The notes below the pieces were generated by a model. It saw only the letters and a list, made by a program, of their open reading frames with translations. It did no database searches and was not told where the DNA came from. Shown one piece after another: positions 1-64,000 of a stretch of DNA of 64,000 nt (position 1 is the first letter of the stretch; each line of letters opens with the position of its first letter). The DNA is from Ruaniaceae bacterium KH17 (GTDB lineage Bacteria > Actinomycetota > Actinomycetes > Actinomycetales > Actinomycetaceae). Position numbers and translations under genes: made by a program. Location of the stretch: contig FZQV01000013.1 of assembly GCA_900199505.1 (NCBI GenBank), positions 1-64,000 on the forward strand, in the 5' to 3' direction.

Positions 1-22
1 ACCGACGGTCCCTCCACCGGCC

Positions 23-126
23 GTTTGCCACTCACGTGAGTGCGAAAAGCCCGGCCTCGGCTCCCTACGCGGCCGTTTGCCACTCACGTGAGTGCGAAAA
101 GCCCGGGGGACGTACGCGGCGTGCGT
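23..126. repeat. Two units of a 52-bp palindromic repeat
   Basis: Two copies begin at 23 and 75, exactly 52 bp apart, each opening with GTTTGCCACTCACGTGAGTG followed by CGAAAAGCCCGG. The 14-bp CACTCACGTGAGTG is a perfect palindrome inside a 24-bp near-palindrome. The remaining filler differs between the two copies. The same unit and period recur at 60462-60773. The array may continue left of the window. It lies just past the 3' end of prmC and contains no convincing ORF. Confidence 0.9.
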
Positions 127-149
127 GCCGCACGCCAGCGGTCGGCGCG

Positions 150-986
150 CTACCGGCGCCGGCGGATGGCGCGCACGTAGCGATCGCGATCGGTGAGGTC
201 CCGGCCGGTCTCGATCGCCTCGAACGCTCCCGTCGCCGCGACGAGCGCGCGCATCGACTCGCCCTGGAGATCGCCGTGCTCCATCACGAAAAGCCCGCCG
301 TCGCGAAGCAGCGCCGCCGCGCGTGCGGCCACTGCGCGGGGGATGTCCTCGCCGTCAGGCCCGCCGCCATACAGCGCGGCAGGCGGATCCCACTCGGTCA
401 CCTCCGGATCGCGAGGAATCGCGCCATCGGGAATGTAGGGCGGGTTGCTGATCACCGCGTCGATCGTGCCGTCGAGTTCGGGGAGCGCATCCGCGGCGTC
501 ACCCAGCACGAGCATCACACCGCGTGGCTCCAGGTTCTGCTGGGCGACGGCGGCCGCTTCCTTGGAGAGTTCCACGGCCCAGGTCTGGGCGCCGGGAACC
601 TCATCCGCGATCGCCGCGGCAATCGCGCCACTGCCCGTACACAGGTCGACGACGCGGGGTACTTCACGCTCGGCGAGCCACTCGATCGCCGCACCAGCCA
701 CGATCTCGGTCTCGGGGCGCGGAACGAAGGCGCCGCGTGCGATCACGAGCTGCGAATAGCGGAAGGTCGCCTCTCCGAGGATGTGCTGCAGGGGCTCGCG
801 CAGCGCGCGCCGGGCCAGCAGCGCAATGTAGGCATCGACGTCGGGATCCGAGACCTCGTCAATCAACTCGAGTGGGCGCTCCCCCAGGACGTGCCGCAGT
901 AGGGAACGCGCGTCATGCGCGGGACTCGGGACACCGTGCTCGGCGAGGCGCGCCGTGGCGAGCGCGATGAGCTCGCGTGGCGTCAC
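150..986 (-). CDS. prmC: Peptide chain release factor N5-glutamine methyltransferase
   Basis: A 278-residue SAM-dependent methyltransferase that modifies the glutamine of the GGQ motif in release factors. The N-terminal helical domain is followed by the FVPRPETE segment near residue 88, the SAM-binding VVDLCTGSG at 112-120 and the hallmark NPPY at 181-184, which binds the substrate glutamine. The GTG start overlaps the prfA stop by 4 nt (GTGA), so translation is probably coupled to that of its substrate, RF1. Length and context match the usual actinobacterial prfA-prmC pair. The 52-bp repeats lie directly downstream. Confidence 0.95.
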
Positions 987-2068
987 TTCTCGCCGACGGC
1001 CTTGAGCCGCTCAGCCTCGTCCATCTCGATCGCGGACTGGATCACGGGGCCGAGCGCCCCGCCCAGGACCTGATCGAGGTTGTAGGACTTGTAGCCGGTG
1101 CGGTGATCGGCGATCCGGTTCTCGGGGAAGTTGTAGGTGCGGATGCGTTCGGAGCGGTCCACCGTGCGCACCTGGGAACGCCGCTGCTCAGAGGCGGCCG
1201 CTTCGGCCTCTTCCTTGCGCAGTTGTGCCAGGCGCGACTTCAGCACTCGGAGGCCGGCTTCACGGTTCTGCAGCTGCGACTTCTCGTTCTGCATCGAGAC
1301 CACCACGCCGGTGGGAAGGTGGGTAATCCGGACCGCAGAATCCGTGGTGTTCACGGACTGACCGCCGGGGCCGGACGAACGGTAGACGTCGATCCGCAGA
1401 TCGTTCTCGTGGATCTCGATCTCGCCCGCGTCTTCGACCTCGGGCATCACGAGCACGCCGGCGGCGGAAGTGTGGATCCGGCCCTGCGATTCGGTGACGG
1501 GGACGCGCTGCACGCGGTGCACGCCACCCTCGTACTTGAGCGACGCCCAAACGCCGTCTTCCGGCGCCACGTTGCCGCGGGTACGGAAGGCGATCGACAC
1601 GTCCTTGTAGCCACCGAGGTCCGAGTACGTCTCCGAGAGGACCTGGGAGGACCAGCCGCGCTGCTCGGCGTAGCGCAGATACATGCGGGCAAGATCCGCC
1701 GCAAAGAGGGCCGACTCGTCGCCACCCTCCCCGGCCTTGACTTCGAGGATCACGTCCGAGGCGTCGTCGGGATCGCGGGGAACAAGAAGGCGCTTCAGGT
1801 GCTCGGAGGCAGCGGCTTCTTCCTCCTCGAGCCCCGGGATTTCGGCCGCGAAATCGGGATCCTCGGCGAGCTCGCGGGCCGCCTCGAGGTCATCATGCGC
1901 TGTGGACCATCTGCGGTACGCGGCAACGATCTGACCGAGCTCGGCGTACCGGCGGCCCACCTTGCGAGCGCGCTGCTGATCGGAAAGAACGGCGGGATCG
2001 GACATGAGAGTCTCGAGCTCCGCGTGCTCCTGCAACAGTGTTTCGGCGGCGGCGAAGTCCTCGCTCAT
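983..2068 (-). CDS. prfA: Peptide chain release factor 1
   Basis: RF1 terminates translation at UAA and UAG. The 361-residue protein has the PVT codon-recognition tripeptide near residue 190 and the peptidyl-tRNA hydrolysis motif GGQ near 235-237, within [17 protein letters not shown]. The chosen ATG at 2068 (MSEDFAAAE) gives normal RF1 length and has GAGAGGG just upstream; an in-frame extension to 2131 would run through the rpmE terminator hairpin and is rejected. It overlaps prmC by 4 nt, forming a two-gene operon. Confidence 0.96.
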
Positions 2069-2114
2069 GATCCCTCTCTCGGGGCTTGGTGGTGAAAGTA
2101 TCCAGAATTGGGAA

Positions 2115-2140
2115 ACCGGGCCTGCTTTCACAGGCCCGGT
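2115..2140 (-). terminator. Hairpin terminator after rpmE
   Basis: A perfect 10-bp GC-rich stem (ACCGGGCCTG / CAGGCCCGGT) with a 6-nt loop lies 9 nt past the rpmE stop. On the minus strand it is followed by TTTCCC, a weak T tract. It separates rpmE from prfA transcription. Confidence 0.75.
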
Positions 2141-2149
2141 GACGCCGTG

Positions 2150-2359
2150 CTACTTCTTCTTGCCGTAGCGCGCTTCGAAGCGTGCCACGCGGCCACCCGT
2201 GTCGAGGATCTTCTGCTTGCCCGTGTAGAACGGGTGGCAGGCGGAGCAGACGTCCGCGTGGATCTCGCCAGACTTGGCGGTGGAGCGGGTGGTGAAGGTG
2301 TTCCCGCAGGTGCAGGTCACGGTCGTGACCTTGTATTCAGGGTGAATTCCCTGCTTCAT
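2150..2359 (-). CDS. rpmE: 50S ribosomal protein L31 (bL31, zinc-binding form)
   Basis: A 69-residue protein beginning [11 protein letters not shown]. The cysteines in TCTCGNTF and VCSACHPF show the zinc-binding (C+) paralogue rather than the zinc-independent form made under zinc starvation. The purine-rich AAAAGGAGAACTCC precedes the ATG. It sits between rho and prfA in the common actinobacterial order. Hairpins on both sides suggest its own transcript. Confidence 0.97.
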
Positions 2360-2431
2360 GGAGTTCTCCTTTTTATCGGATGTGCCGGGTCCCCACGAGT
2401 TGCCGTGAGGTGAACCGGAACCAACGGACTA

Positions 2432-2456
2432 TTCTGCCACCTCTCAGGTGGCAGAA
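2432..2456 (-). terminator. Hairpin terminator after rho
   Basis: A perfect 11-bp inverted repeat (TTCTGCCACCT / AGGTGGCAGAA) with a 3-nt loop lies about 20 nt past the rho stop, between rho and rpmE. No long T tract follows, so it may act as a processing or 3'-end stabilising hairpin. Confidence 0.7.
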
Positions 2457-2476
2457 GCTAGTCGCGTGTGTGTGAG

Positions 2477-4219
2477 TTAGCTGATGGTTAGGTTGTCCAA
2501 CTCGTCCTTGGTGGCTGGCGCGGTCTTCGCGACGGACATCAGGAACTCTGCGTTGGACTGGGACTCGCGAAGCTTGCCGAGGATGAGGTCGATCGCCGCC
2601 TCCTTCTCGAGACCACCCATGAGGCGGCGCAGGCGCCAGATGACCTTGAGTTCCTCCTGCGTGAGCAGCAACTCCTCGCGGCGAGTACCCGAGGCGTTGA
2701 CGTCCACGGCCGGGAAGATGCGCTTATCCGCCAGCTGGCGAGAGAGACGCAGCTCCAAGTTTCCTGTGCCCTTGAACTCCTCGAAGATGACCTCGTCCAT
2801 CTTGGAGCCAGTCTCGACCAGCGCCGAGGCGATAATCGTGAGCGAGCCGCCACCCTCGATGTTGCGGGCCGCACCGAAGAACTTCTTCGGCGGGTACAGC
2901 GCCGAGGCGTCCACACCACCGGAAAGGATGCGGCCCGACGCCGGAGCGGCGAGGTTGTATGCGCGTGACAGGCGGGTGAGCGAGTCCAGCAGGATGACCA
3001 CGTCACCGCCGAGCTCCACGAGGCGCTTCGCGCGCTCAACGGAGAGTTCGGCAACAATCGTGTGATCCGAAGCGGGACGGTCGAAGGTCGAGGCGATGAC
3101 CTCACCCTTCACCATGCGCTGCATATCGGTGACTTCCTCGGGACGCTCGTCAACGAGGACCACCATGAGGTGCACCTCGGGGTTGTTGACGGCGATCGCG
3201 TTGGCGATCTGCTGCATCACGATGGTCTTGCCGGCCTTCGGCGGCGCCACGATCAGGCCACGCTGGCCCTTACCAACCGGCGAAACCAGATCGATCACGC
3301 GTGGCGTCAGCGCCTTCGGGCTCGTCTCGAGGCGCAGCATTTCCTGCGGGTACAGCGGGGTGAGCTTGGCAAAGTCAGGACGGCGGCGCGCATCCTCGAT
3401 GGACATGCCGTTGATGGTGTCCAGGCGCACCAGCGCGTTGTACTTCTGGCGCGAGCTCTGCTGATCGCCCTCACGCGGCTGCTTGATGGCACCGGTGACG
3501 GCGTCACCGCGGCGCAGGCCGTACTTCTTGACCTGGCCGAGCGTCACGTAGACGTCATTCGGCCCAGGCAGGTAGCCCGAGGTGCGCACGAACGCGTAGT
3601 TGTCGAGAATGTCGAGGATTCCGGCCACGGGAATGAGCACGTCATTCTCGTTGACCTGCGGGTCGTCGTCGTTCCGGCGGCGATCATTGCCTCGATTGTC
3701 GTTCCGGTTGTCGCGGTTGCGGTTCCGGTTGCGGCGGCGGCCACTGCTATTGCGGCGGTCATCGCCACCGTCGTCGTTCCGGCGGCGAGCGGCGGCGCCC
3801 TCGGCCAGATCGTCGAGCGAGGGGGTCGAGTCCTTCTTCTGCTGCTGGCCCCGCGAGGCGGCAAGCTCACGCTTGAGCTCGTTCTTGGCGTCCTCGTGCG
3901 AATCGGACGTGGCGCGGCGGTTGCCGCTGTTCTCCGAGCGCTCCGGGAGTTGGATGTCGAGGGCCGGGGCGCCGTCGGACTGTGAGTCCTGACGCGGCTG
4001 CTCCGCCTGCTTCTGCTGGCGGGGCTCGGACTTCTCGGCCGCGGGCTTCCCGGCGCGCGGCTGCTTCTCGACTGCGGGCCCTGAGCCGCCCTGCGTGGCT
4101 GCGATGGCGGCGACGAGATCGCCCTTGCGCATCTTTGACGTGCCCTTGATGCCGAGTTCTTGGGCGAGTGACTGGAGCTCGGGCAACTTCTTGGTCGCAA
4201 GCTCGTTGGATGAGGTCAC
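2477..4219 (-). CDS. rho: Transcription termination factor Rho
   Basis: Hexameric RNA-dependent ATPase that terminates transcription. The 580-residue protein has an N-terminal Rho_N helical domain (about residues 1-45), then a long low-complexity insert (about 45-200) rich in Arg, Asn, Asp and Gln, an RNA-binding OB domain, Walker A APPKAGKT near 335-342 and Walker B VVILLDSLTR. Large basic inserts are usual in actinobacterial Rho. The GTG start at 4219 is chosen because AAGGAA lies 4 nt upstream and the protein then opens VTSSNELATKKLPEL; an ATG at 4273 lacks such support. Confidence 0.97.
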   Translation of the reverse strand: MTSSNELATKKLPELQSLAQELGIKGTSKMRKGDLVAAIAATQGGSGPAVEKQPRAGKPAAEKSEPRQQKQAEQPRQDSQSDGAPALDIQLPERSENSGNRRATSDSHEDAKNELKRELAASRGQQQKKDSTPSLDDLAEGAAARRRNDDGGDDRRNSSGRRRNRNRNRDNRNDNRGNDRRRNDDDPQVNENDVLIPVAGILDILDNYAFVRTSGYLPGPNDVYVTLGQVKKYGLRRGDAVTGAIKQPREGDQQSSRQKYNALVRLDTINGMSIEDARRRPDFAKLTPLYPQEMLRLETSPKALTPRVIDLVSPVGKGQRGLIVAPPKAGKTIVMQQIANAIAVNNPEVHLMVVLVDERPEEVTDMQRMVKGEVIASTFDRPASDHTIVAELSVERAKRLVELGGDVVILLDSLTRLSRAYNLAAPASGRILSGGVDASALYPPKKFFGAARNIEGGGSLTIIASALVETGSKMDEVIFEEFKGTGNLELRLSRQLADKRIFPAVDVNASGTRREELLLTQEELKVIWRLRRLMGGLEKEAAIDLILGKLRESQSNAEFLMSVAKTAPATKDELDNLTIS

Positions 4220-4422
4220 GGGGTTCCTTACGGTCAACCTATGGAAAGCACAGTGTAGGAACGTGCCACTCAAAGTGTGGGGACGCCTATGCGAAGAACT
4301 CGCGGCTGTGCGTTACTCAGTTTAGCAGGGTCGGCGCCAAGCTTCACGCTGAACGCCAACGTGACATCTGTCGCACACCACGCAGGGACGCAGGTCGCGG
4401 CCGAATTGGCAGGGCTGGCACT

Positions 4423-5664
4423 CTACTCGGGGCTCGTTGGAAGCTCACGCATCCGGGCGTATCGGCTCAGTAGCAGCGGGAGGCAAGCGGCGGCAGCGAG
4501 TGCCACACCCACCCAAATCGCTCCGACCGTGCCGAGCGCGCTCCCAAGCAAGCCGGCAAGGAGCGCCGAGATCGGCATAATCCCCCACACTACGAATCGG
4601 ATCGACGCGTTCATCCGCCCAAGGAGCGGCGTGGGGCACAGCCGCTGCCGCGCGGTCACTTGCAGTACGTTGTAGACAATCACGGCGAATGCCACGAGGA
4701 ATGACTGGACCATCAGCACCGGGATCACCCACCCGGTGGGCACGAGCACGGCGAGCGGCAAGAGTGCCATCCCAGCACCCGAGATGAGCATCGCGAGAAC
4801 GAGCGCCTGTCCTTGCCCGATCCGGTCGGACAGACGCGTGGTCACGAGCGAGGCGAGCAGCCCACCAATCGCCCCCACCGAGGCAATCACGCCGTACCAG
4901 AACGGCGTGACGCCGAGCATTCGCAGAACCAGAATCGGCTCCAGTGTGAAGATGATGGTCGCACCCAGGTTGGAGAGCGCCGTCGTCATGGTGACGCGCC
5001 GCAGGAAGTGTTGCTGCCAGACGAACGAGATCCCTTCCCCAATCTCCTTCATGAGCGGCGGGCGCTTGGAACGCGGTACCGGGGCTTCGCTATCCCGGAT
5101 CGTCGAGAGGAATCCCGCCGAGGCGAGGAAGCCGACGGCATTCACGAGCATCAGCACGGGAGCGCTCACAACGCGAAGCAACAGCCCAGCGAGGCCGGGC
5201 CCGCCGAGACGCGCGATCTGTGCCGTGGTCTCGAGCTTGGCATTCGCATCGCCGACGGCGTCCGATTCCACGAGCACCGGAATGTAGCTCTGGTACGCAA
5301 TGTCGAAGAAGACCGTGGCGAATCCCAGAGCCATCGCAACGAAGTAGAAGTGCCACATCTGCGGCTGACCGAACGCGAACATCAGCGGCACGGAGAGCAC
5401 CACGCCGGCGCGGATCAGGTCCGTCACGATCATCACGCGGCGCTTGCGCCACCGATCCACGAGGCCACCGGCCACCAGCCCAATCGCCAGGAACGCGATC
5501 GTGTTGGCGGCGTTGAGGTAGCCCATCTCGGCGTCGCTGGCGTGCAGGAGGTTGACGGCGATCACTGGCACGGCGAGTCCGGTGAACTGCCAGCCGAACT
5601 GGCTGAGGGCTTCGCCCGCCCACAGTTGTATGAAGCCGGGTTGGTGCAGCGCGGAGGAACTCAC
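4423..5664 (-). CDS. MFS transporter, probable multidrug/metabolite exporter
   Basis: A protein of about 413 residues with roughly 12 hydrophobic segments and the MFS cytoplasmic loop LVDRWRKRRVMIVTD between helices 2 and 3. It resembles the enterobactin-exporter-like MFS branch, but the substrate cannot be told from sequence. The start is uncertain: GTG at 5664 has GAGGA 8 nt upstream, while ATG at 5673 has no room for a ribosome site. It stands between thrB (gap about 120 bp) and rho, and is probably transcribed alone. Confidence 0.8.
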   Translation of the reverse strand: MSSSALHQPGFIQLWAGEALSQFGWQFTGLAVPVIAVNLLHASDAEMGYLNAANTIAFLAIGLVAGGLVDRWRKRRVMIVTDLIRAGVVLSVPLMFAFGQPQMWHFYFVAMALGFATVFFDIAYQSYIPVLVESDAVGDANAKLETTAQIARLGGPGLAGLLLRVVSAPVLMLVNAVGFLASAGFLSTIRDSEAPVPRSKRPPLMKEIGEGISFVWQQHFLRRVTMTTALSNLGATIIFTLEPILVLRMLGVTPFWYGVIASVGAIGGLLASLVTTRLSDRIGQGQALVLAMLISGAGMALLPLAVLVPTGWVIPVLMVQSFLVAFAVIVYNVLQVTARQRLCPTPLLGRMNASIRFVVWGIMPISALLAGLLGSALGTVGAIWVGVALAAAACLPLLLSRYARMRELPTSPE

Positions 5665-5783
5665 ACCCGCCATCCTCACACGGATTGCAGTGCATGCGCC
5701 GCTCGGCACAACCAAAGTGTCGCACGGTGCGCGGGCGCGAGACTGGCTAGCCGGACCACCCCCGCCATCCACGGCCTCAGTGA

Positions 5784-6677
5784 CTACTGCGCGAGCGCGC
5801 GGACTCCCTCCGTGGCTACGGGGAGCGCGCGCACGGTCCAGCCGTGCTGACTCAGCGCGGTGGCGAGTTGCTCCGGGACCGAGATGAATGAAAACACGGT
5901 GGGACCCGCGCCGGAAAGCGCCGCGGGGATACCGCTCCGCCGGAGCGAATCGATCAACTCTGCGGTCTGCGGCATGACCTCGCGGCGGTATGGCTGGTGT
6001 AGCCGATCATCCGTGGCCGGGAGCAGGTGTTCGCCCGTCCGAAGCGCCTCGACGAGAAGCGCCGAGCGTTGCAGGTTGAAAACGGCGTCGGAATGGGCGA
6101 TCGTACGCGGCAACACCGCACGTGTGGTGGCCGTGAGCGATTCCGTGGGCGGGATCATCACGTACGGCTGGATCGACTCGTGCACCGGCAACGGGATCGT
6201 GTGCGGGCCCTCCTCGTCCATCCAGGTGAGTTGCGCGCCGCCGTAGACGGCGGGTGCGGCGTTGTCTGGGTGGCCTTCGAAGTCCGTGACGAGGCGGAAG
6301 ATCGCGTCATCATCCAGCGATTCGGGCTCCGAGATCATCGCCCGCACGGCGGCGATTCCCGCGGCCACGGCCGACGCCGATGAGCCGAGCCCGCGCGAAT
6401 GCGGGATTGAGTTGTGGCACGTCAGGTCGATGCCGATCTGCGGGGCACCCACATACTCCAGCGCCACGCGGATCGCGCGAACCACGAGGTGATCCTCGCC
6501 GAGCCCGGCGGTCTGCTGGCCCTCGCCGCGCACGGTCACACGAGTCTCACCCGCGGTGGCGCGCACGATGATCCGGTCCCGCAACTCCAACGCCATGCCA
6601 ATGGAATCGAAACCGGGCCCGAGGTTCGCCGTGGTCGCTGGGACGGTAACGGAGGCGTGATCAGTCAGGAAGCGCAT
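5784..6677 (-). CDS. thrB: Homoserine kinase
   Basis: GHMP-family kinase that phosphorylates homoserine in threonine synthesis. The 297-residue protein opens with VPATTANLGPGFDS (about 12-25), carries the ATP-binding GLGSSA at 96-101 and a C-terminal LSGAGPTVFS motif. Its ATG overlaps the thrC stop by one base (TAATG), so it is coupled to thrC in the hom-thrC-thrB operon. Confidence 0.96.
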   Translation of the reverse strand: MRFLTDHASVTVPATTANLGPGFDSIGMALELRDRIIVRATAGETRVTVRGEGQQTAGLGEDHLVVRAIRVALEYVGAPQIGIDLTCHNSIPHSRGLGSSASAVAAGIAAVRAMISEPESLDDDAIFRLVTDFEGHPDNAAPAVYGGAQLTWMDEEGPHTIPLPVHESIQPYVMIPPTESLTATTRAVLPRTIAHSDAVFNLQRSALLVEALRTGEHLLPATDDRLHQPYRREVMPQTAELIDSLRRSGIPAALSGAGPTVFSFISVPEQLATALSQHGWTVRALPVATEGVRALAQ

Positions 6678-7774
6678 TACAGGCCGAGCGCCTTGACGGT
6701 AGCTTCAACGGTGGGGGCAATCGGGTTCGGATCGAACTCGTAGCTACCGAGCGCCGTCGCCGTGTCCTTCAGGCCATTACCGGTCACCGTGCAGGTAATC
6801 GTGGCGCCGCTCGGCACCTTGCCGGCCGCGGCCGCCTTGAGCAATCCAGCCACCGACGCCGCCGAGGCGGGTTCCACGAACACGCCCACCTGGGCGGAGA
6901 GCAGGGCCTGTGCCTCGAGGATCTCGGCGTCCGAGACGGCGTCGATGAAGCCGCCCGAGTTGTCACGCGCCTCCACGGCGAAGTCCCACGAGGCGGGGTT
7001 ACCGATTCGGATGGCCGTTGCCACGGTCTCGGGGAACTCGACGGGTTCGCCCTTCACGAAGGGGGCCGCGCCGTCGGCCTGAATGCCCCACATCTGCGGC
7101 ACCTTGGTGGCGACGGCGGCGATTTTGGTGGCGGAATCGTCGATGGACGCCGAGGTGGTGCGGCCGGCGTACTCGTTGTAGCCCATCCAGTACGCCGAGA
7201 TGTTGCCGGCGTTGCCCACCGGGAGCACGTGGATGTCCGGGGCGTCGCCGAGCGCGTCCACGATCTCGAACGCTGCGGTCTTCTGGCCCTGGAGCCGGTA
7301 CGGGTTCACGGAGTTCACGAGCGCCACGGGGTATTCCGCGGTCAGCTCGCGCACGATCCGGAGGCAGTCATCGAAGTTGCCGTCCACAGCCACCAGCGTG
7401 GCGCCGTGCACCACGGCCTGGGCCAGCTTGCCGGCGGCAATCTTGCCCGCGGGCAGGATCACAGCGCAGCCGAGGCCCGCGCGCACGGCGTAGGCGGCGG
7501 CCGAGGCCGAGGTGTTTCCGGTCGAGGCGCAGGCCACGTACTCGACGCCGCCGGTCGAGGCCACGTCCGAGATCGCCGAGGTCATGCCGCGGTCCTTGAA
7601 AGAGCCGGTGGGATTCGCGCCTTCCACCTTCACGTACACGGTGGCACCCGTGCGCGCATCGAGCGCTGGCGCGTGCACGAGCGGCGTACCGCCCTCACCA
7701 AGCGTCACAACTTCCTTGAAATGCGGCAGACGCTCCGCATACTCGTTGATAACTCCGCGCCACTGGTGTGCCAT
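6677..7774 (-). CDS. thrC: Threonine synthase
   Basis: PLP enzyme converting O-phosphohomoserine to threonine. The 365-residue size fits the short class. The Schiff-base lysine is K60 in GSFKDRGMT, and a glycine-rich phosphate-binding loop (PVGNAGNIS) binds PLP. AAGGAG precedes the ATG. It starts 9 nt after the hom stop and overlaps thrB by one base, so the three genes form an operon. Confidence 0.96.
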
Positions 7775-7783
7775 GGCTGCTCC

Positions 7784-9106
7784 TTATGCTTCGACGGGGG
7801 TGACCGAGAGGATTTCGCGAACGGCAGGCTCGTTCCCGAGCTCTTCCGTGACAGCGGTGAGGGCCGCGCCGCGGCTCGGGTGGGTCACGATCGCGACCAC
7901 CGAATCGCCCTCGACATCCGCCAACTGGCCCACGGACTGGATCGAGACGCCGTGCTCGGCATGGCTACCCGCGACCCGCGCGAGCACGCCGGGCTCATCG
8001 GCCACACGGACCCGTACTCGCTGGGCATAGGTGGTCTCCTCGGGTCCCACCACGCGTAGCGCCGCGTATGCCGACTCGCGCGGAGCGTTCCCGCCGCGGA
8101 CCTTGTGCGAGGCGGCTGCGACGACGTCGGACAAGACGGCCGACGCCGTGGGGGCACCCCCCGCTCCCTGGCCATAGAACATGAGCCGACCGGCCGATTC
8201 GGACTCGACCACGATCGCGTTGAACGCACCGTGCACAGAGGACAGCGGGTGCGTATGCGGCACGAGTGTGGGGGCCACGCGCACGTTGATCGCGTCATCG
8301 CCCACGCGCTCGGCGATCGCGAGTAGCTTCAGGGTGTACCCGGCGGACTCCGCCTGGGCGATGTCTTCGGCGGTGACGTTTCGGATGCCCGAGACGCTCA
8401 CCTGGTCGATGCCCACACGGGTGTGGAAGGCGAGCTGAGCGAGGAGCGCGGCCTTGGCGGCGGCGTCGTGCCCGTCAACATCTGCCGTGGGATCGGCCTC
8501 GGCGAAACCGAGTTCCTGCGCCGTCGCAAGCACGGTATCGAAGCTCAGGCCCTTGGTTGCCATCTCGTCGAGGATGTAGTTCGTGGTGCCGTTGACGATG
8601 CCGAGCACGCGGGTGACCGTGTCCCCCGCGAGCGATTCACGCAGCGCGTAGACGACTGGGACGGCGCCCGCCACGGCGGCCTCATAGTAGAGGTCCGCGC
8701 CCGAGGCAGCGGCGGCGTCAAAAAGCTCCGGACCGTGCGCCGCGAGGAGCGCCTTGTTACCGGTGACCACGGTGGCGCCGGTGGCCAGGGCCGCGAGTAC
8801 AAGTTCGCGGGCAGGGCTGATGCCGCCAATCAGCTCGATCACAATGTCCGCATTGGTGGCGACGGCGCGCGCATCCGTGGTCAGGAGCGCCGGATCCACG
8901 TGGGGACCGCGGGGCGTCTCGAGGTCACGGACGGCGATCCCCGTAAGTTCCAGGTCCGCCCCCGAACGCTGGGCGAAGTCTTCCGCCCGCTCACCGAGCA
9001 GGCGAATCACCTCGGAACCCACCGTGCCGCAACCCAGCACGCCAATCCGGACGGGAGCCGTGGCCGCGCGCGCTTGGGCGCCAGCCATTGGCTGAATAGG
9101 AGTCAT
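7784..9106 (-). CDS. hom: Homoserine dehydrogenase
   Basis: Reduces aspartate semialdehyde to homoserine. The 440-residue protein has an N-terminal Rossmann fold (RIGVLGCGTVGSEV, about 20-33), a catalytic domain and a C-terminal ACT domain (about 355-425, VADEPGVLARVAG), which suggests feedback control by threonine. No clear ribosome site precedes the ATG; a TAGGCT hexamer 7 nt upstream raises the possibility of a leaderless start. The lysA stop lies 59 bp upstream, so read-through from lysA is also possible. Confidence 0.95.
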   Translation of the reverse strand: MTPIQPMAGAQARAATAPVRIGVLGCGTVGSEVIRLLGERAEDFAQRSGADLELTGIAVRDLETPRGPHVDPALLTTDARAVATNADIVIELIGGISPARELVLAALATGATVVTGNKALLAAHGPELFDAAAASGADLYYEAAVAGAVPVVYALRESLAGDTVTRVLGIVNGTTNYILDEMATKGLSFDTVLATAQELGFAEADPTADVDGHDAAAKAALLAQLAFHTRVGIDQVSVSGIRNVTAEDIAQAESAGYTLKLLAIAERVGDDAINVRVAPTLVPHTHPLSSVHGAFNAIVVESESAGRLMFYGQGAGGAPTASAVLSDVVAAASHKVRGGNAPRESAYAALRVVGPEETTYAQRVRVRVADEPGVLARVAGSHAEHGVSIQSVGQLADVEGDSVVAIVTHPSRGAALTAVTEELGNEPAVREILSVTPVEA

Positions 9107-9165
9107 GGCGCCAAGCCTACTTCCCGCGAGGCGGCGTCACTTGCACATGTCCGTCCGTTGGGCGG

Positions 9166-10512
9166 TCAGTAGGCGGGATCGACGGCGAAGAAGTCGGACA
9201 CCGTGTCGCGGCGCAGCCAGAGCGTGGCCTCGCCATTCTCGACGGCGACCACGGGCGAGCGCGCGAGCAGGTTGTAGTTCGAGGCCATCGAGCGGCCGTA
9301 GGCGCCTGTGGCCGGGATCGCGAGGAGATCGCCGCGCTCCAGGCCCTCAGGCAGGTCGATGTCGCGGATCATGATGTCGCCCGATTCGCAGTGCTTGCCG
9401 ACGATCCGAGAGCGCACGGTGGGACCGGAGATCTCGCGGGAGGCGACGTCGGCAGTGTAGACCGAGCCATAGAGCATGGGGCGCAGGACCGTGTCCCCCA
9501 TGCTTCCGTCGATCGCCACGTAACTGCGCTCACCGTCGTCGATCGTGACGCGCTTGATGGCACCCACCGAGTACAGCGTGACCATTGCAGGGCCAACGAT
9601 GCTACGCCCGGGTTCGAAGGAGATCCGCGGCGGCGCCACTTCGAGCACCTCGCACGCCGCTCGTACGACGCCGGCCATCCGGGCACACACCTCGTCCGGG
9701 CTGAGCGTTGGCTCGTCCACGTAAGTAATGCCGTAGCCGCCGCCAAGATCCACATCGGGAACGAGCACGCCGGTCTCGCGCGCGATCTCGGCTCGAAGCG
9801 AGAGCAACGAACGAGTCGAAACGGCGTGGCCCTCCAGATCCGAGATCTGCGAGCCGATGTGCTGGTGCAGCCCGGCGAGCTCGAGATTCGGCAGTTCCAC
9901 CGCGCGCCGGGCGGCCGCAAGCGCCGAACCGTCGGTGAGCGAGAGCCCGAACTTCTGGTCCTCGTGCGCCGTGGCGATGTATTCGTTGGCACCCGCGTGT
10001 ACCCCAGTGGTGACGCGGATGAAGATCGGCGCGGTCACCCCGCGCTCCCCCGCCGCGGCGGAGATCAGGTCCAGTTCGCCGAGCGAATCGATCACGATCC
10101 GGCCCACGCCCGCGTCAAGCGCGGCGGCGATCTCCTCGGCGGACTTGTTGTTGCCGTGCACGCCAATCCGAGCCGGATCCATCCCGCCTGCGAGCGCCAC
10201 CGCGAGTTCCCCGCCGGACGCCACGTCCGCGCAGAGCCCTCGTTCCACCACGAGCCGGATCATCGAGATGCAGGTGAATGCCTTCGACGCGTAGAAGACA
10301 TCCGCCCCCGCGAGCCCGCGCTCGGGCGCGAAGTGCTCGTTCGCGGCCGCCGCCCACGCGTCCATTCGGCCGCGCAGATCGGCGAGATCGAGCGCGAACA
10401 CGGGGGTCCCAAACTCGGCCGCCAGCGAGCGCGTGTCGAACCCGCCGATCTGAGCCGACCGATCGCCGTCGGCAGGGACCCAGGTGCTAGGCCAGGGAGT
10501 GAAAGCAGCCAT
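9166..10512 (-). CDS. lysA: Diaminopimelate decarboxylase
   Basis: Last step of lysine synthesis: PLP-dependent decarboxylation of meso-diaminopimelate. The 448-residue protein has the PLP lysine at about K77 in DVFYASKAF, the HQHIGSQI motif and a DLGGGYG phosphate-binding glycine loop. The ATG at 10512 is chosen because AGGAGA lies 7 nt upstream, which removes an 11-residue extension. It is followed by hom, so lysine and threonine genes lie together. A palindromic repeat of the CCTGCG type lies in its leader. Confidence 0.95.
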   Translation of the reverse strand: MAAFTPWPSTWVPADGDRSAQIGGFDTRSLAAEFGTPVFALDLADLRGRMDAWAAAANEHFAPERGLAGADVFYASKAFTCISMIRLVVERGLCADVASGGELAVALAGGMDPARIGVHGNNKSAEEIAAALDAGVGRIVIDSLGELDLISAAAGERGVTAPIFIRVTTGVHAGANEYIATAHEDQKFGLSLTDGSALAAARRAVELPNLELAGLHQHIGSQISDLEGHAVSTRSLLSLRAEIARETGVLVPDVDLGGGYGITYVDEPTLSPDEVCARMAGVVRAACEVLEVAPPRISFEPGRSIVGPAMVTLYSVGAIKRVTIDDGERSYVAIDGSMGDTVLRPMLYGSVYTADVASREISGPTVRSRIVGKHCESGDIMIRDIDLPEGLERGDLLAIPATGAYGRSMASNYNLLARSPVVAVENGEATLWLRRDTVSDFFAVDPAY

Positions 10513-10563
10513 TTCTTGTCTCCTAAGGACGAGGTCCAAGTTCACCCGACCGGCGAACGGCCT

Positions 10564-10590
10564 GAATCCTGCGACTGCGCGCAGGATGAC
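10564..10590. repeat. CCTGCG-type palindromic intergenic repeat (copy A)
   Basis: ATCCTGCG and CGCAGGAT form an 8-bp stem with a 6-nt loop, followed by GAC. Related copies lie at 47884-47917, 53023-53056, 53090-53133 and 58428-58463. The layout matches the dispersed intergenic hairpins common in bacterial genomes. Confidence 0.7.
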
Positions 10591-10691
10591 GAAGAGGCGC
10601 CGCCGCGTAACCGTGGGTCGCGTGTCATGTTACCGAAACGCACGGCAAACCCAGGCCGCGTCCTCGGCCCGTGTCTTCTCTACCCGGGGAT

Positions 10692-10770
10692 CCGCTGATA
10701 TCCGTACACCAGTCGCAAAATAGACCGATTCAGGGCACGTTATGGCCCACTGATGTACGGATCTCAGCGG
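10692..10770. repeat. Long imperfect hairpin between argS and lysA
   Basis: Arms at 10692-10713 and 10749-10770 match at 20 of 22 positions and flank a 35-nt loop. The loop contains GCAAAATAGAC, resembling the loop of the hairpin at 55124-55179. It sits 5 bp past the argS stop, so it could end argS transcripts, but no T tract follows. It may belong to the set of long intergenic hairpins in this window. Confidence 0.6.
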
Positions 10771-10775
10771 CCAAG

Positions 10776-12458
10776 TTACATCCGCTCCGGGGCGCTCACG
10801 CCGAGCAGCGCGAGGCCGTTGGCGATGACCTGGCCGGTGGCGTCGTTAAGCCACAGACGCGTGCGATGCGCGTCCGTGACCTCTTCATCGGCGCGCGGGG
10901 TGACGCGGCAGGCACCGTACCACGTGTGATACGCCGCGGCGAGCTCCTCGAGGTACCGCGCCACGCGGTGCTGCTCGCGCAGCTGCGCCGACAGCGTCAC
11001 GATGCCGGGGAACTCGGCGAGCTTGCCGAGCAGCGCGGTTTCGGTGGGATCCGTGAGCAGCTCGGGCGCGAAGGCATCCTCGCGGTGCACACCGTGCTCG
11101 GCCGCATTCCGCGCCACGTTACAGATCCGCGCGTGAGCGTATTGCACGTAGTACACGGGGTTGTCGTTGGTATGCGCCGAGATTGCGGCCAGATCGATCG
11201 TGAGCGGCGAGTCCACCGAGGCGCGAGCCAGCGAATAGCGCGCGGCATCCACGCCGACGGCGTCCACCAAATCTTCGAGGGTCACAACCGTCCCAGCCCG
11301 CTTCGACATGCGGACCTCTTCGCCGTCTCGCACAACGTTCACGAGTTGCCCGATCAGGAGTTCGAGGTTCTTGCCGGGGCCGGCCTCGTCGCCGAAGGCG
11401 CGGGCCATGGCGTACATGCGGCCCACGTAGCCGTGGTGGTCCGCGCCGAGCATGATGATCACGTGGTCCGCACCGCGGCTGCGCTTGTCGAGGAAGTATG
11501 CGACGTCGCCCGCGAAGTAGGCGGCCTCGCCGTCGGACTTGATGACCACACGGTCCTTGTCATCGCCGAAATCGGTGGTGCGGATCCAGGTGGCGCCCTC
11601 GTTCTCGAAGACCACGCCGCGCTCGCGTAGCTCGCCGAGCGCACGATCCACAGCGCCGGACTCGTGCAGAGTGTCCTCGTGGAAGAAGACGTCGAAGTCC
11701 ACGCCGAACTCGTGCAGGGCGGCCTTGATCTCGTCGAACATGAAGCCCACGCCCACCTCGCGGAAGGCCTCGCGTGCCTCGTCATCCGGAAGTTCGGCCG
11801 GGTTCGGGTGTCCCGCCTCCGTTTCGTGGGCGATCACCCGCGCGGCGATCTCGTCGATGTACTGTCCGCCGTAGCCGTCCTCCGGGACCGCCTCGTTGCG
11901 GGCACGGGCGAGGAGGGAGTTGGCGAAACGATCAATCTGCACGCCGTGGTCGTTGAAGTAATACTCGCGCGTTACCGTGGCGCCGGTGGCCTCGAAGAGG
12001 CGAGCCAGCGAGTCGCCGACCGCAGCCCAGCGCACCCCACCAATGTGGATCGGGCCGGTGGGGTTGGCCGAGACGAACTCGATGTTCACGTGCGATCCGG
12101 CGAGCGCCTCGGTGTGGCCGTAGGTCGCGCCCTGCTCGAGAATGCTGCGCGCCAGCTCGCCGGCAGCACCGGCGTCCAACCGGATGTTCAGGAAGCCGGG
12201 CCCGGCCACCTCAGCCGCGGCGACGCCGTCGGCCTCGGTCAGTGCGGCAGCGATCTGCTCGGCGAGCGCGCGGGGATTGGCGCCCGCCTTCTTGGCGAGT
12301 TGCATCGCCACGTTGGTGGCCCAATCGCCGTGCTCTCGCTGGCGTGGCCGCTCCACCTTGACCTCGGGAATCTGCGCCGGATCGAGCGCGAGGGCGCCGG
12401 ACGTGGCGAAGTTCGTGAGGATGGAGTGGATTACCGTGGCGAGGGTCTCAGGAGTCAC
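10776..12458 (-). CDS. argS: Arginyl-tRNA synthetase
   Basis: Class I synthetase charging tRNA-Arg; 560 residues. The HIGH-type signature is HIGG near 138-141 in [11 protein letters not shown], and the KMSKS region is RMSKRAG, the degenerate form seen in many ArgRS. A DALR anticodon-binding domain forms the C-terminus. The GTG at 12458 is chosen as start: the longer frame to 12623 is the antisense of the neighbouring tRNA-Arg and gives a spurious peptide. It is divergent from a tRNA-Arg gene. Confidence 0.95.
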
Positions 12459-12520
12459 GAGTCCCAGTGTAGTGGGCGTGGCCAAAGTGACCGCCGCGCG
12501 CTGATAGACTCGGTGATCGC

Positions 12521-12593
12521 GCCCCGATAGCTCAGTGGATAGAGCGTCCGCCTCCGGAGCGGAAGGTCGCAGGTTCGAATCCTGTTCGGGGCA
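12521..12593 (+). tRNA. tRNA-Arg (anticodon CCG)
   Basis: A 73-nt cloverleaf without encoded CCA. The acceptor stem is GCCCCGA / TCGGGGC with discriminator A, the anticodon stem is TCCGC / GCGGA, and the anticodon CCG is at 12554-12556. The T arm contains GGTTCGAATCC. A short hairpin (GCGATGCG / CGCATCGC, 12601-12617) follows. The gene borders the variable 12.6-18.5 kb region, a common position for integrated DNA, but I found no repeat of its 3' end downstream. Confidence 0.97.
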
Positions 12594-12640
12594 CTCGTGA
12601 GCGATGCGACGCATCGCGAGCACCCCGTCCGCGCCGCGAG

Positions 12641-13993
12641 CTATGCGTCTTCCTCCTTGGCGTCATTCTTCCCAGTGTCCTTCTTGTCACTACCCGCGCC
12701 ATCGGCGGCGGGCTTGTCCGGTCTCGATCCTTGCGGCTGGAAGTTGTCGATTCCGGCAAGCGGCCGCTCGACCAGGAGAAGCACCGCCGGGGAGATCGCG
12801 CACACAGCCAACACAAAGAGGATGAGTGCGGCTTCCCACCCATCGAGCTTGCTGGCGAAGACCGCCATGAGCGTCACAACCGCGAGCAGGAGCGAGGCAA
12901 TCAGCGTACCAATCAGAATCTTCGGCACCACATCCGCGAGCTCGCGCCACTTCTTCCGCTGCTCAATGTGCTCACTGGTGTACTCGACAACCGTGCCGAA
13001 GTACGCAACTCGTTGCTTCTCGAACTCGACTCGCTGCGCCTCGAACTGTTCCTGGTGGGCGGCCAGTTCGGGAGTCGCGGGAAGGCCGGCGCGAGTCCGC
13101 AGCAGCTCCTTGGCGAGCACTCCTCGATCAGCCGGGGCAACCATGTCCCACAATTGGCTCTCCGACGACGCCGCCCACAGGCGCTCCGCTTTGAGAATTT
13201 GCTCCGCGAGATCGCTTCGCTTCGCGCCATCTGTGAGCGTGTTGAGAAGGTACGACCCGGGCGTCGCATGTTGCACGATCGCCTCATTCAGAGCTTTCTG
13301 CTCATCGAGATACGCGTCCACGACCTTCGTGCGCTGATCCTGAGACGCCCATTCGGTTAGCGGCTCCTTCAGTTCACTCTTCCCCTCTGCGAGCGCCGTG
13401 ATGACGTCCGCTCTCACGCAACCGCAGTCGTCTTTGGCAGGGGCCACAACGGGAGCCGGGCCCTTTGCATCTGCCACATCTGGCGGCGTCGGGGGTTTGA
13501 TCGGTCCGCCTTTATCCAGATCGGCCTTCGACTCATCCTTGTCACCCGTCTTCGCGCCGCCATCAGAATAGTGATCTGGTGGTGCAATCTTGATTGGCGG
13601 CGCGATCTTCACGTCACTACCCATACTGACCGGCCAGCCGCCATGAACTATCCGAGGGAACACGCCGTTGCCGGTACTCGCGAGATCGGTTACGTGTATG
13701 TTGCTCTTCCCGTCAACGACACTCTTGATAATTCCATCGATATCGACCGAGTATCCGCCGAGGCTGGCCGATGAGTAGAGAACCTCGGGATTCGAGCCAC
13801 GTGGATTGATCACCGCCCATTCCACGGCGCCAGTAGCCACGAGGTCACGCGCGATGGCGTCCTCAAGAACGCCGTCTCGGAGCCTCGTAATCCTCGGATC
13901 CTGGGCCGCGAGAGCATTCTGGCTCAACGCCGTCTCGAGCAACACCTGCTCAATCTCATCCGATTCATCCCCAGGAAACCTCATCAAGACCAT
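12641..13993 (-). CDS. Orphan protein: N-terminal globular domain, charged linker, coiled coil, two TM helices
   Basis: I do not recognise a family. The 450-residue protein begins [11 protein letters not shown] at an ATG with GGAGGT 8 nt upstream. Residues about 1-130 look globular ([20 protein letters not shown]). A Pro/Lys/Asp-rich linker and a DCGCVRADV segment follow. Residues about 240-360 are helical, with heptad-like [19 protein letters not shown]. Two adjacent TM helices ([20 protein letters not shown] and [19 protein letters not shown]) lie near the end, before an acidic/basic tail. It sits beside the tRNA-Arg gene and has its own strong promoter, suggesting an acquired gene. Confidence 0.75.
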
Positions 13994-14065
13994 ACGTGAA
14001 CACCTCCGTCCACGGCTCGCACGCCGCTGCGATCGGTTGCCCGGATGCGCCCGATGTTGGGCCGA

Positions 14066-14094
14066 ATAATCTCGCACGTTTGCCAATGTGTCAA
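14066..14094 (-). promoter_or_regulatory. SigA-type promoter of the orphan two-TM gene
   Basis: On the minus strand TTGACA (14094-14089) is followed after 17 nt by GATTAT (14071-14066). This predicts a start near 14059 and a leader of about 66 nt carrying the GGAGGT ribosome site. It is one of the best promoter matches in the window. Confidence 0.65.
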
Positions 14095-14189
14095 CGGTCA
14101 CATTGAGCTGCCGCGCGCGAGTGTGCCGTGTCACTCATGCCGTACGGCTCCAGATCAGAGCCGACGCACGGACTCGCGAGCACGGCGCC

Positions 14190-14357
14190 GAACCGGACCT
14201 GATCACCTTGAGCGTCGGGGCGGTGGAGCTCGCGCGCCTCGACGGCCGCCACGTCTCGACTGAGGTGGCGGGCGGCTTCACCGGCCGCACGGTCGGAATC
14301 CAGTGCACGGTCGGCCGGGTGCTGGTGCGCGCCTTCGGCTACCGCCCCGCCCCCTGA
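14190..14357 (+). pseudogene. C-terminal remnant of a GH43-type glycosidase
   Basis: The frame ending in TGA at 14357 encodes a stretch with VELARLDGRHVSTEVAGG and FTGRTVGIQ, resembling the C-terminus of GH43 beta-xylosidase/arabinofuranosidase proteins (typical pattern DGR-LSTEVAGGFTGR-IG). The sequence before about 14190 shows no family features and the rest of the enzyme is missing. A long hairpin begins 7 bp after the stop. I infer a deletion scar; the family call is from memory of the motif. Confidence 0.55.
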
Positions 14358-14363
14358 AACACC

Positions 14364-14423
14364 CGGTTGTGGAGTCCCTGGCGTTCTAAACACCCGCATA
14401 GAACGTCAGGTACTCCACAACCG
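14364..14423. repeat. Long intergenic hairpin, CTAAAC-loop family
   Basis: Arms at 14364-14388 and 14399-14423 match at 23 of 25 positions with a 10-nt loop. The arms begin CGGTTGTGGAG and end CTCCACAACCG. The centre contains CTAAAC, shared with hairpins at 55124-55179 and 56057-56115. It lies between the GH43 remnant and the next gene. Confidence 0.75.
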
Positions 14424-14457
14424 CGCATCGCGCTCTCCCGACGGCGATAATGAACTC

Positions 14458-15095
14458 ATGTACACCCGGCCCACCGTTGAACTACCCGAGTTCCGCGATC
14501 CCGATGGGAACGTGATCAGCTACGGCGAGCGCTGGGGCATGGAGAGTCCTCCTGAGGACACCTACGAAGCGGTCTCGCATCCAGAGCGGTTCGCGCCACT
14601 GCACCAGGTTGCCGAGGTGCTCATTGCGCACCTCGTCGAGACCTATGACTGCACGGTTGCCGAGGGGCCCCCGAGTACGTGGCGGATCTGGTGTACCCGC
14701 GCGAAGACTTCACGCGGGCGGTCCGCGTCACTCCCGCCAGCACCGATGCCGCCCCACTCACGTTCGTCTTCACGAACTTCCCGGGCATCGACGTCCATGC
14801 CGGCGCCCTCCTTGATGAGCACTTCCCCTCGTGTGGCTGCGATGCCTGCGATGAGACGTGGGAATCCTGCGCGGAGTCTCTGGAGGAGCTCGTCACCGCC
14901 GTCGTGAGCGGTGGTTTCGCCGAAGAAGTCACGCTGCGGAGAAGGCTCTCAGTGAAGTCCTCGTTGACCTATCCCAATGGCTCCCGTTCGGGCGAAGGCG
15001 ACCCCGGCCCGATCCCAACGGCCCGCCTCCGCGACGCCGCCACGCGCCTTGCAGCCCTCCCCAACGGCTGGACCCCGTGGCCCAGCCTGACGTGA
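14458..15095 (+). pseudogene. DUF6226-like protein, interrupted by a frameshift
   Basis: The first frame opens MYTRPTVELPEFRDPDGN and continues through SHPERFAPLHQVAEVLIAHL. After GGGGCCCCC (14664-14672) it loses sense, while the frame starting at 14679 continues the same protein with DLVYPREDFTRAVRVTP, FVFTNFPGIDVHAG and CGCDACDETWES to a stop at 15095. One missing C in the homopolymer would restore the frame, so either a real pseudogene or a sequencing error is possible. The family name is from memory of similar actinobacterial proteins. GATAAT lies 6 nt before the ATG. Confidence 0.7.
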
Positions 15096-15113
15096 GCGAA
15101 TAGCACCCACCCC

Positions 15114-15278
15114 TTAACGGGGCAGACCATCGTCGTCGTACATATCGGCCGCAATCTGACTGATCGCCGTGCGGTCGTCATCCGTGACCTCCACCCAGAT
15201 CTCTTCGAGCACGGCTCGCGCTTAGGCGCGTCGCCCGGCCGCCAGTTCCGCGGGCTCGGCATTACGCACTACTCCCAT
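15114..15278 (-). pseudogene. Small ORF with an in-frame stop
   Basis: An ATG at 15278 begins MGVVRNAEPAELAAGRRA, then TAA, then in the same frame ARAVLEEIWVEVTDDD and RTAISQIAADMYDDDGLPR to a stop at 15114. The peptide after the stop has coherent composition, suggesting one ancestral protein of about 54 residues broken by a nonsense change. I do not recognise the family. Confidence 0.45.
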
Positions 15279-15372
15279 CCCCGAGATTTATCGCCCGCCA
15301 TGGCGGTCCGGCACGGCCTTTTCGACGGCACAAATGATCCGAGGCATGGCCCTAAAAAGGCGCCAAGTCCAA

Positions 15373-15403
15373 TCTAGTCAGACTAGACAGAATGAACTAG
15401 TAT
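15373..15403 (+). promoter_or_regulatory. Promoter and operator of the toxin-antitoxin operon
   Basis: TCTAGTC-A-GACTAGA (15373-15387) is a perfect 7-bp-arm palindrome. TAGTCA within it lies 17 nt before TAGTAT (15398-15403), which ends 6 nt before the antitoxin ATG. A bound antitoxin would cover the -35, consistent with the autoregulation usual in such operons. Confidence 0.6.
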
Positions 15404-15409
15404 TGTGCC

Positions 15410-15682
15410 ATGACAACATGGCAGGTCCAGACCGCGAAGCAACGTTTCAGTGAAGTCTTGCGCGCCGTCGAGGCCGGAGAGCCGCAGTTCATTACGAAGC
15501 ATGGGACGCCAGTTGCCGTGATCATCGACATCGACGACTATCGCGCTACACATGAACCCAAGTTGCACTTCGGCGAGTTCCTCGTAAAGAGTCTCGCCGG
15601 GATCGGACTCGATGACGATCTGGACCTCCCCGCTCGAAGAATCGACCGCGACCGTTCGCTCGACATCTTCGAGGACGCGTAG
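15410..15682 (+). CDS. Antitoxin, Phd/YefM family
   Basis: A 90-residue protein opening MTTWQVQTAKQRFSEVLRAV, the typical Phd/YefM DNA-binding N-terminus, with TKHGTPVAVIIDIDDY in the middle. The acidic C-terminal tail would wrap the toxin. It probably represses its own operon through the palindrome at 15373-15387. No ribosome site is visible; the start is predicted leaderless. The stop codon abuts the toxin ATG. Confidence 0.9.
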   Translation: MTTWQVQTAKQRFSEVLRAVEAGEPQFITKHGTPVAVIIDIDDYRATHEPKLHFGEFLVKSLAGIGLDDDLDLPARRIDRDRSLDIFEDA

Positions 15683-16093
15683 ATGACCGCATTCCTCCTC
15701 GATACAAATGTGATCTCGGAACTTCAAAAGAAACGTCCGAATCCTCTCGTGACAACATGGCTCACGCGCACACCAGACGCATTCCTGAGCGTTCTCAGCA
15801 TTGGCGAGATGCTCCGCGGCGCACAACGTATCTCCACACGTGATCCCATTCGCGCGGAACGGATCGAGGCCTGGGTCGAGAACGTTCGATCAACATACGC
15901 TGGTCACCTTCTCGAGATCGACGAAGATGTCGCCGACGAGTGGGCCCGGCTCCCTTCCACACGGACGCTGCCGGTCATCGACAGCCTGCTCGCGGCCACC
16001 GCACTCACGCACAGCCTCACAATCGCAACGCGCAACCTCACCGACTTCGCCGATCTCGGCGTGCCTCTCCTCAACCCATTCGAGGATGCGTAG
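15683..16093 (+). CDS. Toxin, PIN-domain ribonuclease (VapC/FitB type)
   Basis: A 136-residue PIN domain. The expected acidic residues are present: D7 in FLLDTNVISE, the E in LSIGEML, and D in LPVIDSLLAATAL and ATRNLTDF. FitB-like VapC toxins cut structured RNA. It starts at the base after the antitoxin stop and should be co-translated. The module lies in the variable region beside the tRNA-Arg gene. Confidence 0.9.
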   Translation: MTAFLLDTNVISELQKKRPNPLVTTWLTRTPDAFLSVLSIGEMLRGAQRISTRDPIRAERIEAWVENVRSTYAGHLLEIDEDVADEWARLPSTRTLPVIDSLLAATALTHSLTIATRNLTDFADLGVPLLNPFEDA

Positions 16094-16237
16094 TGCACGA
16101 CCTCCCTGTCTGGACGCGTGCCGCTCACGCAACGACATGAGTCGGCTCGAGTCCACCCGGCGTAGTGTGGACCTACTCGAACTGCGCGATTACGGTGGAG
16201 GCCCCGTCCGGGTCGAGCAGTCGAAGGAGGAAAGATC

Positions 16238-16663
16238 ATGGCAGAGTTCAGCAACGAGGAGCGTGCCGCGATGAGAGCACGAGCGGCCGAGCTACGGGCC
16301 GCGAAAGGCCTGAAGGGCGCCGCGAAGGCGGCGAAGGAACTCGAGGACTGTATCAACGCGATAGATGCACTCGAGGGCGTCGATCGTGACGTGGCGACCC
16401 TGCTTCATCGGGTGGTCGCCGAGGAGGCTCCCGATCTCGCGCCGAAAACCTGGTACGGCTTCCCTACCTACGCGAAAGACGGCAAGACGATCGTCTACTA
16501 CCAACCCTCGACCAAGTTCAAGGCACGCTACGGCAACATCGCTTTCGAGGATTCGTCCGCGCTCGATGACGGCAACATGTGGCCAATCTCGTTCGCCGTC
16601 GTGGCCGTGACGGATGAGGCCGAGCAACGCGTGCGCGACCTCGTGCGCCGCGCCGTAGGTTGA
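16238..16663 (+). CDS. DUF1801-like protein
   Basis: A 141-residue protein with KTWYGFPTYAKDGKTIVYYQ and PSTKFKARYGNIAFED, typical of DUF1801/YdhG-like proteins, some of which are called iron chaperones. The N-terminal third is an Ala/Lys/Arg-rich helix. AAGGAGGAAAGATC precedes the ATG, one of the strongest ribosome sites here. It follows the toxin by about 145 bp and is probably separate. The biochemical function is not established. Confidence 0.75.
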   Translation: MAEFSNEERAAMRARAAELRAAKGLKGAAKAAKELEDCINAIDALEGVDRDVATLLHRVVAEEAPDLAPKTWYGFPTYAKDGKTIVYYQPSTKFKARYGNIAFEDSSALDDGNMWPISFAVVAVTDEAEQRVRDLVRRAVG

Positions 16664-16688
16664 GCCGTCGGATCGATACGATGTGGCG

Positions 16689-17693
16689 ATGAGCATGCTC
16701 CTGATTGGCAATGACAAAGGCGGCACCATCACCACGGCTCGCTTCGCGGATGGCAGGTTGGAGCGTGTCGCGGACACCGAGGTCGGAGTCGGTTGCAGCA
16801 CCTTCGCGATCCTCGGCGATCTGGTCTATGTGGCGTCCAAGGAGCCGGCCATCGGCACGTACCGGCTCGATCGCGCCGCCGGCACGCTCGCCGAGCTCCA
16901 CCGTCGCCCCATCGACGATCCCCTCGCCTATCTCGCGGTCGCCACTGCCCCGGGCGGCGAGCCGATCTTGCTCGCCTCCTCCTATCACGGTGGCTGGGGT
17001 GCGAGCTTCGCCCTGCCCGACGGCGTCGTCGGCCCTGAGCTCTCACGCTTCCACAGCCGCAACATCCACTCGGGCATCGCGGTGGGCGAGAACGCCTATT
17101 TCGCCTCGCTCGGCGATGACCTGATCGCGCAGTTCCGCCTCACACCCGAGGGCGTTCTCGAGCCGCTCGCCGAGCCTATTGTGACGTGCCCCAAGGGCTC
17201 TGGCCCGCGGCACCTCATCGTCTCCGGTGACGGCCGCAGCGTGTATCTCCTCACGGAGTTCACGAGCGAGGCGATCCGGTTCGATCGCGCTCCCGACGGC
17301 GCCCTCACCCGTGCCGAGTCGGCTCCCGCTTTCGATCCCGACGCGGGGCTCAGCGTGAGCGCCTATGGCCTGAACCCGCGCGAGGGACACCTGATGTGGG
17401 GTGCTGATCTTCACTTCGCGCGTGGCGAGGAATGGCTACTGTGCACCGAGCGCACCGAGGCGACGATCGGCGCAATCCGGCTCGATGACGGCCGCCTCAC
17501 GAACGAACTCGTGATCACCTCCACCGAGGATTGGCCGCGCGGAATGACCGTGACGCCGGATGGAGAGCACGCGATTGCGCTCGGCGAGGCTTCCGGCGCG
17601 GCCGCGCTCTACTACCTGGAAGAGGACGGCACGCTCACGCAGCTCGATCGCCTCGAGACCGGCGCCGGCCCCAACTGGGTCCGCTTCGTCTAG
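16689..17693 (+). CDS. Beta-propeller lactonase (6-phosphogluconolactonase YbhE/Pgl-like)
   Basis: A 334-residue protein with repeated beta-propeller blades and a C-terminal GAGPNWVRFV, typical of the seven-bladed lactonase family. The family includes 6-phosphogluconolactonase, but many members have other substrates. The ATG at 16689 is preferred over GTG at 16683 because TACGAT (16677-16682) ends 6 nt before it, suggesting a leaderless transcript. It converges on the TetR/SDR pair; its stop overlaps the SDR remnant's stop. Confidence 0.8.
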   Translation: MSMLLIGNDKGGTITTARFADGRLERVADTEVGVGCSTFAILGDLVYVASKEPAIGTYRLDRAAGTLAELHRRPIDDPLAYLAVATAPGGEPILLASSYHGGWGASFALPDGVVGPELSRFHSRNIHSGIAVGENAYFASLGDDLIAQFRLTPEGVLEPLAEPIVTCPKGSGPRHLIVSGDGRSVYLLTEFTSEAIRFDRAPDGALTRAESAPAFDPDAGLSVSAYGLNPREGHLMWGADLHFARGEEWLLCTERTEATIGAIRLDDGRLTNELVITSTEDWPRGMTVTPDGEHAIALGEASGAAALYYLEEDGTLTQLDRLETGAGPNWVRFV

Positions 17694-17827
17694 CCGGTCA
17701 TTGCCTTCCGGCCGTGCCGCTCGTGGCTGACGTCGGTCAGTAGCAGTGAATGATCGGCTCCCATAATCCGGGCGGTCGCCAGTCCCATTCCACCGGCACC
17801 GCCGGTGATCACTGCAACATTGGTCAT
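17690..17827 (-). pseudogene. Truncated short-chain dehydrogenase (N-terminus only)
   Basis: The ATG at 17827 opens MTNVAVITGGAGGMGLATAR, the NAD(P)-binding glycine motif of SDR enzymes, but the frame ends after 45 residues at a TAG shared with the end of the lactonase gene. Full SDRs have about 250 residues. GAGGAATC precedes the ATG and its start overlaps the tetR stop (ATGA), so it was once a translationally coupled partner of tetR. Deletion up to the lactonase gene is the simplest explanation. Confidence 0.8.
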
Positions 17828-18414
17828 GATTCCTCCTTGAATCTGCGCCTCCGGGCGAGGCGCGGGTCGATGAGCTGGAGCGCGCGCGTTACATGTGCGA
17901 GCGCCTGCTGCCGATCATCGGCGCCGATCATGACGCCGTGTAGCATGCGCGTGATCAGCAGCAGATCGCTCATAGTCCAGTCGGGATCGACGAGCCCGGC
18001 CTCTTGTGCCTCCTTCAATGCTCCGCCGAACACTGCTTCAAGCCGTCGACCGCCCAGGTCCTCCGGCAGGTCCACTCGCTCGGCAATCACGAACTCGATA
18101 ATCGCCGTCGATTCGACGATCTCTTCCACAAAGGTCTCCCACACCGCGAAGAAGGCACCCGGGCCCTCCGCGCTCTGCACGCTCGCATCGAGTGCCTCGA
18201 AGTTCTCTGCAAAGATCTCCATCGCAAGGGCCTGCTTGCTCGGGAAGTGCCGATAGAGGACCGCCTGGCTCACCCCAGCTCGCTTCGCAACGGCGCTATA
18301 CGGGACCGAATATCCTCGCTCCCGGAAGACGGCGCGGCCAGCGGCCACAATGGCCGCGCGATTCGCACCCGCCTTGGCGGGGCCACCATTGTGGCGAGAA
18401 GTGGCGCGGGACAT
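17824..18414 (-). CDS. TetR-family transcriptional regulator
   Basis: A 196-residue regulator with an N-terminal helix-turn-helix (VPYSAVAKRAGVSQAVLYRH, about 36-55) followed by FPSKQALAMEIF. The C-terminal ligand domain is diverged, so the ligand is unknown. A perfect palindrome at 18428-18449 overlaps its promoter region, indicating autorepression. TATGAT ends 6 nt before the ATG, predicting a leaderless mRNA. Its original target was probably the SDR gene downstream, now truncated. Confidence 0.9.
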   Translation of the reverse strand: MSRATSRHNGGPAKAGANRAAIVAAGRAVFRERGYSVPYSAVAKRAGVSQAVLYRHFPSKQALAMEIFAENFEALDASVQSAEGPGAFFAVWETFVEEIVESTAIIEFVIAERVDLPEDLGGRRLEAVFGGALKEAQEAGLVDPDWTMSDLLLITRMLHGVMIGADDRQQALAHVTRALQLIDPRLARRRRFKEES

Positions 18415-18420
18415 ACATGA

Positions 18421-18449
18421 ATCATAGATCCGAACACCATTGTTCGGAT
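18421..18449 (-). promoter_or_regulatory. tetR promoter with palindromic operator
   Basis: ATCCGAACA-CCAT-TGTTCGGAT (18428-18449) has 9-bp perfect arms. On the minus strand TATGAT (18426-18421) ends 6 nt before the tetR ATG, so a bound repressor would cover the -35/spacer. The same intergenic space leads to the LytTR gene on the other strand. Confidence 0.65.
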
Positions 18450-18564
18450 AGTCGAAACGGACGAGAGGTGACCCGCAACGTCAGAGGTTCGATCCCGTCG
18501 TCACGGGAAGCAGCGCGTCCGTCGATAGACTAGCTCTTACCCGCTTCACTGGAGAGGAGAGAAC

Positions 18565-19308
18565 GTGCCCACAGCCTCCGCGTCGGTGCCGCGCGCCCTT
18601 TCCATTGGCGTGGTCGACGATGATCCGCAGGAGCTCGCGCACCTCACCGCGCTCCTCGATCGATATGCGCAGGAGCACGGCCACAACTTCCGAATCACGC
18701 AGTTCGACGACGGCGCCGCCCTCCTCGTCGATTACGCACCCATCTACGACATCCTGATCCTCGATATCCAGATGCCGGGGATTGATGGCATGCGTGCAGC
18801 TACCGCAATCCGCAAGGTGGATTCCTCCGTGGTGCTGATCTTCGCCACGAAGACCGCGCAGTATGCGGTCTCGGGCTACGCGGTGCAGGCCCAGTCGTAC
18901 CTCCTGAAACCGATCTCTTCTTTCGCGCTCTCCACCGAACTCGATCGCGCCATGACGCAGCTCGACCGCATGCAGCGGGCCTCGATCCTCGTGGGTGCCC
19001 GCGCCAATCTTCGGCGCGTGGACGTCGCGGACATCATCTATGTGGAGTCCAAGCGACACAAGCTCACGGTGCACCTCACGGATGGCGAGATCGAGTTCAA
19101 TGCGACCCTCAAGGAGTACGAGGACATGCTCCTCCCCCACGATTTCTATCGCTCGAACAGCAGTTACCTGATCAACCTGCGCAACCTCGCAGCGATCGAC
19201 GGCGATGACACCCGCATGAGCAATGGTCACCTCTTGAAGATCAGCCGGGCCCGCAAGAAGGGTCTCCTCGAAGCGCTCGCCGCGCACATCGGCGGGAACC
19301 TGCCGTGA
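18565..19308 (+). CDS. LytTR-family response regulator (AgrA/LytR-like)
   Basis: A 247-residue protein. The receiver domain (about 12-130) has the acidic pocket VVDDD, the phospho-acceptor D67 in LILDIQMPG and K115 in YLLKP. The C-terminal LytTR DNA-binding domain (about 145-240) includes IIYVESKRHKLTVHL and FYRSNSSYLINL. GGAGAGGAGAGAAC precedes the GTG start. It overlaps the downstream sensor gene by 4 nt. LytTR regulators often control exported or surface factors; the neighbouring GH3/GT cluster is a plausible but unproven target. Confidence 0.92.
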   Translation: MPTASASVPRALSIGVVDDDPQELAHLTALLDRYAQEHGHNFRITQFDDGAALLVDYAPIYDILILDIQMPGIDGMRAATAIRKVDSSVVLIFATKTAQYAVSGYAVQAQSYLLKPISSFALSTELDRAMTQLDRMQRASILVGARANLRRVDVADIIYVESKRHKLTVHLTDGEIEFNATLKEYEDMLLPHDFYRSNSSYLINLRNLAAIDGDDTRMSNGHLLKISRARKKGLLEALAAHIGGNLP

Positions 19309-20642
19309 TCGAGGGGCTTCTGCCCGATATTCCGCGGCTCTTCACCGGTATCGCCGAGTGGGCGGCCGTGCTTGTCTACGTACTTGCTACAAATCGTCGT
19401 TCTGCGCGATGGATCCCGATCGTCGTCGGCCTGTTGCCGGCGTTCATCGGGTTGCAATTGTTCCTCGGCATTCTGCCGCAGGTGTTGTGGACGCTGGGGA
19501 TGTTCACCGCCGCGCTGGCGGTGCTGGGTGCGATCCAGTTGTCAACGACGTATGCGTGGCGCGATTCCCTCTACCTCGCCATGCGTGCGTTCATCCTCGC
19601 CGAGTTCATGCAATCACTGCACTGGCAGCTGTGGGTGGCGCTGCCCTGGTCCACCGATCAGATCCTCACCGATTCGACGCTCCCACCACCGATCGTGGCG
19701 GGCGCCCTGGTGTCGCTGGTGCTGATCTATGGCGCCGTGTGCGCGGTGGTCTATGTTGCCGAGCGGCGCAACTTCTCGGGCACACCGTGGACCGGTGTCG
19801 AACGGTCGACACTACTGATCTCGGTGGGGATCGCGCTGGTCGCCTTCACCTTCTCGAACATGAGTTTCGTGATCAACACCGGCCCATTCGTGGGCAGCAG
19901 TGGCACGGATGTCTTCTATATCCGGACGCTTGTGGACCTGCTGGGGCTGGTCGCGCTGTACGTTCAGCAGTCGCGGCGCAGCCATTCACGTGCGAGCAGT
20001 GAGCTCGCGGTGACGCAGCTGATGATGCAGGCGCAACACTCGCAGTACCTCCAGTCGCAACGAAACGCTGACGATCTGAATCGTATCCATCACGATCTGA
20101 AGCATGTGGTGCACGCGCTCCGCGAGGAGGAGTCCGCCGAGCGCCGCGAGCACTACTTAAACGAACTCGAGTCCACGGTGCGGCGCTACGAGTCCGAGAC
20201 TCGCACCGGCCATGCGCCTCTCGACGTGATCCTCTCCACCCAGCAGTCGCGATGTGTGGAGCACGGGATCTCAATGACCACGATGGTGGACGGCACGGCG
20301 CTCAAGTTCATGGACCTGATGAGCCTGTCCACCCTCTTCGGCAATGCGCTCGACAACGCGATCGAAGCGAGCTGCAAGATCCCGGATCCCGAGCAGCGCA
20401 TCATCAAGGTGGCGGCGTTCAACCGGCAGAATTTCGTGATCATTACGATCGAGAACTACTGGCCGCACGAGGTGGAGTTCGACGACGGCATCCCCCAGAC
20501 CACGAAAGCTAACTCCGCCCATCACGGGTTTGGTTCACGCAGTATCCGCCGGATCACCGAGACGTATCGAGGGACGGTGACGTTTACGAGCGAGAACGAT
20601 TGGTTCACGGTGCGGGTGTTGCTGCCGCGCCAGGCTAGTTGA
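19305..20642 (+). CDS. AgrC-like sensor histidine kinase, GHKL type
   Basis: A 445-residue membrane sensor. About six TM helices span residues 15-225, followed by a linker helix. The phospho-acceptor region RIHHDLKHVVHAL is at about 260-272, with the N-box FGNALDNAIEAS near 345-356 and HGFGSRSI near 410, typical of GHKL kinases paired with LytTR regulators. Known relatives sense peptides, but no AgrB/AgrD-like genes lie nearby. The GTGA overlap makes an operon with the response regulator. Confidence 0.9.
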   Translation: MIEGLLPDIPRLFTGIAEWAAVLVYVLATNRRSARWIPIVVGLLPAFIGLQLFLGILPQVLWTLGMFTAALAVLGAIQLSTTYAWRDSLYLAMRAFILAEFMQSLHWQLWVALPWSTDQILTDSTLPPPIVAGALVSLVLIYGAVCAVVYVAERRNFSGTPWTGVERSTLLISVGIALVAFTFSNMSFVINTGPFVGSSGTDVFYIRTLVDLLGLVALYVQQSRRSHSRASSELAVTQLMMQAQHSQYLQSQRNADDLNRIHHDLKHVVHALREEESAERREHYLNELESTVRRYESETRTGHAPLDVILSTQQSRCVEHGISMTTMVDGTALKFMDLMSLSTLFGNALDNAIEASCKIPDPEQRIIKVAAFNRQNFVIITIENYWPHEVEFDDGIPQTTKANSAHHGFGSRSIRRITETYRGTVTFTSENDWFTVRVLLPRQAS

Positions 20643-21663
20643 ATCCGAAGATGCGATGGGCGATGTGGTAGCCGTACCGGACAGTTGCAGTGGCCGCCTT
20701 ACCGTGACTTGAGACGGCGAGGCCGAGCGGGAGCCGCCGCATGTCTCGGTACACATCGGCGTCGATTGCGCGAATCTCGTCCCATAGATCGGCCTTCAGC
20801 TGCAAGGCGGCGTCGCTTCCGTCCCGGATCAGCAGCGCTGACGAGACGGTGGAGACCATCGTCGCGTAGTTGACCATGTACCTGTCGAGTCGCCACGGGA
20901 TCCCCTTCTGGCGGGCGTCACTTAAGGACTGAATGAGGATCCGGTTCACTCGCAACTGCTGGTCGATGCGCGAGAGCATCACTTTCTCGTTGACGGACTG
21001 ATCTGAGCGGCCAATGAAGTACCGGTAGAGGTCCACTTCGAGGTAGTACAGCGTGCGCACCGTGGGTAGTGGCGCGAACGCCACATAATTGTCCACATAG
21101 AAGCAGTTCTCTGGAACATCCAGCCCAAAATCGCGCAGCAACTCGGTGCGATAGATCATCGAGTGCATCAGCATGGGCTGCCAGGGGAGGAATGAGCGAA
21201 CGTCTGGCCACCCGAGCACGCGGTTGCGCGGCAACGCGCGCTTGTAGTTCACCGATTGGCAACGCTTCTTGCCCTGCTTTTCGTAGACGAAGTTGGTGAC
21301 GAGCAAGTCCACCGGCTCATCGCGGCGAACCCAGGTGCGCAACAGTGCGAGCGCCTCGCGATACGCCTCGGGATCGAGCCAATCGTCTGAGTCCAGTACC
21401 TTAAAATAGGTGCCGCGCGCCACAGCCAATCCCGCGTTAATCGCCGAACCGTGCCCGCCATTCTCCTTGTGCACCGCCCGCACACGGCCCGGATAGCGTG
21501 CCACGTAATCGTCCGCGATGCCCGCTGTCGCGTCACTGGAGCCGTCGTTGACGATGACTACTTCGACGTCGTCGGTCCCTTCAATCAGAAGGGAATCGAT
21601 ACTGCCACCCATGTACTCCGCGGAGTTGAAGCATGGGACAACGATGGAAAGCGTAATGGACAT
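20635..21663 (-). CDS. Family 2 glycosyltransferase
   Basis: A 342-residue GT-A fold enzyme. The N-terminus ITLSIVVPCFNSAEYM, the VNDGSSDATAGIADDY nucleotide-binding segment (about 38-53) and VLDSDDWLD (DxD-type metal site, about 88-96) are all present. There is no TM helix, so it should act at the cytoplasmic face on a lipid- or protein-linked acceptor. It follows the gtrA-like gene on the same strand by about 33 bp, hence probably one operon with the cytosolic GH3. Its last bases overlap the convergent sensor kinase gene by 8 bp. Confidence 0.9.
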   Translation of the reverse strand: MSITLSIVVPCFNSAEYMGGSIDSLLIEGTDDVEVVIVNDGSSDATAGIADDYVARYPGRVRAVHKENGGHGSAINAGLAVARGTYFKVLDSDDWLDPEAYREALALLRTWVRRDEPVDLLVTNFVYEKQGKKRCQSVNYKRALPRNRVLGWPDVRSFLPWQPMLMHSMIYRTELLRDFGLDVPENCFYVDNYVAFAPLPTVRTLYYLEVDLYRYFIGRSDQSVNEKVMLSRIDQQLRVNRILIQSLSDARQKGIPWRLDRYMVNYATMVSTVSSALLIRDGSDAALQLKADLWDEIRAIDADVYRDMRRLPLGLAVSSHGKAATATVRYGYHIAHRIFGFN

Positions 21664-21696
21664 TTCGAGCTAAGCGTATCGGCTGGCAAGCGGCTA

Positions 21697-22326
21697 CTAG
21701 GCAACTTCTCCCGTGGTGTCTGACTCATTCATCTCGGCCTCTGGGACCCGCTTAAAGATCACCTTGAAGATTGGGAAGAAGATCCAGAACGAGACGGCCG
21801 AGTTGATGATCATCGTGATCACGTCTGCGATCGTCTGACCCGTTGCTCCCCAGCCCCATGTCTCCATGAGGAGGGTGTAGATCGGGTCCTTGTAGAGGGT
21901 CTGCAGGAACGCCGCACCGATCGTGATGCCGATGTAGGCGACGACATACCAGAAGGCCGCGCGCCAGATCGAGGAGTTCGACTTGAACGTCACGTTGCGC
22001 TGTGCGAAGAAGTTGATCACCTGCGCGATCAGGATCGTGACCTGCACGGCGAGGAAGTATGAGAGGCCACCGCCGCCGCCCGGTAGCGCGCCCGCCGGGT
22101 AGTCGAAGAGGTAGTACGGGGAACCGTCACCGCGCGTGCCGAGGGTCAGCCACTGGAAGGACTGGTTGATCAGATCCGTGTTGTCGAGGAATGACTTGAG
22201 AATTGGCATCAGCGCGAGCTGGAGGACCGTGACCCCGTTAGAGAGGATGAAGAACATCACGAACTGGGATCCGGTTTCGTGCCTCTCTTCGAAACCCTTC
22301 CACCATTCCTTGATTGAGTTGATCAT
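21697..22326 (-). CDS. GtrA-like membrane protein
   Basis: A 209-residue protein with four predicted TM helices. The segment QVINFFAQRNVTFKS near 110-125 matches the conserved GtrA signature. GtrA-type proteins are proposed to move or present lipid-linked sugars, often beside a GT2 enzyme as here. An additional Gly-rich extracellular loop (PAGALPGGGGGL) lies between helices 1 and 2. It overlaps the upstream GH3 stop by 4 nt (ATGA). Confidence 0.85.
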   Translation of the reverse strand: MINSIKEWWKGFEERHETGSQFVMFFILSNGVTVLQLALMPILKSFLDNTDLINQSFQWLTLGTRGDGSPYYLFDYPAGALPGGGGGLSYFLAVQVTILIAQVINFFAQRNVTFKSNSSIWRAAFWYVVAYIGITIGAAFLQTLYKDPIYTLLMETWGWGATGQTIADVITMIINSAVSFWIFFPIFKVIFKRVPEAEMNESDTTGEVA

Positions 22327-24776
22327 GAGTTCGCTCCAGTGGTTGTTGAGCCCTCTGCGAGCTCGGAGAATTGTGTACTGAGTTGCTTCTGCCGCTTCAG
22401 GTTCGAGAAGAATCCACCGATAACCTGGCCGAGCCCCTTGACGAAATTGCCGTTGACGAGGGTGAGGACGCCCTCGGTGAGCTTCCTATCGGCCAGGCCT
22501 CCGCTCATCTTGTAGATCGCGCGGAAGGGCATGTGGTATTGGAAGAGCAGGTTCAGATCCGGTTCGCCGGTCTTTTCCATCTTGGCCATGCCACGTGCGA
22601 AGTACTGCGTGGAGACGAGCCGGCCGAGGCCGCTGCGTGCGTTCTTGAGGTCCGAGAGCGGCGAGTTCAGGCCCAGCGGGGCTGCATCGTTGCCCTCGCC
22701 CGGGATCGGGTGCTCGAGGAGCGCCTCAAACTCGACATCGGTGACGCCCTGCACCTTGCCGCTGGAGTATGCCGGAATTGTGACCGTCAGGTGCACGGTG
22801 GGGGCCTCGCCGGCAATCGCGATCGTTGCCGTCTCTGCAAGTTCTGCCACGTTCGGCCCGACGGCGATTGTGTAGTCGCCAGCAACCGTCACCCAGCGCT
22901 TTGCGGAGCGGTCGAAGGCGCGGAAGGAGTACTCGTCGAAGGCGATCCGCACCGTGGCGGACTCGCCCGGCTCGAGGTGGACTTTACGGAAGCCCACGAG
23001 CTTGATGCTCGGAGTCGGGCCAAGCTTGCGGGCTTCGGTGGGCGGCGTGGCGTAGAACTGCACCACCTCGCTGCCAGCCACGGCCCCAGTGTTGGTCACA
23101 GTGACGCTCGCACCATCGCCGTCGGCCTGCAAGTGTGAGTACTCGAAGGTGGTGTAGCTCAGTCCAAATCCGAAGGGGAAGCGAACCGGAGTCTCGGAAG
23201 TCGCGTAGTAGCGGTATCCAACGAACGGGCCTTCGCGGTAGAGCGAGTTCCGTCCGAGTGCAGGGAAGTTGCCTGCAGTGGGGGTATCCGCGAGTGCGTA
23301 TGCATAGGTTTCGGCGAGCCGCCCGGAGGGGTTCACTGAACCGTCGAGCACCCGCACCATCGCCTGTGCACCGGCCTGGCCCGCGAGGTAGCCGTGGACG
23401 AGGGCCCTGGTCTGGCTGAGCCATGGCATCTCCACCGGCGAACCGCCCGCGAAGACGACGACGACGTTGGGGTTGGCAGCCGAGACCGCCTCGAGGAGTT
23501 CCACCTGATCGGCGGGCAGCGCCATGTTGTCGCGGTCCTTGCCTTCGGACTCGGTGAATCCGTCGAGGCCAAGGTAGAGCAGAACTACGTCTGCCGCGCG
23601 TGCCGCCGCGAGTGCCTCGGTGATCCGCTGTGGGTCGCGCGGGCTCGTGCTGGAGAAGCCTTGTGCCTCCGCGACCACGTCGAGCCCGGAGGCGCGCAAT
23701 GCCTCAATCGGTGTGGTGAGCTGCGTGGGGTTGACGAGGGACGAACCGGCACCTTGGTAGCGCGGTTCATAGGCGAACTCGCCGATCACGGCAACGCGGG
23801 TGGCGGGGGCGAGCGGCAGGATGTTGTCCTCATTCTTGAGGAGCACGATGGACTGCTCGGCGGCGTGCTGTGCGAGGGCCCGGCTCGTCTCGAAGACGGA
23901 ATCGTCCACCCCAGCCGGTTGGATGCGGGCGACGAGCTCAATCATCTCGGCAACGCGTGCGTTGACGGCATCGGGATCGACCGTGCCGTCATCGAGTAGC
24001 GCGGCGACCGAGTCGAAGCCGGGCGAGGGCATCTCGAGGGTACCGCCGGCCTCGATGGCGGCCTTCGGGTCGTTGCCGCCGCCCCAGTCGGTGATGACGG
24101 CACCGTCAAAGCCCCATTCTTCGCGGAGGATCTCGGTGAGGAGTTGGCGGTGCTCGTTGGCGTAGGTGCCGTTGACCAGGTTGTAGCTGGACATAATGGT
24201 CTTTGGCTGGGATTCCTTGACCACGATCTCGAAGGCGGTCAGGTAGATCTCTCGAAGCGTTGCCTCATCGAGCACGGAGTTAGAGGTCATCCGCCGTGTC
24301 TCTTGGCTGTTGACGGCGTAGTGCTTGGGGCAGGCGGCAATGCCCGCGGATTGAATACCACGCACGTAGGCTGCGCCGAACTTGCCAGCGAGGTATGGGT
24401 CTTCGGAGAAGTACTCGAAGTTGCGCCCGCCGAGGGGGCTGCGCTTGATATTGAGGCCCGGGCCGAGCAAGACATCCACGCCGATCTTCACCGACTCGCG
24501 GCCAAGCGCCGCGCCCACCTGCTCTGCGAGTTCTGGGTCCCAGCTGTTGGCGATCGTGGCCGCCGTCGGGAAACATGTGGCCGGCTGGGAGGCATTGAGA
24601 CCGAGGTGGTCGGCAGAGCCCATCTGCCTGCGCACGCCGTGGGGGCCGTCGGACATCCAGATCGAGCGCAGTCCGATACGCGGGATCGCACGAGACTCCC
24701 AGGTACTCTTTCCGCTCAGCAGTGCGAGCTTCTCGAGCTTCGACAGCTGTGCTGCTTGGTCCTGTGAGCTAGTCAC
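22323..24776 (-). CDS. Cytosolic beta-glucosidase-type GH3 enzyme
   Basis: An 817-residue GH3 enzyme in normal domain order: TIM barrel, alpha/beta sandwich, fibronectin-III-like domain (about 580-655). The nucleophile is D230 in GAVITDWGGG and K151-H152 of CPKHYAVNSQE bind substrate. An extra C-terminal segment of about 130 residues (FRAIYKMSGGLADRK) follows the core. There is no signal peptide, so it works on imported oligosaccharides. GGAGG lies 4 nt before the GTG start. The downstream gtrA-like and GT2 genes appear co-transcribed. Exact sugar specificity cannot be read from sequence. Confidence 0.92.
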   Translation of the reverse strand: MTSSQDQAAQLSKLEKLALLSGKSTWESRAIPRIGLRSIWMSDGPHGVRRQMGSADHLGLNASQPATCFPTAATIANSWDPELAEQVGAALGRESVKIGVDVLLGPGLNIKRSPLGGRNFEYFSEDPYLAGKFGAAYVRGIQSAGIAACPKHYAVNSQETRRMTSNSVLDEATLREIYLTAFEIVVKESQPKTIMSSYNLVNGTYANEHRQLLTEILREEWGFDGAVITDWGGGNDPKAAIEAGGTLEMPSPGFDSVAALLDDGTVDPDAVNARVAEMIELVARIQPAGVDDSVFETSRALAQHAAEQSIVLLKNEDNILPLAPATRVAVIGEFAYEPRYQGAGSSLVNPTQLTTPIEALRASGLDVVAEAQGFSSTSPRDPQRITEALAAARAADVVLLYLGLDGFTESEGKDRDNMALPADQVELLEAVSAANPNVVVVFAGGSPVEMPWLSQTRALVHGYLAGQAGAQAMVRVLDGSVNPSGRLAETYAYALADTPTAGNFPALGRNSLYREGPFVGYRYYATSETPVRFPFGFGLSYTTFEYSHLQADGDGASVTVTNTGAVAGSEVVQFYATPPTEARKLGPTPSIKLVGFRKVHLEPGESATVRIAFDEYSFRAFDRSAKRWVTVAGDYTIAVGPNVAELAETATIAIAGEAPTVHLTVTIPAYSSGKVQGVTDVEFEALLEHPIPGEGNDAAPLGLNSPLSDLKNARSGLGRLVSTQYFARGMAKMEKTGEPDLNLLFQYHMPFRAIYKMSGGLADRKLTEGVLTLVNGNFVKGLGQVIGGFFSNLKRQKQLSTQFSELAEGSTTTGANS

Positions 24777-24855
24777 GACGCCTCCTTCGGCGGGGTCAAG
24801 AACGCGCTCTTCAGGCGGGTTCGTTTGTAAGTGTTGAGGGCGGCGCTCGGCCGCT

Positions 24856-24887
24856 GGTGGGTGCGCTCCGGTTGAAACGCACCCACC
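24856..24887 (-). terminator. Hairpin after the small lipoprotein gene
   Basis: Perfect 10-bp arms (GGTGGGTGCG / CGCACCCACC) with a 12-nt loop lie just beyond the lipoprotein stop. No T tract follows on the minus strand. It separates that gene from the cytosolic GH3 operon. Confidence 0.6.
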
Positions 24888-24893
24888 GAGGTC

Positions 24894-25331
24894 CTAGGCA
24901 GTCTTCTCGGAGACGTTTCCGTCCTGGTCCGAGGTCCAGACCTTGCCGGTTGCGGCTGAAGTCAGCTCGACAACGAAGTCCGTGCCATCCGTAATCTGGA
25001 TCGTAGACATGTACTTCTCGGTCGCGTCAGAGGGGTAGAAGGGCATGACCCACATGCCATACTTCTGCGTGGGGTTGTCCACGTCCGAGGCGAGCATGAT
25101 CTGTGTCATGGGCGAACTCTCGGCCGCAATCTGGTCGTTGATGATCTTCACAGCCTCAGCGACGTCGGCAAGGAACTCGTCCGACTCGCCAGCGGGGACC
25201 TCCTCGGAGGTCTCACCGCCGCCGGTGCTCTCTCCGCCGGTCTCGCCACTTTCCCCGCCGCAGGCCGTCAGGCCGAACGCGAGCGCCACGGTTGCCACGG
25301 CGGTGCCGAGGCGAGCGATTGTCTTCTTCAT
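24894..25331 (-). CDS. Small lipoprotein of unknown function
   Basis: A 145-residue protein with a lipoprotein signal peptide (MKKTIARLGTAVATVALAFG, then LTAC), so it is anchored outside the membrane. A Gly/Glu/Ser-rich linker is followed by a compact domain with KYGMWVMPFYPSDATEKY. GGAGAAAACT precedes the ATG. It lies between two GH3 genes with hairpins on both sides, suggesting its own transcript. I do not recognise the family. A role in the same extracellular glycan pathway is inference from position. Confidence 0.8.
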   Translation of the reverse strand: MKKTIARLGTAVATVALAFGLTACGGESGETGGESTGGGETSEEVPAGESDEFLADVAEAVKIINDQIAAESSPMTQIMLASDVDNPTQKYGMWVMPFYPSDATEKYMSTIQITDGTDFVVELTSAATGKVWTSDQDGNVSEKTA

Positions 25332-25397
25332 AGTTTTCTCCTCGTTATGTTCCGGGGCTGGTTGGCCCCTCGTCTGATGGAGTGCTCCACCATGATC

Positions 25398-25435
25398 CTC
25401 GGTGGGGGACGGCCACAGGAGCCGCCCCCACCGAG
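25398..25435 (-). terminator. Hairpin after the lipoprotein GH3 gene
   Basis: Perfect 11-bp arms (CTCGGTGGGGG / CCCCCACCGAG) with a 16-nt loop lie 5 bp past the GH3 stop at 25441. There is no T tract, but position and stability fit a terminator or 3'-end hairpin. Confidence 0.6.
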
Positions 25436-25440
25436 TTGAG

Positions 25441-27876
25441 TTAGCCGATCGGGCTACCAGTGCAACTGTTCAGGCCGAAGCCGTACTCCCAGGTGTTGCC
25501 CTCGGAGTCAACATACGGGTCCAGATCGAACGGCACGTCCTCGGCGTTGGCCTCCACCGTGTCCATGTCCTTCGGGAAGGTCACGGGCAGCCGCCCCTCG
25601 GAGGCCTGCGTTCCGGTGATGATCTCCAGCATCGCACCATCGGAGACTCCCATGCCGATCACGATTGCGTCCGCGTTCTCCTCGAACTCAGAGGGGATCA
25701 CCGGGTTAGCGGCACTGAGTGCCACGATCAACGGGATGTCCTTGCCGGACGCCTCGATCAGCTCCACCGCGCGCTCGAACGCGTCAAGGTCAGCCTCGTT
25801 TGCGATCCGCGAGGTGTTGCCGTAATACGAACGGTTCTGCTTGGTGCCATCGTCGAGGATGTCACCAGTGATCGAGGTCTGACGCACATTCTCGCCATCC
25901 GCAGTGTACGGGCGGTACTGGAGCGAGAGCGGATACCACTCATCGGTCTCGGCATCGTGGCCAGCAGACGAGAACGGGTTCCCGTTGTCCGGCGAGGCCA
26001 TGCCCACGATCACGAGGTCAACGTCCGAGAGATCGGGTGAAGTGTAAGCCTCAACCGTGCCATCTTCATTGAGCTCAGGTGTGTCCGTCACGACCTCACC
26101 GAAGTACTGCTCGGCTGCCTCAACGCTCACGGAAGGGCCCTCGGTGACGGTGGCTGGTCCAAACATCCCGCCGAATCCAGTGTTGTAGGTGTTCGGGATG
26201 TAGACCTTCATCGAGCTGTAGTCCGGCTGAGCCTCACAGACGATCGCGCCGTCGGTGTTCTTGGCAACCACAACAGAGTCGAGCTGTGCCTGCCATCCGG
26301 CTGCGACGAACTCGTCATTGCCAACGACCTCAAGCGAGTTCTCGAGATCCTGGTAGGGGCTCTCATACATTCCAGCGAGCACGAAGTTTCTAAGGTTGCG
26401 CTCGGCGGACTGACGGAAGCGGGCATCCGCATCAATGTCAACATCGCCGGCCTCGAAGGCGGCCTGCCACAGCTCACCCGCTTCAAGCACCGGACCCACC
26501 TGGTTGAAGCCACCAAGCGAATCGTGGCCGGTCTGCATCGTCTTGAAGATGCGCTCGGGAACCGTCAGGTCACCGACGCCCCATGCCATTCCAAAGAACG
26601 CGTCAGGATCGGCCTCACCGCCGTTGAGGACGCCCCAATCGGTGACCACAACACCGTCGAAGCCCATCTCGTCGCGGAGGACGCTCATCGCGGCCGAGTT
26701 GTAGGCCGAACCAACAGCCTCGTCACCATAGACAGGATTACCATCGGCATCGAGCAGGATCGAATAAGAGGTCATCAGACCGGCGGCATCGAGGCCGGCC
26801 TCGAACGGCAGGAGATGGGACTCGAGGTCACCACCGGTGGCCACCGCATACTTGCCCGCGTCACTGTGCGACTCACGGCCTCCTTCACCGCGACCATCAC
26901 CGGGGAAGTGCTTGATCATCACCGCAACAGAGCCCTGACCCCAGCCTTCGGCGTTCCCTGCCTCGTCGTAGGTGTTCTGGAACCCCTCAACGTATGCCTC
27001 GGCCATCTCTGCGACCATCTCCGGGTCTTCACCGAAGGTTCCGTTGTTGCGCAGCCAGCGCGGCTCAGTCGCCAGATCGATCTGCGGCGAGAGCGCGTTG
27101 GACAGGCCCATCGCGCGGTACTCGGTTGACGCAACCTGGGCGAACTCGAGAACGCGCTCGGGGTCAAACGTGGCTGCGAGGCCGAGTGACGACGGCCATT
27201 GCGAGACACCGCCGGCACGACCCGTGTAGTTGTCTTTCGCGTCCGAACGCGGGTCAGAGTTGAACGAGACCGGAACGTACGGGTTCTCGGCGGTGGAGAG
27301 AGTCTCCACGTAGGCCTGCATCGCGTTGGCCCAAGTCACCGATGCCTCGACATCCGACGGACCAGCGTGGAGCACATTGCGTAGCCAAGACTCGGAGAGG
27401 TAGGTCTTCTGAGCGTCGGTCAGGCCGTCACCCGGCGAACCCTCGTGCGAGCTGAATAGCATCAGGCCAGCTGCCTGTTCGCGCGTGAGTTGCGAGGCGA
27501 TATCTGCGGCGCGCTCCTTGGCGTCAACGCGCCAGTCCTCCCAGGTGTCGAGCGTGCCATTGCCGTTCATATCCTTGAACGCGTAGGTCAGATCGCCGTC
27601 GGTCTCCTCCAAGAGCGAGAAGCCACCGTCCTTGCTGTAAGAAAGGACCGGACCGTCACCGGGGTTGGTGACGACAACGAAGGTCGTCGTCCCGTCCGTG
27701 ACCTCTTGTGTTGAGTAGCTGTTCTCGCCGCCGTCAATTGGCGCCGAGGTCTCGTCTGCGTCAGTTGTTGGTGCAACTGTTGCGTCGCCTTCATCCGTGT
27801 TGCCCGAGCACGCGCTCAGCACCACGGCAATAGCGGCGGCGAATGCCATACCGCGAACGATGGGTGGTCTCTTCAT
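25441..27876 (-). CDS. Surface lipoprotein GH3 glycosidase
   Basis: An 811-residue GH3 enzyme. The ATG at 27876, with AGAGGG upstream, gives a lipoprotein signal peptide (MAFAAAIAVVLSACSG), which places the enzyme on the outer face of the membrane; an in-frame extension to 28101 would destroy this. An unusual N-terminal region precedes the barrel. The nucleophile is about D413 in GVVVTDWGVLNGG. The TIM barrel and sandwich domain are present, but there is no clear fibronectin-III tail. The next GH3 gene upstream ends at a strong terminator, so this gene has its own promoter near the dyads at 28033-28086. Confidence 0.9.
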   Translation of the reverse strand: MKRPPIVRGMAFAAAIAVVLSACSGNTDEGDATVAPTTDADETSAPIDGGENSYSTQEVTDGTTTFVVVTNPGDGPVLSYSKDGGFSLLEETDGDLTYAFKDMNGNGTLDTWEDWRVDAKERAADIASQLTREQAAGLMLFSSHEGSPGDGLTDAQKTYLSESWLRNVLHAGPSDVEASVTWANAMQAYVETLSTAENPYVPVSFNSDPRSDAKDNYTGRAGGVSQWPSSLGLAATFDPERVLEFAQVASTEYRAMGLSNALSPQIDLATEPRWLRNNGTFGEDPEMVAEMAEAYVEGFQNTYDEAGNAEGWGQGSVAVMIKHFPGDGRGEGGRESHSDAGKYAVATGGDLESHLLPFEAGLDAAGLMTSYSILLDADGNPVYGDEAVGSAYNSAAMSVLRDEMGFDGVVVTDWGVLNGGEADPDAFFGMAWGVGDLTVPERIFKTMQTGHDSLGGFNQVGPVLEAGELWQAAFEAGDVDIDADARFRQSAERNLRNFVLAGMYESPYQDLENSLEVVGNDEFVAAGWQAQLDSVVVAKNTDGAIVCEAQPDYSSMKVYIPNTYNTGFGGMFGPATVTEGPSVSVEAAEQYFGEVVTDTPELNEDGTVEAYTSPDLSDVDLVIVGMASPDNGNPFSSAGHDAETDEWYPLSLQYRPYTADGENVRQTSITGDILDDGTKQNRSYYGNTSRIANEADLDAFERAVELIEASGKDIPLIVALSAANPVIPSEFEENADAIVIGMGVSDGAMLEIITGTQASEGRLPVTFPKDMDTVEANAEDVPFDLDPYVDSEGNTWEYGFGLNSCTGSPIG

Positions 27877-28032
27877 CGATTTCCCTCTTCTTTGTACTGG
27901 CGACCAATCGGGGGGTCGACTGGCCATGCAAAGTCCCTGTGGATCCGAGAGGCGCCGCTTCTTCTTCAACACCGTTGTCCGGGCCATTTGGCCGCTGCCG
28001 CATCCTTGAGAACTTTCGTATCTTGACCGTAT

Positions 28033-28057
28033 GACGCCAAATGTGACGTTTGGTGCC
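28033..28057. promoter_or_regulatory. Dyad upstream of the lipoprotein GH3 gene
   Basis: GACGCCAAATGTGACGTTTG continuing to GTGCC forms an imperfect palindrome (arms CCAAATGT / ACGTTTGG, one mismatch). It lies 4 bp from the larger operator-like element at 28062-28086 and shares the CGTTT...GGTGC half with it, suggesting two binding sites for one regulator. Confidence 0.45.
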
Positions 28058-28061
28058 GCTA

Positions 28062-28086
28062 TGCACGAAACGTCGTTTTCGGTGCA
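28062..28086. promoter_or_regulatory. 25-bp operator-like element, copy 1
   Basis: The element begins TGCACGAAACG and ends CGTTTTCGGTGCA. It is a near palindrome and 21 of 25 positions match the element at 31279-31303 upstream of the third GH3 gene. The AACG-N-CGTT centre resembles LacI-family operators; no LacI gene is in the window. Confidence 0.6.
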
Positions 28087-28109
28087 TGTTCGGCATGACA
28101 AAGAAGCGA

Positions 28110-28143
28110 AATGGCGGGGCTGGATCTCTCCAGCCCCGCCATT
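28110..28143 (-). terminator. Strong terminator after the permuted GH3 gene
   Basis: A perfect 14-bp stem (AATGGCGGGGCTGG / CCAGCCCCGCCATT) with a 6-nt loop, followed on the minus strand by TCGCTTCTTT. It lies 31 bp past the stop at 28175. Confidence 0.85.
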
Positions 28144-28174
28144 GCCACAGTCCGAGACGGACCGCGAGTTCCCG

Positions 28175-31138
28175 TTAGGCCGTCTTCTTGTGCTTCTTCA
28201 CGCGGCGCGTGACGAGCACCGCGCCTCCAACGACGAGGAGACCGAGGAGAGCGCTCACGCCCCATAAGAGGTACTGCCACATAGGCGGCGTGTAGTCGAC
28301 GGTCGTGCCGGGAACAAACCCATTCATGGCGTTGGAGTTGGCCACGGTAAACAGGACGTTGTGGGTTGCCGTGCGCATATCACTGACTGCTTGCGCGGAC
28401 GATGTCTCGTAGAAAGACTTCGACGGCGCGAAGGTCAGCGTCAGGTCAGTGCCTGCGTAGATGGACTGGTTCGGGTTCATGTACGGGTACAGGTTGAAGT
28501 CCGAGATCGCGAAGCCCTCAAAACCCCACTCGCCCCGCAGCACGTCCGTCATGAGCGGCTTCGAGCCGCCCGCCCACACCGCACCGATCCGGTTGAACGA
28601 GCTCATCACGGCGCTTGAACCAACCGAAGACTCCGCCCACGTGCCACTATCATCTGCAATGTACGGTACCGGCATCTCGACAGCCTTCACAGCGAGCTCG
28701 AACGGCTTCAGGTAAAGCTCACGGATTGTCTGCTCGGTCGCGAACGTAGCAATACCGTTGTCCACGCGACTGTCTTCCTGATCGTTCATCGCAAAGTGCT
28801 TGTGCGTGGTGTACAGACCATACTGTGCCGCGCCATTCGAGACGGCACCAGCCATCACACCGGAGAGCAGCGGGTCTTCCGAGTAGTACTCGAAGTTACG
28901 CCCGGCAAACGGGGAACGGTGCAGGTTCATCGCCGGTGCATACCAACCGGACACCTGCTTGTGGATCGACTCATTGCCGACCATCGTTCCCATCAGGGTG
29001 CCCATGTCAGCGTTCCAGGACTGGGCCACCAGATACTCCGAGGGGTACGCGACACCATTCACAGAGGCGTTGATGAAGGACGAGAAGCCCGCCGGACCAT
29101 CCAGATCAGTTGCCTGGGGCTTCGCGATCGAGACGATCGCCGCGCTCTGGTAGGCACCATTCAGCAGCATGTCCTGCATCTCCTGGACAGTGAGTGAGTC
29201 AAGCAACTCGTCCCACTTCGGGTCGTCATAGGCGAGCCCCCGCAGGTCGATCAGGGTCAGATCGCTGTCCTCTCCCGTGGCCGGCATCTCGACGTCTGAA
29301 GACTCCGCAATACCTTCGTGATCGAATGGCGCGAACCCAGCCGCGATCTCATCGTTCGCGATGAACAGATCGTCAGAGGGCGCCGTCGGGAATGTCCCGG
29401 CGAAGTCGGCGCGGCTCATGTTGAGAACCTTGCCCTCTTCAGCGGTATCGGTGAAGCGCGCCGAGACATCATCAAAGCGGTTCGTCACCTCGCCCGCGTC
29501 ACTGGAGCGCGTGTTGTCGCCCGAGTACACGATCTCCGAGTCCACGGTGTAGACGATCGGCTCCACGCCGTCGGCTAAGTTGTGGGAATCGGTCTGGACC
29601 CGCAGCTCGTAGTCACCGGCCTCCAGAACGTATGCCTGAGCGTCTTCATAGTCATACGAGGCCATGTCCTCGACGGGCAGCGAGAGCGTCACCGTCTCGG
29701 AGGCGCCGGGCTCGATGACGCCGGTCTTCTGGAATGCACCCAACACAACCTCAGACTTCTCTATCCCACCTGGGGTGTAGGGAGCGGAGTAGTAGAGCTC
29801 CACCACATCCTTGCCGGCAGTCGCACCGGTGTTGGTGACCGTCACATCAATGGTGATGGTGCCATCCACGGGAGCGAGGTTCTGGCCGGCAATCTCCCAC
29901 GCGAAGTCCGTATAGCTGAGGCCGTATCCGAACGGGTAGACAACGGCGTCATCGTAGTCGATAAAGCCTTCCGCAGCCGCGGTCTCGTAGTAGCGGTACC
30001 CGACGTAGATGCCCTCTTGGTAGTCGAGGAACGGAGCGTTCGGGGTAATCTCGGCATTCGACACAACGGAACCCAGCGCGGGTTGCGGGTAGTCAACCTC
30101 GATGTTCTCGAAGATGAACGTCCCGAAGTTCACGAACGTGGGATCAGCCGTGAAGTCACGCGACCAGACGTCCACGGTGCGGCCCGAGGGGTTCACGTCA
30201 CCTGTCAGGACGTCACCCACGGCAGCAAAACCGGTCGCACCACCGGAACCGATGAGCAGAATGTCATCGACATCAGGGTTGTCCTGTACCGGGCCAAGCT
30301 CCATGCTCGTGGACGCGTTGATGAGGACGACGACGGTCTCGAAGTTCTCGGTGGCGAGATCGATCAGGTCCAGCTCATCCTTGTTGAGCTCGAGCTGGTG
30401 CTGGCCCTCGGTGTAGTTGTCATCCCACTTAGACATGTCGCGGGTGAGGTCTCCACCTTCACCACCGGGGCGGCCGATGTAGATGAGCGCGGCGTCGTTG
30501 TACTCAGCGAAGCTGGAGGAGACGGCCTCGTAGTTCGAACGGGGCATTTCGCCGATGTAGTACGTGGACTTGTCCGGCTGATCCATCTCGATGTGGCCGC
30601 GCGGGTTCGCGTCCTTATCCGCCACGAACTCTTCGAGCGCACTGAAGACGGTCTCGTTGATCACGAAGCCCGCGTCTTCGATGCCCTGGCGGGCAGTAAT
30701 GGCTGTGCTCGTGTCCACAGAGCCGGAGCCCGCACCTCCAAAGACTGGATCCGCAGCGGAGCGGCCCAGCATGGTCACCTTCGCGCCGGGAGCGAGCGGC
30801 AGGGTCTCAGGGTCAAACTTCGCGAGAACGATTCCCTCACCCGCGATCTCCTGGACGGCCTCGCGCGCGGCTGCGTCGACGTCATCGATCGTGGCGTAGT
30901 CCGACTTGTAGTACTGGCTATCCCAGCTTTCGGCGGCCTCAGGGGTCGCAACCGTGTACGTTCCGGTGCCTCCCAACTGCGGCAGGACTCCAGCAATCCA
31001 GCCGAAGCCGATACTCGCCGCCACGTTCAGAATGACCACAAGGGCGGTGACCAGGGCGAGAATCGGTACCCAGATCCCGAGATATTTCTTGTTAGACATC
31101 GGCTGCTTAGCCGCCTTCGCCGCACTCTTGGCGTTCAC
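28175..31138 (-). CDS. Membrane-anchored GH3 glycosidase with permuted domain order
   Basis: A 987-residue protein. The GTG at 31138 has GAGGAG 7 nt upstream. A TM helix (about 20-45) is followed by the GH3 alpha/beta sandwich domain (LPLAPGAKVTMLGRSAADPV), a fibronectin-III-like domain (near 390-470), then the TIM barrel with HRSPFAGRNFEYYSEDP, HKHFAMNDQE and the nucleophile D880 in FAISDFNLYPY. A second TM helix and KHKKTA end the protein. The sandwich-before-barrel order is the reverse of usual GH3 and is known in some bacterial beta-glucosidases. Anchoring at both ends is unusual. Confidence 0.9.
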   Translation of the reverse strand: MNAKSAAKAAKQPMSNKKYLGIWVPILALVTALVVILNVAASIGFGWIAGVLPQLGGTGTYTVATPEAAESWDSQYYKSDYATIDDVDAAAREAVQEIAGEGIVLAKFDPETLPLAPGAKVTMLGRSAADPVFGGAGSGSVDTSTAITARQGIEDAGFVINETVFSALEEFVADKDANPRGHIEMDQPDKSTYYIGEMPRSNYEAVSSSFAEYNDAALIYIGRPGGEGGDLTRDMSKWDDNYTEGQHQLELNKDELDLIDLATENFETVVVLINASTSMELGPVQDNPDVDDILLIGSGGATGFAAVGDVLTGDVNPSGRTVDVWSRDFTADPTFVNFGTFIFENIEVDYPQPALGSVVSNAEITPNAPFLDYQEGIYVGYRYYETAAAEGFIDYDDAVVYPFGYGLSYTDFAWEIAGQNLAPVDGTITIDVTVTNTGATAGKDVVELYYSAPYTPGGIEKSEVVLGAFQKTGVIEPGASETVTLSLPVEDMASYDYEDAQAYVLEAGDYELRVQTDSHNLADGVEPIVYTVDSEIVYSGDNTRSSDAGEVTNRFDDVSARFTDTAEEGKVLNMSRADFAGTFPTAPSDDLFIANDEIAAGFAPFDHEGIAESSDVEMPATGEDSDLTLIDLRGLAYDDPKWDELLDSLTVQEMQDMLLNGAYQSAAIVSIAKPQATDLDGPAGFSSFINASVNGVAYPSEYLVAQSWNADMGTLMGTMVGNESIHKQVSGWYAPAMNLHRSPFAGRNFEYYSEDPLLSGVMAGAVSNGAAQYGLYTTHKHFAMNDQEDSRVDNGIATFATEQTIRELYLKPFELAVKAVEMPVPYIADDSGTWAESSVGSSAVMSSFNRIGAVWAGGSKPLMTDVLRGEWGFEGFAISDFNLYPYMNPNQSIYAGTDLTLTFAPSKSFYETSSAQAVSDMRTATHNVLFTVANSNAMNGFVPGTTVDYTPPMWQYLLWGVSALLGLLVVGGAVLVTRRVKKHKKTA

Positions 31139-31243
31139 GTGAGTTCTCCTCTGTACTCGCGGGTGGGTCGAGGCCCACACTCCGTGTGGCGCATTCCCGT
31201 CCACACCGTCCTCGGCACAGCGCACAGAATGCTCCTGTTGTGA

Positions 31244-31263
31244 GCCTAGGCGAGCACCTAGGC
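31244..31263. promoter_or_regulatory. Short dyad upstream of the permuted GH3 gene
   Basis: GCCTAGG-CGAGCA-CCTAGGC is a perfect 7-bp-arm inverted repeat about 106 bp upstream of the start. CACAGAAT occurs on both sides (31223-31230 and 31263-31270), 40 bp apart. A regulator site is plausible; its owner is unknown. Confidence 0.4.
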
Positions 31264-31278
31264 ACAGAATCGCTGGCC

Positions 31279-31303
31279 TGCACGATCGGTCGTTTTCGGA
31301 GCA
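31279..31303. promoter_or_regulatory. 25-bp operator-like element, copy 2
   Basis: The element begins TGCACGATCGG and ends CGTTTTCGGAGCA, matching copy 1 (28062-28086) at 21 of 25 positions. Both lie upstream of GH3 genes in the same orientation, about 140-190 bp before the start codon. Confidence 0.6.
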
Positions 31304-31345
31304 CAGATGGCGGCACAGTTCTTTACGTGCGCCACTCAAACTGGC

Positions 31346-32425
31346 CTACATGTCGGGCCAGCGTGCGGCGCGGTGGTATTGCACCGGCCACTCGATCTCG
31401 GCACCGAGCTCGTGCGCCCAACGCAACGGCAGGTGCGGATCGCGCATGAACTGCCGGGCCACGAAGACGACGTCGGCCTGGCCATCCGCCACGATCCGCT
31501 CCGCCTGCTGAGCCCCAGTGATTTGCCCGACGGCGCCCACCGGGATCTCGGCTCCCTCACGGATCGCTGTGGCAAAGGAGACCTGGTAGCTCGGCGCGGT
31601 GGGAATCTTGATCCCTGGCGCCACTCCCCCAGTGGAGACGTCGTAGAAGTCCGCGCCAGCCTCACGCGCCCACCGCGCCAGGGTGACGGACTCGTCCAGC
31701 GTGAGTCCCTCCGGCTCTACCCAATCGGTAGCGGAGACGCGCACCATCACCGGGATATCCACGGCGGCGCGTACGGCTCGAAGCACGTCAAGGAACAGCC
31801 GCGCGCGGTTCTCAAGCGAGCCGCCCCATTCGTCATCGCGCGTGTTCGACAGCGGCGAGAGGAACTGATGGATCAGGTAGCCGTGCGCGGCATGGATCTC
31901 CACCACGTCGAAGCCTGCGGACACCGCACGGCGCGCAGCATCAGCAAAGGCCGACGGGAGTTCCGCGAGCTCTGCGGCGGTCAACGCACGCGGCGGATCG
32001 TAGTTCCAGAACGGCTCGGCCGTGGGACCCACGGTCTCCCACCCGCCCTGATCGAGCGGGATCGAGCCATCGCCATCCTGCGCGCGCCAGGTCGAGGCCT
32101 TGCGCCCCGCGTGCGCGAGTTGGATGGCCGCGAGCGCACCCTGGGCGCGAATGAACTCGGCGATCGGGCGCCACGCCGCCACCTGCGCGTCATTCCAGAG
32201 GCCCGTATCCCACGCTGAGATCCGGCCCTCGGGGACCACGGCCGTGGCCTCCGCCATCACAAGCCCAGCGCCGCCCCGGGCGAAGGACCCCAAGTGGACG
32301 AGGTGCCAGCTCGTAGGGACGCCGTCGCGCTCCTCCACAGAGTACTGGCACATCGGCGAGACCCACACGCGGTTGCGGGCGGTCAGGTTGCCGATCTCGA
32401 CGGGCGTAAACAGCGCGGATGACAC
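31346..32425 (-). CDS. NADPH-dependent flavin oxidoreductase, old yellow enzyme family (NamA-like)
   Basis: A 359-residue FMN TIM barrel. SPMCQYSVEERDG near the N-terminus, AIQLAHAGRKAS and VEIHAAHGYLIHQFLSP match the YqjM/NamA branch, which reduces activated C=C bonds of enals, quinones or nitro compounds. GAGAGGAATCACC precedes the GTG start. A 32-bp palindrome lies 37 bp upstream, so expression is probably controlled by a dimeric regulator, possibly one sensing reactive electrophiles. Confidence 0.92.
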   Translation of the reverse strand: MSSALFTPVEIGNLTARNRVWVSPMCQYSVEERDGVPTSWHLVHLGSFARGGAGLVMAEATAVVPEGRISAWDTGLWNDAQVAAWRPIAEFIRAQGALAAIQLAHAGRKASTWRAQDGDGSIPLDQGGWETVGPTAEPFWNYDPPRALTAAELAELPSAFADAARRAVSAGFDVVEIHAAHGYLIHQFLSPLSNTRDDEWGGSLENRARLFLDVLRAVRAAVDIPVMVRVSATDWVEPEGLTLDESVTLARWAREAGADFYDVSTGGVAPGIKIPTAPSYQVSFATAIREGAEIPVGAVGQITGAQQAERIVADGQADVVFVARQFMRDPHLPLRWAHELGAEIEWPVQYHRAARWPDM

Positions 32426-32461
32426 GGTGATTCCTCTCGGGTGGGTGAGAAAGTGGAGCTG

Positions 32462-32493
32462 ATAGATGCGCTATGGCGCCATATCGCATCTAT
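32462..32493. promoter_or_regulatory. 32-bp near-perfect palindrome (operator candidate)
   Basis: The arms ATAGATGCGCTATGGC and GCCATATCGCATCTAT match at 15 of 16 positions with no spacer. It lies between the ald stop and the flavin oxidoreductase start, in the likely promoter of the latter. The regulator is not identified in the window. Confidence 0.65.
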
Positions 32494-32515
32494 TGACTCA
32501 ACTAGTGATCCCAGC

Positions 32516-33616
32516 CTATGCCGCGTCAAGGTGCGGCTTGTCCGGGAAGGCGGCGGACACGGCGGAGCAGGCGATTGCGCCGTCAACCGTGGTCAGTCCC
32601 TTCGCGAGCGCCGGATCGGCGTCGGTGGCCGCGCGCCACCCAAGCGACGCGAGTTCCAGCGCATACGGGAGCGTCACATTCGTGAGCGCCGGAGTTGACG
32701 TGGTGGCCGTGGAGCCCGGCATGTTCGCCACACAGTAGTAGAGCGAGCCTTCCACTGCGAACGTGGGGTCCGCGTGCGTCGTCGGCCGGGAACCCTCGAA
32801 ACAACCGCCCTGGTCGATCGCGATGTCCACCAGCACACTACCCGGCTTCATCTTGGCCACGAGTTCGCGCGTGACGAGCTTGGGCGCCCGCGCCCCCGGC
32901 ACGAGCACCGATCCGATCACGAGGTCCGATTCGATCACGGAACGCTCGATCTCGTACGAACTCGAGACAACCGTGGTGACGCGGCCGCCGAAGATGTCGT
33001 CGAAGTGCCGAAGGCGCGGCACCGAGAGGTCGATCACGGTGACGTTCGCGCCGAGTCCCACAGCCTGGTCGACGGCGTTCCAGCCCGCCACGCCGCCGCC
33101 CAGAACGGTGACATTCGCCGGGCGGACGCCGGGCACCCCGCCGAGCAGCACGCCGCGCCCGCCGTGTGGCCCCATCAGGTGGTAGGCCCCCACGAGCGTG
33201 GAGAGCCGGCCGGCCACCTCGCTCATCGGTGCCAACAGCGGCAGCGAGTGGTCCGGAAGCTGCACCGTCTCGTAGGCGATCGCTGTCGTCCTCGATGCGA
33301 GGAGCGCGTCCGTGAGCGGCTCGTCGGCGGCCAGGTGAAGGTAGGTGAAGAGCGTGAGATCCTCGCGCAGGTACCGGTACTCGCTGGCGATCGGCTCCTT
33401 GACCTTCAGCACGAGTTCGGCGCCCCAGGCGTCCTCGACCGTGCCGAGCCGGGCACCCACGGCCAGATACTCCTCGTCCGGCAGCCGACTCCCGGCACCG
33501 GCGCCCGCCTCGATCACCACCTCGTGCCCGGCGCGCACCAGCTCATTGGCCCCCGCAGGGGTGAGCGCGATGCGCGATTCGCTGTTCTTGACCTCGGCGG
33601 GAACACCAATCCTCAT
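32516..33616 (-). CDS. ald: Alanine dehydrogenase
   Basis: A 366-residue NAD enzyme interconverting alanine and pyruvate plus ammonia. It opens [20 protein letters not shown], the conserved N-terminus, and has MSEVAGRLS, the NAD-binding [15 protein letters not shown] and [12 protein letters not shown]. The ATG at 33616 has AGAGG 7 nt upstream; a longer frame to 33784 runs into an intergenic hairpin and is rejected. It is separated from the downstream oxidoreductase by the 32-bp palindrome. Confidence 0.96.
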
Positions 33617-33772
33617 GCTGCGACCTCTCCGTTGAACGTCTCTTCGGAAGACTACGGGACGTGGCTTCCGCTCGCGCGCCAACTGGAGCCGATCGTCTCC
33701 AACCGACGTGTCGCGCTGATGACGCCATGTTTCGCGCCCGCTACGCGCTCTTTCCCAACGGCCCACCCCACC

Positions 33773-33840
33773 GAGGGTGGTCACGGATCAGGGAAATTCG
33801 GCGAGATTCGCTCGAAAAAGCCTGATCCGTGACCACCCTC
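33773..33840. repeat. Perfect 20-bp-arm hairpin between divergent genes
   Basis: The arms at 33773-33792 (GAGGGTGGTCACGGATCAGG) and 33821-33840 are exact reverse complements around a 28-nt loop. It lies between divergent ald and the beta-CASP RNase gene, where it may be regulatory or a mobile palindromic repeat. Confidence 0.75.
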
Positions 33841-33899
33841 GTGAAGTTGAGAGCGTGAACAGGGTGTGCGCTGGTCCTCGACACGGCAGGCTTAACGGT

Positions 33900-35285
33900 A
33901 TGGCTAGCAGCACACTCACGTTTCTGGGGGCCGCGGGCACCGTCACCGGCTCGAAGTACCTGCTCACGCTCCCGAGCGGCGCGCGGGTCCTGATCGATTG
34001 CGGCATGTTCCAGGGCCTGAAACGGCTGCGCCAGCTGAACTGGGAGCCATTCCCGGTGCCGCCGGAGTCGATCGACGCCGTCCTGCTGACGCACGCGCAC
34101 GCGGATCACTGCGCGTACCTCCCCGCGCTCGTCAAGCAGGGATTCGACGGCCCCATCTGGTGCACCCAAGGCACGCGCCGACTCACCGAGATCGTGCTTC
34201 GCGATGCCGCATTCCTCCAGGAACGGGACGCCGAGGACGCCCGCAGCGGCGGCTACTCGAAACACGATCCACCCCGCCCGCTCTACACCGTCGCTGATGC
34301 CGAGAGGGCGATCACTCTCCTCCGGACAGTTCAGTTCGACGACGACGTCGCCCTCCTGGGCGGGGAACTCACCGCCCGCTATGTGCGAGCTGGGCACATC
34401 CTCGGCTCGGCATCGATCCACGTCACCACGCCGGACACACAGATCGTGTTCTCCGGGGATGTGGGCCGCCCCGTGCACCCGGTGTTACAGCCGCCGGTGA
34501 TTCCACCGGGCGCTCCCACCGTGCTGATCGAGTCCACCTACGGCGATCGCGAGCACCCGGAACCCGCAGATCTCCCGCACGAGGCGATGGCCGATGCCAT
34601 CCGGCGCACCATCGCGCGCAGTGGTTCGGTCCTCATTCCGGCGTTCGCCGTGGACCGCACTGAGGCCGTGCTGAAGGAACTCGCCAAGATGATTCGAGAC
34701 CGCCGGATCCCCCGCGTGCCGATCTACGTCAACTCACCCATGGCACTGCGCGCCCTCGACGCCTACTCGGATCACGCCGAGGATCTGCGGGAGGACATTC
34801 ACTTCGATGACATCACCGAGATGCGCAACCTGGTCCTCGTCGAGTCGAGTGAGGACTCAAAGAAGCTCACGAGTAGCCCACTCGAAGGGGCGATCGTGAT
34901 TACCTCCTCCGGCATGATGTCCGGTGGGCGCGTCGTCCACCACCTCGCCCAGATGCTGCCCGCCACCCGCAACTGCGTGATCGTCACCGGGTTCCAGGCC
35001 CTCGGCACGCGAGGCCGGGCGCTACTCGACGGCGTCGAGGAGCTGAAGATGTTCGGCGAAATGGTTCCCGTGCGCGCCGAGATCATCCGAGATGAAGAGT
35101 TCTCGGTACATGCCGATGCGTCGGAAATCATCGGCTGGCTCCGCGCGCTCGAACCGCAACCCCGCACGGTCTACTGCGTGCACGGCGAGCCGGACTCGAG
35201 CACGGCCCTCGCCGCACGGATCACAGCGGAACTCGGCGTAAACGCCGTCGTCCCTGAGCTCGGTCACGAAGTCCGGCTGAGCTAG
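33900..35285 (+). CDS. Beta-CASP metallo-beta-lactamase-fold ribonuclease
   Basis: A 461-residue protein of the CPSF73/Ysh1-like branch. The metal site THAHADHCAY is near 60-70, with AGHILGSASI, FSGDVGRP (about 185) and a C-terminal VHGEPDSS with the final beta-CASP histidine. Such proteins process or degrade RNA. The ATG at 33900 fits the conserved LTFLGAAGTVTGSKYLL; the longer frame upstream translates the hairpin. It converges on the MFS gene with a 4-bp overlap of stops. Confidence 0.9.
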   Translation: MASSTLTFLGAAGTVTGSKYLLTLPSGARVLIDCGMFQGLKRLRQLNWEPFPVPPESIDAVLLTHAHADHCAYLPALVKQGFDGPIWCTQGTRRLTEIVLRDAAFLQERDAEDARSGGYSKHDPPRPLYTVADAERAITLLRTVQFDDDVALLGGELTARYVRAGHILGSASIHVTTPDTQIVFSGDVGRPVHPVLQPPVIPPGAPTVLIESTYGDREHPEPADLPHEAMADAIRRTIARSGSVLIPAFAVDRTEAVLKELAKMIRDRRIPRVPIYVNSPMALRALDAYSDHAEDLREDIHFDDITEMRNLVLVESSEDSKKLTSSPLEGAIVITSSGMMSGGRVVHHLAQMLPATRNCVIVTGFQALGTRGRALLDGVEELKMFGEMVPVRAEIIRDEEFSVHADASEIIGWLRALEPQPRTVYCVHGEPDSSTALAARITAELGVNAVVPELGHEVRLS

Positions 35286-36502
35286 CCGAGCCGCAACTCG
35301 TCGTCCACATAGCCGGGGCGGGCGGCGTAGATTCCCGAGATCGCAAGCACCACGCCCGAACCGATCAGAATCCACAACGGCACGTCCCACGCACCAGTTG
35401 ACTCATACAGCAAGCCCAGCGCGAATGGGCCGATCGCCGAGAACGTGTACCCGATCGACTGCGTGAGCGTGGACAGCGGCACCGTCACCGAGATGTCCCG
35501 GCTGCGGGCGTTGATGAGCGCGATCGCCATCTGGAAGCAGGACCCAGAGAGCCCGAGCGCGATCACCCAAAGCAACGGCATCGTCGTCGGGAAGTAGAGA
35601 ATGCCGAGGTAGCCGAGCACCAGCAGCCCCGCGAGCACCAACACCACCGGCGCGGGATTGCGCATCTTGTCCACCACGGTGGGCATCAGGAACGCCCCGA
35701 TGATGCCGAGCGCTGGAATCACCGAGAGTAACGTGCCGGCGTATGTGGCGGAGAGTCCGCCGTCGCGGAACATTTGCGGCACCCACGCGAACTGTACGTA
35801 GGCCTGCATCGACTGCATGCCGAAGAAGATCGCCAGCGCGATCGCCTTGGGCGAGCGGAACAGCGCCACCACTGGAACCGCCGCGGCCGCCCGCGCCACC
35901 GGCTTGCGCCCACGCCCCCGATTGATCCGGCCGACCCCAATCCATACCACGAACGCCAGTAGTCCTGAGATTCCCCAGAGCACCAGCGCGTAGCGCCAGT
36001 CCGTGGCCTGTGCGATCGGTGCGCTGAGTAGCGGCGGAAGCGCACCACCAATCGCAATGCCCGTGGTGTACACGGTGGTGACCGCGGCCGTCCGATACGG
36101 GAAGTTGCTGCGAATGAACGGCGGCGCGAGCACATTGCCGATCGACATTCCGGCCAGAGCCACGATCGTCAGCACGAAGAACAGCGGCACGTTGCTGAGG
36201 AACGGCCGAATGATCAGCCCGACGGCGATCGCCGAGCTGGCAAGGATCAGTGCACCCGTAAGGCCCAACCGCCGGGCGAACAGCGTGGCCGTCAATCCCA
36301 CGATCGCGAATACGAGGCCTGGTAGTGCCGTCAGTAGTCCCGCCCCCGAGGCGGACATTGCGAGGCTCTCGCGCATCTCCTGGAGCACCGGGCCGATCGA
36401 CGTGGCACCGGGCCGCAGGTTGATCGCGAGTGTCAGGATCGCGAACACGAGGAACGCCGATTGCCACCGAACCTGCCGCTTCATCTCCACCGCATGATTC
36501 AA
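35282..36502 (-). CDS. MFS transporter, CynX/NimT family
   Basis: About 406 residues and 12 TM helices. The N-terminus LAINLRPGATSIGPVLQEM is diagnostic for the CynX/NimT group (cyanate, nitroimidazole and other small-molecule transporters). The start is uncertain: TTG at 36502 follows GGGGTGA, while ATG at 36484 (MKRQVRW) has GTGGAG too close. Substrate unknown. About 130 bp of GC-rich sequence without other features separates it from the GDPD stop. Confidence 0.85.
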   Translation of the reverse strand: MNHAVEMKRQVRWQSAFLVFAILTLAINLRPGATSIGPVLQEMRESLAMSASGAGLLTALPGLVFAIVGLTATLFARRLGLTGALILASSAIAVGLIIRPFLSNVPLFFVLTIVALAGMSIGNVLAPPFIRSNFPYRTAAVTTVYTTGIAIGGALPPLLSAPIAQATDWRYALVLWGISGLLAFVVWIGVGRINRGRGRKPVARAAAAVPVVALFRSPKAIALAIFFGMQSMQAYVQFAWVPQMFRDGGLSATYAGTLLSVIPALGIIGAFLMPTVVDKMRNPAPVVLVLAGLLVLGYLGILYFPTTMPLLWVIALGLSGSCFQMAIALINARSRDISVTVPLSTLTQSIGYTFSAIGPFALGLLYESTGAWDVPLWILIGSGVVLAISGIYAARPGYVDDELRLG

Positions 36503-36631
36503 TCACCCCGGCCGCACCAGCCGCCAACGCGTCCACGCCCCGCCGCGTCCGCTGGCGCCACACACCCGCCCCTTCCCCACGAGGGTGGCTGGAGCGCGGG
36601 CCGCAAGTCGGGGTGGCCGGGCAGCCCGGAG

Positions 36632-37396
36632 CTACTTGCGGATTGGGCCCTGCGCGGAGAGGTGGGCGGCCAGTGCCACGGGGGTGTCCGTGACGATTCC
36701 GTCCACGCCGGCGGCGATCAGGCGATCCGCCGCAGCGGGATCGTCGACGGTCCACACGTGAACCTCGAAACCGCGCCGGTGCGCGGCCTCAATCAACCGC
36801 GGCGTCGTCACGGGTATCGGCCCATACTTCTCGGGGATCTGGAGCGCGATCGTGCCGGGCCTCTCCGGATACACCGAGTGTGCGAGCCGCGGCGAGATCG
36901 TCGCGAGTGCGAGGAACGCCGCCACGTTCCCCATCCCCATCGAACGGAAGAGCCCCGGGGTCGCGCGGTTCATCTGCGCGAGCCGTGAGGAGGAGAAGGA
37001 CGAAACCACGATCCGATCGCGGTGCCGCGCAGCGCGTTCCGCCACTGGCCCGACGGCGGCCGCCTCCTTCGCGTCGATGTTGAAGCGGATCTCGGGGAAG
37101 GACAGGAGAGCCTCGTCGAGCGGCACGGGCGGGTTCCCGGAGTGGTCGTGGATCTTCGCGAGTTGCTCCCCGGTGAGCGCACTGATCGCCTCGCCTCGGC
37201 CCGCCATCCGCTCGAGGGTGGCGTCGTGGTGAAGGACGGGGACGCCGTCGGCGGTGACTCGAACATCGGTCTCCATGACGGTGAGTCCATTGGCGCGCAT
37301 GTGTTCGAGCGCGGCCCAGGAGTTCTCAACGGACTCGCCGCCGCCACCGCGGTGGGCGAGGACCAGCGGGCCGTCACCCGAGAAGGGAGTATTCAC
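36632..37396 (-). CDS. Glycerophosphodiester phosphodiesterase
   Basis: A 254-residue GDPD-family TIM barrel. HRGGGGESVENS (catalytic His, then Glu-Asn), METDVRV and LHHDATLERM hold the catalytic and metal residues. It hydrolyses glycerophosphodiesters to glycerol-3-phosphate and an alcohol. No signal peptide is visible, so it is cytosolic. It starts (GTG) 9 nt after the M23 peptidase stop, but TAAATT also ends 6 nt before the start, so it may have its own leaderless transcript. Confidence 0.92.
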   Translation of the reverse strand: MNTPFSGDGPLVLAHRGGGGESVENSWAALEHMRANGLTVMETDVRVTADGVPVLHHDATLERMAGRGEAISALTGEQLAKIHDHSGNPPVPLDEALLSFPEIRFNIDAKEAAAVGPVAERAARHRDRIVVSSFSSSRLAQMNRATPGLFRSMGMGNVAAFLALATISPRLAHSVYPERPGTIALQIPEKYGPIPVTTPRLIEAAHRRGFEVHVWTVDDPAAADRLIAAGVDGIVTDTPVALAAHLSAQGPIRK

Positions 37397-37405
37397 CCAA
37401 GAAAT

Positions 37406-38356
37406 TTAGCAGGAGCCGGGCGAAACGGCGCCGTTCTGCGTGAGCCACGTGTAGGGGTTCACCGCGTTGTCCCACGTGCCCACGTGGATCTCGAGGTGCA
37501 GGTGCGGCCCGGTCGAGTAGCCCTTACTCCCGATGCCCGCGATGACCTGCCCGGCCTTCACGGTATCTCCCTGCTTCACATATACACCGTTGTCGTACAT
37601 GTGGCCGTACCAGAACCACACGGTCTGGCCATTGACCTCGGACTTGACCACGAGCAGGTTTCCGGAGCGGCCCTCGGTGCCGTTGACCGAGTGCAGCACC
37701 ACCTCACCATCCGCCACCGCGTGGATGGGGGTGTATGCGGCGGCCGCGAAGTCGGTGCCGGAGTGGATTGAGCCCCAACGCGCGCCAAAGTGGGACGTCA
37801 CCGAGTAGGCGCCGGCCGCAACGGGCATGTAGGTGGCCGAGACGCGCTCGATCGACGCCTCGCGCACGCCAGAGGCGCCCGACTCAGTCACCGCGCACTC
37901 GCTCAAGGTGCGTGTCTGGCTTCGCGCCGAGAGATCAACGGCAATCGCCGAGGCATTCGGGTTAGCGGTAAGGGCGGAGGATGACGGGACCGCGCCTTCG
38001 AGCCGGCTCTCTGCGGCGAGTGCCGAAATCGACTGTGCGAGGGGTACGGAGGTGACAATCGGGGCGGCGATTGCCTGTGCGCTCTGCTCGGGACTCACGA
38101 AGCCGGTCAGCGGGGCGGCGATCGTGGCGATCCCGAGGCTGGTCAGCACGGCCGCGCGGGGGGCACTACTGGTCCGCTTTGGTGCGGCCTTAGCAGCGGT
38201 GTGCTCGCGCATCGAACGCCGCGTAGGAATCGGAAGGGTTTCCGTCTCGGCCACACTCAGGATGTAGTCTGCTGGGGCCGCGGAGACGTCTGCGCCGGAG
38301 TTGCGGAGGTCGCGAAGCTGGCGTCGCGTGAGCTGGCGCTCCGAGACCTCAGTCAT
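37406..38356 (-). CDS. M23-family (LytM) cell-wall peptidase
   Basis: A 316-residue exported protein. A basic, Arg-rich N-terminus (about 1-65) is followed by a hydrophobic segment (about 66-85) that should act as signal anchor, a Ser/Ala-rich stretch, and a C-terminal LytM domain (about 195-310). Zinc ligands are visible in SIHSGTDFAAA (HxxxD) and GPHLHLEIHVG (HxH). It probably cuts peptidoglycan cross-links. CGGAGGTATCTGA precedes the ATG. Confidence 0.92.
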   Translation of the reverse strand: MTEVSERQLTRRQLRDLRNSGADVSAAPADYILSVAETETLPIPTRRSMREHTAAKAAPKRTSSAPRAAVLTSLGIATIAAPLTGFVSPEQSAQAIAAPIVTSVPLAQSISALAAESRLEGAVPSSSALTANPNASAIAVDLSARSQTRTLSECAVTESGASGVREASIERVSATYMPVAAGAYSVTSHFGARWGSIHSGTDFAAAAYTPIHAVADGEVVLHSVNGTEGRSGNLLVVKSEVNGQTVWFWYGHMYDNGVYVKQGDTVKAGQVIAGIGSKGYSTGPHLHLEIHVGTWDNAVNPYTWLTQNGAVSPGSC

Positions 38357-38487
38357 TCAGATACCTCCGGGTTAGGAACGGTGCCGTAACACCCAACATC
38401 ACAAAACGATAACGGTCCGGGTGGTACCGCGTCCACCCTTACCCGCCAGTGTGGCAAGCATCACTCCATCGGCGTGACTGACGCGCG

Positions 38488-39522
38488 TCAACCATTCCGT
38501 TGCACCGAATCGCGAACTTCTCCCACGAGTTCTTCCAGGATGTCCTCCAAGAACACGATCCCGGCCACAGCATCGTCTTCCTTCACCGCGGCGAGGTGTG
38601 TCCCCGTGCGTTGCATAGCGCGGAGCGACTCCTCAATCTCGTCCGCAGGTGCGACCACCGCTAGCGGCCGGACACGCCAGCGGGGCACGGGACGGCTCCT
38701 CATCTCGCCCTCTGCATAGAACACGTCCTTCACGTGAAGATAGCCAATCACCACACCCTCATCCTCGACGGCGAACCGTGAGAACCCTGTCCGCGCCACC
38801 TCGCGCTCGAGTTGCTCGGGCGTCACCGTGACAGGCACCGTAATCAAATCCGCCCGCGGCACCATCACGCTGCTCGCGGTCTCGGCGGAGAACTCGAGTG
38901 CACCGCTCAGCAGGCCCACGTCGTCCTGCAGCATGCCCTCGGCCTGCGAGAGCTCTACAATCGAGGCCACCTCTTCGGCCGTGAACGCCGAGACCACCTC
39001 GTTCCGCGGCTCAACGCCAATCAGCCGTAAGGCGGCGTTCGCGATCCAGGTGAGCGCCCAAATCACCGGCAGCAGGATCTTCGAGAGCCACACCAGGGGC
39101 GGGCCGAACCACAGCACGGCCCTGTCCGGCACCGCTATAGAGAGGTTCTTCGGGATCATCTCGCCCGCCACCACGTGCAGGTACACCACGAGTGCGAGCG
39201 CGATCACCAGCGCCACCACATGTGCGGCCGCAGGGTGTAATCCGATGGCCTCGAACGGCACCGCGAGCAGATGCGCGATCGCGGGCTCGGCAAGTGCACC
39301 CAGTGAGGTGGAACAGACCGTGACGCCAAGCTGCGCCGTCGTCAGCATCTGAGAGACATGCTCGACGGCGTACAAGGCAGTCGCCGCGCCCGGCACCTTG
39401 CGCTCCACCAGCGGTTCTAGCTGCGAGCGCCGCACAGACATGACGGCGAACTCGGCGCCCACGAAGAAGGCGTTTCCAAGGAGCAGTCCGAGGGAGACCC
39501 AGAGGGCGGTGGCGGTACTCAC
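38488..39522 (-). CDS. CorC/HlyC-type membrane protein (DUF21 + CBS pair)
   Basis: A 344-residue protein. An N-terminal DUF21/CNNM transmembrane domain of four segments (about 1-170, with AGEMIPKNLSIA) is followed by two CBS motifs (about 205-325). The CorC_HlyC C-terminal domain found in its neighbour is missing. The family is linked to Mg2+ or Co2+ export; the name hemolysin is historical. It overlaps the upstream paralogue by 4 nt, so the two are co-translated and may form a heteromeric unit. Confidence 0.88.
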   Translation of the reverse strand: MSTATALWVSLGLLLGNAFFVGAEFAVMSVRRSQLEPLVERKVPGAATALYAVEHVSQMLTTAQLGVTVCSTSLGALAEPAIAHLLAVPFEAIGLHPAAAHVVALVIALALVVYLHVVAGEMIPKNLSIAVPDRAVLWFGPPLVWLSKILLPVIWALTWIANAALRLIGVEPRNEVVSAFTAEEVASIVELSQAEGMLQDDVGLLSGALEFSAETASSVMVPRADLITVPVTVTPEQLEREVARTGFSRFAVEDEGVVIGYLHVKDVFYAEGEMRSRPVPRWRVRPLAVVAPADEIEESLRAMQRTGTHLAAVKEDDAVAGIVFLEDILEELVGEVRDSVQRNG

Positions 39523-40829
39523 GCGTCCTCCTCGTCGACGGCGCGCACGCGCAGGAGCTCGATCCGGCGCCCCGCGATCCGCACCACATGCAGCGTCACG
39601 CCGGCAACCTCGACCTCGTCGCCCACCTCCGGCATTCGGCCGAGCTGCGCCATCACGAGGCCCGCGAGCGTTTCGTAGGGGCCGTCGTCGGGAACCTTCA
39701 GCCGGGCCACGTGCGCGAGCTCATCCGGACGGAACGAGCCGGGCACCACCCACGCGCCGCCCTCGGCCGCATACGCGGAGAGCCGGCGCACATCGTGCTC
39801 ATCGGCCACCTCGCCCACGATCTCTTCGACCGCGTCCTCGAGTGTCACAATCCCGGAGGTGCCGCCGTACTCGTCCACCACCACGGCCATCTGCAGGCCT
39901 TGATCGCGCAGTTCAATGAGCAGCGGCGCAAGGGCGAGGGTTTCGGGCACGCGCGGCGCCTCCACCATCAGCGACGACGAGGTCACCTGCACGTCTCCGC
40001 GGCGCTCCCACGGAATCGCGATTGCGCGGCGCAGATTCACGATGCCCACGATGTCATCGGCCGTCTCGCCGAGGATCGGGAAGCGCGAGTGGCCGGTGGA
40101 GCGGGCGATCTCGACGACGTCGGCCGCAGTGGCCGTGCGCGGCAACGAGTGCATCCGGCCACGGTCCGTCATCACATCCACGGCAGTCAACGCGCCGATC
40201 CCGATCGAACGTGTCAGGAGCGTGGCCGTCGAGACATCGAGCGTGCCTTCACTCGCCGAGTGCCGCACGAGCGCCGCAAGCTCGGCCGGGGATCGTGCCC
40301 CGGAGAGCTCCTCGGAGGGCTCAATCCCGACGGCGCGCAGCACGGCATTCGCGGAGCCGTTCAGCGCGCGCACCACCGGGTGGAAGATCCGGGTGAACAG
40401 CATCTGCAGCGGCGCGACGAAGCGCGCCACCTTCATCGGTTCGGCGATCGCCCAGTTCTTGGGGATGAGCTCGCCGAACAGCATCGAGAAGGCGTTCACA
40501 ATAATCACCGAAAGGGCGACTGCGAGCGCCGCGGCCGTCGTCTCGCCGGCGACGCGACCAAGAAGCGGGCTGAACACATTCGCCAGCGCGCCTTGCATCG
40601 TATAGCCCAACAGGATCGTGGTGAGGGTGATCCCGATCTGGGCGCCGGAGAGTTGCGTGGACAGGGTCTTCAGCGAGCGGTGGACCGGCTCGGCGCCCCG
40701 ATCTCCTTCTGCGACGCGTTTCTCAACGGCGGAAGGATCCAATGCCACGAGTGAGAACTCGGCGGCAACGAAGACGGCGGTTCCTGCGGTCAGGATCACG
40801 CCCACAAGAATGAGTAGCCAGTCGATCAT
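39519..40829 (-). CDS. CorC/HlyC-type membrane protein (DUF21 + CBS + CorC domain)
   Basis: A 436-residue paralogue of the next gene. It has a DUF21 domain with FGELIPKNWAIAEP (about 118-131), a CBS pair (about 205-335, with VVVDEYGGTSGIVTLED) and a C-terminal CorC_HlyC domain (about 350-430). It probably takes part in divalent cation efflux. It is first of the two-gene operon and has no obvious Shine-Dalgarno; TAGGCC ends 6 nt before the ATG. Confidence 0.9.
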   Translation of the reverse strand: MIDWLLILVGVILTAGTAVFVAAEFSLVALDPSAVEKRVAEGDRGAEPVHRSLKTLSTQLSGAQIGITLTTILLGYTMQGALANVFSPLLGRVAGETTAAALAVALSVIIVNAFSMLFGELIPKNWAIAEPMKVARFVAPLQMLFTRIFHPVVRALNGSANAVLRAVGIEPSEELSGARSPAELAALVRHSASEGTLDVSTATLLTRSIGIGALTAVDVMTDRGRMHSLPRTATAADVVEIARSTGHSRFPILGETADDIVGIVNLRRAIAIPWERRGDVQVTSSSLMVEAPRVPETLALAPLLIELRDQGLQMAVVVDEYGGTSGIVTLEDAVEEIVGEVADEHDVRRLSAYAAEGGAWVVPGSFRPDELAHVARLKVPDDGPYETLAGLVMAQLGRMPEVGDEVEVAGVTLHVVRIAGRRIELLRVRAVDEEDA

Positions 40830-40971
40830 GCGACGGGCCTACGCCGTGACGGCAGACTATGGTGAGGCTCCATTGTGAGGTCAGTTTAGTGGACGACGCG
40901 GGCCCAGGGCGCGCGGCTCTCACACGCACTAGGACCAAAGTCTCAAGGGCATGTGCTGACCGCTCGCCAAA

Positions 40972-41028
40972 GGTCACTTGACCCGGTGATGACCCTGCAC
41001 TTCTCTCGAGCGGAATTGGGGACCAATT
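40972..41028. promoter_or_regulatory. Two small dyads upstream of kgd
   Basis: GGTCA-CT-TGACC (40972-40983) and AATTGG-GGA-CCAATT (41014-41028) are perfect short inverted repeats in the 290-bp leader of kgd. Otherwise I see no gene between 40830 and 41116. They may be regulator sites for the TCA-cycle gene. Confidence 0.35.
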
Positions 41029-41116
41029 TCGGCGAGTTACGGCCTCTCAGGGCGCGCCGGGTGAGCGCACTCGCCTAATGTTGATGGGGGAACAAACTCA
41101 GGCGAAAGGGCGTCCG

Positions 41117-44100
41117 GTGACGACTTCCGATTTTGGTGCGAACGAATGGCTCATCGAGGAGATGTACGACTCGTACCTGGCAGACAAGACAAGCGTCTCT
41201 GAGGAGTGGCGCACGTACTTCGCTGCCATGGAGTCCGAGGGCTCGGACCCCAGCGGCGACGTGAGTGACACGGAAGCGGAGACCACCGCGAACGATGCCG
41301 GGCGGCAGACCACTCCGGTCGCGGCGGCTCCGCCCGCACCGGCCACGGCGCCTGCCCCACCCGCCGGCCCACCGGCCGCTCCTGTTCGGCCCGCAGCTCC
41401 GCCTGCGCCGCCCGCTCCCCCGGCGGCGTCCGTGACGCCCGCCGCCCCTGCCGCACCCGGGGCCTCCCCGCACGTGGACCCGCGTAGCGAAGCCCCGGAG
41501 ATCTCCAGCTTCCGGGACCGTGAGATGCCCGCCGTCGAGAAGGTTCCCGCCACGACGCCATACGCCGAGGCGTTGCGACGCGGCACGCCCGATCAGTCTC
41601 ACGAAGAGGACGAAATCATCAAACTGCGCGGCGTGGGCGCCCGCACCGTGAAGAACATGGAGGACTCGCTCACGATCCCCACGGCGACGTCCGTGCGCGA
41701 GATCCCGGCAAAGGTTCTCATCGAGAACCGGCTCCTGATCAATGCCCACCTCGCCCGCACCCGCGGTGGCAAGGTCTCCTTCACGCACCTGATTGGCTTC
41801 GCGCTGGTGGAGGCGCTCGGCCAGGTGCCGGACATGAACGCCCACTTCACCGAACTCGACGGCAAGCCGGGCGTGGTGCGCCCCGCCAGCATCAACCTCG
41901 GCCTCGCAATTGACCTTCCCAAGGGCGACGGAACTCGCCAGCTCCTCGTGCCCTCTATTAAGGGCTGCGAGGACATGGACTTCGCCCAGTTCTGGACGGC
42001 CTACGACGACGTCGTGAAGAAGGCTCGGAAGGGCACCCTCGAGGTGGCCGATTTCCAGAACACGACGATCACGCTCACAAACCCGGGCACGATCGGTACA
42101 TCGCACTCCATCCCGCGCCTGATGCAGGGCCAGGGCACGATTGTGGGCGTGGGCGCGATGGACTACCCGCAGGAGTACGCCGCGGCATCGCAGCAGACCA
42201 TGGCGCGCCTCGCCGTCTCGAAGATGCTCACGCTGACCTCCACCTATGATCACCGAATCATCCAGGGCGCGGCGTCGGGCGAGTTCCTGAAGGTGTTGCA
42301 CACCAAGCTACTGGGCGACGACGGCTTCTACGAGCGGGTCTTCTCCTCCTTGCGGTGCGCAGTGGCCCCGGTGCGGTGGCAGCGGGATGTCGAGTTCGAT
42401 GCCGAGCGCGAGTTCTCCAAGTCCGCGCGCATCGCCGAGATGGTCCACGCATTCCGTTCTCGCGGCCACCTCCAGGCGGACACGGACCCGCTCGCCTACC
42501 GGCAGCGCCGCTTCCACGATCTCGACTTCACCAACCACGGCCTCACTCTGTGGGACCTCGACCGGCACTTCCCCACCGGGGGCCTGGGCGGCACCTCTTC
42601 ACTCTCGCTGCGTGACATCCTGACGCAACTGCGCGATTCCTACTGCCTCTCCACCGGCATCGAATACATGCACCTGCAGGATCCGGCCCAGCGCAAGTGG
42701 ATGCAGGCCCGCATCGAGACTCCGTACGTGAAGCTCTCCAGCGGGGAGCAGCTCCAGATCCTGCACAAGCTCAACGAGGCCGAGGCCTTCGAGACCTTCC
42801 TGCAGACCAAGTTCGTTGGCCAGAAGCGGTTCTCGCTCGAGGGCGGAGAGTCACTCATCCCGCTCCTCGACGTGGTGCTCCAGGGAGCCTCGCACGATGG
42901 CCTCGACGAGGTGACGATCGGCATGGCCCACCGTGGCCGGCTCAACGTGCTCACCAACATCGCGGGCAAGTCCTACGGCCAGATCTTCAACGAGTTCGAG
43001 GGCTCCACCCCCGGCCAGGTTGAGGGTTCGGGTGACGTCAAGTACCACCTCGGCACCGAGGGCGAGTACACCTCCCCCACCGGCGAAACCACCAAGGTCT
43101 ATCTCGCGGCGAACCCGTCCCACCTGGACGCGGTCGACGGCGTTTTGGAAGGTATCACTCGCGCCAAGCAGGACCGCATTGACCTGGGCGAGAAGGGGTA
43201 CACCGTGCTCCCCATCCTGATCCACGGTGACGCAGCCTTCGCCGGCCAGGGTGTGATCGCCGAGACCCTGAACCTCTCCCAGCTGCGCGGCTTCCGCGTG
43301 GGCGGCACGATCCACGTGATCGTGAACAACCAGATCGGCTTCACCACCGGCCCCTCCTCGTCACGTTCGAGCCAGTACTGCACGGACATCGTGAAGGGCC
43401 TGCAGGTGCCCGTGTTCCACGTGAACGGGGACGATCCGGAGGCCGTGGCGCGTGCCGCGAAGCTCGCCTACGAGTACCGGCAGGAGTTCCACAAGGATGT
43501 CGTGATCGACATGGTCTGCTATCGCCGCCGCGGTCACAACGAGGGCGACGACCCGTCGATGACGCAGCCGGTGATGTACAGCCTGATCAACGAGAAGCGC
43601 ACCGCACGCCAGCTCTACACCGAGGCGCTCGTGGGCCGCGGTGACATCACCCCCGAGCAGGCCGAAGAGTCCCTCCAGGACTTCCGCGCGCAGCTCGAGC
43701 GGATCTTCTCCGATGAGGATCGTTCCCTGCCGCAGGCAGAATCCCGCCGCGGCCTCGAAATCCCGGCCTCCCAGCTGGAAGACGCCGGTGTCATGATCGG
43801 GTGGCGGACCGCCGTCGACCGCGATGTCATCGAGCGGATCGGCCAGGCCCACCTGCGCTATCCCGAGGGCTTCACCGTCCACCCGAAGTTGAAGCAACTC
43901 ACCGAGAAGCGCGAGCAGATGAGCCGCGAGGGCGGCATCGACTGGGGCTTCGGCGAGATCCTCGCCTTCGGTTCGCTCCTGATGGAAGGCGTGCCCGTGC
44001 GTGTCTCGGGTCAGGACTCGCGCCGTGGCACCTTCGTTCAGCGCCACGCCACTTTCCACGACGCGAACGACGGCTCGGAGTGGACGCCGCTGCGCTACCT

Positions 44101-44947
44101 CACGGAGGATCAGGCGAAGCTGTGGATCTACGACTCGGCCCTGTCCGAGTACGCGGTGCTCGCCTACGAGTACGGCTACTCCGTGGAGCGCCCGGATGCG
44201 CTCGTGGCATGGGAGGCCCAGTTCGGTGACTTCGCGAACGGCGCCCAGACCGTGATCGATGAGTTCATCTCCTCCTCCGAGCAGAAGTGGGGCCAGCGCT
44301 CCTCGCTCATCATGCTGCTGCCGCACGGATACGAGGGACAGGGACCAGATCACTCCTCCGGCCGAATCGAGCGATACCTCCAGCTGTGTGCCGAGGACAA
44401 CATGCGTGTGGTCCAGTGCACCACGCCCGCGAACCACTTCCACGTCTTGCGGGATCAGGCGTACACGCGCCCGCGGCGTCCGCTCATCGCCTTCACGCCG
44501 AAGCAACTGTTGCGGTTGCGCGCGGCGCAGAGCTCGGTGGAGGACTTCACCGACGGCGCATTCCAGCCGGTCATCGGCGACACCTCGGGCATCACTTCGG
44601 CCCGGAAGGTGCTGCTGTGCTCGGGTCGGATCTACTACGATCTCGCGGCGCACCGTGAGAAGGCCGGGATCAACGATGTGGCGATCGTGCGTTTGGAGCA
44701 GCTCTACCCGCTTCCGGTGGAGGAGCTCAACGCCGAGCTGTCGAAGTACGGTGATGTGGAGACTGTGTGGGTGCAAGACGAGCCCCAGAACCAGGGCCCG
44801 TGGCCACACTTCGCGTTGAACGTGCTTCCCACTGTTTCCCGGCACGTCTCGGTGGTCTCCCGGAAGGCCGCCGCCTCGCCGTCGGCCGGGACCGGCAAGC
44901 GCCACGCAGCCGAGAACGCCGCAATCATGGACGCCGCCTTCGCATAG
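41117..44947 (+). CDS. kgd: Multifunctional 2-oxoglutarate decarboxylase/dehydrogenase (E2-E1 fusion)
   Basis: A protein of about 1276 residues linking 2-oxoglutarate to the TCA cycle. A short N-terminal helix (NEWLIEEMYDSYL) is followed by an Ala/Pro-rich linker, an E2-type acyltransferase domain with H379 in YDHRIIQGAASG, then the ThDP-dependent E1 domain (GMAHRGRLNVL, FHVNGDDPEAV) and the transketolase-like C-terminus. This architecture is specific to actinobacteria; Gln replacing Asp in DHRIIQG is normal for it. GTG at 41117 is preferred (AAAGGG 6 nt upstream); ATG codons at 41078 and 41084 are alternatives. Confidence 0.95.
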   Translation: MTTSDFGANEWLIEEMYDSYLADKTSVSEEWRTYFAAMESEGSDPSGDVSDTEAETTANDAGRQTTPVAAAPPAPATAPAPPAGPPAAPVRPAAPPAPPAPPAASVTPAAPAAPGASPHVDPRSEAPEISSFRDREMPAVEKVPATTPYAEALRRGTPDQSHEEDEIIKLRGVGARTVKNMEDSLTIPTATSVREIPAKVLIENRLLINAHLARTRGGKVSFTHLIGFALVEALGQVPDMNAHFTELDGKPGVVRPASINLGLAIDLPKGDGTRQLLVPSIKGCEDMDFAQFWTAYDDVVKKARKGTLEVADFQNTTITLTNPGTIGTSHSIPRLMQGQGTIVGVGAMDYPQEYAAASQQTMARLAVSKMLTLTSTYDHRIIQGAASGEFLKVLHTKLLGDDGFYERVFSSLRCAVAPVRWQRDVEFDAEREFSKSARIAEMVHAFRSRGHLQADTDPLAYRQRRFHDLDFTNHGLTLWDLDRHFPTGGLGGTSSLSLRDILTQLRDSYCLSTGIEYMHLQDPAQRKWMQARIETPYVKLSSGEQLQILHKLNEAEAFETFLQTKFVGQKRFSLEGGESLIPLLDVVLQGASHDGLDEVTIGMAHRGRLNVLTNIAGKSYGQIFNEFEGSTPGQVEGSGDVKYHLGTEGEYTSPTGETTKVYLAANPSHLDAVDGVLEGITRAKQDRIDLGEKGYTVLPILIHGDAAFAGQGVIAETLNLSQLRGFRVGGTIHVIVNNQIGFTTGPSSSRSSQYCTDIVKGLQVPVFHVNGDDPEAVARAAKLAYEYRQEFHKDVVIDMVCYRRRGHNEGDDPSMTQPVMYSLINEKRTARQLYTEALVGRGDITPEQAEESLQDFRAQLERIFSDEDRSLPQAESRRGLEIPASQLEDAGVMIGWRTAVDRDVIERIGQAHLRYPEGFTVHPKLKQLTEKREQMSREGGIDWGFGEILAFGSLLMEGVPVRVSGQDSRRGTFVQRHATFHDANDGSEWTPLRYLTEDQAKLWIYDSALSEYAVLAYEYGYSVERPDALVAWEAQFGDFANGAQTVIDEFISSSEQKWGQRSSLIMLLPHGYEGQGPDHSSGRIERYLQLCAEDNMRVVQCTTPANHFHVLRDQAYTRPRRPLIAFTPKQLLRLRAAQSSVEDFTDGAFQPVIGDTSGITSARKVLLCSGRIYYDLAAHREKAGINDVAIVRLEQLYPLPVEELNAELSKYGDVETVWVQDEPQNQGPWPHFALNVLPTVSRHVSVVSRKAAASPSAGTGKRHAAENAAIMDAAFA

Positions 44948-45065
44948 TTGCTCATTGAGTGGGCGCTCGCCGGGCGCCGGGCTTTCGCGCTGGGTCCTAT
45001 GGCCCACGCATTCGACAAATCCTCGCTGGACCATGGATATACCCGGTCGAAGAGAGGAGAGTGAG

Positions 45066-45623
45066 ATGCTGACGGCAACCTTGTCGGGTCTCTCGGGCCG
45101 CGCCACGCTCCTTTCCACTCTGCTCGCGCACCCGATCGATAGCGACCAAATGTGGCAGATCCGGGGCGAGAGCTTCGGTGGCCAGTGGGACCGCACGTCT
45201 CCAGAAGCGACGCGTGCCTTGGCTCTGCTGCGCGAGTCCGCAGCAGCGCGGGAGGATCTGGCGAGGATCGCGGGTGACTATCAGCGCCTATTCGGTGGGG
45301 ATCCTCCGCGAATCGACCCCCGTGAATCCGCGTACAACCCGGATGTGGACCCGGAGGAGTTGCGCGCCCTCTATGTGACCTCTGGCGCCTCGATGCCGTG
45401 GGAGCTAGAGCCCGATCACATCTCCAGCGAACTCGCCTATCTCGCGCAGTTACCGCTGATCTCAGCGAACGCGACCCATGACATGACCGCGTTCGCGCGC
45501 GATCATTTGCGCTCCTGGGCGCCGGTCTGCCTCGCAGAGATGTCGCTCCGCGCCGGTTCGCTCCTGTATCAAGGCGTGGGCGCCCTCGCAATGGACTTCA
45601 TCGAGTCACTGCCAGTTCACTAG
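45066..45623 (+). CDS. TorD/DmsD-like redox enzyme chaperone
   Basis: A 185-residue all-helical protein. ISSELAYLAQL and FARDHLRSWAPVCLAEM match the core of the TorD/NarJ family, which guards molybdenum enzymes until cofactor insertion and Tat export. GAGAGGAGAGTGAG precedes the ATG. No molybdoenzyme or Tat gene is in the window, so its client lies elsewhere or is lost. A hairpin follows the stop. Family assignment rests on motif pattern and length. Confidence 0.7.
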   Translation: MLTATLSGLSGRATLLSTLLAHPIDSDQMWQIRGESFGGQWDRTSPEATRALALLRESAAAREDLARIAGDYQRLFGGDPPRIDPRESAYNPDVDPEELRALYVTSGASMPWELEPDHISSELAYLAQLPLISANATHDMTAFARDHLRSWAPVCLAEMSLRAGSLLYQGVGALAMDFIESLPVH

Positions 45624-45628
45624 AGCGG

Positions 45629-45660
45629 AGTCGGCCCTTGCAACGGGGCAAGAGCCGACT
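45629..45660 (+). terminator. Hairpin after the TorD-like gene
   Basis: AGTCGGCCCTTGC and GCAAGAGCCGACT pair with one mismatch around a 6-nt loop, a few bases past the stop at 45623. A short T-containing run (TCGTGTTCC) follows. Confidence 0.6.
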
Positions 45661-45725
45661 TCGTGTTCCATTGAGCGCGCCGGGAGCGGTAGCGACCGAG
45701 TCGAAGCGCGGGACACCACAACGAA

Positions 45726-45751
45726 AACGGGCCACCTTTCGGTGACCCGTT
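45726..45751 (-). terminator. Terminator after the bL37 gene
   Basis: AACGGGTCACC and GGTGGCCCGTT pair around GAAA on the minus strand with one mismatch, followed by TTCGTTGTGG. It lies 5 bp past the bL37 stop. Confidence 0.75.
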
Positions 45752-45756
45752 CTGCC

Positions 45757-45831
45757 TCACGTGTTGGGGCGCTTGCCGTGGTTTGCGGCACTGCCCGAAC
45801 GCGAACGGCGCTTACGGCCTCGCTTGCTCAT
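45757..45831 (-). CDS. Ribosomal protein bL37 (24 residues)
   Basis: A very short gene encoding MSKRGRKRRSRSGSAANHGK plus RPNT. It matches the actinobacterial small basic ribosomal protein bL37, first seen in mycobacterial ribosome structures and often missed in annotation. GGAAGGAGTTCCC precedes the ATG and a good terminator follows, both supporting a real gene. It lies between the sigR-rsrA operon and the TorD-like gene, on the rsrA strand. Confidence 0.9.
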   Translation of the reverse strand: MSKRGRKRRSRSGSAANHGKRPNT

Positions 45832-45906
45832 GGGAACTCCTTCCATTGGTCCACGCCTGCGGCGCGAACGAACCTGTCCTATCGTAGCGGCTCCGAGGCC
45901 GAGGGC

Positions 45907-46179
45907 TTAACTCTCGGTGGTGCGGTAGACGGTGACACTCTGACGCATCACGATGATCTGGCTCATCACGCGCATCCGAAGCGACTCCGGCGCCTGCTCG
46001 GTGCAGCAGCGGCGGATGAAATCGCGCACGTGCCGCTCGGCCTCTTCGGCATCGGTGCAATCGGGGCAGTGCTCGGCGTGGAGGCGAAGGCGTGCGGCTT
46101 CGGCGCTCTCAAGTTCGGCGTCGAGGTACTCATAAAGGTGGGATCGCCAATCGTTGCAGGTGCAATCGTGCTCGTTCAT
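45907..46179 (-). CDS. rsrA: Zinc-binding anti-sigma factor of SigR (RsrA-like)
   Basis: A 90-residue ZAS-family anti-sigma factor. HAEHCPDC near 34-41 supplies the HxxxCxxC zinc/redox motif, with further cysteines at the N-terminus (DCTC) and in [12 protein letters not shown]. Disulfide formation should expel zinc and release the sigma factor. It overlaps the sigR stop by 4 nt (ATGA), so the pair is made together. The system normally controls thioredoxin and mycothiol genes. Confidence 0.92.
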
Positions 46180-46808
46180 CGCACGACCCCTTCCTGCGTG
46201 GCGTAGTCGGCGAGCGCCTCACGCAATTGCCGACGGCCGCGGTGCAGTCGCGACATGACGGTGCCCAGGGGGGTGCCCATGATCTCGGCGATCTCTTTGT
46301 AAGCGAAGCCTTCGACGTCGGCCAGATAGACCACCATGCGGAAGTCCTCGGGCAGGTCCGCGAGGGCGTCCTTTACGGTGGAGTCCGGGAGCGCGTCGAG
46401 CGCGTCCATCTCGGCGGAGCGCAGGCCCGTGGAGGTGTGCGCCTCCGCGGCGGCGAGCTGCCAGTCCTCGATCTCGGCGGAATCCGAACGCTTGGGCTCG
46501 CGCTGTGCCTTGCGGTAGCTGTTGATGTACGTGTTCGTAAGGATGCGGTACATCCAGGCCTTGAGGTTCGTGCCCGGCTTGTACTGGTGGAACGCGGCGA
46601 AGGCCTTGGCGTAGGTCTCTTGAACGAGATCCTCGGCATCCGCCGGGTTGCGTGTCATCCGGAGCGCGGCACCGTAGAGCTGATCGAGCAGAGGCAACGC
46701 CTCTACTTCAAACCGGTCGCGGGGGTCATCGAGCTGATCCATTGCCTGAGAGCCTACCGCGCCGAAGGGCATGGGGGCGCCCTGGGTGGGGTCGGTTTGC
46801 AATGCCAT
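46176..46808 (-). CDS. sigR: ECF sigma factor SigR (SigH-like), thiol-oxidative stress
   Basis: About 210 residues. Region 2 is [20 protein letters not shown] through [14 protein letters not shown]; region 4 is [20 protein letters not shown] through [11 protein letters not shown]. It directs RNA polymerase to GGGAAT/GTT promoters. Exactly such a promoter lies upstream (46821-46847), so it activates itself. The start is uncertain: ATG at 46808 or GTG at 46811 would be near-leaderless from that promoter; a downstream start at [12 protein letters not shown] would give a shorter form, as with the two SigR isoforms of Streptomyces. Confidence 0.92.
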
Positions 46809-46820
46809 CACCTCTCGTAC

Positions 46821-46847
46821 AACAACTCACAGCGGATTCTCATTCCC
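46821..46847 (-). promoter_or_regulatory. SigR-dependent autoregulatory promoter
   Basis: On the minus strand GGGAAT (46847-46842) is followed after 18 nt by GTT (46823-46821), the SigR/SigH consensus. It ends about 12 nt before the sigR ATG, predicting a very short or absent leader. Confidence 0.8.
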
Positions 46848-47056
46848 GCAACAGCAAACTGCCAGTTTGATCCGCCACCGCTGATGCGCGGCCGGCCCCG
46901 GAGTTAGGTGAGGGCACTACGGTCTGCGGGGCGGCTGCGCCCGGCGTGGGCGTACCGTCTCAGGCTGGGGATAGCGGCGCGACCGCCACGCACAGAAGGC
47001 CCGAGCCTGACCTTCCTGTCCCATCCCCAACACCGGCAACGCGGCGTCGTAATTCA

Positions 47057-47100
47057 ATCGATACGCATTGACAATCGATCGTCATCTATCGATAATCGAT
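47057..47100 (+). promoter_or_regulatory. SigA promoter with four ATCGAT boxes
   Basis: TTGACA (47068-47073), a 17-nt spacer and GATAAT (47091-47096) form a near-consensus promoter. The -10 ends 6 nt before the DUF2975 ATG. ATCGAT occurs at 47057, 47074, 47088 and 47095, in and around the promoter, a likely set of sites for the HTH protein encoded downstream. Confidence 0.8.
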
Positions 47101-47102
47101 CT

Positions 47103-47588
47103 ATGAGCAAGTCTGTCACCATCGTTCTCCGCGTATTGATCGCGTTCTTCTTCCTCATCATGCTGCTCGGACAGTTCTTCGCGATCCCTGGGGTGATCAA
47201 CGACATCCGGCAATGGGCACCCGAGTTTGGACACCTCGCAATCCCCTACGGCGGCGCGGCATTCCTGGCGCTGATATGCGTCGAGGTGGTGCTCGCGGCA
47301 ATCTGGATCCTGCTCGGCATGGTGCGCAGTGACGCCGTCTTCACCGAACGCGCCTTCCGCTGGGTGAACGTGATCATCTGGGCCACATGGATCGCCGTCG
47401 GGATGACGCTCATTCCGTTGCTCACAATGCTCTTCGACAGCAGCGGGACTGCGGGTTCTCCCCCGGCCTTCCTGTTCGTGCTCCTCGCGTTCTTCGGCGG
47501 CACAGCGTTCGCACTACTGATGACCGTGATGCGTGCGCTACTCCGCCAGGCCACCGACGCCCGCGCCGAACTGGCGGAGGTGATCTGA
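47103..47588 (+). CDS. DUF2975 membrane protein
   Basis: A 161-residue protein with four predicted TM helices (about 7-30, 48-72, 86-110, 122-145). The fold and pairing with a small Cro/C1 HTH gene are typical of DUF2975. The ATG at 47103 is set by the promoter: transcription should begin at the A of ATG, so the mRNA is leaderless. An upstream in-frame extension to 46908 crosses the promoter and is rejected. Its stop overlaps the next ATG by one base. Function is unknown. Confidence 0.85.
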   Translation: MSKSVTIVLRVLIAFFFLIMLLGQFFAIPGVINDIRQWAPEFGHLAIPYGGAAFLALICVEVVLAAIWILLGMVRSDAVFTERAFRWVNVIIWATWIAVGMTLIPLLTMLFDSSGTAGSPPAFLFVLLAFFGGTAFALLMTVMRALLRQATDARAELAEVI

Positions 47589-47797
47589 TGATCGTCGTCG
47601 ATATCGATGTGGAGCTCGCCAAGCGGAAGTGGTCCGTGGGCGAGTTTGCCGACGCCGTCGGGATCACCCCCGCAAACCTGGCGGTCCTCAAGAACGGGCG
47701 AGCAAAAGCGGTTCGCTTCAGCACGCTGGACGCGATCTGCCGCACCCTTGAGTGCCAGCCCGGTGACATCCTGCGCTGGGTCCCGGACGATGAATAG
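47588..47797 (+). CDS. Small Cro/C1-type HTH regulator (YozG-like)
   Basis: A 69-residue protein made almost entirely of one helix-turn-helix domain: SVGEFADAVGITPANLAVLK, then RFSTLDAICRTLECQPGDIL and a short acidic end. It is translated from the TGATG overlap with the DUF2975 gene. It probably represses its own operon through the ATCGAT boxes. Confidence 0.9.
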   Translation: MIVVDIDVELAKRKWSVGEFADAVGITPANLAVLKNGRAKAVRFSTLDAICRTLECQPGDILRWVPDDE

Positions 47798-47883
47798 AAC
47801 TCGAGACTCCACGTCACACTGCGTGTAGCCGTAGGCGAAATCGCTGAATCCAGGAACGTACGCCGAAGCAGATGCAAGGTCTG

Positions 47884-47917
47884 GATCCTGACTCCACTGC
47901 GTGCCGCGCGGGATGAC
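47884..47917. repeat. CCTGCG-type palindromic repeat (copy B, diverged)
   Basis: GATCCTGACTCC...GCGCGGGATGAC resembles the other dispersed palindromic repeats but with weaker pairing. The space 47798-48014 holds no other recognisable feature. Confidence 0.45.
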
Positions 47918-48014
47918 GCTCTGAAGGGTACTGGGCGCAGAATGGCGGGACGAGCGACATGGTCGCACGGCGAAACGGCGTGCATTTCTCGGCGGCTTGT
48001 GGTGCGATTGACGT

Positions 48015-48512
48015 ATGAGTATCACCCGGTTGATTGCGCGTCCGATGCTGGCCTCCTACTTCGTCCTGGACGGAATCGACGCCGTCCGTCACCCGGAGGA
48101 GCACGCGGCCGCCTTCCAGAAGGTTCAGCCCGCGCTCGAGCGCGCCGGAGTGCCCCCGGTGCTTTCCTCGGACGCCATCATGCTCTCGCGGATCTCCGGC
48201 GCCGCCTCGGCCGCAGCGGGAATCCTGCTCGCGATCGGCAAGGCGCCCCGCGCATCCGCGCTCACGCTCGCGGCATTGAACATCCCGATCACGGTGATCA
48301 ACAACCCGATCTGGGCAGCGCAGAACACGGACGACCGCAAGGAGAAGGTGCGTGGGCTGCTTCGCGGCCTCGCCATCGGCGGCGGCTTGATCCTCGCGGC
48401 GGTCGATCGCGATGGCAAGCCCTCCCTCTCCTACAAGTTGCACGCGGATGCCGAGCACCGCGCCGAGCTGGCCTCCCTCAAGAGCGAGCTGAAGGAGAAG
48501 TACGCCGCATGA
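48015..48512 (+). CDS. DoxX-family membrane protein
   Basis: A 165-residue protein with four TM segments and the N-terminal RLIARPMLASYFVLDGIDAV typical of actinobacterial DoxX proteins. Members have been linked to oxidative stress and thiosulfate or quinone metabolism; the role here is unknown. A hydrophilic tail of about 45 residues (HADAEHRAELASLKSELKEK) follows the last helix. rsgA begins 13 nt downstream. Confidence 0.85.
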   Translation: MSITRLIARPMLASYFVLDGIDAVRHPEEHAAAFQKVQPALERAGVPPVLSSDAIMLSRISGAASAAAGILLAIGKAPRASALTLAALNIPITVINNPIWAAQNTDDRKEKVRGLLRGLAIGGGLILAAVDRDGKPSLSYKLHADAEHRAELASLKSELKEKYAA

Positions 48513-48525
48513 GGTCGTGCGCTAA

Positions 48526-49521
48526 GTGAGCCGGCGCGACGTCGGTACCGACGATGACCGCGTCCGGGTTCGCCCCGGGCGCGGTTCGCGTCCCCGCACG
48601 AAGGTGCGCCCCGATTACTCCGATGCGCCGCGCGGCATGGTGATCTCCGTGGACCGCGGCCGCTATGGCGTGGTGACGGACGACGGCGTTCACCTCGTCA
48701 CGGTGAAGGCGCGCGAGTTGGGCAAGGGCTCGGTGGTCGTCGGTGATCGCGTAGCCCTCTCCGGCGATCTCTCCGGCCGCACGGACACGCTCGCGCGGAT
48801 CGTGCAGATCGATGAGCGCGCGCACGTCCTCACCCGCTCCGCCGAGGACGGCGACACCGCCGGGCACGAGCGAGCCGTCGTGGCGAATGCGTCGAACCTC
48901 GGGATCGTGGTGGCACTGGCCGATCCCACACCCCGCACCGGCCTGATCGATCGTTACCTCGTGGCCGCCTACGATGCCGTCATGCGGCCGGTCCTGATCC
49001 TCACCAAGTCCGATCTCGCCGATCCGGACGAGTTCCTCAGCGTGTACTCTTCCCTCGATCTCGACGTGTTCATCACCTCGCTCGAGGGTGAGTCGATTGA
49101 GGGCGTCGACGCCGTCCGTGCACGTTTGGAAGGCGACGTCTCCGTCCTGGTGGGGCACTCCGGCGTCGGGAAATCGACACTCGTGAACGCGCTGGTCCCC
49201 ACGGCCGAGCGCGCAACCGGCCACGTGAACGAGGTGACGGGCAGGGGGAGGCATACGTCGTCGTCGGCGGTGGCGCTTGAACTGCCCGGCGGCGGCTGGG
49301 TGATCGACACCCCGGGCGTGCGCTCGTTCGGGCTCGCACACGTTTCGCCCGATGATCTACTGCGCGGATTCGACGATCTCGCAACGGTCGCGGCGGACTG
49401 CCCGCGCGGTTGCACGCATGCAGCCGATGCCCCCGACTGCGCGCTCGACGAGTGGGCGACGGACGAAATCCGCGCCACCCGGCTCGGCTCGTATCGCAGA
49501 CTCCTCGGGAACGTCTCCTGA
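48526..49521 (+). CDS. rsgA: Ribosome small-subunit biogenesis GTPase RsgA
   Basis: A 331-residue circularly permuted GTPase assisting late 30S assembly. An OB-fold N-terminal domain (about 35-100) precedes the G domain in G4-G1-G3 order: LTKSDL near 164-169, P-loop GHSGVGKST near 209-217, DTPGVRSFGL near 264-273. The C-terminal zinc knuckle is visible as CPRGCTHAADAPDC. The Arg-rich N-terminus is typical in actinobacteria. The GTG start lies 13 nt after doxX, so the two may be co-transcribed. Confidence 0.94.
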   Translation: MSRRDVGTDDDRVRVRPGRGSRPRTKVRPDYSDAPRGMVISVDRGRYGVVTDDGVHLVTVKARELGKGSVVVGDRVALSGDLSGRTDTLARIVQIDERAHVLTRSAEDGDTAGHERAVVANASNLGIVVALADPTPRTGLIDRYLVAAYDAVMRPVLILTKSDLADPDEFLSVYSSLDLDVFITSLEGESIEGVDAVRARLEGDVSVLVGHSGVGKSTLVNALVPTAERATGHVNEVTGRGRHTSSSAVALELPGGGWVIDTPGVRSFGLAHVSPDDLLRGFDDLATVAADCPRGCTHAADAPDCALDEWATDEIRATRLGSYRRLLGNVS

Positions 49522-49626
49522 GTACGTGCCACTGCGGTTGACGACAACACGCCCGGCTCCCACACGCCGACGCGTCAAAGGCGCGAAATCGGGGGGCCCA
49601 CCCCAATTGCACGATAGTTTGAAGCC

Positions 49627-50415
49627 ATGGCCTTCGACGACGATCTCCGCCTCGCACTCGTGATTGCGGATCAGGTGGATTCCATGACCACCCGTAGCTT
49701 CAACGCGCAGGATTTCGCCGTGGACACGAAGCCGGACACCACGCTCGTGACCGACGCCGATCGGGAGGCCGAGCGGATCGTCCGCGCCCAGTTGCAGCGC
49801 ACCCGGCCACGTGACTCGATTCTCGGCGAGGAGTACGGCACCACCGGCACCTCGCCGCGGCAATGGATCGTGGATCCGATCGACGGCACCCACAACTTCG
49901 TGCGCGGCGTGCCCGTGTGGGCCACCCTGATCGCGCTCGTGGAGGACGGCGATGTGGTGGTTGGCGTGGTCTCCGCGCCCGCGCTCGGGCGGCGCTGGTG
50001 GGCGTCGTCGGGTGGCGGCGCCTGGACGGGGCGTTCGCTCACCTCAGCCAAACAGCTCCACGTCTCGAAAGTTTCGCGTCTCGAGGACGCATCGCTCTCC
50101 TACTCGTCTCTCGGTGGGTGGGCGCAGAAGAAGCGGTTACGTGCCTTCCTCTCCCTGATGGAAAAGTGCTGGCGCACCCGCGCATACGGCGACTTCTGGT
50201 CCTACATGCTCGTGGCGGAAGGCGCGGTGGATATCGCCGTTGAACCCGAGCTAGAGGTTTATGACATGGCCGCGCTCGTGCCGATCGTCACCGAGGCCGG
50301 AGGCACGTTCACGTCGCTACACGGCGCCTCGGGGCCGTGGGGCGGGGACGCACTCGTGACGAACGGGCCCCTCCACGGCGAGGTCATGGAGCACCTGCGC
50401 TCACTCTCGGACTAG
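49627..50415 (+). CDS. hisN: Histidinol-phosphatase, inositol monophosphatase family
   Basis: A 262-residue Mg2+-dependent phosphatase. GEEYG and VDPIDGTHNFVRG are the metal-binding motifs, with the third Asp in EVYDMAAL. The actinobacterial HisN branch removes phosphate from histidinol phosphate; an inositol phosphatase role is the main alternative. TAGTTT ends 6 nt before the ATG, predicting a leaderless mRNA separate from rsgA. Its 3' end overlaps the convergent DUF6912-like gene by about 15 bp. Confidence 0.88.
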   Translation: MAFDDDLRLALVIADQVDSMTTRSFNAQDFAVDTKPDTTLVTDADREAERIVRAQLQRTRPRDSILGEEYGTTGTSPRQWIVDPIDGTHNFVRGVPVWATLIALVEDGDVVVGVVSAPALGRRWWASSGGGAWTGRSLTSAKQLHVSKVSRLEDASLSYSSLGGWAQKKRLRAFLSLMEKCWRTRAYGDFWSYMLVAEGAVDIAVEPELEVYDMAALVPIVTEAGGTFTSLHGASGPWGGDALVTNGPLHGEVMEHLRSLSD

Positions 50416-50817
50416 CGCCTGGCGCTCCACCACGTCATACCAGGCGAGCGGTTCGCTGGTCAGCTCGGTCATGGCGTCCTCGGAGGCGAGGGCTCCTGCG
50501 AGGTCGCGATCGATGTCGTCCACATGAATCGAGTCCACGGCGGCCCAACTGATCGGACCGTCGGGGAGGTAGCAGGCGGGGTCCTCCCCAAGCGGCGCAC
50601 CCACGGTGCCGAGCTCGGCGGCAAGCACCACGCGGCGTGGCCGGCCCGTGGCCGCGAGCGCAGCGGAGTGCTCGGAGGCGCGCTGGTAGGCGTAGAGCTC
50701 GGCGACCTCCTCTTCATCGAAGGACTCGGCGAGTTCCGGTGTCACCGCGTAGACGGCTGGTGGGTTCAGCAAGTCGCCGGCGAGATCGCTCCAGGTCGCG
50801 GGGATGTATGCACGCAT
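50401..50817 (-). CDS. DUF6912-like protein
   Basis: A 138-residue protein opening MRAYIPATWSDLAGDLLNPP, with AVTPELAESF and RPRRVVLAAELG, matching a conserved actinobacterial family of unknown function. The ATG at 50817 is set by the conserved N-terminus. It lies 4 nt after the CpaE-like gene and is probably the last gene of that operon. The family number is from memory. Confidence 0.7.
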   Translation of the reverse strand: MRAYIPATWSDLAGDLLNPPAVYAVTPELAESFDEEEVAELYAYQRASEHSAALAATGRPRRVVLAAELGTVGAPLGEDPACYLPDGPISWAAVDSIHVDDIDRDLAGALASEDAMTELTSEPLAWYDVVERQALVRE

Positions 50818-50821
50818 GGTC

Positions 50822-52036
50822 CTATTGTTCCGCCTTTCTGCGTTTTCGGATGGCACGCCGCGTGGGGGCGTGGCCAATGATCCGGCCGGCAAGCTCGCGG
50901 ACACCCTTCATCGCCTTAGAATCGGGCACCGCCACGGCCAGCGGTTCAGCCATTCGCATCGCGGAATCGGCGGCCGCCGCATCGTGTGCGATCAGCACCG
51001 GATCGCCCTCCCCCGCGAGCCGCGCGAGCACCTCGCGCACCTGATGTGTGCTCCCCGTGCCGGTGGCGGAGCTGCGCAGCTTGTTGACGGCCACGTGATA
51101 GCGCCCCTCCACGCGTGGCGCGTCCACAAGCAGTGACACGAGCCGATACATCCCGACGGCGTCCGCCTCCCCAAGGATGACCACGTGATCGGCGGCGCCG
51201 AGCGCCGCGTGCTGGGCGGACCAACGGGTGGGCGCGAAGGCCGAGCCGTAATCGGAATCGTCGTCCTCCCAACCGCCGGCCACGTCCACCACGATCCAGT
51301 CGAACGCGGCGCGCGCCGCGTGGAGCACGTCCTCGACGGCGCGGCCGGGAACCTCCCGCCAGCGGTCTGGGCGAGTCAGGCCGGTGAGCACCCGAATCCT
51401 GCCCGCCGTGGCCGCCGCGGCCTGAAGCGTTGTGGCATCAAGCCGCCCGTTGCTCGCGGCACGGCAGGCTGCGGCGATCCCCGAGGTCTCGTCCACAATG
51501 CCGAGTGCCTGTGCGAGCGAAGGCGCGATCGTGTCCGCATCCACCAGCAACACCGTGCCTTCGTAGGAGAGCTCCATGGCGAGCGCCGCAGCCATCGTGG
51601 TCCGCCCAGGTGCCCCATGCGGACCCCAGAGCGTCACCACCAGACCTGCGGGATCGCCGTCGGGCTCAGCTTCCGGAGGCGGGGGCACGAAATCGTCGAG
51701 ATCGAGCCGCTCGATCGCCTCGACCACAGCGGCGCCGCCCGCTGCCGCATCCGTCACGGCGTCACAGCGTAGCGCCGCCACCCGCTCGATGTCCTCGCTC
51801 TGGGCGATCCCGACGACGCTCACCCCCATCGCATGGAGCCGATCGATCACGGTGTGGTCGATCCCGAAGAAGGACGCCGAGACCACGGCAACCGTTCCGA
51901 CACGGGCGCCCGCCGCAGCGAGGAGCTCGGCCACGTCCGCGCAGCGCCGCTCCACCGTGAGCCCGGGCGCCTTGGAGAGATGCGCGACCACGTCCGGCTC
52001 GAGATCGCCGAACACCGCAACGAGAACTCCATGCAT
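50822..52036 (-). CDS. CpaE/MinD-like P-loop ATPase
   Basis: A 404-residue protein. Residues about 1-115 resemble a receiver-like domain without a clear phospho-acceptor, as in CpaE. The ATPase domain has a deviant Walker A (GPHGAPGRTTMAAAL, about 137-151), LLVDADTIAPSLAQALG and WIVVDVAGG. Such proteins position pili or other surface machines. No Tad/Flp pilus genes lie nearby. It begins 1 nt after the SAF-domain gene's stop, so the two are coupled. Confidence 0.75.
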   Translation of the reverse strand: MHGVLVAVFGDLEPDVVAHLSKAPGLTVERRCADVAELLAAAGARVGTVAVVSASFFGIDHTVIDRLHAMGVSVVGIAQSEDIERVAALRCDAVTDAAAGGAAVVEAIERLDLDDFVPPPPEAEPDGDPAGLVVTLWGPHGAPGRTTMAAALAMELSYEGTVLLVDADTIAPSLAQALGIVDETSGIAAACRAASNGRLDATTLQAAAATAGRIRVLTGLTRPDRWREVPGRAVEDVLHAARAAFDWIVVDVAGGWEDDDSDYGSAFAPTRWSAQHAALGAADHVVILGEADAVGMYRLVSLLVDAPRVEGRYHVAVNKLRSSATGTGSTHQVREVLARLAGEGDPVLIAHDAAAADSAMRMAEPLAVAVPDSKAMKGVRELAGRIIGHAPTRRAIRKRRKAEQ

Positions 52037-52037
52037 C

Positions 52038-52637
52038 TCAGCCGCCTCGCGGAACCACGACGAGATCGCCGTCGTCGGCCATCGCCGCGAGGAGCGCGGG
52101 GAGGCCGTCTGGCTCGATCAACACCTGCACTCCGCCGTATTGGGACGCGAGGAACGCGGAATCGGTGAGCACCCCCTGGACCAGGACGTCTTCGGCGACG
52201 ATCGTGGGCTCGCCCGGCTCCTCGCCGAAGCTTCCACCTGGCGTGTGCCAGATGTCCACGCGGCTGCCGGCCGCAGTGCCCTCAGGAATCGCGCTCGAGG
52301 AGGGGACCACCACGGTGCGGAGCTCGACGGCGTCGGTCACGGCGCTTGCGGGGACGAGTTCACCCTGCTGGATCACGCGGTCCGCGACTCCGTTCGGTTC
52401 GGCCTCCGCCGCAAGATAGAGCGGCGCGATCCCGGGATCGACCTCGACTACCGCCACCTTTCCCGCGAGCCGATCGCCGGGTGTGATCGCCTCGGTGGCG
52501 GCCCACACACCCACACGATCGGTGGCCGAGGAGACGATCCACCAGCCGAGCGCCACAGCGAGCGCCACCAGCACGATTCCTACGCCAAGCCGCGGATCGC
52601 GCCACGACGGCGGCCGAATACGTGTCTCCTCTGCCAT
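52038..52637 (-). CDS. SAF-domain membrane protein
   Basis: A 199-residue protein with one N-terminal TM helix (LGVGIVLVALAVALGWWIV, about 17-35) and an extracytoplasmic SAF domain (about 45-110, ATEAITPGDRLAGKVAV). SAF domains occur in CpaB/RcpC pilus assembly and FlgA-like proteins. GGGAGGCAGC precedes the ATG. It is followed directly by the CpaE-like ATPase, suggesting a small membrane complex of unknown purpose. Confidence 0.8.
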   Translation of the reverse strand: MAEETRIRPPSWRDPRLGVGIVLVALAVALGWWIVSSATDRVGVWAATEAITPGDRLAGKVAVVEVDPGIAPLYLAAEAEPNGVADRVIQQGELVPASAVTDAVELRTVVVPSSSAIPEGTAAGSRVDIWHTPGGSFGEEPGEPTIVAEDVLVQGVLTDSAFLASQYGGVQVLIEPDGLPALLAAMADDGDLVVVPRGG

Positions 52638-52722
52638 GCTGCCTCCCTGCCGGTGTGGGGTTGGGTAACCCCGTGCGGGCTAGTCTGCCTGAATCTCGCG
52701 GCGAGCGGGAGAGTGAATTGAG

Positions 52723-52731
52723 TTATCCACA
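52723..52731 (+). promoter_or_regulatory. Perfect DnaA box
   Basis: TTATCCACA matches the DnaA-box consensus exactly, 54 bp upstream of the small HTH gene. I see no cluster of further boxes, so it is not an origin; a regulatory or chance occurrence is possible. Confidence 0.5.
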
Positions 52732-52784
52732 GGCTGAGAAGTTCCGGTTGCGTGCATTCTGTGGGTGCATGCCAGAATTGGTGC

Positions 52785-53009
52785 ATGGCCCAGCGCTTCT
52801 TATCTCTTGCCGATCTGTGCGAGGAGCTCGCGATCTCAATGGCGCAGGCGCGCGCGCTTGTGAAGACTGGGGAGCTGCCGGCGATTCAGGTGGGCGGGCG
52901 CAACCAGTGGCGCGTGGAGCGGACCGTGCTCGAGGAGTACATCGCGCAGAGATACCGCGAGAATCAGGAGCGCCTGAAGGACCCCGATCGCGATCCGGCC
53001 GACTCCTAA
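52785..53009 (+). CDS. Excisionase-type helix-turn-helix protein
   Basis: A 74-residue MerR/excisionase-like DNA-binding domain: LSLADLCEELAISMAQARAL, then VKTGELPAIQVGGRNQWRV, the wing pattern of the family. A charged tail ends the protein. CAGAAT (52773-52778) ends 6 nt before the ATG, so a leaderless start is likely. Such genes recur near the LysM/Rv3235/SecA locus of actinobacteria, so it is probably a chromosomal regulator, not a phage excisionase. Confidence 0.85.
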   Translation: MAQRFLSLADLCEELAISMAQARALVKTGELPAIQVGGRNQWRVERTVLEEYIAQRYRENQERLKDPDRDPADS

Positions 53010-53022
53010 ACCCGCCAATCGT

Positions 53023-53133
53023 GATCCTGCGTGGAGCGAAGCGGAATCGCAGGATCCAGGGACGCACGTTGGCTTCGACATGACCGCGTGGATTCTGCGA
53101 TTCCATTCGCTGCGCTCATTGCACCCAGTATGA
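53023..53133. repeat. Two CCTGCG-type palindromic repeats (copies C and D)
   Basis: Copy C (53023-53056) pairs GATCCTGCG with CGCAGGATC. Copy D (53090-53133) is diverged (GGATTCTGCGATTCC...CAGTATGAC). Both lie between convergent genes, where such hairpins may end transcripts from both sides. Confidence 0.65.
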
Positions 53134-53140
53134 CGTGCTA

Positions 53141-53638
53141 CTAATCGAACGCGGCGCGCGGGGCCCTCACATAGCTGAGCGCGGCGGTGGGGAGCACCAC
53201 GTCGCCGGTATCGGTGCGCAGCTCCAGGTGATCCGACGCGACTGCGAGGATCCGCCCCACCACCTCGTCCCCGCCAGCGGCGCACACCACCACGGCACCG
53301 GTGCGGGCGATCGCTCGCAACAGTGAGTTCAGCCGCTGCTCGATCCCGTCGACGGGCTTGCTGGCACCGAGCGCAGAGAGCCACGTGATCGCCACAAGCG
53401 GCACGAGGACGTCGCCGTCGGAGCGGTGAATCCGCACCCAATCGAGGCCAACGTCCGCAAGGGTCCCGGCGATGTCTACCCCGCCGGCACGCACGGCGAG
53501 TTGCCCGCCGGCCGCGGCACGGAGCCGATCCTGCAACGTCACAGAAACGCGTTCGGCCTCGACGAGTTCGGCAAGGTCGCCGTCGTCGGCCGCGCGCACC
53601 TCGAGATCCGCGAAGAGCCGGTCCCAGCGATCATCCAT
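53141..53638 (-). CDS. Hypothetical protein, conserved-looking
   Basis: A 165-residue protein opening MDDRWDRLFADLEVR with no membrane segment or signal. The C-terminal half has beta-rich repeats (LADVGLDWVRIHRSDGDVLV, AVASDHLELRTDTGDVVLP) like a duplicated barrel. I do not recognise a family. TAGATT ends 6 nt before the ATG at 53638, giving a predicted leaderless start; GTG at 53644 is an alternative. It is divergent from the LysM gene. Confidence 0.65.
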   Translation of the reverse strand: MDDRWDRLFADLEVRAADDGDLAELVEAERVSVTLQDRLRAAAGGQLAVRAGGVDIAGTLADVGLDWVRIHRSDGDVLVPLVAITWLSALGASKPVDGIEQRLNSLLRAIARTGAVVVCAAGGDEVVGRILAVASDHLELRTDTGDVVLPTAALSYVRAPRAAFD

Positions 53639-53735
53639 GCCCACAATCTACGCCGATACCTCTAGACACACCTGGGAAATGAGGGTAGAACTAACTTCAT
53701 CAAACTACATCAAACAAGATCAATGAGGTGTAACG

Positions 53736-54572
53736 ATGAGCATCACAGTCGTGCGAAAGCGGCTCCGCCGGCGCCACACATCTGCCGCGCGGCGGGCTCC
53801 GCGCGTTCGTCAGGGCGCGATAGCGCTCCCCACCCTCGCGGTTTCCGTCGCAGCCTCGTACGGCTTGGCCCGCGCCACGATTGCCGTGACTCGGTCTGCC
53901 GCGTGGTGGCGGCCCGACGACGCCGTTGCCGCCGGACTGTTCGGCCTTGGCACGCTGATCGCGGGTTGGTATGCGCTCACGGCTCTGGCGCTTCTTCTCT
54001 CGGCGGTCGCATCTGCGGATCTTGGTGTCCGGCGCTGGGGTGCGCCGCTCTTGCGCACGCTCAGCGTGAGCGCGGGTTCGGTGGCGCTTGCCGTGGGCAC
54101 GCCCGTCCTCGCACTGGCCTCGACTCCCCCGGAGGCACCGCCCGTCAGCCAGGATCTGGCGTGGGGTGCGGCACCCGTGCCACTCGGACTCGACTCCCCC
54201 ACGGCACTAGAGGCGCTCTTTGCGCCCACAGAGCCGGAGCCGCTCGCCGAGTCGGCCGTACTGCCCGGACCGGCCGTCGGCGAGCTGGCCCCGCCGCCCG
54301 AGCTCGCTACCGTGGAACTCACCGCCACCGATGTTGGCGCGGTGGAGGGCCACACTCCGAAGGAGGAGAACGCCGTCGGGCAGGAGAAGGTACACGTCGT
54401 CACGCGAGGCGAATCGCTGTGGGCGATTGCGGCGGCAGAGAGTCCGGGTGCCACGAACGCCTGGATCGCGCAGCGTGTGGCCGAATATGTGCACGCGAAC
54501 CCGAGCGTGCAGTCGAACCCGGACCTGATCGTTCCAGGCCAGCGGCTCGAGATTCCGGAGGCGACGCCATGA
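53736..54572 (+). CDS. LysM-domain membrane protein
   Basis: A 278-residue protein. An Arg-rich cytoplasmic start is followed by up to three TM segments (about 27-50, 64-90, 108-130), an Ala/Pro/Glu-rich stretch (about 131-220) and one LysM domain (about 221-275, VVTRGESLWAIAAAE through PDLIVPGQRLEIP) that binds peptidoglycan. GAGGTGTAACG precedes the ATG. The leader has 10-bp-phased repeats (CATCAAACTA, CATCAAACAA). The stop overlaps the next start (ATGA). Confidence 0.85.
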   Translation: MSITVVRKRLRRRHTSAARRAPRVRQGAIALPTLAVSVAASYGLARATIAVTRSAAWWRPDDAVAAGLFGLGTLIAGWYALTALALLLSAVASADLGVRRWGAPLLRTLSVSAGSVALAVGTPVLALASTPPEAPPVSQDLAWGAAPVPLGLDSPTALEALFAPTEPEPLAESAVLPGPAVGELAPPPELATVELTATDVGAVEGHTPKEENAVGQEKVHVVTRGESLWAIAAAESPGATNAWIAQRVAEYVHANPSVQSNPDLIVPGQRLEIPEATP

Positions 54573-55024
54573 GTGCGCTCCGCCAGGCCGATGCCTTCCA
54601 GCCCGTAGCTCAGCGGCTCCATTGGGATCCGGTGCGGTTCCGCGCGGTGAGCCTCGAGCCGATCTATGCCGAACCGCAGCCTGTGCGGATCCCTGAGCTA
54701 CCGGAGGCCGGGCCGTGGGTGGAGCAGATGGCGCGGGCATGCGTGGAGTGCCTGCTCGGGTTACGGCCCACCCATCAGCTCATCCGGTGGCTTGCGCCGG
54801 GAGTGTTCGAGGCGCTTGCCGCTCGGGTATCGGCGAACGCGCATCAGGCGAAGCCCAAGGGCATTCAGGCGATCCGGGCGCGCGAGGCGAACATCTACGA
54901 GGTGGACGATCGCACGCGCGAGGCGAACTGCACGGTGTTCGACGGCACGCGCTTTCGTGCGTGCGCCATGCGGGTTCGGGAGCACCGCGGCCGCTGGCTG
55001 ATCGTGGCCCTCGAAATCGGCTAA
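54569..55024 (+). CDS. Rv3235-family protein
   Basis: A 151-residue protein. The conserved region runs from WVEQMARACVECLLGLRPTH and QLIRWLAPGVFEAL to FRACAMRVREHRGRWLIVAL, matching the Rv3235 family found near secA in actinobacteria. Function is unknown. ATGA overlap with the LysM gene implies co-translation. Confidence 0.8.
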   Translation: MSALRQADAFQPVAQRLHWDPVRFRAVSLEPIYAEPQPVRIPELPEAGPWVEQMARACVECLLGLRPTHQLIRWLAPGVFEALAARVSANAHQAKPKGIQAIRAREANIYEVDDRTREANCTVFDGTRFRACAMRVREHRGRWLIVALEIG

Positions 55025-55123
55025 GACGCCACATGTTGCGCCCCCAGCCCGTTAACTCCGCGGTTGAGCGGGACGAGGGCGCACCAGACTGCGCCGGGTG
55101 CCACTCATCAGGCTGGTGCATCA

Positions 55124-55179
55124 GTTGTGGAGCAAATGACCGCCTAAACCGCAGAATAGACGGTCATTTGCTCCACAAC
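55124..55179. repeat. Long intergenic hairpin, CTAAAC-loop family
   Basis: Perfect 19-bp arms (GTTGTGGAGCAAATGACCG and its complement) around an 18-nt loop CCTAAACCGCAGAATAGA. It shares GTTGTGGAG / CTCCACAACCG ends and a CTAAAC core with 14364-14423, while the inner stem differs but still pairs. It lies directly before the serpin remnant. Confidence 0.8.
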
Positions 55180-55184
55180 CGGCC

Positions 55185-56021
55185 ATGACGTCCGTCAGGA
55201 TGGCAGTGGTTCCGGAAACGTACGCCGTGTGAACCAGAACAGAAGACATCGCACAATCCGGCGGCTTCGATGCCACCGTTAACACCACCGCTCTCGGCTC
55301 CGCCGAAGGCAAGGAAGTACTCGATGCCTGGGTACGCGAGCAGACCGAGGGCCTGATCGAGCAGTCCGCGATCCAGCCGGATCCGGAGTTGCAACTTGTG
55401 CTCCAGAACGCGTTGCTCTTCGCCGCGCGCTGGCAGCAATTGTTCCTGCCGGACCTCACCACCACGGAGGACTTCACACGGGCCGATGGCGACGCCGTCG
55501 GCGCCCAGATGATGAACGGCGAGTTCACTGTGGCTTACGGCGAGAAGGACGGCTACACCGCAATCGCCCTCCCCTACGCGAGCGATTTCACCGCCTTCTT
55601 CGTGCTCCCGCCCGAGGGCGATGCCCCCACTCCCGACGGCGTTCAGGCGGCCATCGCTGCGATCGGCGAGCAGGTCCGGGCAACCGTCCAGATCCCAAGC
55701 TTCGACCTGAAGGTCACCACGGATGTCAAGAGCTTTCTCGAAGCTCAGGGTGTCACGGCACTCTTCACCGATCCCGCCTCACTGAGTGGCATCGCCGAGG
55801 GCGCTCCCGTGGTCTCCGCGATCACGCAGCAGGCGCGGCTCATCGTGAACGAGTCCGGCACCGTGGGCGCAGCGCTCACCGAGATCGCGATGACGACGTC
55901 GCTGCCGCCGGAGCCCACGCACGAGTTCCGCGCGGACCGGCCGTTCACGATGATCGTGCAGCACAACGACACCGGCGTGCATCTGTTCTCCGCCTATATC
56001 GCGGATCCCACGGCCGAGTAG
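55185..56021 (+). pseudogene. N-terminally truncated serpin
   Basis: From about 55233 to the stop the frame encodes the C-terminal two thirds of a serpin: LDAWVREQTEGLIEQ, LVLQNALLFAARWQQ, the hinge region VNESGTVGAALTEI and the C-terminal signature FRADRPFTMIVQHNDTGVHL. About 100-130 N-terminal residues are missing. An in-frame TGA at 55230-55232 follows a short degenerate stretch starting at 55185. Serpins are rare in bacteria and inhibit proteases. Two hairpins of the same family flank it (55124-55179, 56057-56115). A product starting at TTG 55389 is possible but could not fold as a normal inhibitor. Confidence 0.85.
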
Positions 56022-56056
56022 GCGCGCGCCACATCCCCGCACACACCCCCTTCACC

Positions 56057-56115
56057 ACAATTTGCGTCTACGTCCTCCTAAACACGCTCGTTCGCGGGAC
56101 GGAGACACAATTTCT
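56057..56115. repeat. Long intergenic hairpin, CTAAAC-loop family (imperfect)
   Basis: Arms at 56057-56075 and 56097-56115 match at 15 of 19 positions around a loop containing CCTAAACACGC. It lies 35 bp past the serpin remnant and upstream of nadE. Confidence 0.6.
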
Positions 56116-56188
56116 AGCGAGGGGCACGCGCTGCTCGCATCGCGCGGTTCTCTCAACCAAGGGCGGCCGGAGCCGATAACCTTCAGTC

Positions 56189-58237
56189 ATGGAGTTTCGG
56201 AACGCCTATCGCCATGGGTTTGCCCGCGTCGCCGCCGCCACTGTGCCGGTGCGGATCGCCGATCCCGCCACGAATGCCGCGGCCGTCATCGCCGAGGCCC
56301 GCGCGCTTTCCGAGCAGTCGGTGGCCGTGGCGTTGTTCCCGGAGCTCGCCCTCACCGGCTACGCGATCGATGATCTGGTCCTGTCCGACGTCGTCCTGGA
56401 CGCCACCGAGGCCGCCGTCGAGTCGATCCGGGAGGCCAGCGCGGACCTGCTCCCCGTGATCGTGGTGGGCGCGCCGCTTCGGAAGGGCACGAGGCTCTTC
56501 AACTGCGCCGTGCTCATCCACCGCGGCGAGATCCTGGGTGTGGTGCCGAAATCGGCGTTGCCGAACTATCGCGAGTTCTATGAACGCCGCTGGTACGCTC
56601 CCGGCGACGATCAGCGCGGCGAGCACATCACCGTGGCCGGGCGAACCGTGCCGTTCGGCCCGGATCTCCTCATCGACGTCGTCGATGTCCCGGGGCTCAC
56701 GATCCACGCCGAGATCTGCGAGGACCTCTGGGTGCCGATCCCGCCCTCGTCCGAAGCCGCACTCGCGGGCGCCACGGTGCTCCTCAACCTTTCCGGCAGC
56801 CCCATCACGATCGGCAAGTCGGAGACCCGCCACTCGATCACGGGCGCACAATCGGCGCGCTGCCTCGCCGCCTACGCCTACGCCGCTGCGGGCACGGGCG
56901 AGTCCACGAACGATGTCTCGTGGGACGGCCAGACCATGCTCTACGAGTGTGGCGATCTCCTCGCCGAGACCGAGCGCTTCCCCGACGGCGCCCGGGCCTC
57001 GATCGCGGATATCGATCTGCAGCGCTTGCGTACGGAACGCCTACGCCAGGGCTCCTTCGACGACAACCGCCGCACGCACGCCACACGCGCCGCAGAGTTC
57101 CGCCGGATCGAGATCTCGCTCAACCCGCCCACGGGGCCAATCGGCCTGATCCGCGATGTCGCCCGCTTCCCCTTCGTGCCAAGCGACGCCGCGCACCTCG
57201 CCCAGGACTGCTACGAGGCCTTCAACATCCAGGTCTCCGGCCTGGTGCAGCGGATGCAGGCGATCGGCCTGCCCAAACTCGTGATCGGCGTCTCCGGTGG
57301 CCTGGATTCCACTCATGCACTACTCGTGTGCGCGCAGGCCTGTGCTCGCCTCGGGCTGCCCCGGGAGCACATCTTGGCCTTCACGATGCCCGGCTTCGCC
57401 ACGTCCGATCACACCAAGTCAAACGCCTGGGCGCTGGGCGAGGCACTCGGCGTCACGTTCGAGGAGATCGACATCCGACCCGCCGCGCGCGAACTTCTCG
57501 AGAAGATGGGTCACCCGTTCGCCGCGGGCGAGCCGGTCTATGACGTCACCTTCGAGAACGTGCAGGCGGGCCTGCGCACCGATTATCTCTTCCGCCTGGC
57601 AAACCAACGCGGCGGGATCGTCGTCGGGACTGGGGACCTCTCCGAGTTGGCGCTCGGCTGGTGCACCTACGGCGTCGGCGATCACATGTCGCACTACTCT
57701 GTGAACCCCGGCATCCCCAAGACCCTCATCCAGCACGTGATTCGCTGGGTGATCAGCTCCGGCGCAATGGGTGACGAGGCGAACGCCGTGCTGCAATCCG
57801 TGCTGGACACCGAGATCAGTCCCGAACTTGTCCCCGCGGGACAGGACGGCAAGGTGCAGTCCACCGAGCAGACCATCGGCCCGTATGCCTTACACGACTT
57901 CGCGCTGTTCCACACGCTTCGGTATGGCGCGGCGCCGTCGAAGATCGCGTTTATGGCGGAGCACGCATGGGCCGACGCCGCTCAGGGCAGTTGGCCCGAA
58001 GGGTTCCCCGAGGAGGGACGACCACGGTATGACCTCGCCGAGATCCGGACGTGGCTCGAGGTCTTCCTGAAGCGGTTCTTCGGCTTCTCGCAGTTCAAGC
58101 GCTCGGCCATCCCGAACGGGCCCAAGGTCAGCGCGGGCGGATCGCTCTCCCCACGCGGCGACTGGCGCGCCCCCTCGGACGGCAACGCGGACGCCTGGCT
58201 CGCCGAACTCGCCGCCGCGCTCGACGACGCCAGCTGA
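56189..58237 (+). CDS. nadE: Glutamine-dependent NAD+ synthetase
   Basis: A 682-residue two-domain enzyme making NAD+ from deamido-NAD+. The N-terminal nitrilase-type glutaminase has the triad E52 (FPELALTGY), K121 (VPKSALPNY) and C177 (HAEICEDLW). The C-terminal synthetase has the PP-loop SGGLDST near 371-377 and GTGDLSELALGWCTYG. Length and layout match the mycobacterial type. TAACCT ends 6 nt before the ATG, so a leaderless mRNA is predicted. Confidence 0.96.
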   Translation: MEFRNAYRHGFARVAAATVPVRIADPATNAAAVIAEARALSEQSVAVALFPELALTGYAIDDLVLSDVVLDATEAAVESIREASADLLPVIVVGAPLRKGTRLFNCAVLIHRGEILGVVPKSALPNYREFYERRWYAPGDDQRGEHITVAGRTVPFGPDLLIDVVDVPGLTIHAEICEDLWVPIPPSSEAALAGATVLLNLSGSPITIGKSETRHSITGAQSARCLAAYAYAAAGTGESTNDVSWDGQTMLYECGDLLAETERFPDGARASIADIDLQRLRTERLRQGSFDDNRRTHATRAAEFRRIEISLNPPTGPIGLIRDVARFPFVPSDAAHLAQDCYEAFNIQVSGLVQRMQAIGLPKLVIGVSGGLDSTHALLVCAQACARLGLPREHILAFTMPGFATSDHTKSNAWALGEALGVTFEEIDIRPAARELLEKMGHPFAAGEPVYDVTFENVQAGLRTDYLFRLANQRGGIVVGTGDLSELALGWCTYGVGDHMSHYSVNPGIPKTLIQHVIRWVISSGAMGDEANAVLQSVLDTEISPELVPAGQDGKVQSTEQTIGPYALHDFALFHTLRYGAAPSKIAFMAEHAWADAAQGSWPEGFPEEGRPRYDLAEIRTWLEVFLKRFFGFSQFKRSAIPNGPKVSAGGSLSPRGDWRAPSDGNADAWLAELAAALDDAS

Positions 58238-58535
58238 GGTCGCCCGCAGCCCCGCAGCCGGAATCTGAGCAGACTTCGACGCATTACGTGTTCTGTGTCG
58301 AGTCGTGCTCCGACAACAGCAGGGCACAAGAACGCACGGCGGTCTCGACTCCGTCGCTTCGCGACTTCAACCCACGAGAGTGACGGGCACGCCCAACCCG
58401 CTACTTCGCTCAACTTCCCGCACCTTCTGTCATCCTGCGGCCACGGAGTAGATCGCAGGATCCATGCTCGAGACACAGCCGAGCTCTGTTCCTAAGTTCC
58501 TCCGGTCTACGCCCTCCATGCAGAATGCCGAGTCA
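58238..58535. other. Intergenic region with one palindromic repeat (copy E)
   Basis: Between the convergent nadE and FMN reductase genes I see no gene. One CCTGCG-type hairpin lies at 58428-58463 (ATCCTGCG / CGCAGGAT). The rest shows no clear structure. Confidence 0.6.
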
Positions 58536-59153
58536 TCAGAGGCGTTTGAGGCGGGCCGTGATGTCCGAGACGTCGAAGTTGCCCATCGGGCCAGCCGCGG
58601 CCTCGCGATCGGCGACGGCCTCGGGAGCTTTCGCCGCTCCCCCGGCAGCCTGAACAAGCTCACGCGCGGCCTCGGTCACGCGCTCATTCACCGAACGCAC
58701 GGCGTCCCCTCGGCCACCCCAATCGGCGGTCGCCACGAACACGGTCGTGGGCAGCACCTGCGCCTTCAGGTACGAGAGCACCGGCCGCAGTGCGTAATCG
58801 AGCGCGAGAGAATGCCGCTGCGTGCCACCCGTGCCGAGCATCAGCACGGGCGCCCCGGCGAGCGTTCCCTCGGGAAGCACATCGAGGAACACCTTCAGTA
58901 GCCCAGCGAACGAGGCGTTCATGATGGACGTATGGACCACGACGCCGTCGGCCTGCGCCACGCGCTCGAACAGACCGAGCAGGCGCTCCGGAGCAAACGA
59001 GGTGAGCGCGCTCATCAGATCGGGAACGTAGTCCTTCAACGCAACGGTCTCGACCTGGACGCTCGGACCAGTAACCTCAAGTGCCTGAGCGATCTGCCGC
59101 ACCACGAGCGCGGACTGCTCGCCCATCCCGGCGGAGATCACGATCAGCTTCAC
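58536..59153 (-). CDS. NADPH-dependent FMN reductase (CE1759-like)
   Basis: A 205-residue flavodoxin-fold reductase with LIVISAGMGEQSALVVRQIA at the N-terminus and VVVHTSIMNASFAGLLKVFL. It should supply reduced flavin to the luciferase-like enzyme whose gene it overlaps by 4 nt (ATGA). The pairing of these two families is common in actinobacteria. The last 40 residues are Ala/Glu-rich and probably flexible. Confidence 0.88.
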   Translation of the reverse strand: MKLIVISAGMGEQSALVVRQIAQALEVTGPSVQVETVALKDYVPDLMSALTSFAPERLLGLFERVAQADGVVVHTSIMNASFAGLLKVFLDVLPEGTLAGAPVLMLGTGGTQRHSLALDYALRPVLSYLKAQVLPTTVFVATADWGGRGDAVRSVNERVTEAARELVQAAGGAAKAPEAVADREAAAGPMGNFDVSDITARLKRL

Positions 59154-60322
59154 AGCGCGGCCCCCTCACTGTAGAAGGCCGCATTATCGTCCTCGGCGCG
59201 GGTCCCCGTGTAGGGGTCATGGGAGATGCCCGACGGCGTCTCGGCAGCCCCGCCGTGAGCCGCCACGAGCGATGCGTGAGTGGGCGCGTCCGGGATGTGC
59301 GCGGGGCGGTCGGAGGCCATCTCGCGGCGCAGCACCGGCACGATCTCGGAGCCCAGGATCTCGATCTGCTCGAGCACGGTCTTCAGCGGCAGGCCGGCGT
59401 GGTCGATCAAGAAGAGCTGGCGCTGGTAGTGGCCCACGTCCTCGCGCATGGCGGCGTAGCGGTCGATCACCTGCTGCGGCGAGCCGACCGTGAGCGGGGT
59501 CTGCGCGGTGAAGCTCTCCAGCGAGGGGCCGCCGCCGTACACCGGGGCGTCGTTGAAGTACGGGCGGAACTCGCGCACAGCATCCTGCGAGTTGGGCCGC
59601 ACGAACACCTGACCACCGAGACCCAAGATCGCCTGATCGGCCGGGCCGTGACCGTGCGCCTCGAAGCGCTGGCGATAGAAATTCACCATCCGCTTGGTGT
59701 GGCTCATCGGCCAGAAGATGTTGTTGTGGAAGAAGCCGTCGCCGTAGAACGCGGCCTGTTCGGCGATCTCCGGGCTCTGAATCGAGCCGTGCCACACGAA
59801 CGGCGCCACGCCATCCATCGGGCGCGGGGTAGAGGTGAAGCCGTGCAGAGGCGTGCGGAATTGGCCCTCCCAGTTGACCACGTCTTCGTCCCAGAGCTTG
59901 CGTAGCAGCGCGTAGTTCTCTATCGCGAGGTCAATGCCCTGGCGGATGTCCTTGCCAAACCACGGGTACACCGGCCCGGTGTTACCGCGACCCATCATCA
60001 GGTCCACGCGCCCATCTGCGAGGTGCTGCAGCATCGCGTAGTCCTCGGCGATCTTCACCGGATCATTGGTGGTGATCAGCGTGGTAGAGGTCGAGAGGAT
60101 GAGCCGCTCGGTCTGCGCGGCGATGTAGCCGAGCATCGTCGTTGGGCTTGAGGGCACGAAGGGCGGGTTGTGATGCTCACCTGTGGCGAACACGTCGAGG
60201 CCAGCATCCTCGGATGCCTTAGCGATGGCGACCATCGCCTTAATCCGCTCCCGTTCCGTGGGCGTGCGGCCCGTGGTGGGATCGGTGGTGACGTCTCCAA
60301 CTGTGAATACTCCGAACTGCAT
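59150..60322 (-). CDS. FMN-dependent luciferase-like monooxygenase (CE1758-like)
   Basis: A 390-residue TIM-barrel flavin monooxygenase: FGVFTVGDVTTDPTTGRTPT, FATGEHHNPPFVPSSPTTML and MMGRGNTGPVYPWFGKD are typical of the bacterial luciferase-like superfamily. The substrate is unknown. It is the first gene of the pair with the FMN reductase. The start is set by TAGGAT ending 6 nt upstream of the ATG; GAGGGC immediately before ATG is too close for a normal ribosome site. Confidence 0.9.
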   Translation of the reverse strand: MQFGVFTVGDVTTDPTTGRTPTERERIKAMVAIAKASEDAGLDVFATGEHHNPPFVPSSPTTMLGYIAAQTERLILSTSTTLITTNDPVKIAEDYAMLQHLADGRVDLMMGRGNTGPVYPWFGKDIRQGIDLAIENYALLRKLWDEDVVNWEGQFRTPLHGFTSTPRPMDGVAPFVWHGSIQSPEIAEQAAFYGDGFFHNNIFWPMSHTKRMVNFYRQRFEAHGHGPADQAILGLGGQVFVRPNSQDAVREFRPYFNDAPVYGGGPSLESFTAQTPLTVGSPQQVIDRYAAMREDVGHYQRQLFLIDHAGLPLKTVLEQIEILGSEIVPVLRREMASDRPAHIPDAPTHASLVAAHGGAAETPSGISHDPYTGTRAEDDNAAFYSEGAAL

Positions 60323-60328
60323 GCCCTC

Positions 60329-60357
60329 ATCCTACGCCTAGTTGAAGATTCAACCAA
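60329..60357 (-). promoter_or_regulatory. Promoter and operator of the luciferase-like operon
   Basis: On the minus strand TTGGTT (60357-60352), a 17-nt spacer and TAGGAT (60334-60329). The perfect palindrome GTTGAA-GA-TTCAAC (60341-60354) overlaps the -35 and spacer, fitting a repressor of MarR type; no such gene is adjacent. Confidence 0.65.
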
Positions 60358-60461
60358 CATGGGTTTCGCCACACATGCCGCCAATCACCACACCGCTTCG
60401 GGATCGTGTGCCCTCATCCGCCGCCGGTGCGGCAAATACCCGCACGCTCCGCCAACCGGCC

Positions 60462-60773
60462 TTCTGCCACTCAGGTGAGTGGGAAAGGTCCGGAGACGCC
60501 GTGTTCAGCGTACGTTTGCCACTCACGTGAGTGGGAAAGGTCCGGAGGAGCCGTGTTCAGCGTACGTTTGCCACTCACGTGAGTGGGAAAGGTCCGGAGG
60601 CGCCGTGTTCAGCGTACGTTTGCCACTCACGTGAGTGCGAAGAGGTCGAAGGAGGGGTCCTCAGCGAACTTTTGCCACTCACGTGAGTGGGAAAGGTCCG
60701 GACAAGCCGTGTTCAGCGTACGTTTGCCACTCACGTGAGTGCGAAACGCACGGCGTGGGTGTGCCGGGGTGGC
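60462..60773. repeat. Six-unit tandem array of 52-bp palindromic repeats
   Basis: Units start at 60462, 60514, 60566, 60618, 60670 and 60722, each exactly 52 bp apart. Each begins TTTGCCACTCACGTGAGTGG (or GTGCG) and most continue AAAGGTCCGGA and end CCGTGTTCAGCGTAC. Unit 1 has one change in the palindrome (CAGGTG). Units 4 and 6 keep the palindrome but have diverged filler. It is not CRISPR because filler is also repeated. Two related units lie at 23-126. It lies between the luciferase-like gene and secA, and no gene is seen in it. Confidence 0.95.
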
Positions 60774-60802
60774 ACGGGTACGGCAGGGCGGGAGGTAGAG
60801 CG

Positions 60803-60880
60803 ATGGTTTCGTGATCTCGACTCGCTACGCTCGCTCTATCCAAGCCACTTCATTCCGCTCAACCAACGTATTGCTCAGTC
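60803..60880. repeat. Diverged intergenic repeat-like sequence downstream of secA
   Basis: GTGATCTCGACTCGCTACGC followed by TCGCTCT and later CTCAACCAACG resembles a dispersed palindromic sequence seen in other high-GC actinobacteria (from memory). Pairing of CGACTCGCTACG with CGTAGCGAGTCG-like arms is only partial here. The stretch 60774-60905 otherwise appears empty. Confidence 0.35.
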
Positions 60881-60905
60881 GACGAAATGCTCAACCGCCG
60901 AGCTG

Positions 60906-63725
<2,820 letters not shown>

Positions 63726-64000
63726 GGGTACTCCATTCGTTGGTCTGCCTTCCAATGGTACGGCCCCACGCGCATTTGGGCAGATTCGTTACCTCAGGGC
63801 GAAACAGTGCCACGAACGACACGGTCACTCATCAACGTGGCTCGATTGCTCATTCCGCTGAGTAATACGGCCACGTAGATGCGGTGGCCCCGCCATCGAG
63901 GCCATCCACACGCATCACGGCCATGCGCAAGAACGGCTCACCCCGAATCGGATGCGCCGGTACCCAGCCTCACCCGAGGGCGGAGGTGAGGCTGGCGATG
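63726..64000. other. Intergenic region upstream of secA
   Basis: No convincing gene. An imperfect inverted repeat (63830-63841 with 63870-63881, 11 of 12 matching) surrounds a 28-nt loop. A perfect 11-bp stem CCAGCCTCACC / GGTGAGGCTGG (63964-63995) looks like a terminator for a gene outside the window. On the minus strand a frame ends in TGA inside that stem, so a gene may enter from the right. Confidence 0.5.

Follow-up and report, generated by a model that had tools for sequence, protein, structure and literature searches.

The 64,000-nucleotide stretch of DNA from Ruaniaceae bacterium KH17 that we analysed (the window) contains three GH3 genes, two of which, one for a lipoprotein and one for a membrane-anchored protein, are each preceded by a similar 25-bp element. 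What are these elements, and which regulator might read them? The sequences TGCACGAAACGTCGTTTTCGGTGCA at 28062-28086 and TGCACGATCGGTCGTTTTCGGAGCA at 31279-31303 are identical at 21 of 25 positions, and the DNA flanking the two 25-mers shows no kinship, so the coordinates, the identity and the unrelated surroundings described in the original prediction all hold. A merged pattern of both 25-mers, allowing up to three mismatches, matched two places only in the window and none in 100 shuffles. The same tolerance applied to the whole 2.72-Mb genome returned these two sites only, with 0 matches for a reversed-pattern control. The motif sits in intergenic DNA, not in genes, and it is kept upstream of orthologues; it thus passes both checks that the original prediction had set for itself. 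The proposal that the lipoprotein and membrane GH3 genes have operator-like elements in common, and hence probably one regulator, is thus supported at the level of sequence.

The membrane-anchored GH3 gene (28175..31138, minus strand, 987 aa) encodes a GH3 C-domain, an Fn3-like domain and a GH3 N-domain according to Pfam and its translation. The order in this protein is permuted, with the C-domain ahead of the N-domain, and a hydrophobic segment lies near each end. The lipoprotein GH3 gene (25441..27876, minus strand, 811 aa) was likewise assigned from Pfam and translation. Also on the minus strand are a small lipoprotein gene without a Pfam family, which is a conserved member of the cluster (24894..25331, 145 aa), and, by Pfam, a cytoplasmic-type GH3 gene (22323..24776, 817 aa), a GtrA-type flippase gene (21697..22326) and a GT2 glycosyltransferase gene (20635..21663). 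On the plus strand, a LytTR response regulator gene (18565..19308) overlaps a GHKL histidine kinase gene (19305..20642, Pfam) by 4 bp. The regulator protein has both a receiver domain (PF00072, 7e-15) and a LytTR domain (PF04397, 1.1e-17), and an alignment of its DNA-binding domain with the AgrA domain (3bs1) has an E-value of 2e-6. This gene, the sole LytTR gene in the genome, adjoins the GH3 cluster and the gene of the GHKL kinase, its presumed partner.

We took the best relatives of the membrane GH3 gene with their flanks from named genomes. In the Cellulomonas orthologues, the element recurs some 90 bp upstream of the gene, where it reads TGCCGCGAAACCGACTGATCGTGC. A profile seeded on these Cellulomonas sites was iterated over the promoters of lipoprotein, membrane and cytoplasmic GH3 orthologues in loci L019-L050, and sites were found in Cellulomonas, Actinotalea, Sanguibacter, Oerskovia, Demequina, Tessaracoccus, Schaalia, Actinomyces and others; the GH3 promoters examined in Cellulomonas triticagri (L025) had no site. 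The 45 sites aligned with flanks form a one-way direct repeat, RCAGRTYGTGC-N10-RCAGRTYGTGC, with an exact period of 21 bp. Conserved blocks occupy alignment positions -7 to 3 and 14 to 24 with an A-rich middle, the self-similarity of the profile is maximal at a shift of 21, and repeats 1 and 2 agree on average at 8.1 of 11 positions (3.6 for random pairs). Every accepted site points the same way relative to its own gene. At L050, with its two diverging GH3 genes, a single site was counted for each of them and is oriented towards the lipoprotein gene; in the closest relative (G088), each of the two diverging GH3 genes has its own facing site and -10. Judged by this two-block alignment with its 21-bp repeat, the 25-mer therefore takes in the three final bases of repeat 1 and the whole of repeat 2.

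Upstream of the membrane GH3 gene, the predicted repeat 1 is GCCATCTGTGC (31301..31311, minus strand; orthologue alignment, and a match to the genome pattern with 0 mismatches), and repeat 2, ACCGATCGTGC (31280..31290, minus strand), lies 21 bp from it. For the lipoprotein GH3 gene, the corresponding repeats are the degenerate GCCGAACATGC (28084..28094, minus strand; 2 mismatches to the pattern) and ACGTTTCGTGC (28063..28073, minus strand; orthologue alignment). The window's own repeats are so degenerate, with 5/11 and 6/11 matches, which is within chance, that the direct-repeat structure is invisible without relatives, and our case for direct repeats is built on the orthologues rather than on the window by itself.

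The information in the promoter alignment is near zero between positions 26 and 55 and is followed by a conserved T....T hexamer at positions 56-61, which reads TANNNT in the window and in most Cellulomonas promoters and places a -10 box about 31 bp downstream of the repeat element. The putative -10 sequences are TAGGCT for the membrane GH3 gene (31243..31248, minus strand, alignment positions 56-61) and TACGGT at an equal distance for the lipoprotein GH3 gene (28026..28031, minus strand), a positional assignment derived from the conserved columns 56 and 61. The -35 slots, at 31266-31271 and 28049-28054 respectively, lie 17 bp from the -10 and have no recognisable -35 sequence, the membrane GH3 promoter lacking a good -35 match. 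A related half site had also been suggested at 28033-28057, but it overlaps the -35 slot and adjoins the -10, and we excluded it from the element because its columns are unconserved among the orthologues. Counted as 9-bp repeats, the cores in the 45 orthologous promoters lie at -7..1 and 14..22 with 12 nt between them, and the second ends 10 bp before the -35 slot. The pair would be centred about 59-60 bp upstream of the predicted start.

LytTR sites consist of 9-11 nt repeats with 11-13 nt spacers (PMC4847170), a format found in the orthologous promoters. For LytTR regulators, the gap is also given as 12 bp and the distance to the -35 as strongly biased to 10 bp (PMC6193735), and the AgrA repeats are centred near -60 (PMC4227749). 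The repeats, gap and -35 spacing seen here match this published geometry, and the element therefore fits a LytTR-type site. Since LytTR sites have no common consensus (PMC4847170), the match is one of geometry more than of letters. The AgrA operators at agr P2/P3 of Staphylococcus aureus resemble the elements in having two direct repeats near -60 and a LytTR-domain regulator (PMC4227749), but their repeat letters differ, and the targets here are glycosidase and glycan genes. The sites of HdrR/BrsR of Streptococcus mutans and relatives are alike in their 9-bp repeats, 12-bp gap and distance of about 10 bp to the -35 (PMC6193735). Those LytTR proteins are paired with a membrane inhibitor and autoregulate, whereas the LytTR protein here carries a receiver domain and is accompanied by a GHKL kinase; its predicted targets are GH3 genes. 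A promoter scan of the window's LytTR gene gave no site, and thus no sign of autoregulation; one site lies upstream of the LytTR gene itself in L030. The YpdB site at yhjX of Escherichia coli also combines a LytTR response regulator, very few targets and a tandem direct repeat (PMC4847170), but it belongs to a Gram-negative nutrient-sensing system with a transporter as the target.

The distribution of the regulator points in the same direction as the geometry. Of 33 actinobacterial neighbourhoods, the window's among them, 27 have LytTR and the other six are cut off by contig ends; LytTR thus accompanies the GH3 gene in 27/27 neighbourhoods not cut by a contig end. Among 119 genomes of the order, a LytTR orthologue occurs in 10/10 genomes with a GH3 orthologue (called at about 59% identity or more) versus 3/109 of the others (Fisher p 2.7e-12). 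At six Bacillota loci, among them those of Bacillus methanolicus (L069) and Youngiibacter (L076), ACAGTTTGTGC-like repeats with the 21-bp period occur a short way upstream of a GH3 gene. In a broad-consensus comparison, the Bacillota copies read ACAGTTTGT, and most actinobacterial copies carry R as their fifth base. No clear repeat was seen in several Bacillota and Coriobacteriia loci with a nearby LytTR gene. Within the window's own family, the eight further genomes sampled have neither the GH3 nor the LytTR orthologue; the cluster (18565-31138) is therefore patchy, which suggests horizontal gain or repeated loss.

An independent profile, built leaving out the window's own sites, was run over the whole genome, with E-values that are rough. 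The 31 kb site is strong and ranked first, with E 2.3e-4; the 28 kb site is individually weak and came fourth, its E of 0.65 falling short of significance by itself. Over the 119 genomes, all ten profile matches at E<1e-3, some of which are training sites, fell in LytTR-bearing genomes. A one-mismatch pattern over the same genomes gave matches no commoner than its reversed control and is too loose alone. In four LytTR-bearing genomes, remote sites outside the training set lie upstream of genes for secreted esterases (G045, G028 and G103, the last with E 0.002) and, in G088, upstream of a GH3-GtrA-GT2 operon beside UDP-galactopyranose mutase. Sites were also seen upstream of another membrane GH3 gene, another GtrA gene and esterase genes that follow the kinase gene. 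No operator lies within 500 bp of the cytoplasmic GH3 gene in the window; its orthologues often have one.

Taken together, the repeat structure, orientation, spacing, -10 position, conservation, co-occurrence with LytTR and the single LytTR gene, all read from sequence, lead us to propose that both elements are the cores of LytTR-type operators that switch on the lipoprotein and membrane GH3 genes, a reading to which we assign a probability of roughly 0.87. In the proposed mechanism, the neighbouring GHKL kinase would phosphorylate the LytTR regulator (18565-19308) on a signal, and two LytTR molecules would bind side by side on the direct repeats. Bound LytTR would then recruit RNA polymerase at a promoter with a poor -35 slot, a mode of activation rather than repression that would turn on both GH3 genes, lipoprotein and membrane, in concert from predicted transcription starts near 28019 and 31236. 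The predicted regulon in this genome comprises one LytTR gene and two operators.

A different direct-repeat regulator or an alternative sigma factor could in principle read the element, the LytTR gene being a mere neighbour. The element has a direction and a constant spacing to the -10, which is also true of promoter elements. Against this, all strong genome-wide matches lie in genomes with this LytTR orthologue, the repeat length, gap and -35 distance are those of LytTR sites, and the association between LytTR and the repeats extends into Bacillota. We therefore consider such a reader improbable.

Even less probable is that the elements are LacI-family operators, that is, near-palindromes at which a sugar-responsive LacI dimer represses the GH3 genes. 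Many glycosidase genes are under LacI control, and the genome has 16 LacI genes. The original prediction had described both elements as near-palindromic and had left the regulator between LytTR and LacI candidates. At 28062-28086 the symmetry is weakly present (7/12 pairs, which 4% of random 25-mers equal), and at 31279-31303 it is absent (4/12 pairs, random average 3.5). Palindromic pairing of the orthologous sites is at background (3.95/12, control 3.49), their orientation is uniform, and the apparent palindrome at 28 kb is, on the alignment, incidental. LacI operators also lie upstream of glycoside hydrolase genes but are palindromic, unlike the element here. None of the 16 LacI genes is inside the window, and no LacI homologue was found in 43 cluster neighbourhoods with the homologues tried. 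A GH3 paralogue pair near a LacI gene on another contig (C17) lacks the site. Background symmetry, uniform orientation and the absence of LacI from the neighbourhoods thus largely refute the palindrome reading; of the two candidate types, the LytTR one, whose gene lies beside the cluster, is favoured, and the LacI-type palindrome gives way to one-way direct repeats. A direct-repeat site may pass for a palindrome when viewed in a single genome. The C17 pair (126000-137000, L117) consists of a cytoplasmic-type GH3 and a 42% relative of the membrane GH3, has no LytTR-type site and is likely a separate LacI-type system. Finally, chance similarity, or a functionless promoter copy left by recent duplication, would agree with repeats that are unremarkable in the window alone, but with 0 chance matches in shuffles, none elsewhere in the genome, unrelated flanks and, above all, orthologous positions conserved in several families of Actinomycetota, it is refuted and can be given next to no weight.

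With the LytTR-type operators as the preferred reading, what would the regulon do? The company of the GH3 enzymes (GtrA, GT2, secreted esterases and often UDP-galactopyranose mutase) suggests that the predicted regulon may make and trim a glycan at the cell surface. In the extracellular glycosylation of wall polymers, the lipid-linked sugars are moved by GtrA flippases (PMC13390465). In the window's genome, the UDP-galactopyranose mutase gene is on another contig (C16). A more specific picture is speculative and, in our estimate, rather unlikely in full: a LytTR/GHKL system of Actinomycetota and Bacillota might govern a surface-glycan module of a GtrA flippase, GT2, UDP-galactopyranose mutase, several GH3 enzymes and secreted esterases, in which the membrane and lipoprotein GH3 enzymes would trim a galactofuranose-type decoration and may generate the kinase signal. 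The operator type is already known, and the regulon appears undescribed in the literature searched: no paper there, most subscription journals lying outside the search, joins LytTR to GH3, GtrA or galactofuranose. A conserved, apparently undescribed two-phylum gene cluster thereby gains a candidate regulator, operator and target set. The most familiar LytTR systems are those of virulence and competence in Bacillota, and a glycan-related LytTR regulon in Actinomycetota would broaden the known roles of these regulators.

In about 19 neighbourhoods from two phyla, a UDP-galactopyranose mutase gene is part of the GH3/GtrA/GT2/LytTR cluster or adjoins it, for example, at L126 7245-8423, L044 15325-16440 and L069 16892-17971. 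Secreted or lipoprotein PF00756 esterases with a direct-repeat site upstream, none of which is within the window's cluster, occur at L115 4846-6171, L040 ~18771-20091, L049 15796-16917, L124 4812-6293 and L127 5795-7333. A good direct-repeat site at L033 18160-18193 lies upstream of an ABC transporter-like gene and points away from the neighbouring LytTR gene.
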